Below, in pieces: positions 1-64,000 of a stretch of 64,000 bases of DNA. The stretch lies in NCBI GenBank assembly GCA_013368315.1, contig JAACJM010000051.1, forward strand, positions 310,001-374,000. Reading direction: 5' to 3'. A program made the translations under genes and the position numbers. The notes beneath the pieces are model-generated. The model did no database searches. It was not told the DNA's origin and saw only the letters and a program-made list of their open reading frames with translations. The DNA comes from Tetrapyrgos nigripes (taxonomy: Eukaryota > Basidiomycota > Agaricomycetes > Agaricales > Campanellaceae). How positions within the stretch are numbered: position 1 is the stretch's first letter; each line of letters starts with the position of its first letter.

Positions 1-2560
1 GTTGCCCCTATTACCTGGTTCCTTGCCCCACTGAATCAGCAAGTGGTTCCACTACTAGTTACTTCATACATCAAGGGACTCTCTATATACAGATGTAAAA
101 GCCGCTGTAACTAGTAGGTAGCAGCATAATTCACTCACTCACCCCTGAGTTCAAACCCCAGTTAGATTGTTTTCTTTTTGCTTTTCTTTTCACTCTCTGG
201 CCACTCAGTGAGAATTGCAGCACTGTTGACGGGTACCACTATATACTTCAACATCTGTTTTACCAACTTATTTTTACTAAAATTCTATTTTTCTTCTGTG
301 CTTTGTGCAGGACATCAAACAGCAAGATTTCACCAATCACCAATCCTGCTGATTCTTTTGACAACATCACTAATTGAGGCCGAAGAAGAAGTATCCTTAA
401 GGCCGTAGAATCAAAGTAAATGACCAAATTGGACCAAGTATCCCGAAGACAATGAGTACACAAAATTTTATCATTTGACCATTGACCAGAAGAATTCGGG
501 CTAAATCAGCACACTGACAAATACAAGACTAGTTCTATTTTACACCTAGTAATTAGCCCAATTTTTTCAACTACGAGCACTGCCAAAGAAGAAATTCTGA
601 GTGAGTGTTCTAGGGCCAAGGCTAGATCCCCCCACTACACATTACACCAAATACCCAAACAAACTTATAGTGTATACTAAACAAGCAGTATAGTACCTCA
701 GAACACAGAGGGGTAGCTCCAGGGAGCCTCAGGCGGACATAAAGATTACATAGGATTACATAAGATAGGGGGCTGACTTCGTAATGACCGTGGGTGGGCC
801 GAGATCCCTGAGGAATTAACCTCCACAAGAATCGAGAAAGGGATGGGGCAAAGGAATTTCCTTCGAACACGGAAAGCCATATCCCTGACTCCGGACCAAA
901 GGGACAGGAGGAGGGACGTGTCCCACCGATTGATCAACAAATTCAGGTTCTGAAATTTTAAACGGCGATTCCTGCATGAGGTCATTGTTTTCAGTGTTCC
1001 ATTGCCTTCTACGCTTTACCACCATGACTCTCTCGCAATGCCTCGGTCTTGCTGCCAGCGCTTGCCCATTATTCCTTGCTCAACGTTGTCAGAGCTCTTG
1101 CAACTTTTGTCTGCTATCAACCTATTGCATCTCCACCAGCGTGTAGTAGACCATACAGCTCCGAACAAGCAATCTAAAATATTGAGAGCTCGTTTCAAAG
1201 CCGATGTTATTGCCAAAAAGCTACTTTATTCAGAGAATTTCGTCTACAGCTTTCTTGTTTGCTCACGAATATGAAGCAAAGTGTCAAGTAATGGACCGCG
1301 CTTTCGGTGAGGGCTTTTGTCGTCTGTTCGGTGAAAAGGTTTTATATTCAATGGTTCAGTCTGGGTGCTGTCAGAACCGATCAATTCATTCCGACTCCGG
1401 ATGTAACCAACAATCATCACAAATCCTAATTTTTGATCCCATTGATTTGTATCGACCGCAGTTTTTGGAGGAATGAGATTGGTGGCCTGAGTTTGAAGAC
1501 ATGGAGAGTAATGGTCCTATACTGCGGAGTGTTAATTGGTCAATTGCGTGGGCTGCTTTATGGTGCATGAGTGGAAATGTTTTTGGAGCTACGCTGCTAG
1601 TAGTGAGTACTAGTACTGTCAGGGTCCAGGGAACTTCCATATATGTCTGACCCAGTTTAACACCGTGACCGAATGACTTGATTTTCGAACCTCAACTTGA
1701 TGAACTGCTGCTGACTTCAATTGGGCTTACAACGGAGTCGGGGACTGGCGCACAAGTTGCGCCGCTAAGAATGAAGGGCCGGCTGGTAAATGCCCACCGC
1801 TTAATAATATGGCGGAGTTCAAATTGGATTTGCCTATGGCAAATCACGGCCCTCGAACTTGTTCCGCTACACCCATGCCCCCACTACAAACACCGGGACT
1901 CATGGATCTCTTCGAGCAAATATCAGGTGGAAAAGATGAAGGATATATTCTTAACGAGTGGCACAACGGGCAAACAGCAAATCCTTCATCTTTTCAGTCA
2001 AAATTCGCTTGCAAAGGTCTTTGGGTGTCAGCAGTTGAAGCGTCCAAACCGATTTGCAGTCTTGATACGTTAACAGACCGGTATTCACGTATCGTTCCGT
2101 TCAACTGACGCCAGAGTTTGATATTTTTAGGTATGACACTGCATGAATAAACTTGAAATGCCCATCCTGCGTCACTGGTCCTTTTGGTTATGTCTCGTCA
2201 TAGATAATACGACTTCTAATCATTTTCCGTCTTTCTTGTGTATCAGCTTTCAATAGGCTGCTCGTCATACATCGTTTGTGATGAACGTTGTTTACCGAAT
2301 CCAGGAAGACATGAAGTCATACAGGTCTGTCTAGACTCCTTTTAAAACAGATGTTGTTCTGCTTCTCGGGAGGATTCCAGGCACCTACTGATGTTCATGG
2401 GAAACTCTCTTCCACTTACTATTGCGACCCAGGCAAAGAGACCCGAGTAGAACAACGGAGAACGAGTTCAACCGCAAGAGGATTGTTCGGTCAATCAAGC
2501 CTAATGACGTATGTCTCGGAAAACAAATTTCATGCAGACAGGGAGAAAGCCCTGAGCTGG
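1..2560. other. Upstream region without a recognisable gene
   Basis: Only short open frames are present on either strand and none carries a motif I recognise. The longest lie at 1678-2073 and 1809-2108 (+) and overlap in different frames, so at most one could be real. A tRNA-like segment at about 112-165 is listed separately. The last few hundred bases are the promoter region of the hydrophobin gene that follows. A small spliced gene could be hidden here, but I cannot support one from sequence alone. Confidence 0.5.
112..165 (+). repeat. tRNA-like (possible SINE) fragment, copy 1
   Basis: The segment contains GAGTTCAAACCCC, which fits the polymerase III B-box (GGTTCRANYCC) with one mismatch. 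It is preceded by GCATAAT and followed by AGTTAG. The same order (GCATAA, then a B-box, then GTTAG) recurs at 50386-50457. No complete cloverleaf can be folded, so this is not called as a tRNA gene. A tRNA-derived short interspersed element, or a chance match, are the alternatives. Confidence 0.3.
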
Positions 2561-2563
2561 ACT

Positions 2564-2570
2564 TATAAAA
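2564..2570 (+). promoter_or_regulatory. TATA box of the hydrophobin gene
   Basis: TATAAAA lies 56-62 nt upstream of the first in-frame ATG (2626). That spacing suits a TATA box with a transcription start around 2595 and a short leader. It supports the chosen start, because the same reading frame is open upstream but has no earlier ATG. Confidence 0.6.
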
Positions 2571-2625
2571 GCTGAGAGCGTTGTTCTTGCTTCCTCAGTC
2601 CAACAAGCGGAACGACACGCAAAGG

Positions 2626-4007
2626 ATGCGCTCTCTTGATCTACTCTTCTCTCTCTATGTTCTCTCGTCTCTTCGCCTTGCGGCTGCCACACCAATCCAG
2701 CAGATAGCTGAACGTCAGCTCCTGCCAACTAGCCTTCCTATCAGTCTACCCATCAGTCTCCCGACGTCCCTGCCCATCAGCCTCCCAATCAGTCTCCCAA
2801 CGGGTTTACCTATCTCGCTTCCCATCACTCTACCCACCGGGCTCCCTATCTCTGTCCCGTCGGATACGTCTGCCCAGGCTTCTACTACCGAAGAGTCAGG
2901 CTTGCCCATTACTCTTCCTACCGGCCTTCCCATCTCGCTGCCTACTGGTCTTCCCATTTCACTGCCTCCTGGTCTCCCCATTTCGCTTCCTACCGGTCTT
3001 CCCATTTCTCTTCCTGCCGGTCTTCCCATCAGCTTACCTACTGGCCTTCCTATTTCTCTTCCTACCGATCTTCCCATCTCACTGCCCACTGGCCTTCCCA
3101 TTTCTCTTCCTACCGGTCTTCCCATTTCTCTTCCACTCCAGCAGATAGATGAACGTCAGCTCCTGCCCATCAGTCTCCCAACGAGCTTACCTATCTCGCT
3201 TCCCATCACCTTACCCACCGGTCTCCCGATCTCTCTTCCATCGGAGACGTCTGCCGAGGCCTCTACTACCGATCCGGGCTTGCCAATCTCTCTGCCCATT
3301 ACTCTGCCAACTGGCCTTCCTATTTCTCTTCCTACCGGTCTTCCCATCTCTCTCCCTACCGGTCTTCCCATCTCTCTTCCTACCGGTCTTCCCATCTCTC
3401 TTCCATCGGAGACTACTACCGACCCGGGCTTACCAATCTCTCTGCCTATTACTTTGCCAACTGGCCTTCCTATTTCTCTTCCTACCGGTCTTCCCATCTC
3501 TATTCCGAGCCTTCCTATTGTACGTATGCATGAATCATTTTTACATCTACTGCTGACTTACGTCTCGCGAATAATGTCAGTCTCTCCCAATCCCAACTGG
3601 GCTCCCAAGCGTTTGCTCGGTCGGAGATCTTCAATGCTGCGCTGTTGTGACCACCGTAAGTAACATACCTCCACTGTATGTTGTATAACAATAACGAACT
3701 CAACCACACATAGCCCTCTTCTCCTGAAGGGGCTAACGTTCTCGATGCTCTCGGTGTGGTGTTGCAGGATCTGAATCTCGGTATAGGAATCGGTTGTCAA
3801 TCCATCGATCCCATCGTTGGAGCTACTTTATGCCCGACTACTCCAGTCTGTTGCGAGGATCATAACTTTGTGAGTCTCCTCGGCTCTGACTTTCTATACT
3901 AAAGCGACTTACCACCGTTGATTGCCCAGGGCGCTATTCTCGAAGTTGGATGTACTGCTGGCGGTCTTGGTGGTCTTGGTGGTGTTCTTGGTGGTCTTGG
4001 GCTTTGA
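2626..4007 (+). CDS. Class I hydrophobin with a ~300-residue N-terminal Leu-Pro repeat extension
   Basis: Four exons can be read: 2626-3519, 3581-3655, 3714-3869 and 3930-4007. All joins are phase 0 with GT-AG introns of 58-61 nt, and the product is 400 residues. Residues 1-20 form a signal peptide (LLFSLYVLSSLRLAAA core). Residues ~30-310 are an almost unbroken xLPx tract, mostly alternating LPIS and LPTG, broken by three Ser/Thr/Glu-rich spacers and one repeated QQI(A/D)ERQLLP block. The spliced C-terminal part is a canonical hydrophobin domain: CSVGDLQCC, then VVLQDLN, then single cysteines in GCQS and LCPT, then PVCCEDHNF, and a last cysteine in EVGCT. That gives the C-CC-C-C-CC-C order. 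The protein ends in a Gly/Leu-rich tail. Hydrophobins are secreted amphipathic proteins that coat hyphae and fruit bodies; class I members usually have ~100-150 residues. The domain call is firm. The role of the repeat (wall spacer, surface adhesive, extra amphipathic layer) is inference. Confidence 0.88.
2716..3519 (+). repeat. Coding minisatellite (xLPx, 12/24-bp unit) inside the hydrophobin exon 1
   Basis: The tract is built from 12-bp units encoding Leu-Pro plus two residues, most often paired as the octapeptide GLPISLPT. A larger duplication is layered on top. The block starting at the first ERQLLP (about 2704-2730) recurs at about 3138-3165, and each block is followed by LPITLPTG, a Ser/Thr/Glu spacer, and then a run of GLPISLPT. 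Unit boundaries differ by silent changes, so the array is not fresh. Its antisense strand is also open because of the codon pattern, which explains long minus-strand open frames that are not genes. Confidence 0.85.
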
Positions 4008-4354
4008 GCTTGCAGTTCAACTGCGAGTATCGTCTGTCTTGAACGTTTTTTTTGTGTTTGTAATTTTGCCTCTATGCTTCCCAATGTAACGGATTGTGAT
4101 GAATATATGAGATTTATAAAGTACTGTGTCCATAAGTGATTAACATAGCACTAAGTACGCCATTGAAAAGGCATGCAGGTAAACTTCTCGTCGAAGCATG
4201 AACTTGAGCACTCAAGGGTACCTCACGATTAGAGGATTCAGCTCATTCTGAGATAATAGTAAGTACGTTCGTGATTACAAATTTTCGCTCTGAAGCTCGA
4301 TAGATACTGGATAGTACATTGTTTTCGTGAGACACTCATACATTTTCAAAAATT

Positions 4355-7090
4355 CTACTTGTTCTCCGCCTTAATCAAGTCCGCAGCCTATGACAGCAGA
4401 TGGTGAGTTCAAGGAAAAGTTGAGTGGAGATAGCGCTTACCTTCTCGGCGATAGCGTACACGGTGTGCTGAATGTGAGCGGACAATTGCTGAGATATACG
4501 TGAGCACATAATTACTGCCATAAGAACCATTTGACAAGACGTACCAATGGAATGACTGACGCATCCGCAACCCTCAAATTCTTGGTCCCGTAAACTTTCA
4601 GCTTACTATCAACAACACCTCCATCGGCTTTGGGAAGCATGGGCACCGTTCCGATGGGGTGGTTGAACGGCTCGACCTTGTCCCTGACCCATTCCGCCAA
4701 TTTCTCATCGCTAGAGAGAGCTTCTTGGGGTGGATCATAGATACCGGTGATGGCGTCACTGTAAGGAGCTGTCTTTGCGGCTTTCACCATTAACTTGACA
4801 CCAGCAATGAGAACTTCTACATCCAGAGGGTTGGTAAGATAGCCTGTGTCGATATCTGGGTTGACCAAGGGATCCGAGGAAGAGATGTGGACGGAACCTC
4901 GCGAGAGAGGGTGCAATAGTCCAACCATGTTGCAGTGGTAGTGTTTTCCTGGCTGTGCTTTGAATTCAGGCTTGAACGAGAGGAAAAGTGGAAGCTGGAG
5001 GAGCCTGGTACATTCATAAAAACGACGATCAGCATGAATATCAGAAGAAGAGAAGTGAAGACCCACTCGATATGGGCATGTTGTTGATTGAGAGACCACT
5101 GCTTCAGAAGTTCCTTCTCTTTTTTGAGCGCATTCGTATTAGTTGGGAACGTCTGATCGAGTTTCTGTACGAAGCCTTTGACTTCCTCAGGGGTCATTAC
5201 AGTCGTCAAAGGAGCAAAGCCAAACGCTGCGAATCCGACACTAAGCAGACCTTCCTGCTTTTCCTGACTGCAAGACAACTACTGTCAACGTACTAGTTAT
5301 TAGGTAGATTGAAAATCACTTACTAGAGCTGAATTTCCTGACCGAGACGCGCTTGGTCCTGGAGGACTTCAATCGTGTCGTATTTGGTGTCTACCTCTGT
5401 TTGTACGCCAACCCATGGGTGATCCTTGGGATAATCGTGAGCGAATGAGTATCCTGCAGAGGTTTTCGTGATACATTACCTGCAGATTCTCTCCGACGGG
5501 AAGATCAATCAATTGCTTGATTCCGTGTTTTCCGAGGACACTCGATAACCCAACGCCTTGAAAACAGTAATACAGGCAGCTTCAGCAAAAGTCAACACTT
5601 AAATCAATTCTGATCGCTTACCAGAGTGCTCGAGAATAGCAGGAGACATATATGTTCCTAGCGGTAAATGTCAGACGGAACAATATCAAAAAAAAAACTG
5701 AACCAACCTCCGGAGATAATAACTTCCTTCTTCGCCTTGACTATGGACTTTTTGCCGTCCTTCAGAATCTCGACTCCAGTTGCGACGAATTCCCCATCGG
5801 AGGCTGGTTCCAAGATGACTCTGAGAGCGCGAGTCTCGGTGAGGACAGTCAAGTTCTTTCGATCAACAATGGGAGCATAGTAAGCCTAAAATGGCAAAAG
5901 ACGGAATTAGTGAAAGAAGGAATCAATATCGAAAGAACGTACTGTAGCGGCATAGCTACGAGTTTTGCTAGCCTGGTCAATGTTCGAGTAACCGGTGAAT
6001 GATCCCACATTGTTACCGCTTCCCTATGATAAAGCTTGTCAATGTGGTACCAAGGTAATAGCTAAATATGAACGCACAGTATCATCGTTTCTGGGCACGC
6101 CAGCCTTGACCAACGAATCCAGGAAAGGCATATGAAGCTGATTCCATTGATGGATGATGGATTTCTTGACAGGTCCAGATCTTCCATGGAGACTTTCTGG
6201 CAGCGTTTTTGGCGCACCGAATTGAGAGGCAGCTTCTTGAGTAAGCTCGGCCGTACCCTCGACCTAGAGTGCATAGAAGCGAATGATCCAATTGTTACAA
6301 CTTGAAAGCCAAGATACGAGGATTAAAACGTACTTTCAGCAAGTAAGGAAGGAATTCGCTCCAGCCCCACCCAGGGTTTCCCAATTCAACAAGGGCTGCG
6401 CATGGACAAGGTCAGTTTTAGGCTAGTATTCCACGGCATCTCCTGATTTACCATCATAATCTTCCTTCGAGGGACTGCCAACAGAGACCGAGTGAGTTTT
6501 ACAAGCCTGATGCAGAGATACACGATGTCCACGTACCGGCCCCATGCCATGTAGTTCAGCTAACAATCAATCACAGCGTCAATCCAAATCCACGCTAAAA
6601 GGTGCATTGGGTAAACCAACGTACTGCAGAAGAACCCCCAATCAATTTCCCACTGAGCACGGAACATGATCAATCAGTACCATCATTACGGCTTGGGATA
6701 AAGTGATTCTCCATACCGGACTTGGGGGATAACTCGGTTATTAGCACATTTTTGTGGAACATTGACTAAATTCCAATCCACTCGAGGATTTCCATGTGAC
6801 ATCGTTTGCATTCCTTATCAGCGTATACCCAAAATTAGATCACGAAACGAGAGAAAGAACCAACAGTGACACGCACCTGGGATGAGCAGAGCATGCATAT
6901 CGGTGACATATTCTCCAGCTTCAATAACACCAACGGTAACGTTTGGATCTTCACTCAATCTATGATGAAGAAAAGACCACAAAAAGAGATCAGATATCGG
7001 CGATAATGACCAGTCTGATACGCACCTCGCAGCCAGGGCTATACCTGCGGTTCCACCTCCCGCTACGACGTAGTCAAAAGTATCGGCCAT
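4355..7090 (-). CDS. GMC oxidoreductase, aryl-alcohol-oxidase-like, no signal peptide
   Basis: I could follow 17 exons and 16 short introns from the ATG at 7090 to the TAG at 4355-4357, giving roughly 570 residues. The N-terminus has the FAD dinucleotide-binding motif (VVAGGGTAGIALAAR) and then GVIEAGE. GMC signature 1 lies around VDWNLVNVPQ and GKLIGGSSALNYMAWG. Signature 2 is GTYMSPAILEHSGVG. The two active-site histidines are expected in FNHPIGT and SAHIQHT near the C-terminus, and both are present. The family oxidises alcohols with O2 to give H2O2, and secreted members support lignin breakdown. This copy starts MADTFDYVV without a signal peptide, so a cytosolic or peroxisomal role is more likely. 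It converges on the hydrophobin with about 350 bp between stop codons. A TATAA-like motif sits at 7178-7183. The exact substrate cannot be assigned. Confidence 0.9.
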
Positions 7091-7177
7091 CTTGAGTCAG
7101 GAACAAGAGCAGAGGAGTACTGGGGTGGTGGGATGGGGCGTTGGTTGATGTGTAAAGTTGTAATTTGGGATGGTGGT

Positions 7178-7183
7178 TATAAG
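7178..7183 (-). promoter_or_regulatory. TATA-like element of the GMC oxidoreductase gene
   Basis: On the minus strand the sequence reads TTATAA about 90 nt upstream of the ATG. This would place the transcription start near 7150 with a 60-nt leader. The motif is short, so it is only suggestive. Confidence 0.35.
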
Positions 7184-7199
7184 CCAACGACGCTCTCGG

Positions 7200-9920
7200 C
7201 CGTTTCCAGACATCAGAAGGCTGTTCGATCTTGGGGTTACTCATCAATGAATACAATAAAAGCTTCCAAAAGACACACATACAGACCATGCAAAAAAAGC
7301 TTTCAAGACGCGTCAAGTCTCGGCTTGATGGCGAGGTAATGGCGCTACAAGATGTAGACGTAGATATCAAACTTCTGACCGGAGTCTGCAGCTCTCATCA
7401 GTCTAACTTGATTGGCAAGGACTCGTTCCGCCGGTGTTCATGACCCTATGGGCGCTCACCGCTGGGACCTCATATACGCTGACGAAAACTGATGCCCGTG
7501 CAATAGCGCATTGGATATTGAATATCGAATATCCACCCAACACCGAATGACTTGAAGCTTCCGTGATCCAAGTAAAGACTAGAACACCACAGAGTCCGCA
7601 GTGCCGCTCATTAATTGACATGATGAATGAAAGTGATTTACGAAGCAAAGACCCTGATAGAAGGCCTTTGTGTACAATCTAGGTGATAGAACCACCGAAA
7701 GTTTCTTCTCTTGGCGTCTCTGATCATCCTAAAGATGTCTCCCGAGAAATGATTTTTGATGCACCGCAAAAGATGAGGAGTCAGGACCATCCATCTTGGT
7801 CAGACTGATTTGGTGATTGTTCCTCGATAGCGTGATTTTCTCTCGCTATACACATACATTTGCGTAAGATCAAAGATCAAAAGCCAGTGGGACTAATCAA
7901 GGAGATAGGACATATCAATGGGAACACTCTTCACCGGAGAGATCAGACATCAAATCCATCAAAGATAGAAGGTAGTATGCCAACAGAAGCGCTTCATGGA
8001 AATCCTTCCAATGTCGAGCGAGGCTATACCTCTAGGACTCGCAATCATATCCCATTCCCAAGGCCGGAACCTTTATGAGAGACATCCCACAGATGTACCT
8101 AAGAGGGGGACGGAATCAGTGCGTCGATGAGGCGATGAGGCGAAAGGAAGCTCACCTAGTTCCTTTGTTTGGATCATTGGAATGCTCTGGTCGTCATGGA
8201 TCCACAGCGCCTTCAGGATACAGACCGAAACGAAAGAATTCTTCTGACGCCGAGGTAGAGCTGAAGGTAACGCCCAGAAAGTCCGAGGCTGGAAAGGCAT
8301 CATTAACATCCAACTACTCCGATAGAGACTTGGAACACTCACCGTGCCTCAAAGTTCCCTGCAAGGCTGCCATGATCCAACGGTCAACCTATTCTCCCTT
8401 CTTCATCCGCATCTGCTAAACGGCCAAGCTTGAGTATGACGAGTTATCCACGAGCGCCATAGTGGAGATGATGGTGATAACAGGGTTACTGACACTGTTC
8501 CGTGAAGAAATCGATGAGAGTACTGTATGATTATGACGGCCCTGAATAGAAGAGTGTCAAGTAGTGAACTATCACACGAAACGACTACGAAACCGACGAA
8601 GAGAAGGGAGGATGACTCGGACTCCTCACCGCCGTCCCCTTCACCACCTCGACAGCCTACAACGGAGACGTAGACGACCACCATGGTTGGATATGACGAA
8701 TTTGTTAACGATACCCATGGCGCAGGTGCTGGTGCTACCGGGTCTTGAGAACTAGTCGGGTACGGTGGGAGTTGTTAAGAGTTGCTTTTGTGTGGAGTGG
8801 CGGCACTAGATAGAAGAGCGTTAGTGAACTATTACGCAAAATGTGACTGAGAAGATGACAAGCACCGCGCAACATAGTAGCACAGTTTAAGGGAACAGAA
8901 AGGTACCAAAGGTGTCACCGATAAGGACTGAAGAACTCACACGCCGCTCCCACTTGCCAGAGCACTGACTTATCCAGAACAACCTGTGTCCACCGTGAGC
9001 GTCAGCCAGAGAGCAGTCTTGAAAGGAATCCTTGAACGTACCGGGTGTCGTATAGTTGCAATCCATGGCGGTCCCTACATGTCTTTCTTTGGAATATCTT
9101 TAGAGCCAGCGGATGACGAAAATACTACTGAAAAGAGTTACTTGTAAGCCCAAACGACGAGACGACGACGATCTTACTAGAACGTTGGCCTCTACCCGTC
9201 TCTTGCTTCCCCACTCACCAACTCAGAACTTGCCCCGAGCTCCATAGACCCAGAACCAGCTTCCGACCTTCTGTTGAAGTTGTACGTCTTGTAATAAAAG
9301 AGAGCCGTAAACGGACTGGCGAAAAGGAACATGATGGGGCAATGCTGGACTGTGTAGGATAAGGTTAACCATTGAGACATGGGCCATTGGGACGTAAGAC
9401 GGAAGACAGGGGGGGATGGGGAGGGGAGGGGAGCAGGACGTAGAAAATGGCTTGAGCGTAATAGGCGAAAAAGATGTGTACTCACGTACAGCTCATTCGC
9501 CAGACCATGACCCAACCACTCCTTGAGTCCAGAAGGCCGCCTTAGCAATCATATCGAAGCATATGCGAGAGCCTAGATAGATAGATAGGTAAATCGCTGA
9601 GGGAGTATAAAGTTTGACAGGCGAAAAAAGCGAACCTGGGTATTACTCTCTGAGCCTTCTGAAAGGATCATCGATGACGGCACGAAACAACTTTAGGGCA
9701 GGCACGGTCTCTGCCGGGCCGACTCACTTGGAGTCAAAAATAGGTCGCGAAAATCCTTGAGAACTCGGAAACAGGATCCTCCAACCTCTCTTTCAATTCT
9801 CTTTCCGTTTTTATATTCCTAGCTGCAGGATACGTGCCACAAACGGTACTTTTCCAATGAGCAGTGAGGTCAAACTTGAAGCTTGAAGCTCAAAGCGTCG
9901 TGAACGGTATGAGAGTAGTT
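7200..9920. other. Intergenic region with a possible unresolved minus-strand gene
   Basis: No known family is visible. On the minus strand a TATA-like AATATAAAA near 9815 is followed downstream by a possible exon ending at a GTGAGT donor near 9487 (reading GLKEWLGHGLANELY). A continuation after an acceptor near 9350 contains a hydrophobic stretch (PIMFLFASPFTALFYY). These could be exons of a small membrane protein gene, but no start or complete structure could be built. Frames at 7860-8419 (+) and 8403-8684 (-) look random. Confidence 0.3.
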
Positions 9921-9922
9921 TT

Positions 9923-9981
9923 GTCTATACTGGCGCAGCTCGTAGCAGGCTTTGCCACCCCGTCGGCCCTGTACCGGTTAT
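9923..9981 (+). repeat. 59-bp direct repeat, left copy
   Basis: This segment matches 14129-14187 in the same orientation at 50 of 59 positions. Eight of the nine differences are transitions. The two copies bracket a CpG-poor block holding two solo LTRs, so they may be remnants of the termini of an old element or of the site it entered. Neither copy is part of a recognisable gene. Confidence 0.7.
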
Positions 9982-10241
9982 TACAATTCATATGTTACTC
10001 AATACAACACACATTCCACATTCCATATCTCCACTACTCACATTCCACGTCATTGCCATTGCCATGGACCTTCCACAAGTCACTTATCCACTCAGCAGTT
10101 TACAGCTCAACAGTTTTACACAGAACAAGGATGTATTTCACACTTTCCACAATTAAGTGGAATTCTAATTGCTCAGCTGGGGTTGATTGTAATCTTGACA
10201 GTGTCAGATGCTGCCCAGAAGCAGCTAGAACAGCATATCGG

Positions 10242-10620
10242 CAGCTTGTCAGAACTGAGCTGAAGGTGTTTAGGTGAGGTGACGATGACACTAGGGAACG
10301 AGTAGAATAAGGCAAGGTCCATATGATAAGACCAGAGTAGAGTAGAGATACAGGATGAGTATCCTACTCTATATATACTACTTTACAAATAATGTCTGTG
10401 TTTCTAGAGGAATTAATTGAAAAGATAAATTAAGGTCCTATGACAATACACTTGCAATCTAAGGGGATCTGCAGACAACTATGGAGCGATAAATGACCCA
10501 GCTCAGAAGAAGTTGATTTCGTTAGGGGAAAGTGGGTAGCAGCAATCGGAGAGATAAAGAAGGATCGAGAATCCTTCTAAGGGTTTTTGGAACGAGGAAT
10601 GAGAGGTTCATGACACAGCT
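10242..10620 (-). mobile_element. Solo LTR, family 1 (copy 1), with CAGCT target duplication
   Basis: The LTR body is 10247-10615 (369 bp). It begins TGTCAGAACTGAG and ends GGTTCATGACA (5'-TG...CA-3'). It is flanked by a perfect 5-bp duplication, CAGCT at 10242-10246 and 10616-10620. It matches the reverse complement of the LTR at 53836-54205 along its full length with about two dozen differences, nearly all transitions. A 5-bp duplication is typical of Ty3/gypsy and Ty1/copia integration. No internal region remains, so it is the product of recombination between two LTRs. The minus orientation is inferred from the TGTCATGAACC start shared with other LTRs here. Confidence 0.92.
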
Positions 10621-12964
10621 CATTCTCGGCTGCTATTTAACACAGTGCCACTTTGGCTGTCTTCAGTGTCTTCAATGTACGTTTACTCATCTTTAATTTC
10701 CCTTCTATCTTCAAGGTTGAGCAGGGCTACCTGCTTACATACCTACTGGCATGTATTCAATTTTCAGAAGATATCATCCTCCATGGACCATCTTACATTC
10801 ATAGTCTTGCTTTTTTTCTGCAGTGATCATGAAGTGATCTTTTCACCAATTTTGCATATATATGAACCTTTAGAGATATAAAATCTTTAGCTACATGCTG
10901 GGGTGAGTCAGGAGTTCATATAATTAGTGTGAATAGGGGTCATGGTTTCCTCATCATGTGGTAAGGAAGCCCTGTTTCTCATGACTTCCTAGTCTTTCAA
11001 GGCGATTTACAAGGTCAGTGTCAGTCTGTCTTCTAAAAGTGACTTTAAACAGGAGTAATAATAGCATAAGCTGGTTTTCTTTCTGCAATGTAGTTACAAT
11101 TTCTGATTTCACACTCTGTAGCAAGTATGATGAACAGCACTGTACTATTGAGTATCTACCATACCATCTCATCAGAACTATACCAGAGGTATTGCTAAAA
11201 AAATAAAGTCAAGTTATCAGAGTAAGGTTCTAATGCAGGCACTCATGCAGGTCTTCAGGATTGATATGTACGTTGAGTACACTTCAGCCACAATTTGTAA
11301 GTATGGCCAGGTAGTACAGAAAGATCATGAAGTAAGACTGATTTGAGTAGATCATTAGTTAGATAGGATTTCTGGTTTCTCTTGTAAGCAGTTCTCACAT
11401 CAAGAAAGCCAAGCTCAGTTTCATAGGTATACACACAAAATGACTACTCAGAGGCTAAAGCTACAATGTTACATGGGTCTATATGTTGATGGAGCTCAGA
11501 TCGAGTTAGAGACAGTGAAAGGAAGCTCTGATAAACTCAGAACTGCTAAACACACTTGTGCCTGTCAATTCCAGCTACAATAGTAGTGGGTCTTGGGGTA
11601 AGTGGACGTTCCTCTGCACCAGAAATGATTAAGCACACAGCAGCATTCAAGCTGCTTTTCACACTCTGGCAGCCATTTTTCCTTCTGCTCAGCATCAAAA
11701 CAGGTTGACATTAAGGGGCGCCTTCATGGAGTTGGAGAATTTTGTGATCAATTCCATCTTCTCCTCTCCTTCTATTGTTTCTCCTACTTGAAACTGGTAC
11801 CCCTGTTCGAAACTAATGTGAAATCATCCTTTCCATTTTCAGATCATGGTGTCACAGCCCCTTTCTGCATAACACTACAACTACTTGAATAACAAGAAGG
11901 TCCCCCCTACACCATACTCACCCATCATTCCTCTACATATTGGGTTATCCTCAAGCTATCCTGGACTCTCCAGGTCCTGCTGTGCCTCATTCAACAAGAT
12001 CTCAGTTCATCTAGACTTTGGCTATCCCTACTAATGCTGTGCTGTCTCTCGTGGACTGCAGACTACTTGTGAACTAAATTATCCCTTTGTGCACTGGCTT
12101 GGATCCTCCTTTGACTCCCTTTCATCACTCTTGAGATCTTGTCCTTATCTATCCAAATTGTTGTGCATATCCTGATGGTCTCTCTGTCTCACTAATGTGC
12201 ATTCTTCCATAGCTTCTATACATCTCTCAAGTTCTTCTCCTCTTTCCATTGTTACATTTTTCTTTGTTTCAGTTGGACAGTACCCCTTAGCCCTTTATTG
12301 TACCTTATATTGCACAGACTCAACATGCACACAACAATCACTGTCTACCATACCCTCTACAAATATATCAACATCATAGATGCAGAATCCCTAGCTCAAA
12401 GAGGTCCAGCCAAGGATCTGGCCTCATGGACAATGATGATGACAGATATGAACAATAGTTCTAGCACACCAAGGATTGCAGGTGAGTTTCTATTGGAAAT
12501 GCCTTTCAGTTTGCTGATACTGTCAAGCCATTCTCCTTGTCACTCGTTCTCTGGTACTCATCTCGGCATCATTCCAGCTGTTTTCCTTCCCCCTTATAAC
12601 TCATATGTCTTCAATTCGCAACTCAAAAGACAATGACTTCTGTTCAGATACCACATGGAACCCCACCAGACAGTCTAGACTTGCCCATCTCTTCACTTGC
12701 TCCTTCATCAGATCAACTCTTTCATTAGCGTCTTCAAGTGGTGCCCTGTTGGTCATTCTAAACTGTTGATTCACTGTTCCATGACCTCCCCAACACTCAT
12801 CTACACTGTCACCAGAACAGACTCTAACTCCCTGTGCAATGGCACCTCAACACTGGCAACCAGTACAAAGATGACCTAGGACCAAACTCAAGCACGAGTC
12901 TCCACTACCCATGAAATTGTCAGGAATCTATTTCGCATCAGGCTATGCTTATCCAGTATCAATG
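10621..12964. other. CpG-poor non-coding block between two solo LTRs
   Basis: There is no open frame with a recognisable domain on either strand. CpG dinucleotides are rare over most of the stretch, unlike the flanking single-copy DNA. That is expected for old methylated transposon sequence. It is probably decayed mobile DNA, but I cannot name the family. Confidence 0.4.
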
Positions 12965-13367
12965 TGTCACGAACCCTCAAGCCAGGCTAACCTCTCAATG
13001 AGGGGAGAATGAGTAGTGAAACCAACTCCTGTATCAAGACTCCACAACTAACTATGATGCTCCTATAACTAATATACTAAACAATCACAAGTCCCAAATG
13101 GTAAATAGAATAAACAAATCAAATGTTAAACAACAAATATAGATGTGGAGCAATAAACGGAATGAATGATCAACATAATAAATGAAACAGAAATAGAATA
13201 GGGTGGGGATGCACATAGGTATAATTGAAAAACCCTCTAAGAGTTTTTGGGCTTAGGTGGTGAATGATGTAAAAATGACGGATATGGAAATATGAAGGAA
13301 TGCATGGGTATGGCATGTGCTGAAGGTGTAGCCGAAGGTGGCTGAGACGAGGGTTTCTGACACGATG
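12960..13367 (+). mobile_element. Solo LTR, family 2, older copy
   Basis: The LTR body is 12965-13362 (398 bp). It starts TGTCACGAACCC and ends GGTTTCTGACA. The flanks are CAATG and CGATG, a 5-bp duplication with one change, which points to an older insertion. The TGTCACGAAC start resembles the termini of the other LTRs in this window, but the interior is different. No coding sequence adjoins it. Confidence 0.78.
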
Positions 13368-14128
13368 TCATATGGGTGTGCATAGCTGAACTTGTATATG
13401 TTCTGTCTTATTACTGACCCAGCTCCAGACTCTCATGCATCACACATATCATCATCACCTCTACTCACTGTGCACAGGCTGCATTCTCTGTTCCCTGCAT
13501 AGTCATGGTAGACTCAGCTCTATGTTTAACATCAAAAGCCATGTGGAACTGGTACATGCAGAAAGTTTTCCTTTGACAAGGTGCGTGATTGTTCTATTAG
13601 CTTAAAGACAGGTCCTGAGCAGATACTACTACATCTGCTTCAGGCCTCAGTCATTTTGTTGTCGTCTATGCAGTAGGTAATGGTTTTGATCAAGTATCTG
13701 TATGAAACCTTTTTTCTGTTTCCATTTGGGCCCAGATGTTAGGATTCCTGATTACAGACTTGATATTCATATCACAACTCCTCAAGTACTCACAGTTACC
13801 AACGTTGAAGAGTGATTGATAACTCTGTCATGTGTATGGTTTAGTTTCTCTCCACGTGAGCTTCATCCTGAAAGATCTGTGACTTACCTAGCCTCGAGTT
13901 CTGAATTGCCCCATTCATCTTCAATGGCCACTGGTTTGATTGGGAAATCATGGCCCCTCTGTGAGTGTCTTCTGCTGCCTGTCATTCTAATACTAATGTG
14001 TAACTCTTCAGTTCTAGCCTTTCTTCTCTATTCTTTGTCTAAGTGCACATGTATTGTTTACATACCATGATAATGATGATATCTTCTTCAACTGTTCTCT
14101 GCAGTAGTGTACATACTAATATCTATAT

Positions 14129-14187
14129 GTCTATACTAGCACAGCTCATAGTGGGCTTTGCCGCCCCGTCGGCCCTGCGCCGTTTAT
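14129..14187 (+). repeat. 59-bp direct repeat, right copy
   Basis: Partner of 9923-9981. CpG content changes noticeably at this point: CpG is sparse to the left and common to the right. This supports the view that the copy marks the right boundary of an inserted block of about 4.15 kb. Confidence 0.7.
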
Positions 14188-14567
14188 GGTGAGTAGAGGA
14201 CTTTGAGAGGCCTTGCTTTGGGCAAGATGTTTGCAGCTTGAGCACATTGCCGTCGGAACGTGCATGACGTGACGGAGACTCCCGATCAATGGTTTGGACC
14301 CTGAGCCCTCTTGCCAAAACAGGATATTAACGCCGAAGATTACCGTAAGCCGATCTAACCGAGGAACGGCTGTGCAATGTGAAGTGTGATTTGACGCGCA
14401 GTTTGAACCTAACTCAACCTAACGTGTGTTGTCATTTTTTCTGCTCTAATCTATCGCGTGGAAGGTGCTAAAAATGCGGGTACTGAAAAGTTGGAATAAA
14501 TGGTGAAAGATGATGTTATATGAACGGTGACCTCACGGAGACAGTAGTGGTCGGCGAATAATCGTCG

Positions 14568-16269
14568 GTACTTACATATTCGCAAAAACGTGTAAGGACT
14601 CGCCTATGATTGTATACGATCAGGGGCCAGTGTCCTGGTTACAGGCATGTAGCCATGCCTACGAAGGCTACAAGTACCTAGTATGTACATGTCATTGCAC
14701 TGTATTGCAGAGAATTACCTACATACATATGCAATTTTCACCGTTCATGGGGGACCGAGGGACCCAGTACATAGTACTAGAATACCGGCGTCCGACAACT
14801 CGAACAGATCTTCATGCTTCGGCCACGTTGGGTGGCGCAACGACATTCGGGGACCGGGGGTATCTGGGCCAACGTTGGTTTCCCTTTAATATTTTGGAAC
14901 GAAACCTCCAAGGCGCTATAGGATTTTAGCGCTTCAGCCACGATAGGTGGCGTAAGTACTTACATTCATACAAGCAACAAAATTCGGAGGTAAGTACTTC
15001 GGGGTCGGGGTGTGTATACTATTGCAAGTTTGCAACCAAGAAGCTGAGCGTACTTATTATTGACTTGGAAGATCATGTACGTAGTGGAAGATAGATAGAC
15101 TCGCGGCCGTAGGCCGATGTACGGACTAAGAAGAAGATGAAGTTTCAAGCCAAGTGAACCTCGGATAATAGATTGAGGCGAAGAGAATTCCCTTACTACT
15201 GACTTAGGGTTAGCCTTTGAGGCAGATACGCGTAACGTAGAGATCTGGTACTACCAAGTATTACAAGTAGAGTATTACTATCTGATCCGAAGCGAGATAA
15301 CGGTCAGATCCTGACTAGTCACCAACATCCACATTTCTCGGAATTGAGATGAGCATAATGTCACCGTGACACCGGGGGTTTGAATCCGGTTGCCACTAGC
15401 TAGCACAAGTACACTGTAGTCGTTAGTCCACTGTACATGGCATACCGAGTCTAGATCCAAGAGTCTATGAATCAAGCTTACTTACTTCCATATACATACT
15501 AGTATGTAGTACAAGCCCCTATCCATAAAACCTGAGGTACCGAAATTCAAAATCTACATACTCAGAGGCAACTGTCAACGATTTCCCTTCAAAATTATAA
15601 TGAGCTTCGCTCTTTGGATACCGGTCGATCAATACTCAATTACTTATCGCCATAGCAGTCGCGCCGTAGTAGTCGTGAGGAGAAATCTATCTATGCCTAT
15701 GGCTCCGCTAAGGGTCAGTAAGTATTACCTAGGTACCTGAGGCAGGTAAACGTATAAGCTATGTATGGAGGGCGATGCAGTAGGACAGCACTATAATACA
15801 AATTGCTGGTCAGCGATGCAGATCCATCAAATATGAAACAACCATCATCATCATCCATGAGCCGCAGCTGAGGCCCGAGGCCTGAGGGTCAGGGAATCCT
15901 GCAAAAATAGTCTATTAGTTCTCGCTAGTAGAGCATATATATAAGTAAAGTAAGTACACTTTGCAAAAGGCAATAACGAAGCTCAATAGGACTACTATCA
16001 ATTATTGCTACGTAGCTAATGAGTAGGCAAGGCATTATCTCGACGAGCGTGATTATGTCAATGGACCGTGGATTTTGATTTTCGTCTCCCGGGGGCCGGT
16101 ACAAAGTTCAAACAAGAAACAGGTTACAGGTACTTACACACTTACTGCGGATTGCAGATCTTTGATGTATATCATATCAGTCAATGTAAGTACATTGGAA
16201 GGATAATCATAATCCAAGCCTTTAGATTTTTTCTCATCTTTTTCTTTTGATTTTCCTGATCGTACTTAC
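14568..16269. promoter_or_regulatory. Cluster of GTAAGTAC / GTACTTAC octamers
   Basis: Exact octamers start at 14568, 14952, 14956 (the last two overlapping as the palindrome GTAAGTACTTAC), 14990, 15950, 16130, 16186 and 16262. Looser forms such as TTACTTAC, AGTAAGTA and GTACTTAGG continue to ~17.4 kb. By chance about 0.05 would be expected in 1.7 kb for both orientations together. I noticed only about four exact copies elsewhere in the window, not counted exhaustively. The cluster lies upstream of the bHLH transcription factor gene, so a transcription-factor binding array is a reasonable guess. Confidence 0.4.
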
Positions 16270-17906
16270 TGTGGAAACGTGGCATTTTCTGTCTGATGGG
16301 ACCCACGAGCTACTAGGATTTAAGTTTTGATTTGAGGGAGAGGAGAGCTCAAGCGAGAAAGATCAGAGCCGTTGAGACAATCTTAATCTTTTGTGTTGTG
16401 TTTATCTGAGGTTCAACGGCGAATGAAACTATGTTACACCGAGTGAACTTTGAAATCGGAATCGAATGGGCTGAGGGCAGGCTACCACACTCTGTCGCTC
16501 TTGAGTGAGGATCATTCAAGTTGTTGATCCTACTTAGGACTTCGTACTAAGCAATATCACCTCTTTAAGTAGTAGCAAGTACTCAATAAGGCTCCATGCA
16601 CGCCACGTATGATGATTAAGAATGAAGGAAATGAGTTAGTAGCTCTTTTGAAGCTGGGAGTGAGATGTCATGGTTGACATTTCTGATCAGTTCGGGTTCT
16701 ATATCTAACCAGCTGAGCGCTTTCGTCGGGAACATCATAAAATTACGGCTTTGCTTTGAGATACATATCCCTCGGGAGGAGGAGAATCGGAACGGAAGCA
16801 GTGGAAGACAGACATTGGTTGTTCGACTGCGGAAGTTGGACTGGAATAACTAGCTGCATTGAAGTAAGTAAGTTTAGAAGCAAGTACATACATAGTACAT
16901 ACTGCTGAAACGTTTCAACAGCAGACGAGATAGTTTGCATCATCTCAACGCCAGTATTATTATGTGATGCATACGCACCTGCGAGGAACGATGACTATAG
17001 GACACGATACTATAAAAATCCTAGACTCGGCTCGGAAGATAGAGGTCGGTCGGGAGCTTTGGGTCAGTTGAGGCCATGGCTATACTTGGCAGGTATAGTT
17101 AATATCCTTGCTTCCTTGTTCGTGTCAATGCCTGGTTGGATGAATAGTATACATATTTGCACTTTGATGGATTGTCGAGCTTTTGGGATGAAGATGATTT
17201 CGATGATGACGCCGCCTGATATTCTATGCAGAAGGGCTCTTTCGGACATCGGAGATTGTGTCAGAGTTTACTTTACTTAGGGTTTCGATACCGGACATAC
17301 GAGTATCCAGTAGTACACATCTCGTAGTTATCTCCAGAGAAACTGAGACGAGGCTGTAACGGTCCACGGAGCGGTGACGAGTGCTTACTTACAAATGGTC
17401 TGATCTAGAGCATGTATGGGAATCGGCACAAGACTCACTGATAGAAGAGGTGTTCTGAAGTTAGCTGTAAAGGAGCCCATTTCCCCGAGGAACTATCGAC
17501 TCTCCCAGCACGGCAAGAGGAAGAAGCCAGGACCGACGGGAAAAGGTCGCGTGATTTATTTTCGGGATGAAGCCGATCAGGGAGAAAACGGATCTCAGAT
17601 AAAAGCTGGATGGGGATAGGTCCCAATGAGGAAGGTCTGAACATTGATTTGAAGAGACCGGACGCAGTACAACATTTAGAAACGCTCTTCCTTTCCCCCT
17701 CGGCCTCTCAGCAACTTCTCCTTCCTCCTCTTCCGACCAGTCCTCGCCGTCTACAAGGATCCCGCCTGGAATCTCGCGACCCTTGCCGGCTTCTAACCTT
17801 CCGCCACTACTTACTACGACTACTGATCCGCTTGAGCACCGCTCGCGACTTTGAACGAACTCGTTTGCTTTGGTGTCCGCTGAACAACTCTTTCGCGTAA
17901 CCAACA

Positions 17907-19174
17907 ATGACTCTTCCTACTACTATCCCTTCCCCTGTCTCTTCTGGTGCTTCTCCTGCATCAGACGACTCCGTGCTTCGCACCCCCGAGTCACCTTCCT
18001 CTGCCCCTAGCAACAACACGACCAACACCAGTAACAACAAACGCAAGACCACCCGTCGTGCCAACACCGCTGAACGTAGAGCCACTCACAATGCTGTTGA
18101 GAGACAGCGTCGAGAAACCCTCAACGGAAGGTTCCTGGTACGTTGGATAATGCTTTGTAACAGTTATTAAGGTACTGATGACGGAGACATTTCCAGGACC
18201 TCGCCGCTCTCCTCCCTAACCTCTCCCAAATTCGCCGTCCCTCCAAATCTGCAATCGTCAACTCTTCCATTGCCCATATCCATGCCTCTCGTCGTCACCG
18301 CCTCCTTGCTGCCCGTGAATTGCGTCTCCTCAAGGTAGAGACCGATGCCCTTCGTCGAGAAGTCAACGAATGGAGAGATCGTGCTGGTATTCCTCATGTC
18401 GAGGAGCCTGTTAGAGGCGAAGGGTTCTCTATGGTTCTTTCCGGGGAACTCGAGGTCTTACCTATGGGGGATTTTATGGAAGGTGATGAGGAAGGCGACT
18501 ACGGTTTTGGAGACGACATGGATGGTCCTATGGGTGTTGAGGACATGTACCGTGATGAGGTTCCTACCATGCGCCCTCAGATGGTCCACCGCCCATCCTC
18601 TCAAGGGTCCATCCCTGTTCCCAGTATGAACGTCAACGTCCAATCACGACAAGAGCATCTCGACCGTATGGAGCGTATGGATCACTCAGGCGCTATGATA
18701 GCCTCTCCTACTTCGATGCCCTTTGACTCTCCTGCCGTTCCTGGAATGTACGAAGCTCACATTCCTTCTGTTGCGAGTATGAACACGATGGGTGGAATGG
18801 GAATGGGCTACCAGGGTCAAATGGGCATGGGTATGGGCATGCACTCGAGACCACAAGGACATTATCCCCACAGCCATGGTTTCGACAAAGGGTTTAACAT
18901 CAACCCGGATCAGGCCTACCTCGCTTCCCTCAGGTCTCGCTCGGGCTCTGTCAATTCTGCGAGCAGCGTGCAGTCTATCGGTCTCGCTATGCGTAACCGG
19001 GGTCGGAGTGGAAGCATGAGCACGACGTCGAGCGGTAGCGTGTCTCCGCCTCATCTATCGTATGGCTCGGTCGGGTCTCAAGATGGGAACGAGTGGATGA
19101 ATGCAGGCATGATGGCCAACGGTGGTATGAGTGGTATGGGTAATGGAAATGTAGCAGCTTTCGGGATGATGTGA
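17907..19174 (+). CDS. bHLH transcription factor
   Basis: There are two exons, 17907-18137 and 18197-19174, joined across a 59-nt GT-AG intron, for 402 residues. Residues 45-69 are strongly basic and run into the motif HNAVERQRRETLN. H61, E65 and R69 are spaced as the H5-E9-R13 residues that contact CACGTG-type E-boxes. The intron falls between helix 1 and its continuation (FL|DLAALLPNL). The loop carries RRPSKSAIVNSSIAHI, and helix 2 runs into a heptad-like ELRLLKVETDALRREV, so bHLH-leucine-zipper dimerisation is likely. The C-terminal 270 residues are low complexity: acidic (GDFMEGDEEGD), then Met/Gly-rich, then Ser-rich, as in activation regions. The product is a nuclear DNA-binding protein. 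Its targets cannot be inferred. The start is the first ATG and is followed by an unbroken frame. Confidence 0.9.
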
Positions 19175-22100
19175 AAACCTCATACATATCGTTCTTCTGC
19201 TCTAGTGTGCTACCCTGTTCCATGGCCTTTTCCTATTTTCATCATACCCCTATGCCATTGATACCCCATCTCCCAAGGCTTCATGTCTCTATGCTTCACC
19301 TCTGCTATGCCTCGACCACTTCCTGCCCATTGCATTGTATGTCCTGCTCAGGCCTCCCGACATCGTCCGGTTCTTCTCAGACCCACTCTGGTCCCTCCGG
19401 CCGGCAAATCATTCATCTCTCTTGAGTGTCTCACCATTGCTTCGCGCTCCCATCGGACGCTCTACTCGGTGCCCCGCCCCAGCTTTGGGAATATACTCAA
19501 TCTCCGCCGCTCAGTGGACCAACAGTACATCACCATCATTGATGTCTACCTGGTCATTCGACTGCGCTTTGCGATGTCGTCGTGTCCTTTACTTTTTGTT
19601 GGTTTTACCGTTGCTACTATGCTTCATGATGCTGTGTCTGTGTCTTTTGTAGACATGGTTTTTCCCAGCTTTCGATCTCGTTCTCGGCAGCTTTTCAAAT
19701 TACGACTCATAATGATCTGAATATAAACTACCACTGTATTCCTTCCTCTACACTCGTTTCTACCACCGACCTGTAGCATTCTAGTACATAGTTGTTCCCT
19801 TGCTATATAAACAAATAACTTTATCCAACCTCGTACGCTCGTTATTTATCGTTTTCTTTCACATACCCTCCTTTCATTCGTTTTACCCTTTCTTTCCTTC
19901 TTTTTATCCTGTTTCCTTTCTGAGAGGAGGGGCTCCTTTGGGTTGCTGCTGCCGTTGCCGTTATTCTTGTCTTGTGTTAAATGTAGGCAAGACAAAAAAG
20001 TATCGTTCCATTCCCGATACTGATCAAGAGCGTTTCACTTTTTGTGTTTTTACCCTAGTCACTCTTTCGCTTACCGATACCTCTTTTTCTGTGTTATACC
20101 TTTCTGAGCGTACTTAGGTATGTACTATACCTATTTAATAGACTTCCGTGCTCTCTGGAAATCTGATGGTGCTGTAAGTGTAATGAATACTGAGAAGGAA
20201 AGCAGAGTAACTTGATACGTACTACTTCACGAGAGCCATTCAAGTCTGTGGCTTGTCGTTGCTCAGTAGTGCGCGATAGATGCCAGCTCATAGACGTTGG
20301 CGTGCCACTGGTTGATGATCATAGAACATGAAGTCAGACTCGACTAGTACTTAGACAGTAGCTTCAGCGTACGTTGTACTGAACTAGAGATCCTAGTAAA
20401 ATCCTCTTCCCGAGGTAAACTCGCTCTCTTTAGTCGGCTACTTACCATCATGGGGCCAAAGAAGCCCAGAGACCATCTGATCTTACCTTCTCTTCTCAAA
20501 ACTTCGTCACCCCTGGGCCTGCGAGCCAACAGTCCAATAGTCGAGCGCCACAAGGGTTAAGTACGGTCCGTCCCAAGGGCCTACTTTTGCAGGTCCGTTC
20601 GTCCGTAAATAATTGATGACAACTTTAATTTTAGAGTTCGGAGCATGTTCCTGTTCCTTGTCACATCTTGGGAACAAAGACTTGATTTAGGCTTTGAAGA
20701 TACATGCATTGAGATTTCTGGTCAAGTGGTCATTTCTATGGGATCGATGACCTACATGTGCCCTCGAGAGATGAGCGGGATGAGCGGGATGAGCTGGCAC
20801 GATGTAATGCGTAGAGAGATCCGGTTCCCCCTTGGGTTTCAGGGCGTCTTCAGGGCGCCCATAAAGAGTCAAAAAACTCCCAAAGTTGAGTCTCTTATGT
20901 CCGTACTATATTAAGTAGTATTGTCTACGGCGGCAATGGACGGCGTTCTGGCATGATACTTACGCATCAGCAGCCGGAGCCCTATCGTCGAGCAAAAGAC
21001 TCCAAGTTCTCTTGAATCATCCTAGCATCTTCATGGCTGCTTTTGAGTTGATGATTTGGTAAAACTCAGAGGGACTGTGATAAAACATGGAAGCAACATC
21101 AGCTAAATTCTTGACCGTCCATCGGTTTTCTGATGGGGGCGCTGAGCGCTGGACAAACAAAGTAACATGAGTAAAATACACACCTACTCCGGGTGATTTC
21201 AATTGAGTCACAGAAGAATTGCTGATATCTACCCCGCAATTCATGTTAAGCCGTGAAAAAACGTCGGAAGCAGATCAATACACTCTGAAGTCATGATGAT
21301 GCGTAACGCCGCCCCAACGCCGCCTCGGAGGTTTAGACGTACCGTTAACTTTGTTCGTTAGCCGCCATGATTTACCATCAATCCAGCAGATCACAGCCCA
21401 TTAGAGCGCAGTTTAACGCTGGCTAACCGCTCGTCGCCCAAGCTCTCAACGCTGAAGATCACTTCTCAGGAGTAGTAGAAAGAACTCGGAAGACTTTATC
21501 ATATCCGCCGTTCATTGTGTCGTTAGGGAGACCTTCTCAGTGCAATGATCCTCAAGGGACGTTAAGAAGCGCTGCCTGACACAGCAACCAATATTCTGTT
21601 GGCCAGAAAGTTTTCCAGCGGAAACCCAAACAGCCTTCGGAAACTTATAGGAAGCGAGCCGAGCCAATCGGGGCGCTTGCCGTGTCTTCGGAATTTTAAA
21701 GTGTTCGTTTCCGAGCGGTTGCTGAGTGTGAGATACGATACGGATATCTCCGGCTGCTGTTGCCGTTTGCTCACCGAAGAGCGTGATTATGAATAGCAAA
21801 CCTTCGATAGGACTTACAGCATTGTTTTGGGCTTGAAGTTACCTGTTGATTTTGGTGACTCGGATCCATTGGCTTCATGATATTGAATAATTCAAGGAAT
21901 AGCTGTCAGATCCAGGATCTGCATCAGAAGATCAGAGAAGAAAAACAATTCATTCCCGCCGCCCGAGGATCTAAAGGTATCACAAGATTTATGCCCTTTC
22001 GCTCAAAACGTCCAGTAAACAAAGCAGACCTCCTTTTGTGGAAAGAGCGAGACCGAGATGCGATGATGCGTTGATTCTTGAACAAACAGACAGTTACTCG

Positions 22101-25010
22101 AGAATAAGTACTTCTCAACTCATAGAATTTACGCGTAGAAGCTATATTCTCGTCTTTGAGCACGTAGCGTGCGCGAAGAGAAAGACTTGGAGAGGAGAAT
22201 GCACTTATCGATAGAGGTTGTCTTTGAAATTCGGGAGGATGAAAGCACCGTGACCTTGTCATTCTATGTATTTACAAATCAGTTTGAATGATGGGAATGA
22301 TTATCATTGTGAAGGAAGGCCTACCATTGCCCATTGCGTCGATGCCAAGGTAATCCTTCTCGTATTGCCATGAGGATGTCCAAGTGAGGTTCATGATGAC
22401 ATTGGTGACGTCGACCAGGAATGTATGTCATTGTCCCTGAAATAATTCTCAAAGTTATTCGGATCAGTGGAATTAAGCAATAAGATTCTGAGAAGCCAAA
22501 ATATGCTTGAAGGAAGAACGCACAGACAGGAAGGCAAGTAACGAAAGTGGGGATCTCGGTCTCTGAAGGAATTCTGACTTTGAGACTCAATACGATTATA
22601 AGCGGCTTCGGAACTTCCTATGGTTAAGTGCATCATTAGTCGACCCTTAGGCTTCAAATGGTTGAAGGTGAGCTGGATTACTGTCAATAGTCAGCATGCT
22701 AGAGAGAACAAGAATTCGAGCGGTCATACGGAAACATGTGGCTGAAATTTGAATCGTCTTAGTTTGCTACCTGTGAACGGCCATCATGGCAATACTTGAA
22801 TGGAATCATATCGTGGCAGCGTACGTATGTCTCGATATTTGCCAGATTTATACGACCTTTACAAGAATCGAGGTCAAAGAGACAAAAAAAGGCGACTTAC
22901 GGTGGCTGGCACAATAAAACGTCTGAAAGGAACTTAACCGGTAAGTACAAACTTCTCGATGACGTGTACGATCTGGGTAACAATTACAGAATACCATCAG
23001 TGACTAAGGATTCACTTTCAACTGAGCTATCAAACACTCACGAAATTGACGGAATGGCCGGTCACGGTGGTGAAATGGGGAGACGAGTTCAAAGTTGTGC
23101 GGCGGAATACTTAGGACAGACTTGGGACAGACCTTTCAATGTTTCCTTCGGGTCTCACTGAGTAAGGGTTTGCCGTCAGCTAAGCCGTCAGACACTCGCA
23201 AAAATTGACAAAATTGTCGGTGGTGAGCGGTGAGATGATCAGTGCTTTTGAAACTTCTGGTGTATTATGAGGCTAGAGGTAGAGAAACTTGACAGAATTT
23301 GAACCACATTCGAGCTGCAGGAATGGTACAACGCTTTTGGAACATGATTTTTGGTTTCAAGCCATCAAACACTCACGAAATTGACGGAATTGCAGTTACC
23401 CAGTGGTGAGATGAGGGGACCACTCAATTGCGCAACTATCCGAGAGTCGGAGAGGCGGAGAACTGGCAGAACGAGAGTCTTGGCAAAATTTGAGTGAGCT
23501 ACATTTTGAGCGCTTGAGTGGCGGCGGTCATAGCCCCGAGATTGACAGTGGCCGGATATTTGAATCGTCCAATACAGAGGCTGAGGATGCTAAGGTGATG
23601 CTACGGGAACGGATTGGGCCTTGATATTTGCTGGATATCGCAGCGCCAGCAGGCTGTCAAGACCATTAATGCCTCCCGGACCCCCGGCGTATCAGATTTT
23701 GGTCCTACCCCGGGTAATACACTCTTTAGTTGTGAAACTCGCTCAAGGCCTACTCAAGACGTAAAAACGATTGGATTCACCACAATTGGATCAGATCAAC
23801 GTAGAGAGAGGGAGAGCAGCAGTACATAGCCAACGCCGTAACGTATTTTCAAGCCAACAGAAACGACGGACCACGGCTAAACGTTCACCACATTCTAGTC
23901 TTCAACAACAAATCGTTTTAATCCAAATTCCCGCATTGAGAGCATTACGCTAATGTTCGAGGCTGTTGAATACTTCCGTGATGAACGGAGGGGAGCAGTG
24001 GGTGGAGGAAGGAATGGAAAGAGCAGAGTATGTAGGGCAAAACTGATAAAGACGTGAATTTATGTAGATGACGGTCAGCAATGAGGCTTAGCTTTCATAG
24101 ACGAAGAAAGGGAAGGGAAGAACGGAAGAGATGAAGATGAACACGTACCATGCTTAGCGGGAGCAAGATAATACAACAAGGACAGGGTAGAGAGGTGCTG
24201 TTGTTCCCTCCCATACTGATTATCATGAGACTATAGAATCGGACATGGAGAACGACAGAGTAAAAGCGAAATGTAGAAGGATACCCAGTCTTAGTCGGAA
24301 CCCTTTTGGTATGGAACTCAACGTTTTGAAATGTAGGATTGACGATGAACTGTCCGTTTGAAACAGTGACATCTGACATCTGCATCGCGGTTCTGGTACA
24401 CGGTAATGTACACGTCAGTGTACGACATAATCTTGGACTCTATGATTATCCCTCAAAATAGATATGCTGTACAACGAGCTGAAAGTCGACTGGACAACTG
24501 TAATAGATTCCTATTCCCGCTGATCATTGATGGAACGAAATCCTCTCGGTGTCTCTGACAGTTCGCATATCGCTACATCATCTCCTTCCCTTCTTTCTAG
24601 ATAATTACACCTGTCACTTGCCTTTTTTCCTTCTCCATCGTCGTTGCTACCGTCGCCACAGAAGGTTACCCAGTACTTCAATGACTTGGCACTATTGTTG
24701 AAAAATAGTGATGAAGATTTTAATCTCGATAGTTTTACCTGTATCCACACTTTGTCGAACTTACACAATACAGCCAGCCCCTTTTCACCCAATCTCCGAA
24801 TAGGAGTGCTACGAAAACCCTACGGGATGGCCAGGCTATGTAGCTGAACGAACTTGAAGATCTGTCGCAGTCCACCATCATGGCACATACATCTTTTCAA
24901 AGCAAATGTAAGTAACCTCATCAGTAACATAGGATCAGGTGAAGCTTATAAGCTGCCAGTGGCGCTCCATCGCAATCCCCATTCATTCCAGGTCGTACAC
25001 TGAAGCTCTT
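19175..25010. other. Mostly non-coding stretch, with a degenerate tandem repeat and possible unresolved exons
   Basis: To about 20.1 kb this is probably the 3' untranslated and downstream region of the bHLH gene (pyrimidine-rich). From 20.1 to 25.0 kb I found no recognisable protein family. Possible minus-strand exons lie near 22330-22440 (reading NVIMNLTWTSSWQYEKDYLG) and 24300-24385 (reading MQMSDVTVSNGQFIVNP), but I cannot join them into a gene. A repeat at 23.0-23.45 kb is given separately. Confidence 0.35.
23030..23450 (+). repeat. Degenerate tandem repeat, ~160-175 bp unit, three copies
   Basis: The phrase CA(A/G)ACACTC(A/G)C(G/A)AAA-TTGAC(G/A)(G/A)AAT appears at about 23033, 23190 and 23366. 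Each copy is followed within ~25 bases by GGTGGTGAGATG-like sequence. Spacing is ~157 and ~176 bp. The copies have diverged and encode nothing I recognise. Confidence 0.5.
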
Positions 25011-26809
25011 ATGTCTCAGACTCAGCAACTTTCTTATCCTCTTTCCAGCTCTTCCCTTTATGCTATCAAAGAGTGGATCCTGGAATTAGCTATTCAATGG
25101 CTCCTTTATGGTGTTGATGCGACGCTTTTGCTGTCTGTCTCTTGCATTTTGATGTAAGTTCGCCGCAAATCATGTCACTTTTAACTTGACTACAGCGCAC
25201 TAATGCGAAGTTGCCTATCACTTGCAGATCACAACAAAAACACTACTCGATATCCCAACGTACTCTGCTCGCCCTTGTCATCCTTATGCTCATTCTTTCA
25301 AGTGCATCTATCGCACTAGACTCTGCATTTGTTTTCGTACAAATTCCATCTCTGGGAAACGATTTCGATTTGATCAACAGTAAAGAGTATTTTGATCATC
25401 TGTATGATAGCGTCGTTGGGTGAGTCAAGAGAAGGTTTATGATGGCTTTGTTCATTCTGCTTATTCGTGTATTAGTTGGAACGTTTTTAAATGCAGGAAT
25501 AGGCGCCGCCAGGGTTCTGGGTAGTTCTGATTTATCTGATATACTGGGAGAGAAAACCAGTGCATTAATGATGTGCCTACCCCTCCTTGGAACAAACATT
25601 ATCGCCACGGTATGTATTGGATATAAAGCTTGGTAAGTATATATTTTGAAAGCCTCACCAGGTTGACTATCAGTTACTTATGTAGAACCCGAAATCTTTA
25701 GGCTCCATAACCAAGATATCAGGAAGATTTTAAGGGAGTGTGGAAGCCAAATATTGAGAACGCGGAAAATTCTGCTGCTGTTTGTTCTTATTTTAAAGTG
25801 ACTTTACAAAGGTCTAATCATCGAAGTGAGTAACTACTCCAATTTCTTTTCTTCTTTCTCTCAACGCTCCGCGCGTAGGACCTCATTGCCGTCCGTTCAT
25901 TACCTCCGCGGGTTCAAAGGTTGACGCCTCAGGGCTACAAACTTATTATGCCTCCGTGGCGCCAATACACGTCTCCGTGACTTCCACAGCACTCATACTT
26001 GTTAGAACTTCTCTTTCAAGTATCATATTTTTATGTATTACATTTCTTACATCCTTATTTCCTTACATGTTTTACCTCACATTTGATTTTTTAGTTTATA
26101 GTACTTAATATGCCCAAGAGACTCATTCACTATTCATCCTTCTCCATCTCATCACTGATTCACGAGTCTCTTGGGTAAGTTTATTCATCCTTCTCATACA
26201 TATCACTGATTCACGAGTCTTGATAGTTATATCCAGTCTTTGAGTTACCCTCCCTCCTCTTCCATAGTATTAGTATTTAGCCTTTCGAGTCTCGTTCCGA
26301 ATATACCCGGGGGAAGTCGCTGTTCCAGGACTCCCCGATTTGCCTATTCTTTCTTTCTCGAGAAATTTTCCGGAACGAACTACAAGATGATTAGAGAATC
26401 CGGAGTGATTTACTGCGGGATATGGGTTAGTCCCGGATACCTGCAGCTGATGGCATGCATTGTCCTTGGAATACTGACTGTTCATGCAACTTTATTTACA
26501 GATTACATATCTACTCATCGTCATGATAGATGGCGGCGAGGGAGTTGTTTTCCAGACTTTTGCCAGTGCTTTGCCGTTTCTATCAGTAAGTAAGTTAAAT
26601 TCTTACAGTCGCACGGCACTGAAATGTCCACAAAGACTTTATATCCAGTCTTTATAATCCTGATGGTAAGTCTCGAAAGGACGAAAGAGGAAATCAAGGC
26701 TGCGAACGATATGTCGCTTTCTCAGTCCATCAGGTTTGCCTCCGCACAACATGCAACATCGCAGGCTGAGACTCAGACTGAGAGTGGGGCCGGGGCACTT
26801 GAATACTGA
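25011..26809 (+). pseudogene. Basidiomycete multi-pass membrane protein gene, probably inactivated
   Basis: Exons can be followed from the ATG at 25011 (MSQTQQLSYP...) to the stop at 26807-26809. They include family-like pieces ALMMCLPLLGTN, CIGYKAWLHNQDIRK, ESGVIYCGIWV and LYPVFIILMVSLERT. I know this pattern from a large, functionally uncharacterised basidiomycete family of about seven membrane helices. Two problems suggest decay. First, an in-frame TGA at 25421-25423 falls where the frame otherwise continues (YDSVVG, stop, VKRRFMMALFILL), as if TGG had become TGA. Second, a ~590-bp interval interrupts KILLLFVLILK and ESGVIYC, which should be nearly adjacent; it may be an intron enlarged by insertion. 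An alternative splice around the TGA (donor at 25420, acceptor near 25511) would rescue the frame at the cost of a helix. Confidence 0.6.
25799..26386. repeat. Insertion with inverted and direct repeats inside the membrane protein gene
   Basis: The interval contains a perfect 12-bp inverted repeat, CCCAAGAGACTC at 26113-26124 and GAGTCTCTTGGG at 26164-26175. It also contains a direct duplication of a ~40-bp phrase (TATTCATCCTTCTC... ATCACTGATTCACGAGTCT) that ends near 26172 and again near 26220. Family introns are normally about 50-60 nt, so most of the interval looks like inserted DNA. No target duplication was found. Confidence 0.45.
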
Positions 26810-27339
26810 AAAGACAAAATATTGAATACTGTTTCCTCCTCTCTGCCCAAAATTCTCATATGTACTTATCTTCTTTTCCTTTCATGCGGTTTTTGCGCGG
26901 TTTTTTCATGCCCTGTCAACTATGCTCATTACTTTAGTCATTGGTTCTTGCAATATTAGACGAGTGACAACCTACTTCATAACGAAAGATAGATAGATAG
27001 ATAATACACGGTGTGGTCCTCTATGAACATGCCGGGTGTAGATGTTATACAGCCCGCTACAGCCTACATCTACTCTGAAAACTCAACCAGCAGAATCAAT
27101 CACATCAGCGTCGTGACGGTAGTTCCATGGCGAGTGATTGGATCAAGAGCTTGCAGCACCATTTCGAAAAAAGCGTCAAATCATGTCTTGGTGGTGTATA
27201 TAATGTGATATGAAGGCCTTCAATAGTCAGCTAGGGTGATGATTTGGAACAGAAGAATTCGTGATGGTTTTATGAGGTAATAGATTTATTTGAGTGATGA
27301 TATTAGTATCACAATGTAATCGCTGAAGGGAGGTTAAAG
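26810..27339. other. Intergenic, with a short GATA microsatellite
   Basis: No gene is visible. A short GATA run sits at about 26987-27003. The stretch runs into the 3' end of the LINE remnant that starts at 27340. Confidence 0.4.
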
Positions 27340-28000
27340 CTAGGTGAATTGCTGAGGGGGCCTATAGATTGGCTTGGAGTAGAAGATCGCAAGAATATCG
27401 TAGACAAACTTTGCGACAATATCGATACTGTCATAGTGGAAGATGATTTTGCAGAGGAAGTGTAGTGCATTGTGAGAATTGAAGCCATTGTGATCGGGTA
27501 GGTGGTGGTGGTGGAAGGAGGACAGCTGTGTAATTGCCAACTGTCTGATGTTGACGACATCCTGGGAAGACCGACAGAGCAGAAGGGCATGCTCTGGAGA
27601 CTCGATGTCTTGCTTGCATAGACGGCAGAGATACTTTTCAGGTTGATATCTGGATCCACGTCTGTGGAGTTCAAGGGCGAGATGATGGTCACTGAGCAGG
27701 AGTCTTGTGAGTGCTTTTCGGTGACGGGGTTGATGACTCAGAGGTAGTGGCAGAAGTGCATAACATCATAGAATTTGTATTCCTCCATAGGGAGGGGTTC
27801 GAGTCGTCGGTGTAATAAATAGAGACAAGTGGAGCTATTGATTTCATTTTGTAGTGAGCGTTTGGCGTGTGTATCGACACATTTAATGATGTCGCCAATA
27901 GATTCGGGCGTGAGGGAGACATCGGTGGGAAGAGAGAGGCCTGTGAGAGTATTGAGGACATTGCATAGGTCACCAAACCAATTGGCTTTCATTTGATGGC
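27340..28000 (-). pseudogene. LINE-type retrotransposon remnant (C-terminal zinc-finger end)
   Basis: Read on the minus strand in shifting frames, this encodes WFGDLCNVLNTL, then RLEPLPMEEYKFYDVMHFCHYL, then YLCRLCKQDIESPEHALLLC. The last piece is a CxxC...H...C zinc-knuckle of the kind that follows the RT domain in LINE elements. The same order occurs at 50996-51694 (WLQDLCIALNNV, LEPLKDGKYIWG, LCHFCKVSVETPEHAALQC), so the two belong to one family. Frameshifts and the missing RT domain show that it is dead. It lies directly upstream of the broken HET copy. Confidence 0.7.
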
Positions 28001-28225
28001 AAAGTGATAGGCAGGGGAGTTTCGGGAATTAAACTGCATTTGAGCCCGCTTTGATACCTGCAGGGTAAGGAATTTAGCAAAGATAGGCGCTAATGGACGC
28101 GTCCGAGTCAGCCTGGGAGTCGAAACAGTTTGCTGCCGCCATTCCTTTCTTCTGGATTGTATGTGAGTCCAAGACCGCGGAGAGATTTACTATGTTTATA
28201 GTCACATCAAGAAGTTGTTATATCT

Positions 28226-29447
28226 ATGCGGGATGTAGTCTCGGTGGTTACTGGCATTCCAGTGGATGTGTTCAAGGGATGTGTTACTGGTGAATACAGT
28301 GTTGCTCAGAGGATGTCATGGGCTGCGTTTCGAGAGGCTACAAGGCCGGAGGACCAAGCGTATTGTTTGTTAGGGATTTTTGGTGTCAATACATATGTCG
28401 CCGATCTATGGGGAGGGTGGCGCCAGAGCCTTCATGCGGCTACAGCAGGAGATTATCAGGATGTCCGATGATTGCAATATCTTTGCTTGGGTTGCCGCAC
28501 CACCTACGGAGGAGGAGCTGGCGGAGTGGAGCAGCGGCAGAATGTGTACACTCGGCCAGCCAGGAAGCCAAGGGGTTTGCTAGCTCGATCACCTTATGAA
28601 TTTAGGATGTCAGGCGACGTGAAGGCTTCAGATGTGGAACCCTCCACTTTACTCGCAAGCTTCACTGCGCTTTGTATGTAATAGGCCAAACCGGGGACAA
28701 CTGTCCCCATCGAAATGTAGAGATTGTGAGTGAGCGATAGGGCTTGTAAATACGAACAAGTGTAAGTAGCAGCAGTAATAGTTTAAATTTAATAATAGAG
28801 GGTGGGTTGGGTGGGCAGAAGAAAAGTGTGTGCTAGTCAGGGAAAGGGTGAAATTGAAGAATCGTGAATTCGAATGAGAAAATATATACGTGACGGATCA
28901 TACTGGTCTACGACGGGCATCTGCTGCAAACCACAGCACCCGCCGCATCCAACCCTTGGAAAGGCGCTGAGACAATAAATCGGAAACATAAGAAAAACAA
29001 ATGAAACAATAAATGGATGTGTGAGAAGGGTATCGGATGAGGCTCCGCTTGCCATTTGCGGAGGCCTCCGGAAGTGCAAGCATTTACATCATTCATTGGC
29101 AACAAATCGTCCTATTCGGTTGGTAACAATGGCCTGCATATCCATCTTCCTCTTAATCCCACCTCTTCCAGCCCCGGGAGTCCGGGCACTCTGACGAAGA
29201 CATCTTCCTCGCACACCTACTCTGCCAGTTCACGAGAGGCGGTGGCTACTTAACAGTTTATCTTCAAAAGACGAATGCAAATCAATATATATGGTGCCAT
29301 CCAGACGAAGTGTTCTTGACGAGCTCACCACCGGCAATGGATAACATTCATGAGCTTACCGTCAGGGAACATCTAGTAACATGGCGCAGGGTCCGAACCT
29401 CGAACACATTCAGCGCAATAGAATCACCTATGTCAGGGTACAACGTT
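28226..29447 (+). pseudogene. HET-domain gene paralogue, 5'-truncated, frameshifted and interrupted
   Basis: It is homologous to the intact HET gene from its residue ~158 (RDVVS-VTGIP) onward. It reads YSVAQRMSWAAFREATRPEDQAYCLLGIFGV and then shifts frame after GVNTY. At 28641 the homology stops at the equivalent of NVEL and resumes near 29093 (IGNKSSYS), so about 450 bp is inserted. It continues through HIHLPLNP to SGYNV at about 29447, where it is replaced by unrelated sequence that is itself duplicated at 39.2 kb. The N-terminal HET core (SHTW, WIDSCCINK) is missing. It cannot make a working protein. Confidence 0.85.
28641..29092. mobile_element. ~450-bp insertion in the broken HET gene
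   Basis: The boundaries are set by comparison with the intact HET gene at 32.2 kb. The insert contains a 12-bp palindrome (CGGAGGCCTCCG, about 29059-29070) near its right end. I could not find clear terminal inverted repeats or a target duplication, so its class is unknown. Confidence 0.5.
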
Positions 29448-31190
29448 CACCCTCATATCTCAACGACATACACTCAAACCACGCATCCTCCCTCCTTCCG
29501 CATTGCCTTGCCTTGCCTTAGTAATGAGCTCGGTTTCACATCTGCCATTCGGCCAAACGGATCAAGGTGCTGGAGTTCCGTTGTTCGGGAAGTAGTGTTG
29601 AAAGAGTCTTCGATAAGGGTATAAAGAAGTTCAGTGCAGAAGGGTTACGATGGAAAGGCCTCGTGGAGTATGGGACTTTCCATCACGGTCATTAATTATG
29701 GTTTGAAAGAGTGGGAGGAAGTTTGTTTTGAAGCTCCGGGGCACCACTGTAGCTGGCCGAGGACAAATGCAGGATTGTATATTTGGCGAAGAACGTGTCG
29801 GGTCTGATCATGAAAATGTAATTACGAGGCCCTTTAGGCCGAGTTAACTTATGTCGACCCTCCAATTGAGTACAAAAGGTTCTCACGGGTTCTAACTTTT
29901 ACACGCCACCTCAGCGCTCCGAAGTGCCCGAACACTGCCATTTCAGCTGACGCTCAACTGACACGTCGTTCCTGCCTTCCGTCGCTGTCGATGCACAGGC
30001 CCACTGACCAGCACGACAAGCTTCAGACGCATTTACCTTCCCTCAACAGCCGTCGAAAGCCATAAGAGCCGCTCTCTGAGACACTGAGTCACTATGGCTA
30101 CCTGTAATTCAAGGTCATTTAAAGGCGTTGTTTGGAGTTGGTTTGGAGCTCTATCATTGGGAAATTAGGACGCTTTGGCTGCACAACAGGTGCGTATCTT
30201 TGTCTCCCCTTTACCATCTTCATGTGACGTCTCATCCTTTTAGCTCCCACTGAGCAGTTGCTGTATTCCTTCAAGCATCCTCCTGACCCGCATTCCGCAT
30301 TCCGTCCTTGTCCCTTCCAAACAGTCCAACATTTGTTAAGGATTCAGCTCATGTCCTCTGATATCTTTTTCGCTACCTTCCGAGTGTGTATATGTACTTG
30401 TTCATTATGCGTCCAGTGTTTAATGCTTTCCTTGTTTCTCTTTTGTCTTTACAGTATGTTCGCAATACCTCCAAGCCTCTCTCTCCTTCTTTCAACAATG
30501 CTGCTACCAGACGTTAAATGTCATCAAGACCCCCTTACCCAGCCGTCTTCGAAATCTGGCAGTACAATTCACTTTCCCAATGACCGAAAATGTCATCCAA
30601 TCTGCAAAACTGCAGTTCATTCTCTGCCAGGCTTCTTGTTGCTTTAGGGCCACCAAACTTGGCATAAGTATAAGCATCTCGCGAGTGCAGTAGTGCTGAC
30701 TTTCAGATTGTGTGAGCACTGTTTACCGTCTCTACATCACCAACAACAATGGACTCGCTTTCTTTTTCCTCTGCCGTGTGTGTGACTTGGACTGTCACGC
30801 ATTTACGACTCCTCCTCGCCGCTCAGCAATACAAGGATTTTCCCTACCATCCCATGAGCATTCACTGATGATCATTGTTCAACTTTTCAACAGCTTGAGT
30901 CTTCAATAGCTGGGCTGAGTCTGTCTTTCCCCTCATTCTTCTAGAGTACTTCGTTATATTTTCTCGTATCTCCACATTAAGATACTGAGCTCTACCTAAT
31001 TAAAAGAATTTTTACTGCATACGAAATCACTTTACTTAAATGGGCCTCGTAATTTGCCATGCGAAGCAGTGGCACCTTTCCCCAGTCAGAACCGTTCTGA
31101 AGACATGTAATCGTCGGTGTGGTTCATTAATCATATTGACAGTTTATTCTAAAGTCAGCGGTAGCTGTGCTGACAAGCATCTATGAGCAA
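29448..31190. other. Non-coding region between HET copies
   Basis: The segment 29464-29630 is duplicated at 39187-39356 in the same orientation. A copy of the GAGGCCTTTAGGC repeat lies at 29818-29905, and part of a transposase-coding repeat lies at 31043-31085 (minus). No complete gene is seen. Several pyrimidine-rich frames between 30.2 and 30.9 kb look random. Confidence 0.4.
29818..29905 (+). repeat. GAGGCC-TTTAGGC repeat, copy 1
   Basis: The sequence reads TTACGAGGCCCTTTAGGC, then GAGTTAACTTATGTCG. It matches repeats at 57119-57195 (+) and 61183-61266 (-). Those copies also carry CCTCCCAGATCTTTTCC followed by a B-box-like GGGTTCAAACTCC. This copy is the most diverged. Confidence 0.6.
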
Positions 31191-31197
31191 TATATAA
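31191..31197 (+). promoter_or_regulatory. TATA box of the intact HET gene
   Basis: TATATAA (31191-31197) lies ~140 nt upstream of the ATG at 31330. The same arrangement (TATATAAAT at about 40198, then a GTAAGTACTCGA phrase, then the ATG) is conserved at the broken third HET copy, which supports its being the real core promoter. Confidence 0.5.
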
Positions 31198-31329
31198 AGG
31201 CCCGAGTCGTGGTTGAGCATTCTCACCGGCTTGTCCTGGACCCTCACTATAGTAAGTACTCGATACTCTTTCCTCAGGATTCTTTTGACCCCGGCGTTTT
31301 CCAGCTCGACTCACGAAACTTCCCCTGTT

Positions 31330-33438
31330 ATGCGTCTCTTAAGCATGACAGACTTCCAAGTCAAGGAGTTTCTCACGGATATTCCGCGCTATGCTATCCT
31401 CTCACACACTTGGGAGCAGGAAGAAATTACCTTTCAGGAAATCCAAAACCTCGACCTCGCCAAATCCAAAGCCGGCTTTCGTAAAGTCTTGGGAGCTTGT
31501 GTCCGTGCTCGTCGCTATCATTTTGATTGGATCTGGATCGACTCGTGCTGCATCAACAAGGAAAGCAGCGCAGAGCTCTCCGAAGCGCTCAACTCAATGT
31601 ACCAGTATTATGAAGATGCAGCAATTTGTTACGTCTACCTATCTGACGTCTCTGGAGAGTATCATCCTAGAAATGAGAAATCCAACTTTGGAGACAGCAG
31701 ATGGTTCAAGAGGGGTTGGACGCTTCAGGAGTTGCTCGCACCTGAATTTGTTGTGTTTTTGGATAAGGATTGGGAAAGGATTGGAACCAGGTGGAGCTTG
31801 CGGGATGTAGTCTCGGCAGTTACTGGCATTCCAGCGGATGTGTTCGAGGGCCGCGATATTGATGAATATAGTGTCGCTCAGAGGATGTCATGGGCTGCAT
31901 TTCGAGAGACTACGAGGCCGGAGGACCAGGCGTATTGTTTGTTAGGGATTTTTGGTGTCAGTATGTCGCCGATCTATGGGAAAGGTGGCGTCAAAGCCTT
32001 CATGCGGCTGCAGCAGGAGATCATCAGGATTTCCGATGATCGCAGCATCTTTGCTTGGGTTGCCGCGCCGCCCATGGCCGGACTGGAGGAGGGGTGGCAG
32101 AACCCATACCGTGACACTCCCCCAGTCAGGATAGACAAGCCCAGGGGTTTGCTAGCTCAATCGCCCTATGAATTTAGGATGTCAGGTGACGTGCAGGCTT
32201 CCAATGTGGAACTCATCGGCAACAAATCATCCTACTCGTTTGGTAACAATGGCTTGCATATCCATCTTCCTCTCGATCCCGCCTCTTACAGCTCCGGGCG
32301 CTTTGGCGAAGACATCTTTCTCGCACACCTACTCTGCCGGTCCACAAGAGATGGTGGCTACTTAACTGTTTATCTCCAAAAGACGAGTGAAGATCAATAT
32401 GTACGGTGTTATGCAGATGAAGTATTCTTGACGAGCTCATCACCCGCAATGGATAACGTTCGGGAGCTTACCGTCAGAGAGCACCTAGTCACAAGGCGCA
32501 GGGTCCGATCTTCGGATACATCCGGCGCAGCAGAATCGTCGATGTCACGGTACAATGTTGAACTTGTTCACTCAGCTTGGGACTTCCTTTATCAGCCCTC
32601 TCCGCATGAGGGGCCCGGTCCATTTGAGGTCTCTGGCATCGATGAACATACAGTATCCGTTGCTCTGGATCCATCGTCACTTGGAGTTGTTCAGTACAAG
32701 CGTCCGGAAACTGGAGATTCTTTCGGCATCATCTTGACACATCCTAGAGTTGGCCAGCCTTCTCTGCACATTTCCGATGAAACATTGATCCAGGGTATTT
32801 CCATTCGAGGGGACACACTTCTAGGGGGACTGAACAGCGGAAACTACATTATGATTGTGTCTGAGAGGAGAGGAGATTCGGAGGAGAAGATAGAGATTAT
32901 TTATATTGGTCAAGATAATCCCGAAATTCACCTCTGGACTCGTCCATTGCGACTCCCTGATTTAGGCTTCATGGTTCCTTCCAGGGTGGCAGACTCTTTC
33001 GATGATCTCAAGTTCGAAGGGATCTTTCCCCCCGATCCGTTAGGCAGGATCACTCAAGATATGGCCTATGTTTCCGTCTTTCGACCACACCCTGACGATC
33101 CAAAGGAATGCGGTTATCATACGTTCCGCCTACTTACGTACCGGTGGGAGGATTCAGGGCTCGACTACATCATTCACGTCGCATTTGGGCTCCAAGGATC
33201 TTCGGAAGTTTGGACGGATGTTGTTATACAGTCCCCTGACTGCCGTGAAAGTTCTGAACATGTTTGGAAATCGTATCTCGACGCTGGGTCAAGGGCTCAG
33301 AAGCGATTGCAGGGTGAAGGATTTGCGAAGATGGTGATTTCTATAGCTGGAACCATTTCTGCGACTGCTAGGATCCAAAAGACCAGAAATCTGCAGCTGG
33401 GGGATTACCTGTTGCGCCTGAACGTGTACCGACAATGA
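31330..33438 (+). CDS. HET-domain protein (heterokaryon incompatibility type)
   Basis: A single uninterrupted exon encodes 702 residues. The start is MRLLSMTDF; an open frame exists upstream to 31213, but MRLL(N/S) is the usual N-terminus of basidiomycete HET proteins. HET core motifs occur in order: YAILSHTW (residues 21-28), WIWIDSCCINK (67-77), YYEDAAICYVYLSD (93-106) and RGWTLQELLAP (128-138). A second conserved block follows: RDVVSAVTGIP, VAQRMSWAAFRETTRPEDQAYCLLGIFGV, then MRLQQEIIRISDDRSIFAWV. The remaining ~400 residues are a less conserved C-terminal region with no repeats I recognise. HET domains trigger cell death after fusion of incompatible hyphae in ascomycetes; in basidiomycetes their role is less clear. 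This is the only intact copy of three in the window. Confidence 0.92.
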   Translation: MRLLSMTDFQVKEFLTDIPRYAILSHTWEQEEITFQEIQNLDLAKSKAGFRKVLGACVRARRYHFDWIWIDSCCINKESSAELSEALNSMYQYYEDAAICYVYLSDVSGEYHPRNEKSNFGDSRWFKRGWTLQELLAPEFVVFLDKDWERIGTRWSLRDVVSAVTGIPADVFEGRDIDEYSVAQRMSWAAFRETTRPEDQAYCLLGIFGVSMSPIYGKGGVKAFMRLQQEIIRISDDRSIFAWVAAPPMAGLEEGWQNPYRDTPPVRIDKPRGLLAQSPYEFRMSGDVQASNVELIGNKSSYSFGNNGLHIHLPLDPASYSSGRFGEDIFLAHLLCRSTRDGGYLTVYLQKTSEDQYVRCYADEVFLTSSSPAMDNVRELTVREHLVTRRRVRSSDTSGAAESSMSRYNVELVHSAWDFLYQPSPHEGPGPFEVSGIDEHTVSVALDPSSLGVVQYKRPETGDSFGIILTHPRVGQPSLHISDETLIQGISIRGDTLLGGLNSGNYIMIVSERRGDSEEKIEIIYIGQDNPEIHLWTRPLRLPDLGFMVPSRVADSFDDLKFEGIFPPDPLGRITQDMAYVSVFRPHPDDPKECGYHTFRLLTYRWEDSGLDYIIHVAFGLQGSSEVWTDVVIQSPDCRESSEHVWKSYLDAGSRAQKRLQGEGFAKMVISIAGTISATARIQKTRNLQLGDYLLRLNVYRQ

Positions 33439-33855
33439 ACTTTCGGTAGTATATATTGATTCTGATGGTTACGGATGGAGTCGGAGGCACAGGTCATCAT
33501 CGGAAAGGACAAGGGTGTTCAAAAGTCTTAAATAATGTCAATATTGATATGTCGTAGGGGAATATATGTAGCTAGTTGGTTGAAATGCTGCCTGATGGCG
33601 GAAGGGGGCAGCGAAGGTTATATATGTAAGGGGAAGAATGGGGAAACTCCAATGTAGGATGAAGACGAAAACGACTCGGACGTGTATTTGATAAGTGAAC
33701 GTATGAAGACATGGAGGCACTGGATCTTCGGACTTGGAGAGAGGCAGAGGAGTGTCGGTTTGCGTGAGAGAGGTGGGGGAGAAAACTATGGGATAAAAGC
33801 CCAAGAGCCGTTGAGATGATATGAATTAAATCAAAAGAATCATGGTGGTTCTCAC
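33439..33855. other. Convergent intergenic region between HET and F-box genes
   Basis: 417 bp separates the HET stop codon and the F-box stop codon, which face each other. I see only probable 3' untranslated sequence and no repeat. Confidence 0.4.
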
Positions 33856-35502
33856 CTAATCAGCCATTCTGACACGGAGCAACCTTGCAAGATCCAGGTC
33901 GACATCAAGATGATGCTGAGAGCAGAAGGAAACCAAAGAATCTTCGAACCTGGCAAACTTCTCGGCTCTCAATGCAACTTCCTTTTTCGAGCCTTCGAAG
34001 GATCCAAGATGAATCCGTGCCTTCTGGATGGGTCCGATGCGGTTTGAAACTTGTCCATCGGTGAAGATACCGCCGCTTCGAGACTGTATCACCTCGCTCA
34101 TCAAGTCGAGATTCAGAGGGAGGAAATCTCCATACCACCACCAGTCGAGGTTGAGGGTTGTCAGATCCGGTAGCAAGACAGATGACTGATTTTGGGAGTC
34201 ATAGACTAGACTATGGAGGAAATCATCTGTGATAGAGCGAATTTCTTCAAGGTGGAGTTGCAGAAGGGAAGGGATTTGTCGAAGGACATTGGAAAATCCA
34301 CTGTCAATGTTCTGAACGCTCATGGTAAGCTGCTGAAGAGGAAGGGGAGTGCGTAGAAAGAATAAAATGAAGGAGGAGGAATCCGCAAATGGGTCCGCCG
34401 TGTTACTAAGCATAAGCGTTTGCATGTTCGGTGCGTTAAGCAATCCGAGCAAACGAGCGGTACCCCCATGGCTGAAACACTCCACATTCAGTGTTCGAAC
34501 ATGAGGCCATACAATAGACGTTCCATCATCATCTTCCTCTTCATCTCCGTCTTTCTCATACTCGCCCTCCCCAATGAATAACAAGTCGACTCTCACTGCT
34601 CGAGCAAGGCGTCGCAGAATCGCAAATGTGTTCCGCCATGATCGCAGCCCCTCGAGGAAAAGTCTGTCGAGCTGCGACCACGGAATTCCAAGGATCTGTG
34701 GATTTGTCATTCCAGATAATTTAACCTGTCTCAAGGCATCGGCAGATGAAAAGAGGCCTTTAAACTGCTGGGGAATGTCTGGAGCGCTAGCTGTTTCACG
34801 ATCGAAGTCGCATGAGATGTTGAGAAATTGCAGGGAGCGAAAAGGTACTGGCGTAAGGCTGAACATCGTAAGTATGATAGGGTCTTCGGCAGAGAATGTG
34901 AGACGTCTCCACTGTGGCACAGAGTCAAGGAGGACGGCTATTCAGGGGCTCCGGTCGTGATCCAGCCATGGCATGTCTTCAAGAATAAGGTCTAGAGGGA
35001 CATCTTTCGACCTCTCGAGCTGAAGGAGTCGATGCCACATCTTTGGACTAGTCTTTGTCGAGAATCTTGCGTCAAAAGAGAGGGAAATATGGCTCCACAG
35101 GAGAGGTAAGGACAATGTGAGTGACCTCCAACGACCGCACACATGACTTAAGGTCCAGGGAGCCTGCTGGACGTTTGCAATATGGAGAAAACCATTAGAA
35201 GGATTCATGTAGGACGCATCCCAAAGGCAGAGCTCGTATTTTTCTTCATACTCGACTCGTTTGACGACAGAGAAAATCTCTGCTAGAGCGTCATTCGGTA
35301 CCCGCCTCATTGGAGCGAGAATGTGCTCGTACTGAGCAATCGCGCCCTCAAGGTCAGAGCGCTCTTGCCTCGAGTTTGAAAGCCCAGACAAAGCAGCTCC
35401 AAGCTGGGCCACCAGTATGGCGACCTCAAATTCTAGGGGCGGCTCGTTGGACTTCAGGAGTTGTTGGAAACGGTCAGACTCGATGGCCAGAAAGGTATCC
35501 AT
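33856..35502 (-). pseudogene. F-box/LRR-like protein gene split by one in-frame TGA
   Basis: From the ATG at 35502 the frame runs 186 codons to a TGA at 34942-34944. It then continues in the same frame for a further 361 codons to 33856, with no shift. The first part holds a coiled-coil-like N-terminus, an F-box-like segment (RRVPNDALAEIFSVV) and then WTLSHVCGRWRSLTLSLPLLWSHISLSF, the usual start of basidiomycete F-box proteins. The second part resumes with IAVLLDSVPQWRRLTFS, which fits the family's next motif, and continues with leucine-rich-like repeats (FRSLQFLNISCDF, VWPHVRTLNVECF, LTTLNLDWW). Without the TGA it would be a 548-residue single-exon protein, possibly an SCF ubiquitin-ligase adaptor. 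A recent nonsense mutation (CGA to TGA fits) or a sequence error are the main explanations. Confidence 0.8.
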
Positions 35503-36639
35503 TTTCAGAGGTGCAAGTGGGCTAGCAATGTTGTTTAGAGCTCGATAATACCGTAAGAACTGGGACAGATCACCTCTGTTGCTGCAAGATTGTTGAGAGA
35601 CGAAGAACTGGATGATGGGTTGATGATGGGGCGAAGTGAGATCTTCAACTTACGTCAGAGTCATCTGCGGGTTGGGAGATTTGCCACCGGCATTTCTTTC
35701 TTCTGGACCACGACTGGCTTGTCCTCCTACTTCTATGGGCTACAAACCACAGAATGACTGTAAAGTCTTTTTGCATCTTTATTTCTGCAGGTAATCGGGT
35801 TCCTTTCCCTGGTTTGACGTGATTACGCACTGAGGCTCCCAAGGACCAAAACGTAAACGAGACACAGCTTCATTTACCATCCAAATCGCAGAAAACGGAT
35901 CAACACGCCTTTCCTCGCCTCTTAGAGTGGTGGAGAAGTCAAAAAAGATAACAGCGCCAGCTTTCTGAATGTTTGACATTTCGAGGTGTGTTTTTCAATC
36001 TTTTCATCGATGTCTGGACTCTGACTTGTTTGCCATCACAAGTCCTTTCGTGCGGTTCGTTTTCTCAGCAAAAATCGCCTCGTACGCTTCCTAGTCACTT
36101 ACTTCTCGAACAAGTCTGTTGGAACCTCAGACGGCACAGAACTATCGTGTCTAGGACCTGGCAAAAGTAGTAATGTAACAGTGCGTGCTTCTCCATGGCG
36201 GTCCATTATAGTGCTTAACCTTGCCTAGCTATTCACTTCTCAATCCACAACTCCGCAAGCGCTTAGGAGTACCAACCATCATGGGATTCCAAAAGTGCCG
36301 CAGCCTAGACCAAGCTGGACGACTTCGAATCGAAACATTACTGAGCTTAACGAGGAGACTGGAGACGAAGTAGTAGAGTGCCATAGCGCAATTTCAGCAG
36401 TACTAGGTGAGTGTTCGGTCCTTTTTCCTCTTCTTTCTTTTGTATTTCCGCTTCCGTGATTTTTTCGTCAAGGAAACTAACTGTGAAGTGTAGGATGGCT
36501 TCTTTACACCAGCAATCTCCTCTGGTGATGCACGGGTATGCATTATTTTCCGCCATCTGGACCCAACGCCGTTTTTAGTGGAGAATGATGAGCAGGCAGA
36601 AGCACAGAAGCATAGGGAGTGTATTTGCTCTTGGACGGA

Positions 36640-37410
36640 CAGTAGCCGAAGAGACGGGAAATACACGTGTACTAGGACTCGGTGGGTCTCTGTTTCCTTT
36701 TTATTTCTGACCTTTATTTTTCCCATTTTTGCCAGCGACAACTGATCTACTCCTATAAAGCAGTCTGCCTACTTTGTTTCATGGCCTCACCAAGATGAAA
36801 ACGTTGCTGTAGAGCGAGGGCAGGATTTGGAACCGTTTCTGAGCAAGACGACGAAGGAAAACACGGCCTGACGTTGTGAGAGATGGATTTCGACTGCGAA
36901 CGAATATGGTACGTCTTCTTTTTTTGCCCTTGTAGGCTTTACACACACTCACCGAGAACCTCTACAGATCGCTACGAGTAGACTACCTCAACCACCAATG
37001 CCTCCCTCACACTAAGCAACATCCTTAACATGTGGAGCAGCGGAGCCGTTTGATAAGGACATTGGGTATCTGGAGAGGTGAAAGAGAATATTGGTGTGTA
37101 CCAGGGAGCGACGGGACATACACATGTACTCGGATTCGGTGGGTCTCTTCGTTTCCTTTTTATTTCTAATCTTTATTTTTCCCTGACATTTTCACCAACA
37201 GTGGTACTGGCTCATTTACTCCTATAAAGCAGTCTGCCTACCTTGTTCTATGACCTCGGCAAGATCACAACTTGAAGACCCACGTGATCCCAAGTTGGCT
37301 TATTGTCGGCCGGTATCGGTCGCTGTAGATCGAGGGTATGATTTTGAGCCGTTCCTAAGAAAGATGAGGAGGGAACACGTCCTGCCGTTGCTGAGAGAGA
37401 ATAAAGGAGG
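36640..37410 (+). pseudogene. Unidentified gene remnant with an internal duplication
   Basis: Positions ~36650-36880 and ~37110-37400 are diverged copies of one segment. Each has GACGGGA(A/C)ATACAC(G/A)TGTACT, a donor-like GTGGGTCTCT, a T-rich tract, an acceptor, and then TCCTATAAAGCAGTCTGCCTAC. In the first copy one frame reads TPIKQSAYFVSWPHQDENVA and then GQDLEPFLSKTTKE. The second carries the related YDFEPFLRKMRREHVLPLL in another frame. Upstream, DARVCIIFRHLDPTPFLVEN and HRECICSWTDSSRRDGKYTC may belong to the same protein. I do not recognise the family. Frame disruptions suggest a dead, partly duplicated gene. Confidence 0.4.
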
Positions 37411-39186
37411 TCTATACCACTCGGTGGGTGTTTATGTTCTCAATTTACACCTTTCACTTTCTACTGGTCGCTTTTCCTCCTACTTGGTCCTCCGTCGACG
37501 ACAAACGCTAACTTGGAGTATTTCTGGTCGTCTAGGCTAGCCTCCGTCCAAATCTTCTTCGCATTTGGCTACCCGTCATGATCATGTTGCGAGGCTATTC
37601 TGGCTGTCGACTCCCAAGACGAAAGGCCGAAGTCGACACATGTCATCCAAACAACCAGGATCCGGACCTACAAATGCGGCTGCATCTGCATGGTAGGGTT
37701 GAAAGCGAGGAGAAGGACCGCAATCGTCATGTGGGTGAGTGTTTCGAGATTTATTTATTTTTATTTCCTTTTTATTTCTTTGGTTTCATTCTTTCTCTTT
37801 TTTGATAACGAGGACCCTGACTGGTTCGCTCTTCTAGACCAAGAACGAGTATCAGACTGCGTTTATCCGCCTTCCACTGTCGTTCCCAGTTTGTCCTGAT
37901 CCGTAGCGAAAAAGGTTCTCGGGACCACTGAAGCAAAGGCGCGAATTGTACACGCATGAGAAGGTGTCCACGCCTTGGAAGAAGAAGGGAGAAGGGAACG
38001 AGAAGGGCAATGGTTGGATAGTGACTGTCTCAACGTTCTCAGGTACTACTTTTTCTTTCTTTCTTTCTTTCAGTCTTCCCCCCCCTTTTCGATGAGGAGA
38101 GAATGTGCTAATTTGGTTCATCCATGCAGATAACCTCTTGCAAGCTACTCTACAACTCGCTGAGGCCAGACGCAAGGACAAACACGTATTTTACTTTGTA
38201 ACGGGGAGACAAAAGAGTGGATGTGCTAGTCTTGAGGATTTTCTAGGTTGAGAGTAAGTGTTCTGGTTTTCCTTCGTCTTTCCCCCCTTTTCCTTTTCCT
38301 TTTCAATTCGTTTCGTTTATTGTCAGTGACCCAAATACTGACCCCTCTTTCTTGTAGATTGCGAGTCTTTACCCTCGGTCCTGTCAACGTATATCATTAA
38401 ACTCCGAGTCCCCTCCCCTCCCCATTACCACCCGTATCCCCAAGACCCTGATCATAAACCCTCAAATCTCCACTGCTTCCTCGAGCTCGTCGTACCCATC
38501 AGCTGCTTCTGCCGCTGTCCTCAAGCCTTGGATTCCCCGTCGTGTCAACATCACGACCTCGGTCGTCTACCTCGTCTGCTCCCTCTATGTCTTCTCTAGT
38601 TCACGGTCTTCCAACGCATACGACAGGCGCTCCAGCGTCTACGCTAACTTCACGTCGCCACGGTGCCAGTACTGATGTACAGGACGTATTCACCTTGTTG
38701 GTCACCGTCGCAGAGCTGGTTTTGGTAGTGGTGATTATTAGGGTTCCAGAACACTTGGACAGCACAATTGGATGTATTGGAGTCCGCAAAGTAGCTGGTT
38801 GAAGTGGTGGTGGTCGAGGTGGTGCCAATGATCAGAGCCGTTGACAGTTATGGATACCGACGTTGGTTGACCCTTCCTACCGACCCCTTCCATCTCCTCT
38901 CCTCCACTCACATTCGCTTCAGCTTATCACACTAGCATTCCAGTATCAGTATTAACGTTGACGCTAACATTGTTGAAGGTAGCGGAGTTTCGCTAGGACT
39001 CGATGATACACAGTGTTGGAGTCATTGGAGATGTAGTTCAGATGGTGTTGTATGCACGAATACACCTACGACGTTGTTTGGCGGTTGCTTTCGCATGATT
39101 GTCATGCCAAGCACTCTTCCTGCCATCCAAAGCACCAACGCTGCCAGCACAGCCTCATATTGTAATGACACTATCGCCGGGTCAAG

Positions 39187-39356
39187 TACATACGCTCAAA
39201 ACATGCGTCCTTCCTCCTTCCGCATGACCTCGCCTTGCCTCAGTCATGAGCCCGTCTTCGCAGCTGGCATTGGGCCAAACCTGTCGAGGTGCTGGAATTA
39301 CGTTGTTCGGGAAGTGGCGTTGGAATAGTCTTTGAGGTCGTAAGTGGGTATAAGCC
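39187..39356 (+). repeat. Segmental duplicate of the 29.5-kb HET-flanking sequence
   Basis: It matches 29464-29630 in the same orientation: CCTCCTTCCGCAT, then GCCTTGCCT, then GGCCAAAC, then AGGTGCTGGA, then GTTGTTCGGGAAGT. Neither copy encodes a recognisable domain. Together with 39527-39600, which matches 28145-28220, it shows that this interval was assembled from pieces of HET-associated DNA. Confidence 0.65.
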
Positions 39357-40339
39357 GGTTAAGTGAAGAAGGGATAAGGTGTAAATGAGGAACATGGCAT
39401 TTTCCGCTACGGTCATGGATTATGGCTGGGACGAGTGGTAGGAAGTTTGTTTGAAGTTTCGGAGTACATCGCCAATGCTGGAAGACAGTAACTGAAGGTT
39501 ACACGGCTGGATGAGGGATGAATGCGGGATTGTATGTGAGTCCACGAACGTGGAGACATTTTGTATGTTTATAGTCAAATCAAGAAGCCAATAAATGAGA
39601 GTCGTCATATCTATGTTTCTAAAGTCAGGTGAAGCGTAGCTGTACTCTGATCTGCGAGAAAAAGAACACCACACGAAACCCTATGTGACAAAGGCTCAAT
39701 GTGATGATCTCTCGGCCAGGGGTGGTGTGCTGGGATCTCGTGAATGTAGGGACAACTAGGGACAATAGACAGAAGTGGGCACTGAGGACGACGAACTGGG
39801 AAACTGGGAAACGATGGGAAAGTACTGTGAGAATGGAAATACCAGCTGAGCGGCAGCTGGGGTCGATGACTTGGAAAGCCTGGAAACTAGCGCAGAGGAC
39901 AAGACATTGTATTGGGGGTGTAGATACAGTAGTTATACTAATTCTACGAAATGATCAGATCCTAAACATGAGTGTAAAACATGTGTCTACTGAAATGAGT
40001 ATCAAATCTCCAGATCAAGGAAGGAACTAGTGAAACGGAGATAAGTAAAACTGTAAGTAAAGCTGTGAAGAGTAAAATGAATGAAATACTCGAAACTGAT
40101 CAAGGCGAGCTCAATCGAAAACCATGTAACTAAAGTAGTAACCGAAAATCGGTACTACAACTCACAGCTTTAATAATCATTCAGCGTCTATGTCCAGTAT
40201 ATAAATGCTTGGCCGTAGTCGCAACAGCTTCCTTAATAGCTTATTCTGAACCCTCACTACAGTAAGTACTCGACACCCTTTTCTCAGGATTCCTTTGACC
40301 CTGACATTTTTCAGCTCGACTCTCGAAACTTTCTCCGTT

Positions 40340-40445
40340 ATGCATCTCTTAAGTACAAAAGACTTCAAAGTTAAGGAATTCTTCGCAGATATTCTGTACT
40401 ATGCAATCCTCTCATATACTTGGGAGCAGGAAGAGGTTACCTTTC
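40340..40445 (+). pseudogene. Third HET-domain gene, N-terminal stub cut by a Copia-like LTR
   Basis: The stub starts MHLLSTKDFKVKEFF and reads YAILSYTWEQEEVTF, closely matching residues 1-35 of the intact HET gene. The upstream leader and TATA region are also homologous. Homology ends exactly at 40445, where a TGTTGAAATATATAC LTR terminus begins. Nothing corresponding to the rest of the HET gene follows, so this copy is dead. Confidence 0.88.
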
Positions 40446-41040
40446 TGTTGAAATATATACCTTCCATGTATAGTAACTATGATTCTATATGGAGTTATTA
40501 TGAAACTTCTATGTAGTTACAAGTATGGCTAGTCCTCCAGGACATTCTCTGGACATTACTCTTATCTCTTACTATGTAGTGATATCTCTGTAGATAGCAA
40601 TATGGCCAATGGCAATATCCTCTTAGTCTCTAAGTATGTCCATGGACAATGTAGATATTAGTAATTACATGCTCTTTATCTAGTATAAAAGCTCTCTGTC
40701 AAGTCGTAGTTACTACAGAACAATATCCAGTTCTATCTGCTCTACAAGCAATTTGCATCTAAGCTCTACTAGCTTTCTCCTCAGCACTCTACTTGGTGAG
40801 CTCTATTGACTGGTCACCCTACGCTGAATAGTTGCTGCTTCATTAGGTTATGGGCCCCGAGGGCCATTGACGTTTGGTCTTGTCCCATACAACTACTGTT
40901 GTCAAGATGGATTGCGTTGTTGAGTTCAATGGCAAGCTCGTCACTGAGTAAGCTGTTGGACTTGATGTTGTGCAGTTGGTGGATCGATGTTTCACTTTAT
41001 CTCCTTCTTCATCTATATTGCCTGGTAAAATATATAACCA
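40446..41040 (+). mobile_element. Truncated Copia-like LTR retrotransposon (5' LTR and start of internal region)
   Basis: The left terminus TGTTGAAATA begins right after the HET stub. A TATA box (GTATAAAAG, about 40682) is followed by a transcript-like region, and the LTR probably ends TGCTGCTTCA at 40842. Just inside, GGTTATGGGCCCC (40846-40858) nearly matches the complement of the initiator tRNA-Met anticodon arm (GGTTATGAGCCC). A half-tRNA primer of that kind is known for copia elements. Internal sequence continues a few hundred bases without intact gag or pol. The LTR end and primer site are inferred. The insertion point is seen directly. Confidence 0.65.
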
Positions 41041-41252
41041 GGGTTCAGTTTAGAGTCACATTAGGCACTCTTTGCTGGTTTAGTTATAGATCTAGATAAG
41101 TCACTTTATACCTGTAACAGTTATTTATGGAACCCTTATGGATCTACAGATAGTTGTATGCAGAGTGACTGGCACACTTTGCAGCCTCCACTTTAGTGTG
41201 GGACTGGTTTTCACACTCAGGCAAAACTCCGTAGTCATTCAGATGAGCCAGG

Positions 41253-41710
41253 TGTCACAAACTGCTACAGTTCTTTGTCCTCCTTCTTCTTCTACTTCAT
41301 TATTGAACTCATTTTCTGATCATTCGTCTATTGCATTTCCTTGATAAACCTTTTAAACCTTATATTACTGACTTCGAACTTTATAAAACCTGTCAAACTC
41401 TATAATAACTGTCAATCAATCTTCCATTCCATCGATCCTATCTTTACCCTACATTTCTCCACTTTCTCCTACATTTCCCCTATTTCTCCTATCTTTCTCC
41501 TATCACTTATTCATTGTTCTTCTATATAAACCACCAGACATTCTAGCTAGTCCTTTAGTTCATTCACTTCGTGTCCACTCCGTACTAGTACTACACAGTG
41601 TAGAGCATAGTCAGCTTACTCTTGCTCTCTATCTATCTCTATATTCTCAATCAATCTCGTCTTTGTGTGACTTGGGTGGTTTGTTATTGAGTGTATCAGC
41701 GACCCTGACA
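41253..41710 (+). mobile_element. LTR, family 3 (copy A)
   Basis: The 458-bp sequence starts TGTCACAAACTGCTACAG and ends CCCTGACA. It matches the LTR at 55648-56061 along its length with extra short insertions (CCTTCTTCTTC and ATTATTGAACTCA near the start). A TATA-like TCTATATAAACC lies near 41522. No 5-bp target duplication is present (CCAGG on the left, TGTAA on the right). It may therefore be one LTR of a deleted element, or the product of ectopic recombination. Confidence 0.8.
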
Positions 41711-41733
41711 TGTAATTCATTATTTTAATAGGT

Positions 41734-42458
41734 TATTCATCCAAAATCAAGGAAAGCACCAATTATGGTCAATCACATCAAAATATCACTGCTTCACATG
41801 GTATGAATAGTCTTCATCTATAATGATATATGACTGAATAAACTTATAGTTGGACATATCACTTGTCCTTCATACTTTATGGGTGGAATCACAACAGATG
41901 ATAGGGCACGTATCATGAACTGGATTCACCAAAATGTTTCTCAATTTGGGAAAGAGTTAATGGCTCATGATTTTGATCTTTGTCTTGCACATGCCTGCAC
42001 TCTCTTTTTAGCTCATTCTCAACAGGAAACATTTCAGGAAAATGTTGAACAAGGATTATCTGCCAAGGAAATAGAACAATCAATCCTTCAGCAGGCATGG
42101 CAGCAGCTAGTAGATTTCACTGGAAGGACTGTGGATGGAACAGTCAAGATAGAGAGGGCAGATGTTGATAAAGAAGCACTCATGTTTGATAGATTGGCAA
42201 GGGCTGGCAAAGCAGGAGGAGAGAAATGGGGCCTGGATGTTGGTCCTCCAGAAGAGCTATGGTGGCCTTATGATGGTCCTGAAAAATATGCACCTGATCT
42301 CCAACATGCTACAGAATCTGACCTTGAGGTGCGTTTTTTTTTTTCTGCCAAATTTATTCCTGATTATTTCTTCAGGAGGGTGAACTGTGCAAAGCAAAAA
42401 GAGAAATAATAGAGCAGAAAAGAAGAGAGGAAGCAGAAGAAAAGAGATCATGTCTGTA
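41734..42458 (+). CDS. Unidentified coding region, 3' part of a spliced gene
   Basis: The longest frame starts at the ATG at 41879 (MGGITTDDRARIMNWIHQ). It runs 147 codons to GAG just before a GTGCGT donor near 42328 and resumes after a TTCTTCAG acceptor with EGELCKAKREIIEQKRREE, ending at TAG 42456-42458. The tail is Lys/Glu-rich and probably helical. A possible upstream exon (41734-41800, reading KIKESTNYGQSHQN) joins in frame to VGHITCPSYFMGG. The frame is real-looking, with consistent splice sites, but I do not recognise the family. It follows an LTR directly, so the 5' end may be lost. Both a host gene and part of a transposon are possible. Confidence 0.5.
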
Positions 42459-43829
42459 GTGTAGTACTGAATTCCTGTATTAGCCTGTGGAGGTGTACTG
42501 TTGATATTGACTAGCTTGACCCTCAACCAGCGCCAAGATCCTCTCCAAGCTCAAAAAGGTGAAAAATCCTCTTCAGTCTTTGAGTAGCTATAGTGGATAA
42601 CCCTTCAAAACCTTGACGGCCTTCAACATGCTCAATCCTTTATAGAGCCTCGAACGGGATAGGAAGTTTACATATTTGTCTATCATCTTACCATAACTCT
42701 CACGCAATCTATCCCATGAACGCCTTCGATAAAGCAGTGAAAGGTTTCTAAAGTTGGCTGAAGTTGAATACCAATGCTGCTGATCACTTGTTAACCTGTA
42801 CTACCAACCTATTGAAACTTTCTGTAGAGTCTTTCCCAAGTTTTTCCTACATCCAATTATCGGATTTGACTCATTTTACTAACCCTGACCCTTATACAAG
42901 CCGTACCATAATCACCTGGCGGTATATTCTGTTGTAATCATGACAGGATGTTATATTGTCTCGCAATCATGACAAGAGGTTATACTCCCTCAAAGTTCCT
43001 TTGCATGCCCTGAAATATGAGTAAAAGATTTTATTGCAATCTAATCCTCTGATATCCTTCCCTCAACTTGATCATGCTGCCCAAGTATCCCATATGAAAA
43101 GTATAAGGCCATTCATTTGCCAGGTGATTTTCACTAACGCCCATCCATACATGTGTCAACATACCCAGTGCAGGTACAGTTTGAACTCTGCATTTTATCT
43201 TCAAAGCTCTTGTGTAATATCAGGCAAAAAATTTAATAAATGTGTTCCCACATTTTTACCCTCTGATTTTTCCATAAGAATTCGCGATTTACACTAATTG
43301 TGGCTGAATGTAATATTGAATATAACAAGCCTTTTCACCCGAGCTACCTGCATGTCTAGCAGATCTCTGGTGATTCGTGGACTAAATGCATCCCTGCTGA
43401 TAGCTACCAACTATGAGTTCAAGCCACTCTCAGGATGTATGATTTGTATGACAATGTAACGTGATACAAGTCCCGGGCTGTACTAATATTCCCGAAACTA
43501 ATGCTATTGTTACATTGTTCATATGGTTCGTAAATACTAATACATGCGGATCGAAAGATATGAGGGTCTTGTAGTACGAGGTATCCTAGGTTCCCAACAA
43601 TTGCAGTGATGAAGAGTCACCCGGTGAAGAGGGAGGATGGGAGTATGAGAGTATTGATCTTGGGGTGGAGGTTGCTGTGAGTAAGGCGGCAGTAGAACCC
43701 GTTTGGGATGTGAGCCGTCCATTTTTCTCTTCATCGTTGCTTGATGACTTATCGTTCTCCTTCAACTCTTCTCCATCACTTTTCATCCATTGTTGCCATA
43801 TCTCTCCTCTACAGTTCTGAAACCCTCCG
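42459..43829. other. Non-coding stretch
   Basis: No open frame with a recognisable domain is present and CpG is sparse. A GAGTTCAAGCC phrase near 43413 weakly resembles a polymerase III B-box but has no matching upstream part. Confidence 0.35.
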
Positions 43830-44230
43830 TCGTCCCGAGTCTTCGAGAAAACCGACGGGATCTACCCCGAACCCATCATGCGACCTGACGTCAAAACCTT
43901 CTTTCCTCCAATCGATAACTTCACCGTCTATATTTTCGGTGACCCTGCTCTCCTCTCCTCTTCACCCGACGTACACGTTACTCTCCGAATCCACGACGAA
44001 TGCAATGAGTCTGATGTCTTTGGGAGTAATATCTGCACATGCAAACCGTACTTGGTGTATGCGATTGAAGATTGTATAAGGACGGTGCAGGGTGTTCAGG
44101 TGGATATGGGCAAGAAGAAGGGGGTTGGGGTGGTTGTATACTTTCGAAAAGAAGGGAGGGCGTTGGGTTGAGGAAGAGGGGAATAGATTCGATTGACCGA
44201 TATTTCACGAGTACGGAGATTATTGCTTAT
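43830..44230 (+). pseudogene. Remnant of a GTP-cyclohydrolase-II-like (URC1-type) gene
   Basis: One frame reads VFEKTDGIYPEPIMRPDVKTFFPP, then NFTVYIFGDPALLS, then LRIHDECNESDVFGSNICTCKPYLVYAIED, then GVVVYFRKEGRALG. This is the fungal GTP cyclohydrolase II-like protein of uracil catabolism. The zinc-binding pattern C...C-x-C (ECN...ICTCK) and the RKEGRALG motif are preserved. Directly after RALG there are in-frame stops, about a dozen expected residues are missing, and a trace of the next motif (RYFTSTEIIA) follows. Nothing of the rest is found to 45 kb, so this is a fragment. Confidence 0.75.
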
Positions 44231-45058
44231 CTCCAGGCTCAGGCCCCACCACCACCACGACTGCAAGCAAATCTACCTCATCCAACTCGTCTTCCACTGC
44301 TAGAGCTGACGATACAACTTCAAGTAGACTGCCGCCGGCACACATGAGGTCGTATGAAATCCGCCGTGCACAACTTCAAGATTTCTTGAGTATTTTGTCC
44401 AAGATGTCAATGAGCTGCAGTGTTAGATGGGTGAAGGATATGTCGGTGCGTTTGCTTCATCATTCTTTCCCCACCACCACCTCTTCGTTTCGACCCCAAT
44501 TGCAATTCTCTACTCTTCTTTCGTCCTGTCAGAGAGGCAGACCACGACTAGCGCCCTCCACAGATCACCTTGACTCAGTCCGAAGGTCGGACTCTCGTAC
44601 CTTATTTCGCTAACATGTCCTCAGTGAAACATGAGGGGAGACCTCAGTAGAGAAAGAGATCTTTGTACAGAATTCTGCGGGAGAAGTCCTATTATGACGC
44701 TGACAGATTGATATGGAAGATATTGAAAGTGATGGTTGCGTAAGTGCTGTTTCATCTCTTTGCTGTTGTTTCTTAGTCTCCCCTAGGCAGACAACCGAAT
44801 ACATTCCATGTGTATGGTTGTTTCTGGCTTGATCAGGTGTACCTTTTTTCATCAGCAGTGGGATAATGATGCAACCTTCAGGATGTATACAAAACAGAGA
44901 GTTGTTCTCATGAAGTGACCTAAGTTCATCAAAGACGGATACAGGATACAGTATGGCGGCCCTGGCAGAACTCGTAATCAGATCAGATCAGCCTACATTA
45001 CTGCTTAAAAGCTGGAAGGCCTTGTACAGAGTCACTGTACGCTCACAAGGTCCCAACT
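44231..45058. other. Spacer between the cyclohydrolase remnant and the membrane protein gene
   Basis: Only short random frames are present. The promoter of the DUF6534 gene should lie in the last few hundred bases, but no clear TATA box is visible. Confidence 0.35.
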
Positions 45059-46716
45059 ATGCCCGAATCCACCACGTCTTCAGTGCCCCAAGAAACTGTG
45101 CTCGTGTACGTTTACTGCTTATCCCGTCATTAAAGCATCAAAGTAACAAGCACTAAAACTTCCTAGAGTCGGTCCTGTGGTACGTGTCGTTTTCACCAGT
45201 GTTGAACACTGGCCGATTCTGATAACATTCACAGCTTATAGGTACATGTATCACATACTTCTTGATGGGCATAGTTTGCGTACAAGTCTGTAAGTGTCGC
45301 TGTCGAAAATGACGCTTAAATACCTCAAAGTAGACTCATTCTTCTGCAGACATCTACTACATGTCGTTCCCGAATGATAAACTTTGGATCAAGTCGACGG
45401 GTAATTGTGTTATGATAACCGCCTTCATTCCCAAACTGATGTGATCTGGAAAACATAGTCTACGTGCTGCTCCTGTTGGACATTCTGCACGTCGTTTTCA
45501 TGAGCGCCAATGCCTGGAGCTTCTTGTGTACAGGATGGGGAGTTCAGGACCATCTTCATCTTTTTAACTGGGGCTTTGCATTCCTTCCTTTCTATACTGG
45601 AGTCTGTTAGTGGCCGAGTCTTGTCTGTCGGTAATCCCGCCCCTAATATTCGTCTTGTGCGTATGATCCAGGTTCTGCTATAGTGCAGTTCTTTTTCGCG
45701 TATCGAATCTACATCCTAGGCATGCAATTGGCCAACAAGATAGTAACATGGGCCGTAATCGCGTTTGTTACGTTCATCGCACTCGCTCAATCCATTGCGG
45801 CTCTCGTGTCTACCGCTCAGGTACTTGCAGTTTCAGTTCATGCCTCTTAATCTATAGTGACAGCGAATTTAGTTGTGGAGGATCGGCGACACCGACAGAT
45901 TCGACGAGGTCTACACTGAAGTCTCTGTGAGTACAGTTCGGACTGCTAAATCGTCCGCGCTAAAAATTTGGTTATAGATCTGGGTTGCAGGAGATATCGC
46001 ATGTGATGTCGTGATTACAATCTCTATGATTTATCTGGTATGCAACTTATCATGAGGGATTCATAATTCGCTAAATGCATACATCAAGCTCAACACTGCT
46101 CGAGGAGGAAGATCCCAAAAAACTGACCTTCTTCTCACTCGTCTCATTCGGAACACTGTGGAAACCGGTGCAGTCACATCTGTTACAGGAGCCCTCCATC
46201 TTGCCTTTTTCCTTGGCTCCAAAAACACTGCCTTGCATTTGGCGTTGTAAGCCTTCGGCGTTCGCTTCTGCTAGTCCGAGTGAGATGTTCACTGATTGGC
46301 TTGTCAATAGCTCGCTTTACCTGTCAAAGATTTACACGAACACGTTGTTCGCATCTTTGAATGCTCGTGTTCAATTTAATCGTGAAAATCCCGAGGCCTT
46401 GTCGAATACGTTGTTGGCTACCACCAGTAGTACAGGTCTTGGCTCTCAAGAGACAGCTACCACGACCAGCTACAAGTTGAAGACAATGGCTAGTAGCACA
46501 GGGATTGCGAGTTCACCGGATCCGAATGTTATTGTCTTGAGTAGGGACAACCAAGCTGAAAGAGGAGAAGCATATATCAGATCGGACGTGGTAAGTGGAT
46601 GGCTTTTAAATCTCTGTCTACTTCTACTAACTGACGGGTTATAACAGCGAGGAAATATAAGGCCTATGGTGCATATACAGAGAGAAGTATATAGCGATGG
46701 GAAGGAAGAACTTTAG
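45059..46716 (+). CDS. DUF6534-type seven-helix membrane protein
   Basis: The gene has about nine exons with 50-65 nt introns, from ATG 45059 (MPESTTSSVPQETV) to TAG 46714-46716, and no internal stop when spliced. The order of motifs fits the basidiomycete DUF6533/DUF6534 membrane family: LIGTCITYFLMGIVCVQVYI, MSFPNDKLWIKSTVYVLLLL, LHVVFMSANAW, HLHLFNWGF, FFFAYRIYILG, IWVAGDIACDVVITISMIYL, KTDLLLTRLIRNTVETGAVTS and LYLSKIYTNTLFASLNAR. About seven hydrophobic helices are followed by a ~100-residue polar cytosolic tail rich in Ser and Thr. The function of this large family is unknown. The exon carrying LWRIGDTDRFDEVYTE begins after a TTTAG acceptor, because the alternatives put a stop in frame. 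Confidence 0.85.
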
Positions 46717-47700
46717 TAGAGGTATTATGATCAGTTGAATTAGCTATTATCAATATCCTTTGTTGGCGTTTCTCCTTCTCTGTCTCGACTGGGTACATAC
46801 TCAATAGCCTTGCTGTACACCGTGTATTACCTTCCTTCCTGTACTACGTTCGTTGTTATTTTACCACTATCATCTATCTACGTGGTTCTCCTCCCTTCTC
46901 TAGTCCTCACTTCTACATCCTTTTCATTATTTACTAATTGTCTGGGCCAGCTGTACATCGCATGTTCGAATAAGACCACACCTCTTTCAATCTATTTATC
47001 TATCTATATGACAAAATGAGACCAGGAAAAAGCGCAATAAGCGGGGGTGAGAGGAAGGAGGGAAGAGGAAAATTTTTGAAGCGAGTTAATGAAGTAATCA
47101 GTATACGATACTCCTAGTAGGTAGCACAGAATTGCGGAGACGAAGCGAGACTGCTATACAGAAAAAAGAATGCCTTTCTGAATGGATGACTAAAAAAGGA
47201 AGACTCGGAGGACTGGCAAGGAGCAACGACGAGAGACAGAGAGTCGGAGTGGAAGGATAAATGACGGGTAAAATTGAATGTGTAAAAGAGTGCTCGAGGT
47301 GAAAAGATATAAGAGGGACAGCAGAGGGAATGACCGAAGAGAGAACGAGTAAAGGAGAGGATCTGCGTGAAAGGATATAAGTACGAGGGAATGAACGAAA
47401 TAGAAAATGGAAGCACGTATAGGAACTTGAAAGCACAACGCAAAGCAAAGCCGAAGACGCACAATCGGGAAAATAGCATCATATCCGATGAGAACAATGT
47501 CGATCTCCCACCAACTATTTATCTCTGGTTTCTTCACTCACTCCCTCAGCAATTCTTTCCCTCCTTTCGCACCTTTTCCCCCAAATCCACTGCCATACGC
47601 GTCATACCTCCCAGGAACTACAACACACCCAAAAACAACTACCACTCTCACACCACACGCTACACCCAACGCTCCTGCCGCACCAATCCTCGCCAAAATA
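46717..47700. other. Intergenic, purine/pyrimidine-rich stretch
   Basis: Overlapping frames at 47.1-47.5 kb (-) and 47.4-47.9 kb (+) look like by-products of biased composition (A/G-rich plus strand) and carry no domain. A short ATCT run lies near 46995. Confidence 0.35.
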
Positions 47701-48184
47701 CTGTACCATGATGAAGACAAGTTCAGTCACACATCACAGTACTCTGAACAGTTCATTTTTCAATGTTCGTCACGCATCACATTGAAGACTGAACTGTGTG
47801 ACGAACCAACCTTTTTTCAGCCAAATTCTGAACCAAAAAAGGATTTTTTGCCTCCGCCAGCTCAATGTAGTCCTTATGTACTCTATTTACTATATTTTAG
47901 AATAAAAAAAGTTTTTTTCGCTGTTCTACTGATTTATGGCTGCCCATGGAGGTGGATTTTGGCAAATTTGGTCCTGCTTAACTGAGGCTGGGGCTTCTTT
48001 TTGGTCCAAGATTGTTCAGGAGCCCATTAATTATGTACATATTACTTATGGACTGGGAGAACAGCCAAAAGTGAACTGAACTTTTGATCTGTCACGCATC
48101 ATATCAGCCAGTGAACTGAGTGAACTGGAGGTCAAAAATGTTACACCCCAAACCCACTGAACTTGTCTTCATCATAGTACAGTA
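47699..48184. mobile_element. MITE with 27-bp terminal inverted repeats and TA target duplication
   Basis: The element is 47701-48182 (482 bp). The left end is CTGTACCATGATGAAGACAA continuing to GTTCAGT, and the right end is its complement with a single mismatch. Each end is flanked by TA (47699-47700 and 48183-48184). Subterminal repeats of GTTCAGT/ACTGAAC and CACGCATCA occur inside. There is no transposase frame. TIRs plus a TA duplication indicate a non-autonomous Tc1/mariner-type element. The high TIR identity suggests fairly recent activity. Confidence 0.88.
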
Positions 48185-48884
48185 GTACGAGAGGCAATGG
48201 CTCCAGTGAATAACAAGAGAGCAGCGATGACTTCGTGGTCCCTGGTTTTGACGCATTGACGATAGAAGAGTTTGGGTCGGTCACGAGCTTGACCCACTGG
48301 ACAGTTGTGAGGACGGCAAGAGGTGAGATTGGTTGGTATTGGCCAGGGTAGATGAAGAAGGAAGGCATACAATGAAAGGCCAAGCACTGAAAGAATAACA
48401 GAAACGATAGTGCAGAACTGAAGATGGAAATGGAGAAATGACTCCTCAAGAAGAGTTGAGCCAGTGGCACACATCACAAACTATGAAAGCGATGTGGGCC
48501 AACGCTGCGCGTGGCGAGTACAAGGCCGCAGGGTTTACCTTGAACTAACATATAGAACCACTCCAACTTTTTTATTTGCAAAATATTCCAGCTCATTGTT
48601 ATTAGCTTGAAATGCCGTAGATAGTTTTGTTGGTATACCAGTTCCAATGCCATCGTACAACCATTCCTGGGCACCATCAAACATTCTGGTGATGAAGTGA
48701 TGACTTCCAAAATAAATAATACTTGGGGGTAAGAGGCCAAGCTATGCTGGCAGGAATGATTACTATGTTTTCAATCTTACACTTACTTTGGGTTCTGTAA
48801 TGCATATCTGGACTCTCTGAACAAAAGCCATTGTAAGTCATAACTGGGGTAGCAGGCTTTCTTTTGCTCTCACTCTGGATTTAA
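48185..48884. other. Spacer between MITE and tandem array
   Basis: CpG becomes rare from about here to 62 kb. A minus-strand frame at 48474-48740 has no recognisable domain. This is probably decayed transposon DNA. Confidence 0.3.
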
Positions 48885-50185
48885 ATGGAGCCAAAATTGG
48901 CCCACAACACATACATCCACTCACATACCCTCCCCCTCATCCCCATAAATTCAGCTATCAGTGTGGGGTTTCTTTTCCCCCTATTCTCGAGCTCATTGAG
49001 GCCAGAATGGCCCCACAACAGAAATAAACCATGGTCAACTCCCCTCCACTTGCATACCCTCCTCATCACCCCTCCCACAAACTCATATCTCCATGTTCAG
49101 ACCACTTATCACTGTGGGATTTCCCCCCTCTTATTCTAGATTTTAATGAAGCCATAATGTGCCTACAACAGATATACATCCTTGATCAAACTTCCCTCCA
49201 CTCACTTACCCCCTCACCCACCATACACTCATATCTCCATGTCCAGACCATCTATCACTGTGAGGTTTCTTTCCCTCTTATCCTTGAGTCCAATGAGGCC
49301 AGAATGGCCCACAATACAAATAAACTGATCAACTCCCCTCCACTCACATGTCCTCCTCCTCACCTCCCCACATACTCATATCTCCATATCCAGACCACCT
49401 ATCACTGTGGGGTTTCTTTCCTCTCATTCTTGAGTTAAATGAGGTCAGAATGGCCCCACAATACAAATAAACTGTGGTCAACTCCCCTCCACTCACATAT
49501 CCTCCTCCTCACCTCCCCACAAACTCATATCTCCATGTCCAGACCCCTTATCACTGTGGGGGTTTTTCCCCTCTCATTCTGGATTTTAATGAGGCCAGAA
49601 TGTGTCTACAACAGATATAAATTCTTAGTCAACTTCCCTCCACTCACATACCCTCCCTCTCACCCTCCATAAACACATATCTCCATGTCTAGACCACCTA
49701 TCACTGTGGGGTTTCTTTCCCTTTTATTCTTGAGTTAAATGAGGCCAGAATGGCTCCACAACATGAATAAACCCTTCACCAACTCCCCTCCACTCACATA
49801 CTCTCCTCCTCATCCCACCACAAACTCATATCTCCATGACCAGACCTCCTATACGTCCAGACCACCTATCACTGTGGGGTTTTTTTACCCTTTCATTCCA
49901 GATTTTAATGAGGCCAGAATTTCCCTACAACAGATATACATCCTTGCTCAACTTCCCCCCACTCTCATATGTGCCCTCCTCACCCCCCATAAAATCATAT
50001 CTCCATGTCCAGACCAGCTATCACTGTGGGATTTCTTTCTCTCTTATTCTTGAGTTAAATGAGACCAGCATCAGCCCAAAATCAGAGACTTCCATAGGAA
50101 CCTCAACTACATTCAATATGTCTTTCTCCTCATCCCTCAATCATCCCTGCAGGGATTTATACTATTACAACCAGACCATCTATCA
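48885..50185 (+). repeat. Tandem array, ~150-bp unit, eight to nine copies
   Basis: The phrase CTATCACTGTGGGGTTT recurs near 48955, 49109, 49252, 49400, 49550, 49700, 49868, 50020 and, degenerate, 50180, giving spacings of 145-167 bp. Between these, each unit has TGAGTTAAATGAGGCCAGAA, a short A-rich part (ACAACANAAATAAAC), TCCCCTCCACTCACATACCC and CTCATATCTCCATGTCCAGA in that order. Units differ by scattered substitutions and small indels. The long plus-strand frames here are side effects of the repeat and not genes. Confidence 0.9.
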
Positions 50186-50995
50186 CCTATGGCACTTGTA
50201 ATTCCCTCCTGATGGAATAAAATTAAGCAATAGCCAAAGGAATTGACCAGAAACTCATCTCACATACTCCTTTGGCCTCTAACATATAGTTTAACATCTT
50301 TTAGTCACTGAAACATCCTTCAAGTTACCTGTGTTTCCACCATGTTGGTAATATAAATGAGTTTTGAAGTGTAGCAAAACCCCCTTTGGTGTAATGGTTA
50401 TGTCCCCATGCATAAGTGTCATTCTGTGAGATGCGGGTTCAAACCCCGCGTTAGCCATTCTATTGAAAATTTTGTGGCACAATACTCGCACGTGCAAACT
50501 GCAGATTACATGAGTTTTGAGCCTCAATATGGTTATACTTTCCCAGTCTACAATGCTCCGCGTTAGAACAGCCAAAAAGTTGGTGGGTGTGGAATTGAAA
50601 AATAATGATTACTATAAATAGTAATCATAACCATTTATGTGATACTGTTGAGACTCAGGTCCTCGAGGCACATGTATAATATTCTGAATCTTCATATCAC
50701 CTTCGTAAGGTATTGTCATTAGTAGAAATCTTGGAAGTCTTTGGAACATGTATTTCCAGAACATTTCTGAATGACAAGAGTGACATTTATCAGGCAAAGG
50801 CTCCACAAATTGAGACACCAAGTGCTGAGTGGATTCATAGATGGATACATGCCAAGTAGCCCCTTCAGGACCCAGTGGGGTGGTGTTGCATAGTCACCTA
50901 ATTGATAATAACAGTTCCCCTATGCACAGCCACCTGTAAAGACTTCCTGAACTGAATCACATACTTACACAGAAGGTGGTAGGGCATTCGTTCCA
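50186..50995. other. Transposon-rich spacer with a tRNA-like element
   Basis: Apart from the tRNA-like segment at 50386-50457 nothing is recognised. The region leads into the 3' end of the LINE on the minus strand, so part of it may be the LINE's 3' untranslated region. Confidence 0.35.
50386..50457 (+). repeat. tRNA-like (possible SINE) element, copy 2
   Basis: An A-box-like TGGTGTAATGGTTA (matching tRNA-Gln/Val D-arms) is followed about 50 bases later by GCGGGTTCAAACCCCGC, a perfect T-arm with B-box. The would-be acceptor arms (ACCCCCT against GTTAGCC) do not pair and the middle is about six bases too long. It is not a functional tRNA gene. The related order at 112-165 suggests a tRNA-derived family. 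Confidence 0.5.
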
Positions 50996-51694
50996 TCAGA
51001 ACAAGCATAACCATGGTATTAGCACTCCATTGTCTCCTAGTGTTTGCCAAGTGGAGATCTCATACATGTACTTGGCACATAGCCCTATAATGTCCAAGTC
51101 AAACCACATCTTTTTGAACCAATATAGTGCAGATTGACTTGTAAGAATTGTAGGGATTACCCAGCCCTTGACAGCTTTAACTGTTTCCCACAAAAGATTG
51201 TGAAGAATTAAAGTATGTGAGTCTGCCAGACACTGTAGGGCAGCATGTTCTGGAGTCTCCACAGATACCTTGCAGAAGTGACATAGCCTTTGCTCTCTTG
51301 GAAGATTATATTTCATCCAACCAAGTCAAGCCACAGCAAAAACATGTCTACTGAAAAAGAGAGCAGTGATTGCTTGATGATAGTCTGTGTTCTCCACTAG
51401 GACAAGATAGTGACAAAGCATCCAGGTCCCCCAAATGTACTTCCCATCTTTCAGTGGTTCTAGTTGACCACAAAGGAGGTATGTCTGAGAGATCCTCTGA
51501 AGATCTGAGGATAGGTATTCATCTGCAATTCTTGACACTTGTTTACACAGTTGAACTATATCCTCCACCTGCATGGTCCAAAGATTACTTGGGAGCTGTA
51601 AATGTGGGGAGACATTATTCAATGCTATGCATAGATCTTGTAGCCAGCAAGGCTGACTTGAGTATGTTGAGCAGGCATGGTACAAACTGTACAC
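50996..51694 (-). pseudogene. LINE C-terminal region with zinc finger
   Basis: Two adjoining frames encode CWLQDLCIALNNV, then YLLCGQLEPLKDGKYIWG, and then QRLCHFCKVSVETPEHAALQC. The last is a CxxC-x-H-x-C knuckle that usually closes fungal LINE polyproteins. The frame break lies between 51326 and 51316. The same order is present at 27.3-28.0 kb. Confidence 0.72.
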
Positions 51695-52564
51695 TAAAAG
51701 TGGAGTGGCAACTCCATACTTACCTGGGGATGAAGAGTGCTTGTTAGAGCTTTGAGTAGAGGTTTATGAGGCAATAAAAGTAAGTTGAAAACTTGTTATT
51801 TGGGGGGCTATCTAGGACCCCTTTTATACCTACGAGGGATACAGTATTCATGTGATACTAGGATAAGTACTACTGTACTAAAGCATGTGCATATGACTAC
51901 ATATGACTATCTAAAAATACCTATGACTACTATGTATAGCATTTGATTGGATTGATCACTGGTTCATAGCATTCTTATTGTCTTATTGAATCAGCATCAA
52001 AGATGCATGATGTGCCAGTTCAACAGAGTAGACCATGTCAATGCTTGCTTTAAGAGCCATATTTGCATATCTATCTGAAGGGAGTTCCAAAAGATATATT
52101 AGATGCTCCAGACATAAAACAGTACATCTGTGCTCAATCAGCAAGACACCAACCTCTGTGAACAAAGGTGCCAGTAGTGAGTTGGAGCCAATACAGAGAA
52201 GCCATCATAAAAATGCCCTTTAAACCTTTTGAAGCTTGTACAAAGCTTCCTTGTCCACATTGGGCATGATCTCACATCTGTGTATCAGATGACAGTCCAC
52301 TAGAGCTGTATGAAGAGTACATCCAATCTTTGGAGGTAATCTCTTAGCTCTGAGAAGGTATTCAATGCTGAATACATGTTTAGATGTAAAGTGAGCTGTT
52401 TCCACCTTTCACTGGAAGCAAATCCCTGTAAGTATGCTGCCATACAGGGTTATTACAGCAGCCTTACTACAAGTCATTCAATAAGTAATACACCTTACAT
52501 TACAGGAGTATTACACATATATTTTTCAGAACAATCCTGTAGAACTGCTGTAAATCAGGGGGGA

Positions 52565-53103
52565 TTACAGCAGCATTTTAGTGTGACATAGTGTCACAGT
52601 AATAAAGGGATTTTTACACATGTCATCAGCATGTTCTAGTAAATGTGATCCCTGTACATTAGGGATCAACACAGCATCATTTGGATCTTCAGGCAAGGTG
52701 AAATCTGCCATGAGAATATTCCAAAGGGTTAGAGATAAAGGATCACCAATTAAGACACCCATTCCTGCCTGGAATGGATCTGAGATGATGCCATTGAGCA
52801 AAACCACATACATCATGTTCTGATACAGCATATGTATCCAGTCAAATAGATACCAGTAAGTCCCAGAGTTTGCATCTGCAGCTAGAGAAAGGAGTGATCT
52901 GCTGATGGAAATGCATTGGAGATATCCAGAAAGACAACATACAGAGTGTCCCCCTCTATCATACCTTTGTCAATTAAAGTCCTCAGAATAAAAGCATTGT
53001 TGGTTGGTAGTGACTTTTGGGATCCATATATGTGATTCTGGAGAGAGCAGGCAATTCTTATAGTGGAAATCAACAGGGATTGGTTTATCAAACAAATTTC
53101 CAT
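52565..53103 (-). pseudogene. LINE reverse transcriptase fragments
   Basis: The piece at 52882-53103 reads NNAFILRTLIDKG, then LYVVFLDISNAFPSADHS, the RT motif A region (F.DISNAF). The piece at 52565-52831 reads GVLIGDPLSLTLWNILMADF (motif B, G...GDP.SP) and LLEHADDM (motif C, normally (Y/H)ADD). Several stops separate them. Catalytic aspartates are still recognisable, but the frame is destroyed. Confidence 0.8.
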
Positions 53104-53741
53104 CTGCAGGAATGTCCAAGTCTCTCCCAGCTTTTGCTAGTAGATCAGCAATATCAGCAGCCTCGCTTCCTGCCCCACCAGAATGTGCTGGTACATGTGA
53201 GAAAATAATCTGCAATCATCTAGCTTTGAGCCATGTTGCAATACATTGAAGAATGTCTCCATTTTTGCACCTCCAGCCCCTCCAGTCCCCACCAACAGAT
53301 AGAATGAATGGCATATTCGGAGTCATTGAAAATTTGCAATATTGTCTCCCTAGCATCAGAGCTTCCCTGAATTGCTGCCAATATTGCATAGAGTTCACCC
53401 CTGTTATTTGTCTGATCACCAGGGACACAAAGTGATTGGTTATGGGGGTTAGTTTCCTTATAGTAAATGCCAGCTGCTGCCACAGCATGTCTACTTATCT
53501 CATTTCCACAAGAGCAATCTGTGTATACCCACCAGATACTAGCTTTACTGGAAGAAATAGCCTGTCCATACGCTTTTCCTGTTAATTCTGTCAAGGAAGG
53601 CAGAAGTTGAAAATCCAAGGCAGTGACTAGGGGAAAGGATAAGTCCTTTGTGCACCTATGATGACTGTTAGATACTGGTCTCTCCCTAACAAGTACTGGC
53701 ACAGATACAAGGAGTTTCAGATAGGCATGGTCTGACCACAT
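52970..53741 (-). pseudogene. LINE endonuclease end and RNase H domain
   Basis: The piece at 53220-53741 starts with MWSDHAYLKLLV, the last motif (SDH) of an exonuclease/endonuclease/phosphatase domain. It then reads WWVYTDCSCGNE (RNase H TDGS motif, Gly replaced by Cys), TNNRGELYAILAAI (catalytic Glu) and IFNDSEYAIHS (catalytic Asp). After a frame break, 52970-53215 has IIFSHVPAHSGGAGSEAADIADLLAK, the HVxAHxG...N..AD C-terminal motif. The domain therefore lies between endonuclease and RT. Confidence 0.8.
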
Positions 53742-53830
53742 CAGATTGTCTGAGATATCAAACTGCCTAATAAAGCTAGGCAGTATTCAACCACTACTCT
53801 CTGGGAGGCACCATCTGCTCCTTGATATGA

Positions 53831-54210
53831 TGTCCTGTCATGAACCTCTCATTCCTCATTCAAAAAACCCTTAGAAGGATTCTCGATCCTTCTTTATCTC
53901 TCTGATTGCTGCTACCCACTTTCCCCTAATGAGATTGACTTCTTCTGAGCTGGGTCATTTATCACTCCATAGTTGTCTGCAGATCCCCTTAGATTGCAAG
54001 TGCATTGTCATAAGACCTTAATTTATCTTCTTGATTAATTCCTCTAGAAACACGGACATTATTTGTAAAGTAGTATATATAGAGTAGGATACTCATCCTG
54101 TATCTCTACTCTACTCTGGTCTTATCACATGGACCTTGCCTTATTCTGCTTGATTCTTTAGTGTCATTGTCACCTCACCTAAATATCTTCAGCTCAGTTC
54201 TGACATGTCC
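53831..54210 (+). mobile_element. Solo LTR, family 1 (copy 2), with TGTCC target duplication
   Basis: The LTR body is 53836-54205 (370 bp). It starts TGTCATGAACC and ends AGTTCTGACA, flanked by a perfect TGTCC duplication at 53831-53835 and 54206-54210. A TATATATA box lies near 54074. It is the inverted partner of the LTR at 10247-10615. It sits between the two halves of the LINE endonuclease, so it inserted after the LINE. Confidence 0.93.
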
Positions 54211-54229
54211 ACTGTGCATTGTTGCCTGA

Positions 54230-54550
54230 GACTGCTCCATTTGTGATTACTAGGTCACAGTGAAGACCCAGTTCAAGGAGATCTCACCCTCTTGTATGTG
54301 TGACAGAATCAGGAGAAGCATGTTGTGGATGGTGGGCTGTGGCCCTATTTTCCCCAGTGTGAGCATTGATATCCCCTAGTACATAAAACTGTACCTCCAT
54401 ACTGTTAGGATCCAGACAAGAACACAACATAACAACCAACAGGACAGACGATCCTGTTACATCTGTATATCTTCCATGTCTCAACGTGTTTTGGTCTTCC
54501 ACAATGTCTCTTGACATTTCTGAAGGTATGGCTTCTTTACTTGTGCTCAC
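54230..54550 (-). pseudogene. LINE endonuclease fragment
   Basis: The frame reads VQFYVLGDINAHTGENRA, matching the GDFN motif of endonuclease/exonuclease/phosphatase domains, and continues to HHPQHASPDSVTHTRG. The rest of the domain appears on the far side of the solo LTR (SDHAYL). The upstream end near 54550 probably approximates the 5' truncation of the element. Confidence 0.6.
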
Positions 54551-54569
54551 TGCATTACAGCCTTTTACT

Positions 54570-55240
54570 TACTCTCCCACAGGAGACTTCACTACTGACT
54601 GGGTCTCCTGAATACAGGAGTTGTTCAACTATGCACCCAGAGTCAATGACGTTGCACTTAACAACCCTACTCTTGAGCATGTGCTTTGGCAAAGCGACAG
54701 AGACCCTGATTTTGGGAAAGATGAGATGAGACCAATCCAGCCTGGAAGTATGTAGTTTACCTTCTGCTTGAGGCACCATAGAGCTGATCTGTGAGGCAGT
54801 GAGACTTGGGCAGATCTCACTTTATGGGAGATAAAATGTATTGCTGCGAGTACAGCATACTATTTCCTTTTAATTGGATTGTCAATCCTCATTCTCAGCA
54901 GAACAAAAGTGAGCTACTCATCATGCTGAGCTGGAACAAGCCAATTCCAACCTGCAGAAAGAGCTACACAATCTGTGCTGTGCATACAATAAGATGGAGC
55001 AACAATTATCAGCACTTTCATTAAAGTTTGTTCTTGATCATCGAACCACTACCAACTGGTGCCCTGTCCTACAGTCAGTCAGTTCCCAGATTGTACAAAA
55101 TGCCCACTGCAATTTACGCCAAGCCCAGGAGTGCTCACACCTCCTTCTCCAGGCTAGCATGGAGGACAAGTGTGATGACAAGGATGAAGACTTGATGGTG
55201 AGAGTGACACTGACTCTGACTTCAGTGTCAAGTCAGTAAA
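54570..55240 (+). pseudogene. Unidentified plus-strand coding remnant with coiled coil
   Basis: One frame reads QELFNYAPRVNDVALNNPTL, then LWQSDRDPDFGKDEMRPIQP. After a gap, another reads AELEQANSNLQKELHNL, then YNKMEQQLSALSLKF, a clear heptad pattern, ending in an acidic stretch and TAA near 55240. Stops lie between and within the pieces. The family is not recognised. It may be a host or transposon gene into which the LINE inserted. Confidence 0.4.
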
Positions 55241-55642
55241 GGGTGGGTATAGAGGCATGGACGACATATGAGCAACAATATTGTATATTTCTCAATTTCT
55301 ACCATTGTAATACATGTTGTGTGGTGGTTGTCCTGCATTATATGCAGCATCCATGAAGGCCAGTGGCAAAGACACTGTGTGATGACGATGTGTGTACAGA
55401 AGATGATTTGGAGGCAAAGGGTGGTGTGCAAAAGTTGGGTATGATGAAGAATGAGGGTGATTGTGTGGATGTGCATGCTGTGGCAAAGTTAGGAATGTCC
55501 TGAAATGATGGGGTAAAAAGTGAGGATGAGACTGGACAGCCCATCTGAATTGGATTTGCAGGTGAATAAGACAGTGCTAGGGGTAGAGTATTGGATGGAC
55601 CTGAAAGAGATTGGACTGGTGCAAGTGAAAGATTAGAAGGTT

Positions 55643-56066
55643 GGGTGTGTCACGAACTGCTACAGTTCTTTGTCCTCCTTCCTCTACTACTTCTGATCAC
55701 TCATCTATTGCATTTCCTCGATAAACCTTTTAAACCTTATATCACTGACTTCGAACCTTATAGAACCTGTCAAACTCTATAATAACTGTCAATCAATCTT
55801 CCATTCCATCAATCCTATCTTTACCCTACATTTCTCCAATTTCTCCTATGTTTCTCCTATCACTTATTCATTGCTCTTCTATATAAACCACTAGACATTC
55901 TAGTTAGTCCTTTAGTTCATTCACTTTGTCTCTGCTCTGTACTAGTACTATGCAGTGTAGAGCATAGTCAGCTTACTCCTACTTTCTATCTCTATTCTCA
56001 ATTGATCTTGTCTCTGTGTGACTTGGGTAGTTTGTCATTGAGTGTATCAACAACCTTGACAGGGTG
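55643..56066 (+). mobile_element. Solo LTR, family 3 (copy B), with GGGTG target duplication
   Basis: The LTR body is 55648-56061 (414 bp). It starts TGTCACGAACTGCTACAG and ends CAACCTTGACA, flanked by a perfect GGGTG duplication (55643-55647 and 56062-56066). It matches copy A at 41253-41710 in the same orientation. A TATA-like CTATATAAACC lies near 55880. Confidence 0.93.
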
Positions 56067-57118
56067 GCAGTGTTTCATTTCATTGCAGTTCGCTTCTTCT
56101 TCTGCTGGTCCACCTCCCGCTGGGCACCTGCTTCAATGACTGTCTGGCTATCCAAAAGCTGGGGCTTGATGCAAAGCTTCTGAATGTGAACGGCATTGCA
56201 CATCTGAGCGGTATTAAGAACAATGTCACCCAGATTGCCACTATGTACCACAGCCCCTTTCAAAAGTGCTGTCTGTTGACGTTCCTGCATGACTGGCCAC
56301 ACGTTCTGGATAGTACATTGATTATTTGCACAGTTATGCTGAATGTTCACTGTACAAATAATATCCAAGGAGCTTCAATGACTCACTTATAAAGAAACAC
56401 AAGAAGGAATGGCATTCCATGCAACAAGGGGGTTGTATCCACTTGTAAGTTTTCTATGAGAATGCAGTCTGGTTTCCACTCCTGGAACACTGGCCAATTC
56501 ATAGAGAGAATCTCCCTGACACGGGCAACAGACACTGGTGGGACAGCCTCAGCTTTGAGAATCACATAGTTCCTGATAGAGCACTTGTCGGAATTATGAA
56601 GCACAATTGATGAAACTTGTCAGAATGCTTTGGACTCCTTCTCTTCCTCAGACAAGAATGATGATGCAAGATCTGAGTGGTTCCTCCCGGTCACTGTGTT
56701 TGAAAACCTCTGATTCGTGGTTCTCAGATCAAGTGTATGTATACCTACAAAGTCAACAGTTAGCCCATTTGACAACATAGTAAAGGATTAATGAATACCT
56801 GCTGAAGTTACTTTGCAACAATCTGACAAACCCATGTTCACTCCTAATGTATCCTTTGACCAGGCAACAACATCTTGAGCACTTGGCCCCAAGGTTGTCC
56901 AGTGATCCCAATCGTAAAGACATTGACGAAAGTACCGCTGTACGTCAGTTACCCATTCACATTGAGGAAGATCAGGGTTGTCTAACACCACAGCTGAATC
57001 AGATGAGACAAGGCTGGGGACTTTCTCACAGAGTAGGAAACCTCCACCACTAAGGATGTGTCAGAGATGATTTTGCTTTGCAAATGCAAATGCAATATCT
57101 CGGGATGGTGCCTGATGG

Positions 57119-57195
57119 TTATGAAGCCTTTAGGCTGAGTTAATTTATGTTGTAGCGACCTCCCAGATCTTTTCCATGGGTTCAAACTCCCACCC
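57119..57195 (+). repeat. GAGGCC-TTTAGGC repeat, copy 2 (left arm of an inverted pair)
   Basis: The sequence reads GAAGCCTTTAGGCTGAGTTA, then GTAGCGACCTCCCAGATC, then a B-box-like GGGTTCAAACTCC and a T5 run. It is the inverted partner of 61183-61266 at high identity. Confidence 0.75.
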
Positions 57196-60100
57196 CTTTT
57201 TGTTGCCACTCAAATTAAGCCGGTCTCTACCTTCCCAACAACCGGAATGCCTAGACTTGGTCTGGACCGGGTTCTAAAACCCATTGATGACAAGCATGAC
57301 ATCATGCCAGCCTGTCACTACCACCATCCTTTCTCTCTCAACTGTCACCCCACACTGAAACCCCAACCAAGAGGTATCATATGCACATCCACTGTCATCA
57401 AACCCTTGACTAACCCTTTGTTTAGAAGAATATTCGTCTCGGCTCGTTGCATATCTCTACAAGCCATCTCAGGTTTCTGTGATTGAGATGGTGTGTTTGC
57501 TGACCACTTTTTATCGGAGCTTACACAAACGTTTTCTACAGGGCAGCTCGGAAAACTTCAACAACTCGCATTTCAAGCTCTCAAAGATCGAGTGCATCTC
57601 TCATCTTCTCATTGTAACTGCTTCTGACAAACACATGTTTCTTTTTCCCATCTCTCTAACTAGCCCATCTGATTCGTCCTTCCACTACTCATATCCAGCG
57701 CCCTGAAGCCACCCTAGCAAAGTCCGAGCAACTGTCAGTGAAACTATAGAATATATTTCAGATCTCGTCTGGATTACAAACATAGAAAGTGTGAGTTTTC
57801 CTACTTAGTACTTGCCCTTCATTCCTCAGGTGTCTGCCATTTTAATTTTTACTTGTGTTATACTATGCTAAATATTTTCTTTACTTCTTCCTGGCCACAT
57901 CCACATCGGTATCTCCATCTCATGTTATTCTCTGTACCCACCTCTACTTTTAGATGTCGAAACTATCAACCTGCCTCAATGAAGCTGTCGAAAGTATCCA
58001 ATGAAAACAGTCACTTAAGAATTCTCCATCGCCATCACCATATCTAGAATCTTGTTGAGGGCAGCTGATATTATGCCCTCGCGTTTTATATTTTGGTGGT
58101 GTTTTACTTGACATAGTCATTCCCATTGTTTTTCGGTCATTGTTGTGGTTCTGGTATTCTCGTCTCCACCTCGGTTTTGATTCATAGTTCTTTTTCCTTC
58201 TTTCCTTTTTGGGAGGATGATAAGAATGAGAAAGGACGCTGAGCTGAGCGCTGTCCATGACAGATAGATTTTGATGTTTATGGCTGAGGATGCCTGGACA
58301 TTTCTTTGATGTACAATGTTACCTATGGATAGATTGGTTGGATGGATGTTTGGAAGGGTTGGTCAGGAATGAGCTTGGAGTAGTGAGAGACTAGAGGCAC
58401 GATAGTGTGTATTTCTGATCTTTGTCTGGTACTTGCATGGGACATTGGCCATCAGATGTTGACACCGGTGTTAGTTTTCTTTGCAGCGTGTGGTTGATTT
58501 TTGGACGTCGGTCACATTTTCCTCCTTTTCTTTCTTTTCTTTATGCAAATATTTATTTCGCCCATACTACTTACTGGTTAGTAGTACCTGCCATGTAGTT
58601 AATCAAGGGGGGGCTGGGCCGTGATGCCATGACATTGGGTTGGTCGGTCAGTCTGTCAATTGAGATACCAAATTTTTTTGAAAAAAGTTGGGCTATAAGA
58701 CAAACTACACAACATTTTCTGACCTGGAAATACCCCTTACAATACTTTCTGAGGTATGAAACTGAAATTTGAAGTGAAGAACCCTTTACAAGATCATGTA
58801 TGAGTTGAAGTATGCTAGATACCACAGCTTGATAGGGGTGTGGGAACACAGCTGACTGTCAGCACTGAGAAATTCCGATGGGTGTGGGAAAGACCTTCCT
58901 GATATATGGTCAGTTGGTCAGTCTGTCCCCCAAATTGACCCTTAAAAATTTTTTTGACCTGATATCCTCTCTTGTAGTTAATAACTTAAGAATGAAACTT
59001 TGGTATTGATATGGGGAGGCCTCGTAACTTGCCATGTGAAGCAGTGGCCCCTTACCCCAGTTGGAATGCACACTTTTGGCATGGATTATAGTGCTGTATG
59101 ACTCAAAGACCTCTGTAGCAAAAAGCATGGCAGGTCCAAACTGCCGGATGTGGTCTGGTAAATGTATGAGTATGTGGAACTTTGGCTTATTGAACCAACG
59201 AACAGTCCATTGTGCCACACACAGCAAAAAGTTTTGGATTTCATCTTTAAGAGTTTTCTTTATGTGGTATTAGCTAAAGATCAAGTAGATTTTGGGGACA
59301 AGACATACCAAGTATGAAGGAAGATCTTCAGTGACAGGTTACCATACAAGTGGAACTAATTTTGAAAATGCTACCCATGTTCGGTAGCAATCATCCTTCA
59401 CAAAATCCTTCAAGACGAAGGGCGCAACTTGTGAGATCTTGCAAAAATCGGAACCAGTGAGAGAGCCATAGTAATTGACTAGTGTATGCCCTGAAAGTTT
59501 GCCATCCAGTCCGAGTCCTTCAACATCCAATGAGGATAGCTGAACTATGAGCTGCTCCTTCTTTTCCACATTCTTTGCTCCAATCTGGTTCTGTATCGCA
59601 TCTCTCCACATGTATTTGAGGAAACCAAGCAGCACAACATGGAGAATCTCTACTGGTGTGTCAGAGTGAGGATCCAAACCTATTAATTGTCAGTACAGCA
59701 CTGCATGAATAACTGTTTGTTCAGACTCACTGCGCATCACCAAACAGGACTCATGGTTTCATGGGGTAGGCCAGCGATCACACCTGCAGAGCTGTCCATT
59801 TGTTGGCCATACTCTTCCTCCCTTTATAAGAGTTTAACAGGCAATCAACAAAGTGATATGTATCCTTGATACCAGTCTCTGTTCTCATTTTCAGAAGTTT
59901 TGTCACTACACCAATGTTTTGAGCTTCATGAAAATGAGTTTCCAGAGTCTGGATTGTTTCGACCTTTGTTCAGCATCAATTAGGCTTGAAGACATGAATA
60001 TAGGTTCAGGAGCAACATTTCAGAAAAAGGCTCACCTTGATGAAGTCAGAAACACAGGTAATCATACTCTCTAAACCCTCAACGAATTTCTTGCATTTAC

Positions 60101-60510
60101 ACTTGCGTTTGGGACCTGCCATAGTACCACTGGTGTTGCACTACCAACCAAGTTGGTATTAGAATCACTGTTGCTGCTTTCAGCATCAGAGGCTGCTCCT
60201 GTGGATGCTGCTGTTGCTCTTGGCCTTTATGGTTCCTGTGCTGCGGTGTCTTTCCCTTTGACATGGCAATTTGACAGAAGAATTTGCCCTGTAGTCCTAT
60301 GTGACATGCAAACTCGCTTTGCATTGGGTTATCTCCAGGACGGAAACAATGAGCAGGACCGGAGTATTGGTTTCTGAGTCCCAAGCCCAGATACCGTGTT
60401 CCTGACTGTCCCTGTGAGGAATTGTTAGTGAAAATTAAGACTGAGGTAAAGGGATAGACACCGACTGTATCTGGTCCGCAATTCCATCAAGCATCTCAAG
60501 TGGAGGGGCT

Positions 60511-61053
60511 GTGTTTGACATGCAAAGAAAGTGGACATTGTACTCCTTTGAAGAGTGCTCGTGGGGTAGTCCAGCCAGAGTAAACAGAAAGCTATTATGC
60601 TTGTTCCATCGCTTTGAAACATTGCCAGAAGTGTTGTCGCAATACATCCAAATAGGTATTGAGAGGCATTGGGCACTGTTCGCATATTGCCACCATGGAT
60701 TACCCATGGCTGGATTGGTAGTCTCCCATTTGGATAGTATCAGTGGGTCACAGGATTTGTCCAATACATCTGAAGCTCGTACGATTAGTTACTGGGGTAA
60801 AAAGCCATCGCTTCGCATGGCAAGCTACAAGGCCTGTTCAATAAAGCCAAAATTTTACTCTTATATTGACTACACTGCAGCTGCTGATCATGAGAGATGG
60901 AGAGCTAAAACAATGAAAGAAGATTTGAAGACAAGAATTACAAGGTTTGTACTCAATGCAAATGCAAGCTTGAGGAGTGGAGGAATAGGGTGGTGGACAT
61001 TGTCGACGCTGGCAGTGAAAACAAGAGAGTCGACATGCTGCCAGCTGGCATGA
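60511..61053 (+). pseudogene. Plus-strand open frame carrying a transposase-like piece
   Basis: This is a 180-codon frame without stops, but its ATG lies inside other sequence. Its middle reads ISYWGKKPSLRMASYKAC, which corresponds to NWGKGPLLHMASYEAS of the minus-strand transposase at 59.0 kb. The surrounding nucleotides match a short repeat also found at 31.04 kb. The rest is not recognised. It is most likely a rearranged duplicate of transposon sequence, not a gene. Confidence 0.4.
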
Positions 61054-61182
61054 CGTTTGCATGATGTTGTGGTTGTCGACAGAAAGGCCTCGCATTGATC
61101 CAAGGAAGCCGTGAACAACATCATGGGTCTTTGATGGGTCTCGACTGTGATTCCAGATGAGTGCCTAATGAGCACCAATGAA

Positions 61183-61266
61183 CAGGGGTGGGAGTTTGAA
61201 CCTGTGGAAAAGATCTGGGAGGTCGCTACGACATAAATTAACTCAGCCTAAAGGCCTCATAATTTA
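61183..61266 (-). repeat. GAGGCC-TTTAGGC repeat, copy 3 (right arm of an inverted pair)
   Basis: It is the reverse complement of 57119-57195 with few changes. The two arms enclose ~4 kb including the best-preserved transposase pieces. A diverged third copy lies at 29.8 kb, so the arms are a dispersed repeat and not necessarily the ends of one element. Confidence 0.75.
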
Positions 61267-62959
61267 CACCATATACAAAAAGAATAGATTTACCCTTCAC
61301 CTTAGTCACATCAGGTAGATCTGGATAGAGTGCTCGGTCTGTGGCCAGCTCCAGAAAAGGCTTTAGAAACTGGTCTTGATGTACCTTGAATCGTGAATCA
61401 CCCTTGATAACTCTCCAAGCTTTTTCACCTCCCAGATCCATGACCTGTTCAAGTTTCCAGCAGAGACCATAAAGCTGTCTGTCTCGAGTGAACCAACGAT
61501 GAGGCATACAGACAATGTGGCTATGGAGCATAGCTGGCTCAAAACTATAGAAGTCCCCAGCTCATGTCCATATCATAGGACCCAAGTCCTCGTCAGGTAG
61601 TTCCTGGAGCCAGCATGCCGCTTATCGTGCCTCAGATAAATGGAAGCCAGAATCCTCAGGATAGAAAGACAAGTGAGGACGGACTTGAGGATTAGCCATT
61701 TCCTGTAAATGTATTAGTAGTGTATAATGCAGTTCTTGAGCGAAATCTCACCTGGGTGATGATGTTTGCAATACTATTCACATAGTATGTGTGTCCAAAC
61801 GCTCCCTTATAACGAAATGTCTGAATGCTGTAGAGCTGCTGGAGACAGGTGTCCAAGTCCTTCATTGATTTGACTGTTGGAACATCCTCAATGCCGTTGA
61901 CTTTAAGGGGCCACAGGAAGAGATTGAGTTGCTGAACAGAGAACACAGAATGAGGCAGATGCATCAGCATGTCGAGAGTGCAAGACTGTAAAACTGAGGT
62001 CAACACTTTATCATCTCAGACAATTAAAGAACCACACAACTCTGTCCGGCCATGAAAACCACTCAGGCGATTGGAAGTCAGAGCTGTTCATGTGCTGACG
62101 CTTACTTGTTGGAGCTTCAAAAGCATTGGCTCCTGTCGAAAAACTGCAATTTTAGTGTCCTGCTGCTGTAGTAAGTAAAATAGGTTACTCACCTCTCCTG
62201 TCATCACTTTCAGGGGGTTCCGAAGGGGTACTATGCACCGATCTCTCGTCAAACTCATCATCAGAGTCTATGCTGTCAGGGCCATATTCGAATACATGCA
62301 ACATTGACTCTGTTAATGCCTGGACAGCTTGTGATTCACGGGAAGCCATGTATTCGGGTTCCATATTTTCCAGTTCGTTCCAATTTATGCCCTGGCCATC
62401 ATCAAACCTAGCAGATTCATTGAAATTGGAAAAACTGAAAAGAGGTGGTAGGGATTCCTTGGGAGCCTCGGCAGAGCTGAAGGTTTGCATGAGGCATGTC
62501 ACAGCTACATCAGCCCAACACATGATTGGGACACCAGCAGACCCAGAAGACACACAAACATTGGTTTGCTGAGAGCTGGTAGTCGCATCATTGTCTAAAT
62601 CGAGTCGCTTGATGGCTTTTGACCTTATCAGCATGCTTGTCATTCTCTGCATGTCTTCGTGCATTGTACTGAGTCTGAGCTCCAGAATTGTATGGAATAC
62701 AATACACCGCCCACTCCCCGGACTCATACACTAGTCTCCAGACTAAGGAAAAATGGTAAAACGGGATCAGCAAAAGGTAAAGGTAAAGGAAGGTGAGCTT
62801 GCCTTGCGCATCGTCAAAACCTTGTGGACGTGAAGATGACATCGCAAACTAAATTTCAAATTCGAGGCGTGCACCAGCAACTGGCCCAGATTGATTGAGA
62901 GTAAAATCCAGAATAACATTGCTCATTGTTGAAAACTATATGTACAGTATAGGTACTAA

Positions 62960-63718
62960 TAGAGAGCTTGCGCAGAGCCACCAGAAGCCATGTGTGGATT
63001 AGTAAGCGTGCGCAGAGCGGTTGGCTCGAAGTTGTGTGCGCAACCCAAACGCAGCCATATATTGTTCATCAGCCCAACAACTGCTATTCCTTCTCTTCTA
63101 TCCTCATTTTGCATCACGACCAAGACCTCGGGTAACTAGTCATGCAGCCCCAAGCACCATGGTACTCTAGGACATGTCAGGAGTATGGTAGGAACATTTG
63201 GCAGCTTTCATTAGGATACGCAGGTGTATATGCTGCTTTCTGCATACTTTTTGGGTCTAAATTTGATTTAGGGCTGCCTAGAATGGTCCAGTCTCCTGCA
63301 TATCTGAGCTGGCTCCAAAAATGATGCCATTATCCATGCCCCCTCACCACCCTGCACTTTCTCTCCACATATCCTCACCTGCTGCTCTCCTCTTTTTATC
63401 AGACATACTTTCTGACCCCAGCATCCTTTCCAGTTCATCTGTTTGTTGAGAAAAGCTCGTCATTCCTCTCACAAGCTCTCATAGTTCATATATGTCAAAT
63501 CTCTGTTGCGCTAGTTTTTGTACATCATATCCTGGTTTTTTTGTGCTCAGACTATTCCTGGATGCTCCCTCCATTACTTCCTATGCCTGTTTATCATGTA
63601 CTCACTGTAGGTACCTCAATATACGCTTTGCAGCTTGCGCACACAATTTTGAGCCATCCGCTCTGCGCACGCTTACTAAGCCACACGCGGCTTCTGGTGG
63701 CTCTGCGCAAGCTCTCTA
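62960..63718. mobile_element. 755-bp inverted-repeat element with ~85-bp TIRs and TA target duplication
   Basis: The element is 62962-63716. The left end reads GAGAGCTTGCGCAGAGCCAC, then CAGAAGCC, and the homology continues to about 63050. The right end carries the inverse from about 63632. Each end is flanked by TA (62960-62961 and 63717-63718). The repeats contain several GCGCA/TGCGC motifs and remain CpG-rich, unlike the surroundings. A 60-codon frame inside (63142-63324) has no recognisable domain. It is a non-autonomous TA-inserting DNA transposon. Confidence 0.85.
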
Positions 63719-64000
63719 ATGCAACTGCAAAGTTTTGAATTAAATTGGAAGTGAACTCGAAAAATCTGCAGAAAAGCATGTCAGAGAATCCATCCCAGCG
63801 GACTTAGGTGAGGCAACCCACCAAACAATTGTGAACTCATGAATTGCTGCCTCCCAATGGCAGAATTCCCAGCCAGTACTCACAGCTAGGTGCATATCCT
63901 CACTGAAGGTAGGTGGTTGCAACGGTAGGCGAGAGTCGGCTTAAGGCAGCAAAGAGGGCTGTACTCAGCTGCCGAGCGACACCCTTTGCCGACTCAGCAG
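63719..64000. other. Window end, nothing recognised
   Basis: A short minus-strand frame (63740-63922) has no recognisable domain and may continue beyond the window. Confidence 0.3.

Follow-up and report, generated by a model that had tools for sequence, protein, structure and literature searches.

A gene at positions 2626..4007 on the plus strand of the window, the whole 64,000-nucleotide stretch of Tetrapyrgos nigripes DNA that was analysed, is predicted from sequence, and very likely, to encode a 400-residue protein in which a 277-residue tract of Leu-Pro tetrapeptides precedes a class I hydrophobin domain. Judged by its sequence, the protein is a class I hydrophobin of the extended-N-terminus group, and the sequence and length of its tail are unmatched in that position among the matches listed. 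We propose that it is a secreted hydrophobin whose tract forms a proline-blocked interfacial ribbon, an overall explanation that we regard as evenly poised. A long, regular tail under constraint at the protein level, with tail-less paralogues in the same genome, offers a clean test of tail function, and the polypore proteins that carry the same pattern beyond the other side of the core extend that test.

Gene structure and the hydrophobin domain

The protein is obtained by joining four exons (2626..3519, 3581..3655, 3714..3869 and 3930..4007) after removal of three phase-0 introns; all features described here lie on the plus strand unless stated otherwise. In this splice model, exon 1 (aa 1–298) holds a signal-like start and the bulk of the tract. 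Intron 1 (3520..3580; 61 bp, GTACGT...CAG) is located 12 codons upstream of the first hydrophobin cysteine, C1. Exon 2, of 25 codons, contains the end of the tract (SLPIPTGLPSV) and C1–C3, and intron 2 (3656..3713; 58 bp, GTAAGT...TAG) follows 13 codons downstream of C1. Exon 3 (52 codons) contributes C4–C7, and intron 3 (3870..3929; 60 bp, GTGAGT...CAG) lies directly 3' of CCEDHNF. Exon 4 provides C8, a glycine-rich end (TAGGLGGLGGVLGGLGL) and the stop codon at 4005..4007. A putative TATA-like box (TATAAAAG, 2564..2571), recognized from sequence only, is found 62 bp 5' of the ATG.

The same gene, with three short introns and 400 residues, had been proposed in a sequence-only reading, and it was ranked first (score 7.55) by an automated enumeration of introns, which combined donor, acceptor and branch-point scores with a required cysteine pattern over a range widened for the long exon. 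The runner-up model (5.25) keeps introns 2 and 3. Exon 1 ends in ...SIPSLPI and exon 2 starts with SLPIPTGLPSVC, leaving the Leu-Pro motif in phase across intron 1. This continuity, together with intron positions common to paralogues, argues that the joint between the two exons is real. Translation without splicing, from the ATG at 2626 to a stop at 3661..3663, would give a stand-alone repeat protein lacking the hydrophobin. We rejected it as the principal product, since paralogues have introns at these same positions; intron 1 may be retained in some transcripts. The full 400-residue protein is absent from the matches of the full-length protein search and thus seems to be unannotated as such in that collection.

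The protein was also said to be secreted, and here the support is a prediction: a likely signal peptide covers aa 1 to about 22 (2626..2691), with a cleavage site placed by eye. The first 22 residues are hydrophobic, and AlphaFold2 places a helix at residues 3–18. The calculated mass, counted from aa 23, is 37.6 kDa.

The class I hydrophobin domain occupies aa 310–385 (3614..3959, with introns 2 and 3 inside). Its match to PF01185 reaches 53.2 bits (E 5e-14, residues 310–385), well above the cut-off of 23, which bears out the earlier identification of a C-terminal eight-cysteine class I hydrophobin; exon 3 alone gives 37.7 bits in a six-frame genome search. The closest solved structure is PDB 6e98_A (E 2.3e-11). 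The cysteines lie at residues 310, 317, 318, 351, 363, 369, 370 and 383, in the order C-CC-C-C-CC-C and with class I spacing (6-0-32-11-5-0-12). Even a loose form of this pattern appeared in only 4 of 200,000 shuffles of aa 299–400. SC16, a class IB protein (cf. SC3) with cysteines at 33, 40, 41, 76, 89, 95, 96 and 109 (PMC5385502), has the close spacing 6-0-34-12-5-0-12.

A hydrophobin profile search scored 7994 candidates and returned 1128 matches; the figures for listed relatives rest on the best 120 of these 1128. The eight-cysteine pattern is present in 119 of the 120, and 117 of their 122 hydrophobin domains share the spacing 6-0-32-12-5-0-12, in which the C4–C5 interval is one residue longer than here. 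The protein differs from these Basidiomycota class I hydrophobins on both sides of the core: 309 residues precede C1, compared with a median of 37 in the 119 listed relatives, and 17 glycine-rich residues follow C8, compared with 5 to 7 in the listed relatives, the polypore proteins apart.

Composition, constraint and shape of the Leu-Pro tract

The tract (aa 33–309; 2722..3613, split by intron 1) consists of 58 xLPx units, mostly GLPI, SLPT and SLPI. It contains 23% Pro and 8% Gly, 74 Ser/Thr and only 12 charged residues among 277, with a GRAVY of 0.65. Its charged residues include a single Arg and no Lys. N-glycosylation sites and dibasic sites (KK, KR, RK or RR) are absent from the entire 400-residue protein. 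The repeat shows two levels of organization: 24-bp units were multiplied, and a larger duplication repeats the head QQI[A/D]ERQLLP. The first head copy, IQQIAERQLLP (aa 24–34; 2695..2727), and the second, LQQIDERQLLP (aa 171–181; 3136..3168), differ at 3 of 33 bases. The sequence-only reading placed a near-perfect tetrapeptide tract in the N-terminal ~280 residues. Position and length agree with our result, with the motif also extending into exon 2; the perfection holds only within runs, where up to 14 prolines are spaced exactly four apart, since the second head copy and three S/T/D/E-rich spacers, starting at aa 79 (SDTSAQASTTEES, aa 79–91; 2860..2898), 206 and 261, interrupt the tract.

The longest ([LIV]Pxx)n run comprises 20 units, whereas 300 dinucleotide-preserving shuffles of 2626–4007 never exceed 3, whichever frame is read. 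This difference, and the concentration of variation at the third positions of the plus-strand frame, rule out a chance or antisense artefact. No other convincing copy of the tract was found in the genome: a search that scored 18 candidates gave 6 matches, of which 5 were this same gene. A candidate second Leu-Pro gene, L042 (E 8e-5), proved to be unrelated, a low-complexity sequence of FLPF/FLPT type that is repetitive in three frames. No Leu-Pro tract was seen in six more hydrophobin loci (L044–L049), read as unspliced open frames.

Comparison of repeat units indicates constraint on the encoded protein. In three arrays of 9, 4 and 2 units, chosen by DNA similarity, dN/dS was 0.12, 0.04 and 0.09, with pS of 0.48, 0.51 and 0.65 and pN of 0.09, 0.03 and 0.12, respectively; slippage and gene conversion make the units of these arrays non-independent. 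Within the nine-unit array, variation is concentrated at third codon positions (permutation p 0.0002). Since most differences between units are silent, it is the peptide and not the DNA that is kept. An earlier dN/dS of 0.124 from units chosen by peptide pattern was circular and is superseded by the arrays above.

The regular repeat gives the tract two faces in one geometry. At 180°, the angle of a strand, the hydrophobic moment is 1.76 compared with 0.50 in shuffles, none of 300 being as high, and the longest exact run reaches 2.12 compared with 0.50 (0 of 500); this value is nearly dictated by the repeated word and is silent on the conformation in the cell. At 120° (polyproline-II) the tract scores 0.34 compared with 0.56, and at 100° 0.29 compared with 0.55; at both angles all 300 shuffles are at least equal. 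Leu and Ile therefore lie mostly on one side, with Pro, Ser and Gly opposite, only if the chain is extended as a strand. Proline-rich rods are usually polyproline-II helices with three residues per turn. The expectation of an extended, amphipathic rod is not supported as stated by these values, because with polyproline geometry the shuffled sequences are more two-faced than the tract itself.

Structure prediction gives weak evidence for repeats such as these, and it indicates no folded rod. AlphaFold2, run on exon 1 alone as a single sequence, returned a pLDDT of 36.8, with values below 50 for residues 18–298. A prediction for the polypore set, made with three sequences, gave 36.6 and was uninformative. 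A high content of Pro and Gly is described as keeping elastin-like hydrophobic chains disordered and outside amyloid (PMC5703643).

Relatives, paralogues and line of descent

A full-length protein search scored 7997 candidates and gave 25 matches with E up to 0.001, only three of which show the eight-cysteine pattern: P0001 (Cubamyces lactineus), P0002 (C. menziesii) and P0004 (Earliella scabrosa). Like the Tetrapyrgos protein, these polypore proteins combine a hydrophobin with a long xLPx/xIPx tract, containing 33, 35 and 35 [LIV]P pairs, respectively. Unlike it, all three have the reversed order, with the hydrophobin first and the tract last, and their cores are distant in the tree. Their C-terminal tracts show the strand moment as well (1.98, 1.77 and 1.71; 0 of 300 shuffles each), a likeness that is not independent because the proteins were found by similarity to the tract. 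P0004 matches PF01185 with 25.9 bits. P0001 and P0002 give no match, despite having all eight cysteines, and reach only 8.5 and 8.2 bits, far below the cut-off, with Hydrophobin_2. A profile comparison of the polypore cores with Agaricales hydrophobins gave a 93.3% probability (E 2.8e-7) of their being hydrophobins. From the opposite order and the distant cores, the polypore C-terminal and Tetrapyrgos N-terminal tracts are probably convergent. Reversed-order proteins such as P0001 and P0002, overlooked by PF01185, may be under-annotated in polypores.

An N-terminal Leu-Pro tract of this size was found nowhere else among the matches listed in the protein searches. The search for such hydrophobins that had been suggested yielded, among the matches listed, only the 31-residue tail of P0102 (Paramarasmius palmivorus, 133 aa), which is also the only dense N-terminal Leu-Pro tail among the 120 listed relatives; such tails may be commoner than these 120 show. 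P0102 resembles the present protein in having 8 [LIV]P pairs in the 31 residues before C1. It differs in that its tract is about one ninth as long and has no strand pattern (0.40 compared with 0.49 shuffled; 157 of 300). The strand pattern is thus not general, being absent from the nearest relative of the same domain order. A query of the 124 C-terminal residues scored 69 candidates and gave zero matches.

Among the listed relatives, 17 have at least 70 residues before C1, and four of these (P0026, P0028, P0042 and P0084) appear on visual inspection to be fused or over-extended models. Other long tails are of T/V/P type (P0057, P0059 and P0137) or rich in G/S/P (P0110, with 8 [LIV]P pairs over 137 residues). 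Two of these tails, in P0059 and P0057, were found independently of the Leu-Pro tract but selected by eye for the strand test; they show a weaker strand moment of 1.17 (0 of 300) and 1.00 (3 of 300), respectively, compared with 0.44 in shuffles. The test covered the tract, the three polypore proteins, P0057, P0059 and P0102. Two eight-cysteine matches each were observed in P0026, P0027 and P0114 (Gymnopilus dilepis, Coprinellus aureogranulatus). The inner signal-like starts of P0026 and P0114 make fusion of gene models a likelier explanation than a true polyhydrophobin.

The T. nigripes genome holds a large hydrophobin family, with 51 six-frame PF01185 matches, some of them exons of one gene and many on contigs C87, C100, C60 and C36. 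Modeling was tried at 34 paralogue loci and gave 29 models; L010 and L029 duplicate others, and L015, L017 and L034 gave none. Because L004/L011 and L003/L018 are each one gene counted twice, the models represent fewer than 29 genes. Seventeen of the 29, including four of the six that share the intron pattern described below, have exact counterparts among public T. nigripes proteins, which is agreement and not proof since those proteins are also predictions.

Six models (L019, L020, L021, L023, L024 and L027, on contigs C60 and C100) have phase-0 introns at −12, +13 and +66 relative to C1. The tract gene has its introns, also all in phase 0, at −12, +13 and +65, and exon 2 comprises 25 codons in all seven. 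The offset of +65 instead of +66 matches the one residue fewer between C4 and C5. L016 and L022 share only the second and third intron positions, and the remaining 21 models have a last intron at +66 in phase 1; in 20 of these 21, an intron at +6, before the CC pair, is found in place of that at +13. This likeness shows the gene structure, and the protein sequence does not confirm that the gene descends from the group sharing these introns. The best 25 of 154 domain matches include no model from that group of six, the closest being P0036 (Dendrothele bispora, 63.6 bits) and the fifth L012 (61.7). In the tree, the domain stands beside L012 (90/91, not starred) on an end branch of 1.63, compared with a median of 0.051, and this long branch makes the placement weak. 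The gene is possibly old and fast-evolving, or its core may be under relaxed selection.

In 10 of the 29 paralogue models, the signal peptide is followed by TPLEVRQ or NPLEVRQ just upstream of C1. Together with TPIQQIAERQ after the signal here, these sequences perhaps mark a common propeptide cut. Another hydrophobin locus, L045 (G000:C156:105800-108700, minus strand), has an N-terminal extension with extra cysteines (ENCVKIPEFKTLMCC) and a ten-proline run ahead of the core. L004 and L005, about 1.6 kb apart on opposite strands of contig C36, form an inverted near-identical pair with their last 111 residues in common.

Possible roles of the tract

With 309 residues before C1, the protein falls within the published class of extended N-termini, defined by at least 70 residues (PMC12375992). 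The 2025 survey that gives this definition counts 143 class I and 60 class II hydrophobins with such tails, many predicted to be mainly disordered, and calls their function poorly understood (PMC12375992). QID3 and its relatives likewise have a long, disordered-looking tail between signal peptide and core. In the published tails the abundant residues are given as Gly, Ser and Asn, as Pro and Asp, or as Gly and Asn (PMC12375992, PMC2253510), in contrast to the Leu-Pro tetrapeptides here. Hum3 of Ustilago maydis, described as an extended-N-terminus hydrophobin (PMC2253510), is similar in plan, as had been pointed out: a repeat domain, here predicted to be secreted as in Hum3, is N-terminal and the hydrophobin C-terminal in both. 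The repeats of Hum3 are also called amphipathic (PMC4617103). They number 17 and measure 31–36 residues, and putative Kex2 motifs set off 14 of them (PMC4617103), whereas the present repeats are of 4 or 8 residues with no dibasic Kex2 sites between them. No match to the Leu-Pro hydrophobin was found in the open-licence PMC literature, judged by titles and abstract starts. The suggestion that the tract projects or tethers the hydrophobin layer in a new way is too strong to draw from architecture, because long N-terminal class I tails have been described (PMC12375992, PMC2253510).

We propose that exon 1 of an ordinary three-intron hydrophobin gene grew between the signal peptide and intron 1, with multiplication of 24-bp units and one larger duplication giving the 277-residue tract. 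The core would assemble at an air–water or wall surface as its relatives do. Rodlets of SC16 are reported to form without the N-terminal tail (PMC8748815); an altered tail therefore need not disturb assembly. The tract itself would be unfolded, and its proline at each fourth position should keep it out of amyloid sheets; proline at this spacing should hinder sheet stacking in general. The tract may instead extend along the interface in a ribbon of strand-like form, Leu and Ile facing one way and Gly, Ser and Pro the other, and would then widen or soften the rodlet coat rather than project as a stiff rod. This is suggested by the alternating pattern, the hydrophobicity and the constraint taken together, and we offer the interfacial function tentatively, as somewhat short of an even chance. 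It is weakened by the 74 Ser/Thr residues, since O-glycosylation (O-mannosylation) of these could turn the tract hydrophilic. If the ribbon is real, the coat would join a core that forms amyloid to an interfacial polymer that resists it, and a surface-active tail would be a natural design for hydrophobin–polymer coatings.

The strongest alternative, which we consider unlikely but a serious contender, is that the tract is a spacer or wall anchor, either a neutral disordered tether or a binder of wall polysaccharides that holds the hydrophobin at the wall. The 143 class I members of the extended-N-terminus group, many predicted to be mainly disordered (PMC12375992), fit this explanation, as does the wall binding hypothesized for the proline-rich N-terminal extension of QID3 (PMC2253510). 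Related T. nigripes genes also have a short T/P-rich linker at the equivalent site. However, a plain tether needs neither alternating Leu/Ile nor such constraint, and a GRAVY of 0.65 is hydrophobic for one. We are a little more doubtful of an extension of the interfacial-ribbon proposal, namely that alternating Leu/Ile ribbons are a second surface-active hydrophobin module, evolved separately in Tetrapyrgos, in front of the core, and in Cubamyces and Earliella, behind it.

It is rather improbable that the tract acts by elastin-like coacervation, phase-separating during secretion or wall growth and concentrating the hydrophobin before assembly. Its hydrophobic, proline-periodic and nearly uncharged composition would suit such behavior; its glycine content is low at 8%, and elastin-like repeats are richer in glycine. 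Phase separation has been hypothesized for some long hydrophobin tails (PMC12375992) and is described for elastin-like chains (PMC5703643).

Growth of a functionless repeat by slippage, or a silent gene, has a small likelihood. It would be consistent with the lack of another convincing tract copy in the genome, with the long tree branch and with the lack of a same-order full-length relative among the protein-search matches listed. Against it, the open frame, the splice sites and all eight cysteines are intact, and the peptide is kept despite pS of 0.48–0.65 between units. The four alternatives rank in about the order given here, the last and least probable being a processed precursor whose repeats and hydrophobin act separately after cleavage at ERQ, which occurs twice (starting at aa 29 and 176); a similar release has been proposed for the repeats of Hum3. 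Both ERQ sites sit in the heads of the super-repeats, RQ occurs shortly upstream of C1 in the 10 paralogue models noted above, and putative Kex2 motifs stand between 14 of the 17 repeats in Hum3 (PMC4617103). Against processing, the protein has no dibasic site, ERQ occurs only these two times, and neither copy is placed to part the tract's second half from the hydrophobin.

Several other features were observed in the window. The C-terminal part of a GMC oxidoreductase (4512..5099, minus strand; PF05199, 106.8 bits) is convergent with the hydrophobin gene. One long open frame at 31213..33438 (plus strand) carries a HET domain (PF06985, 52.2 bits). At 48955..50015, about six 150-bp units in tandem are overlapped by a two-copy row of 169 bp, and an RNase H domain at 53220..53741 (minus strand; PF00075, 48.8 bits) is possibly a retroelement remnant.
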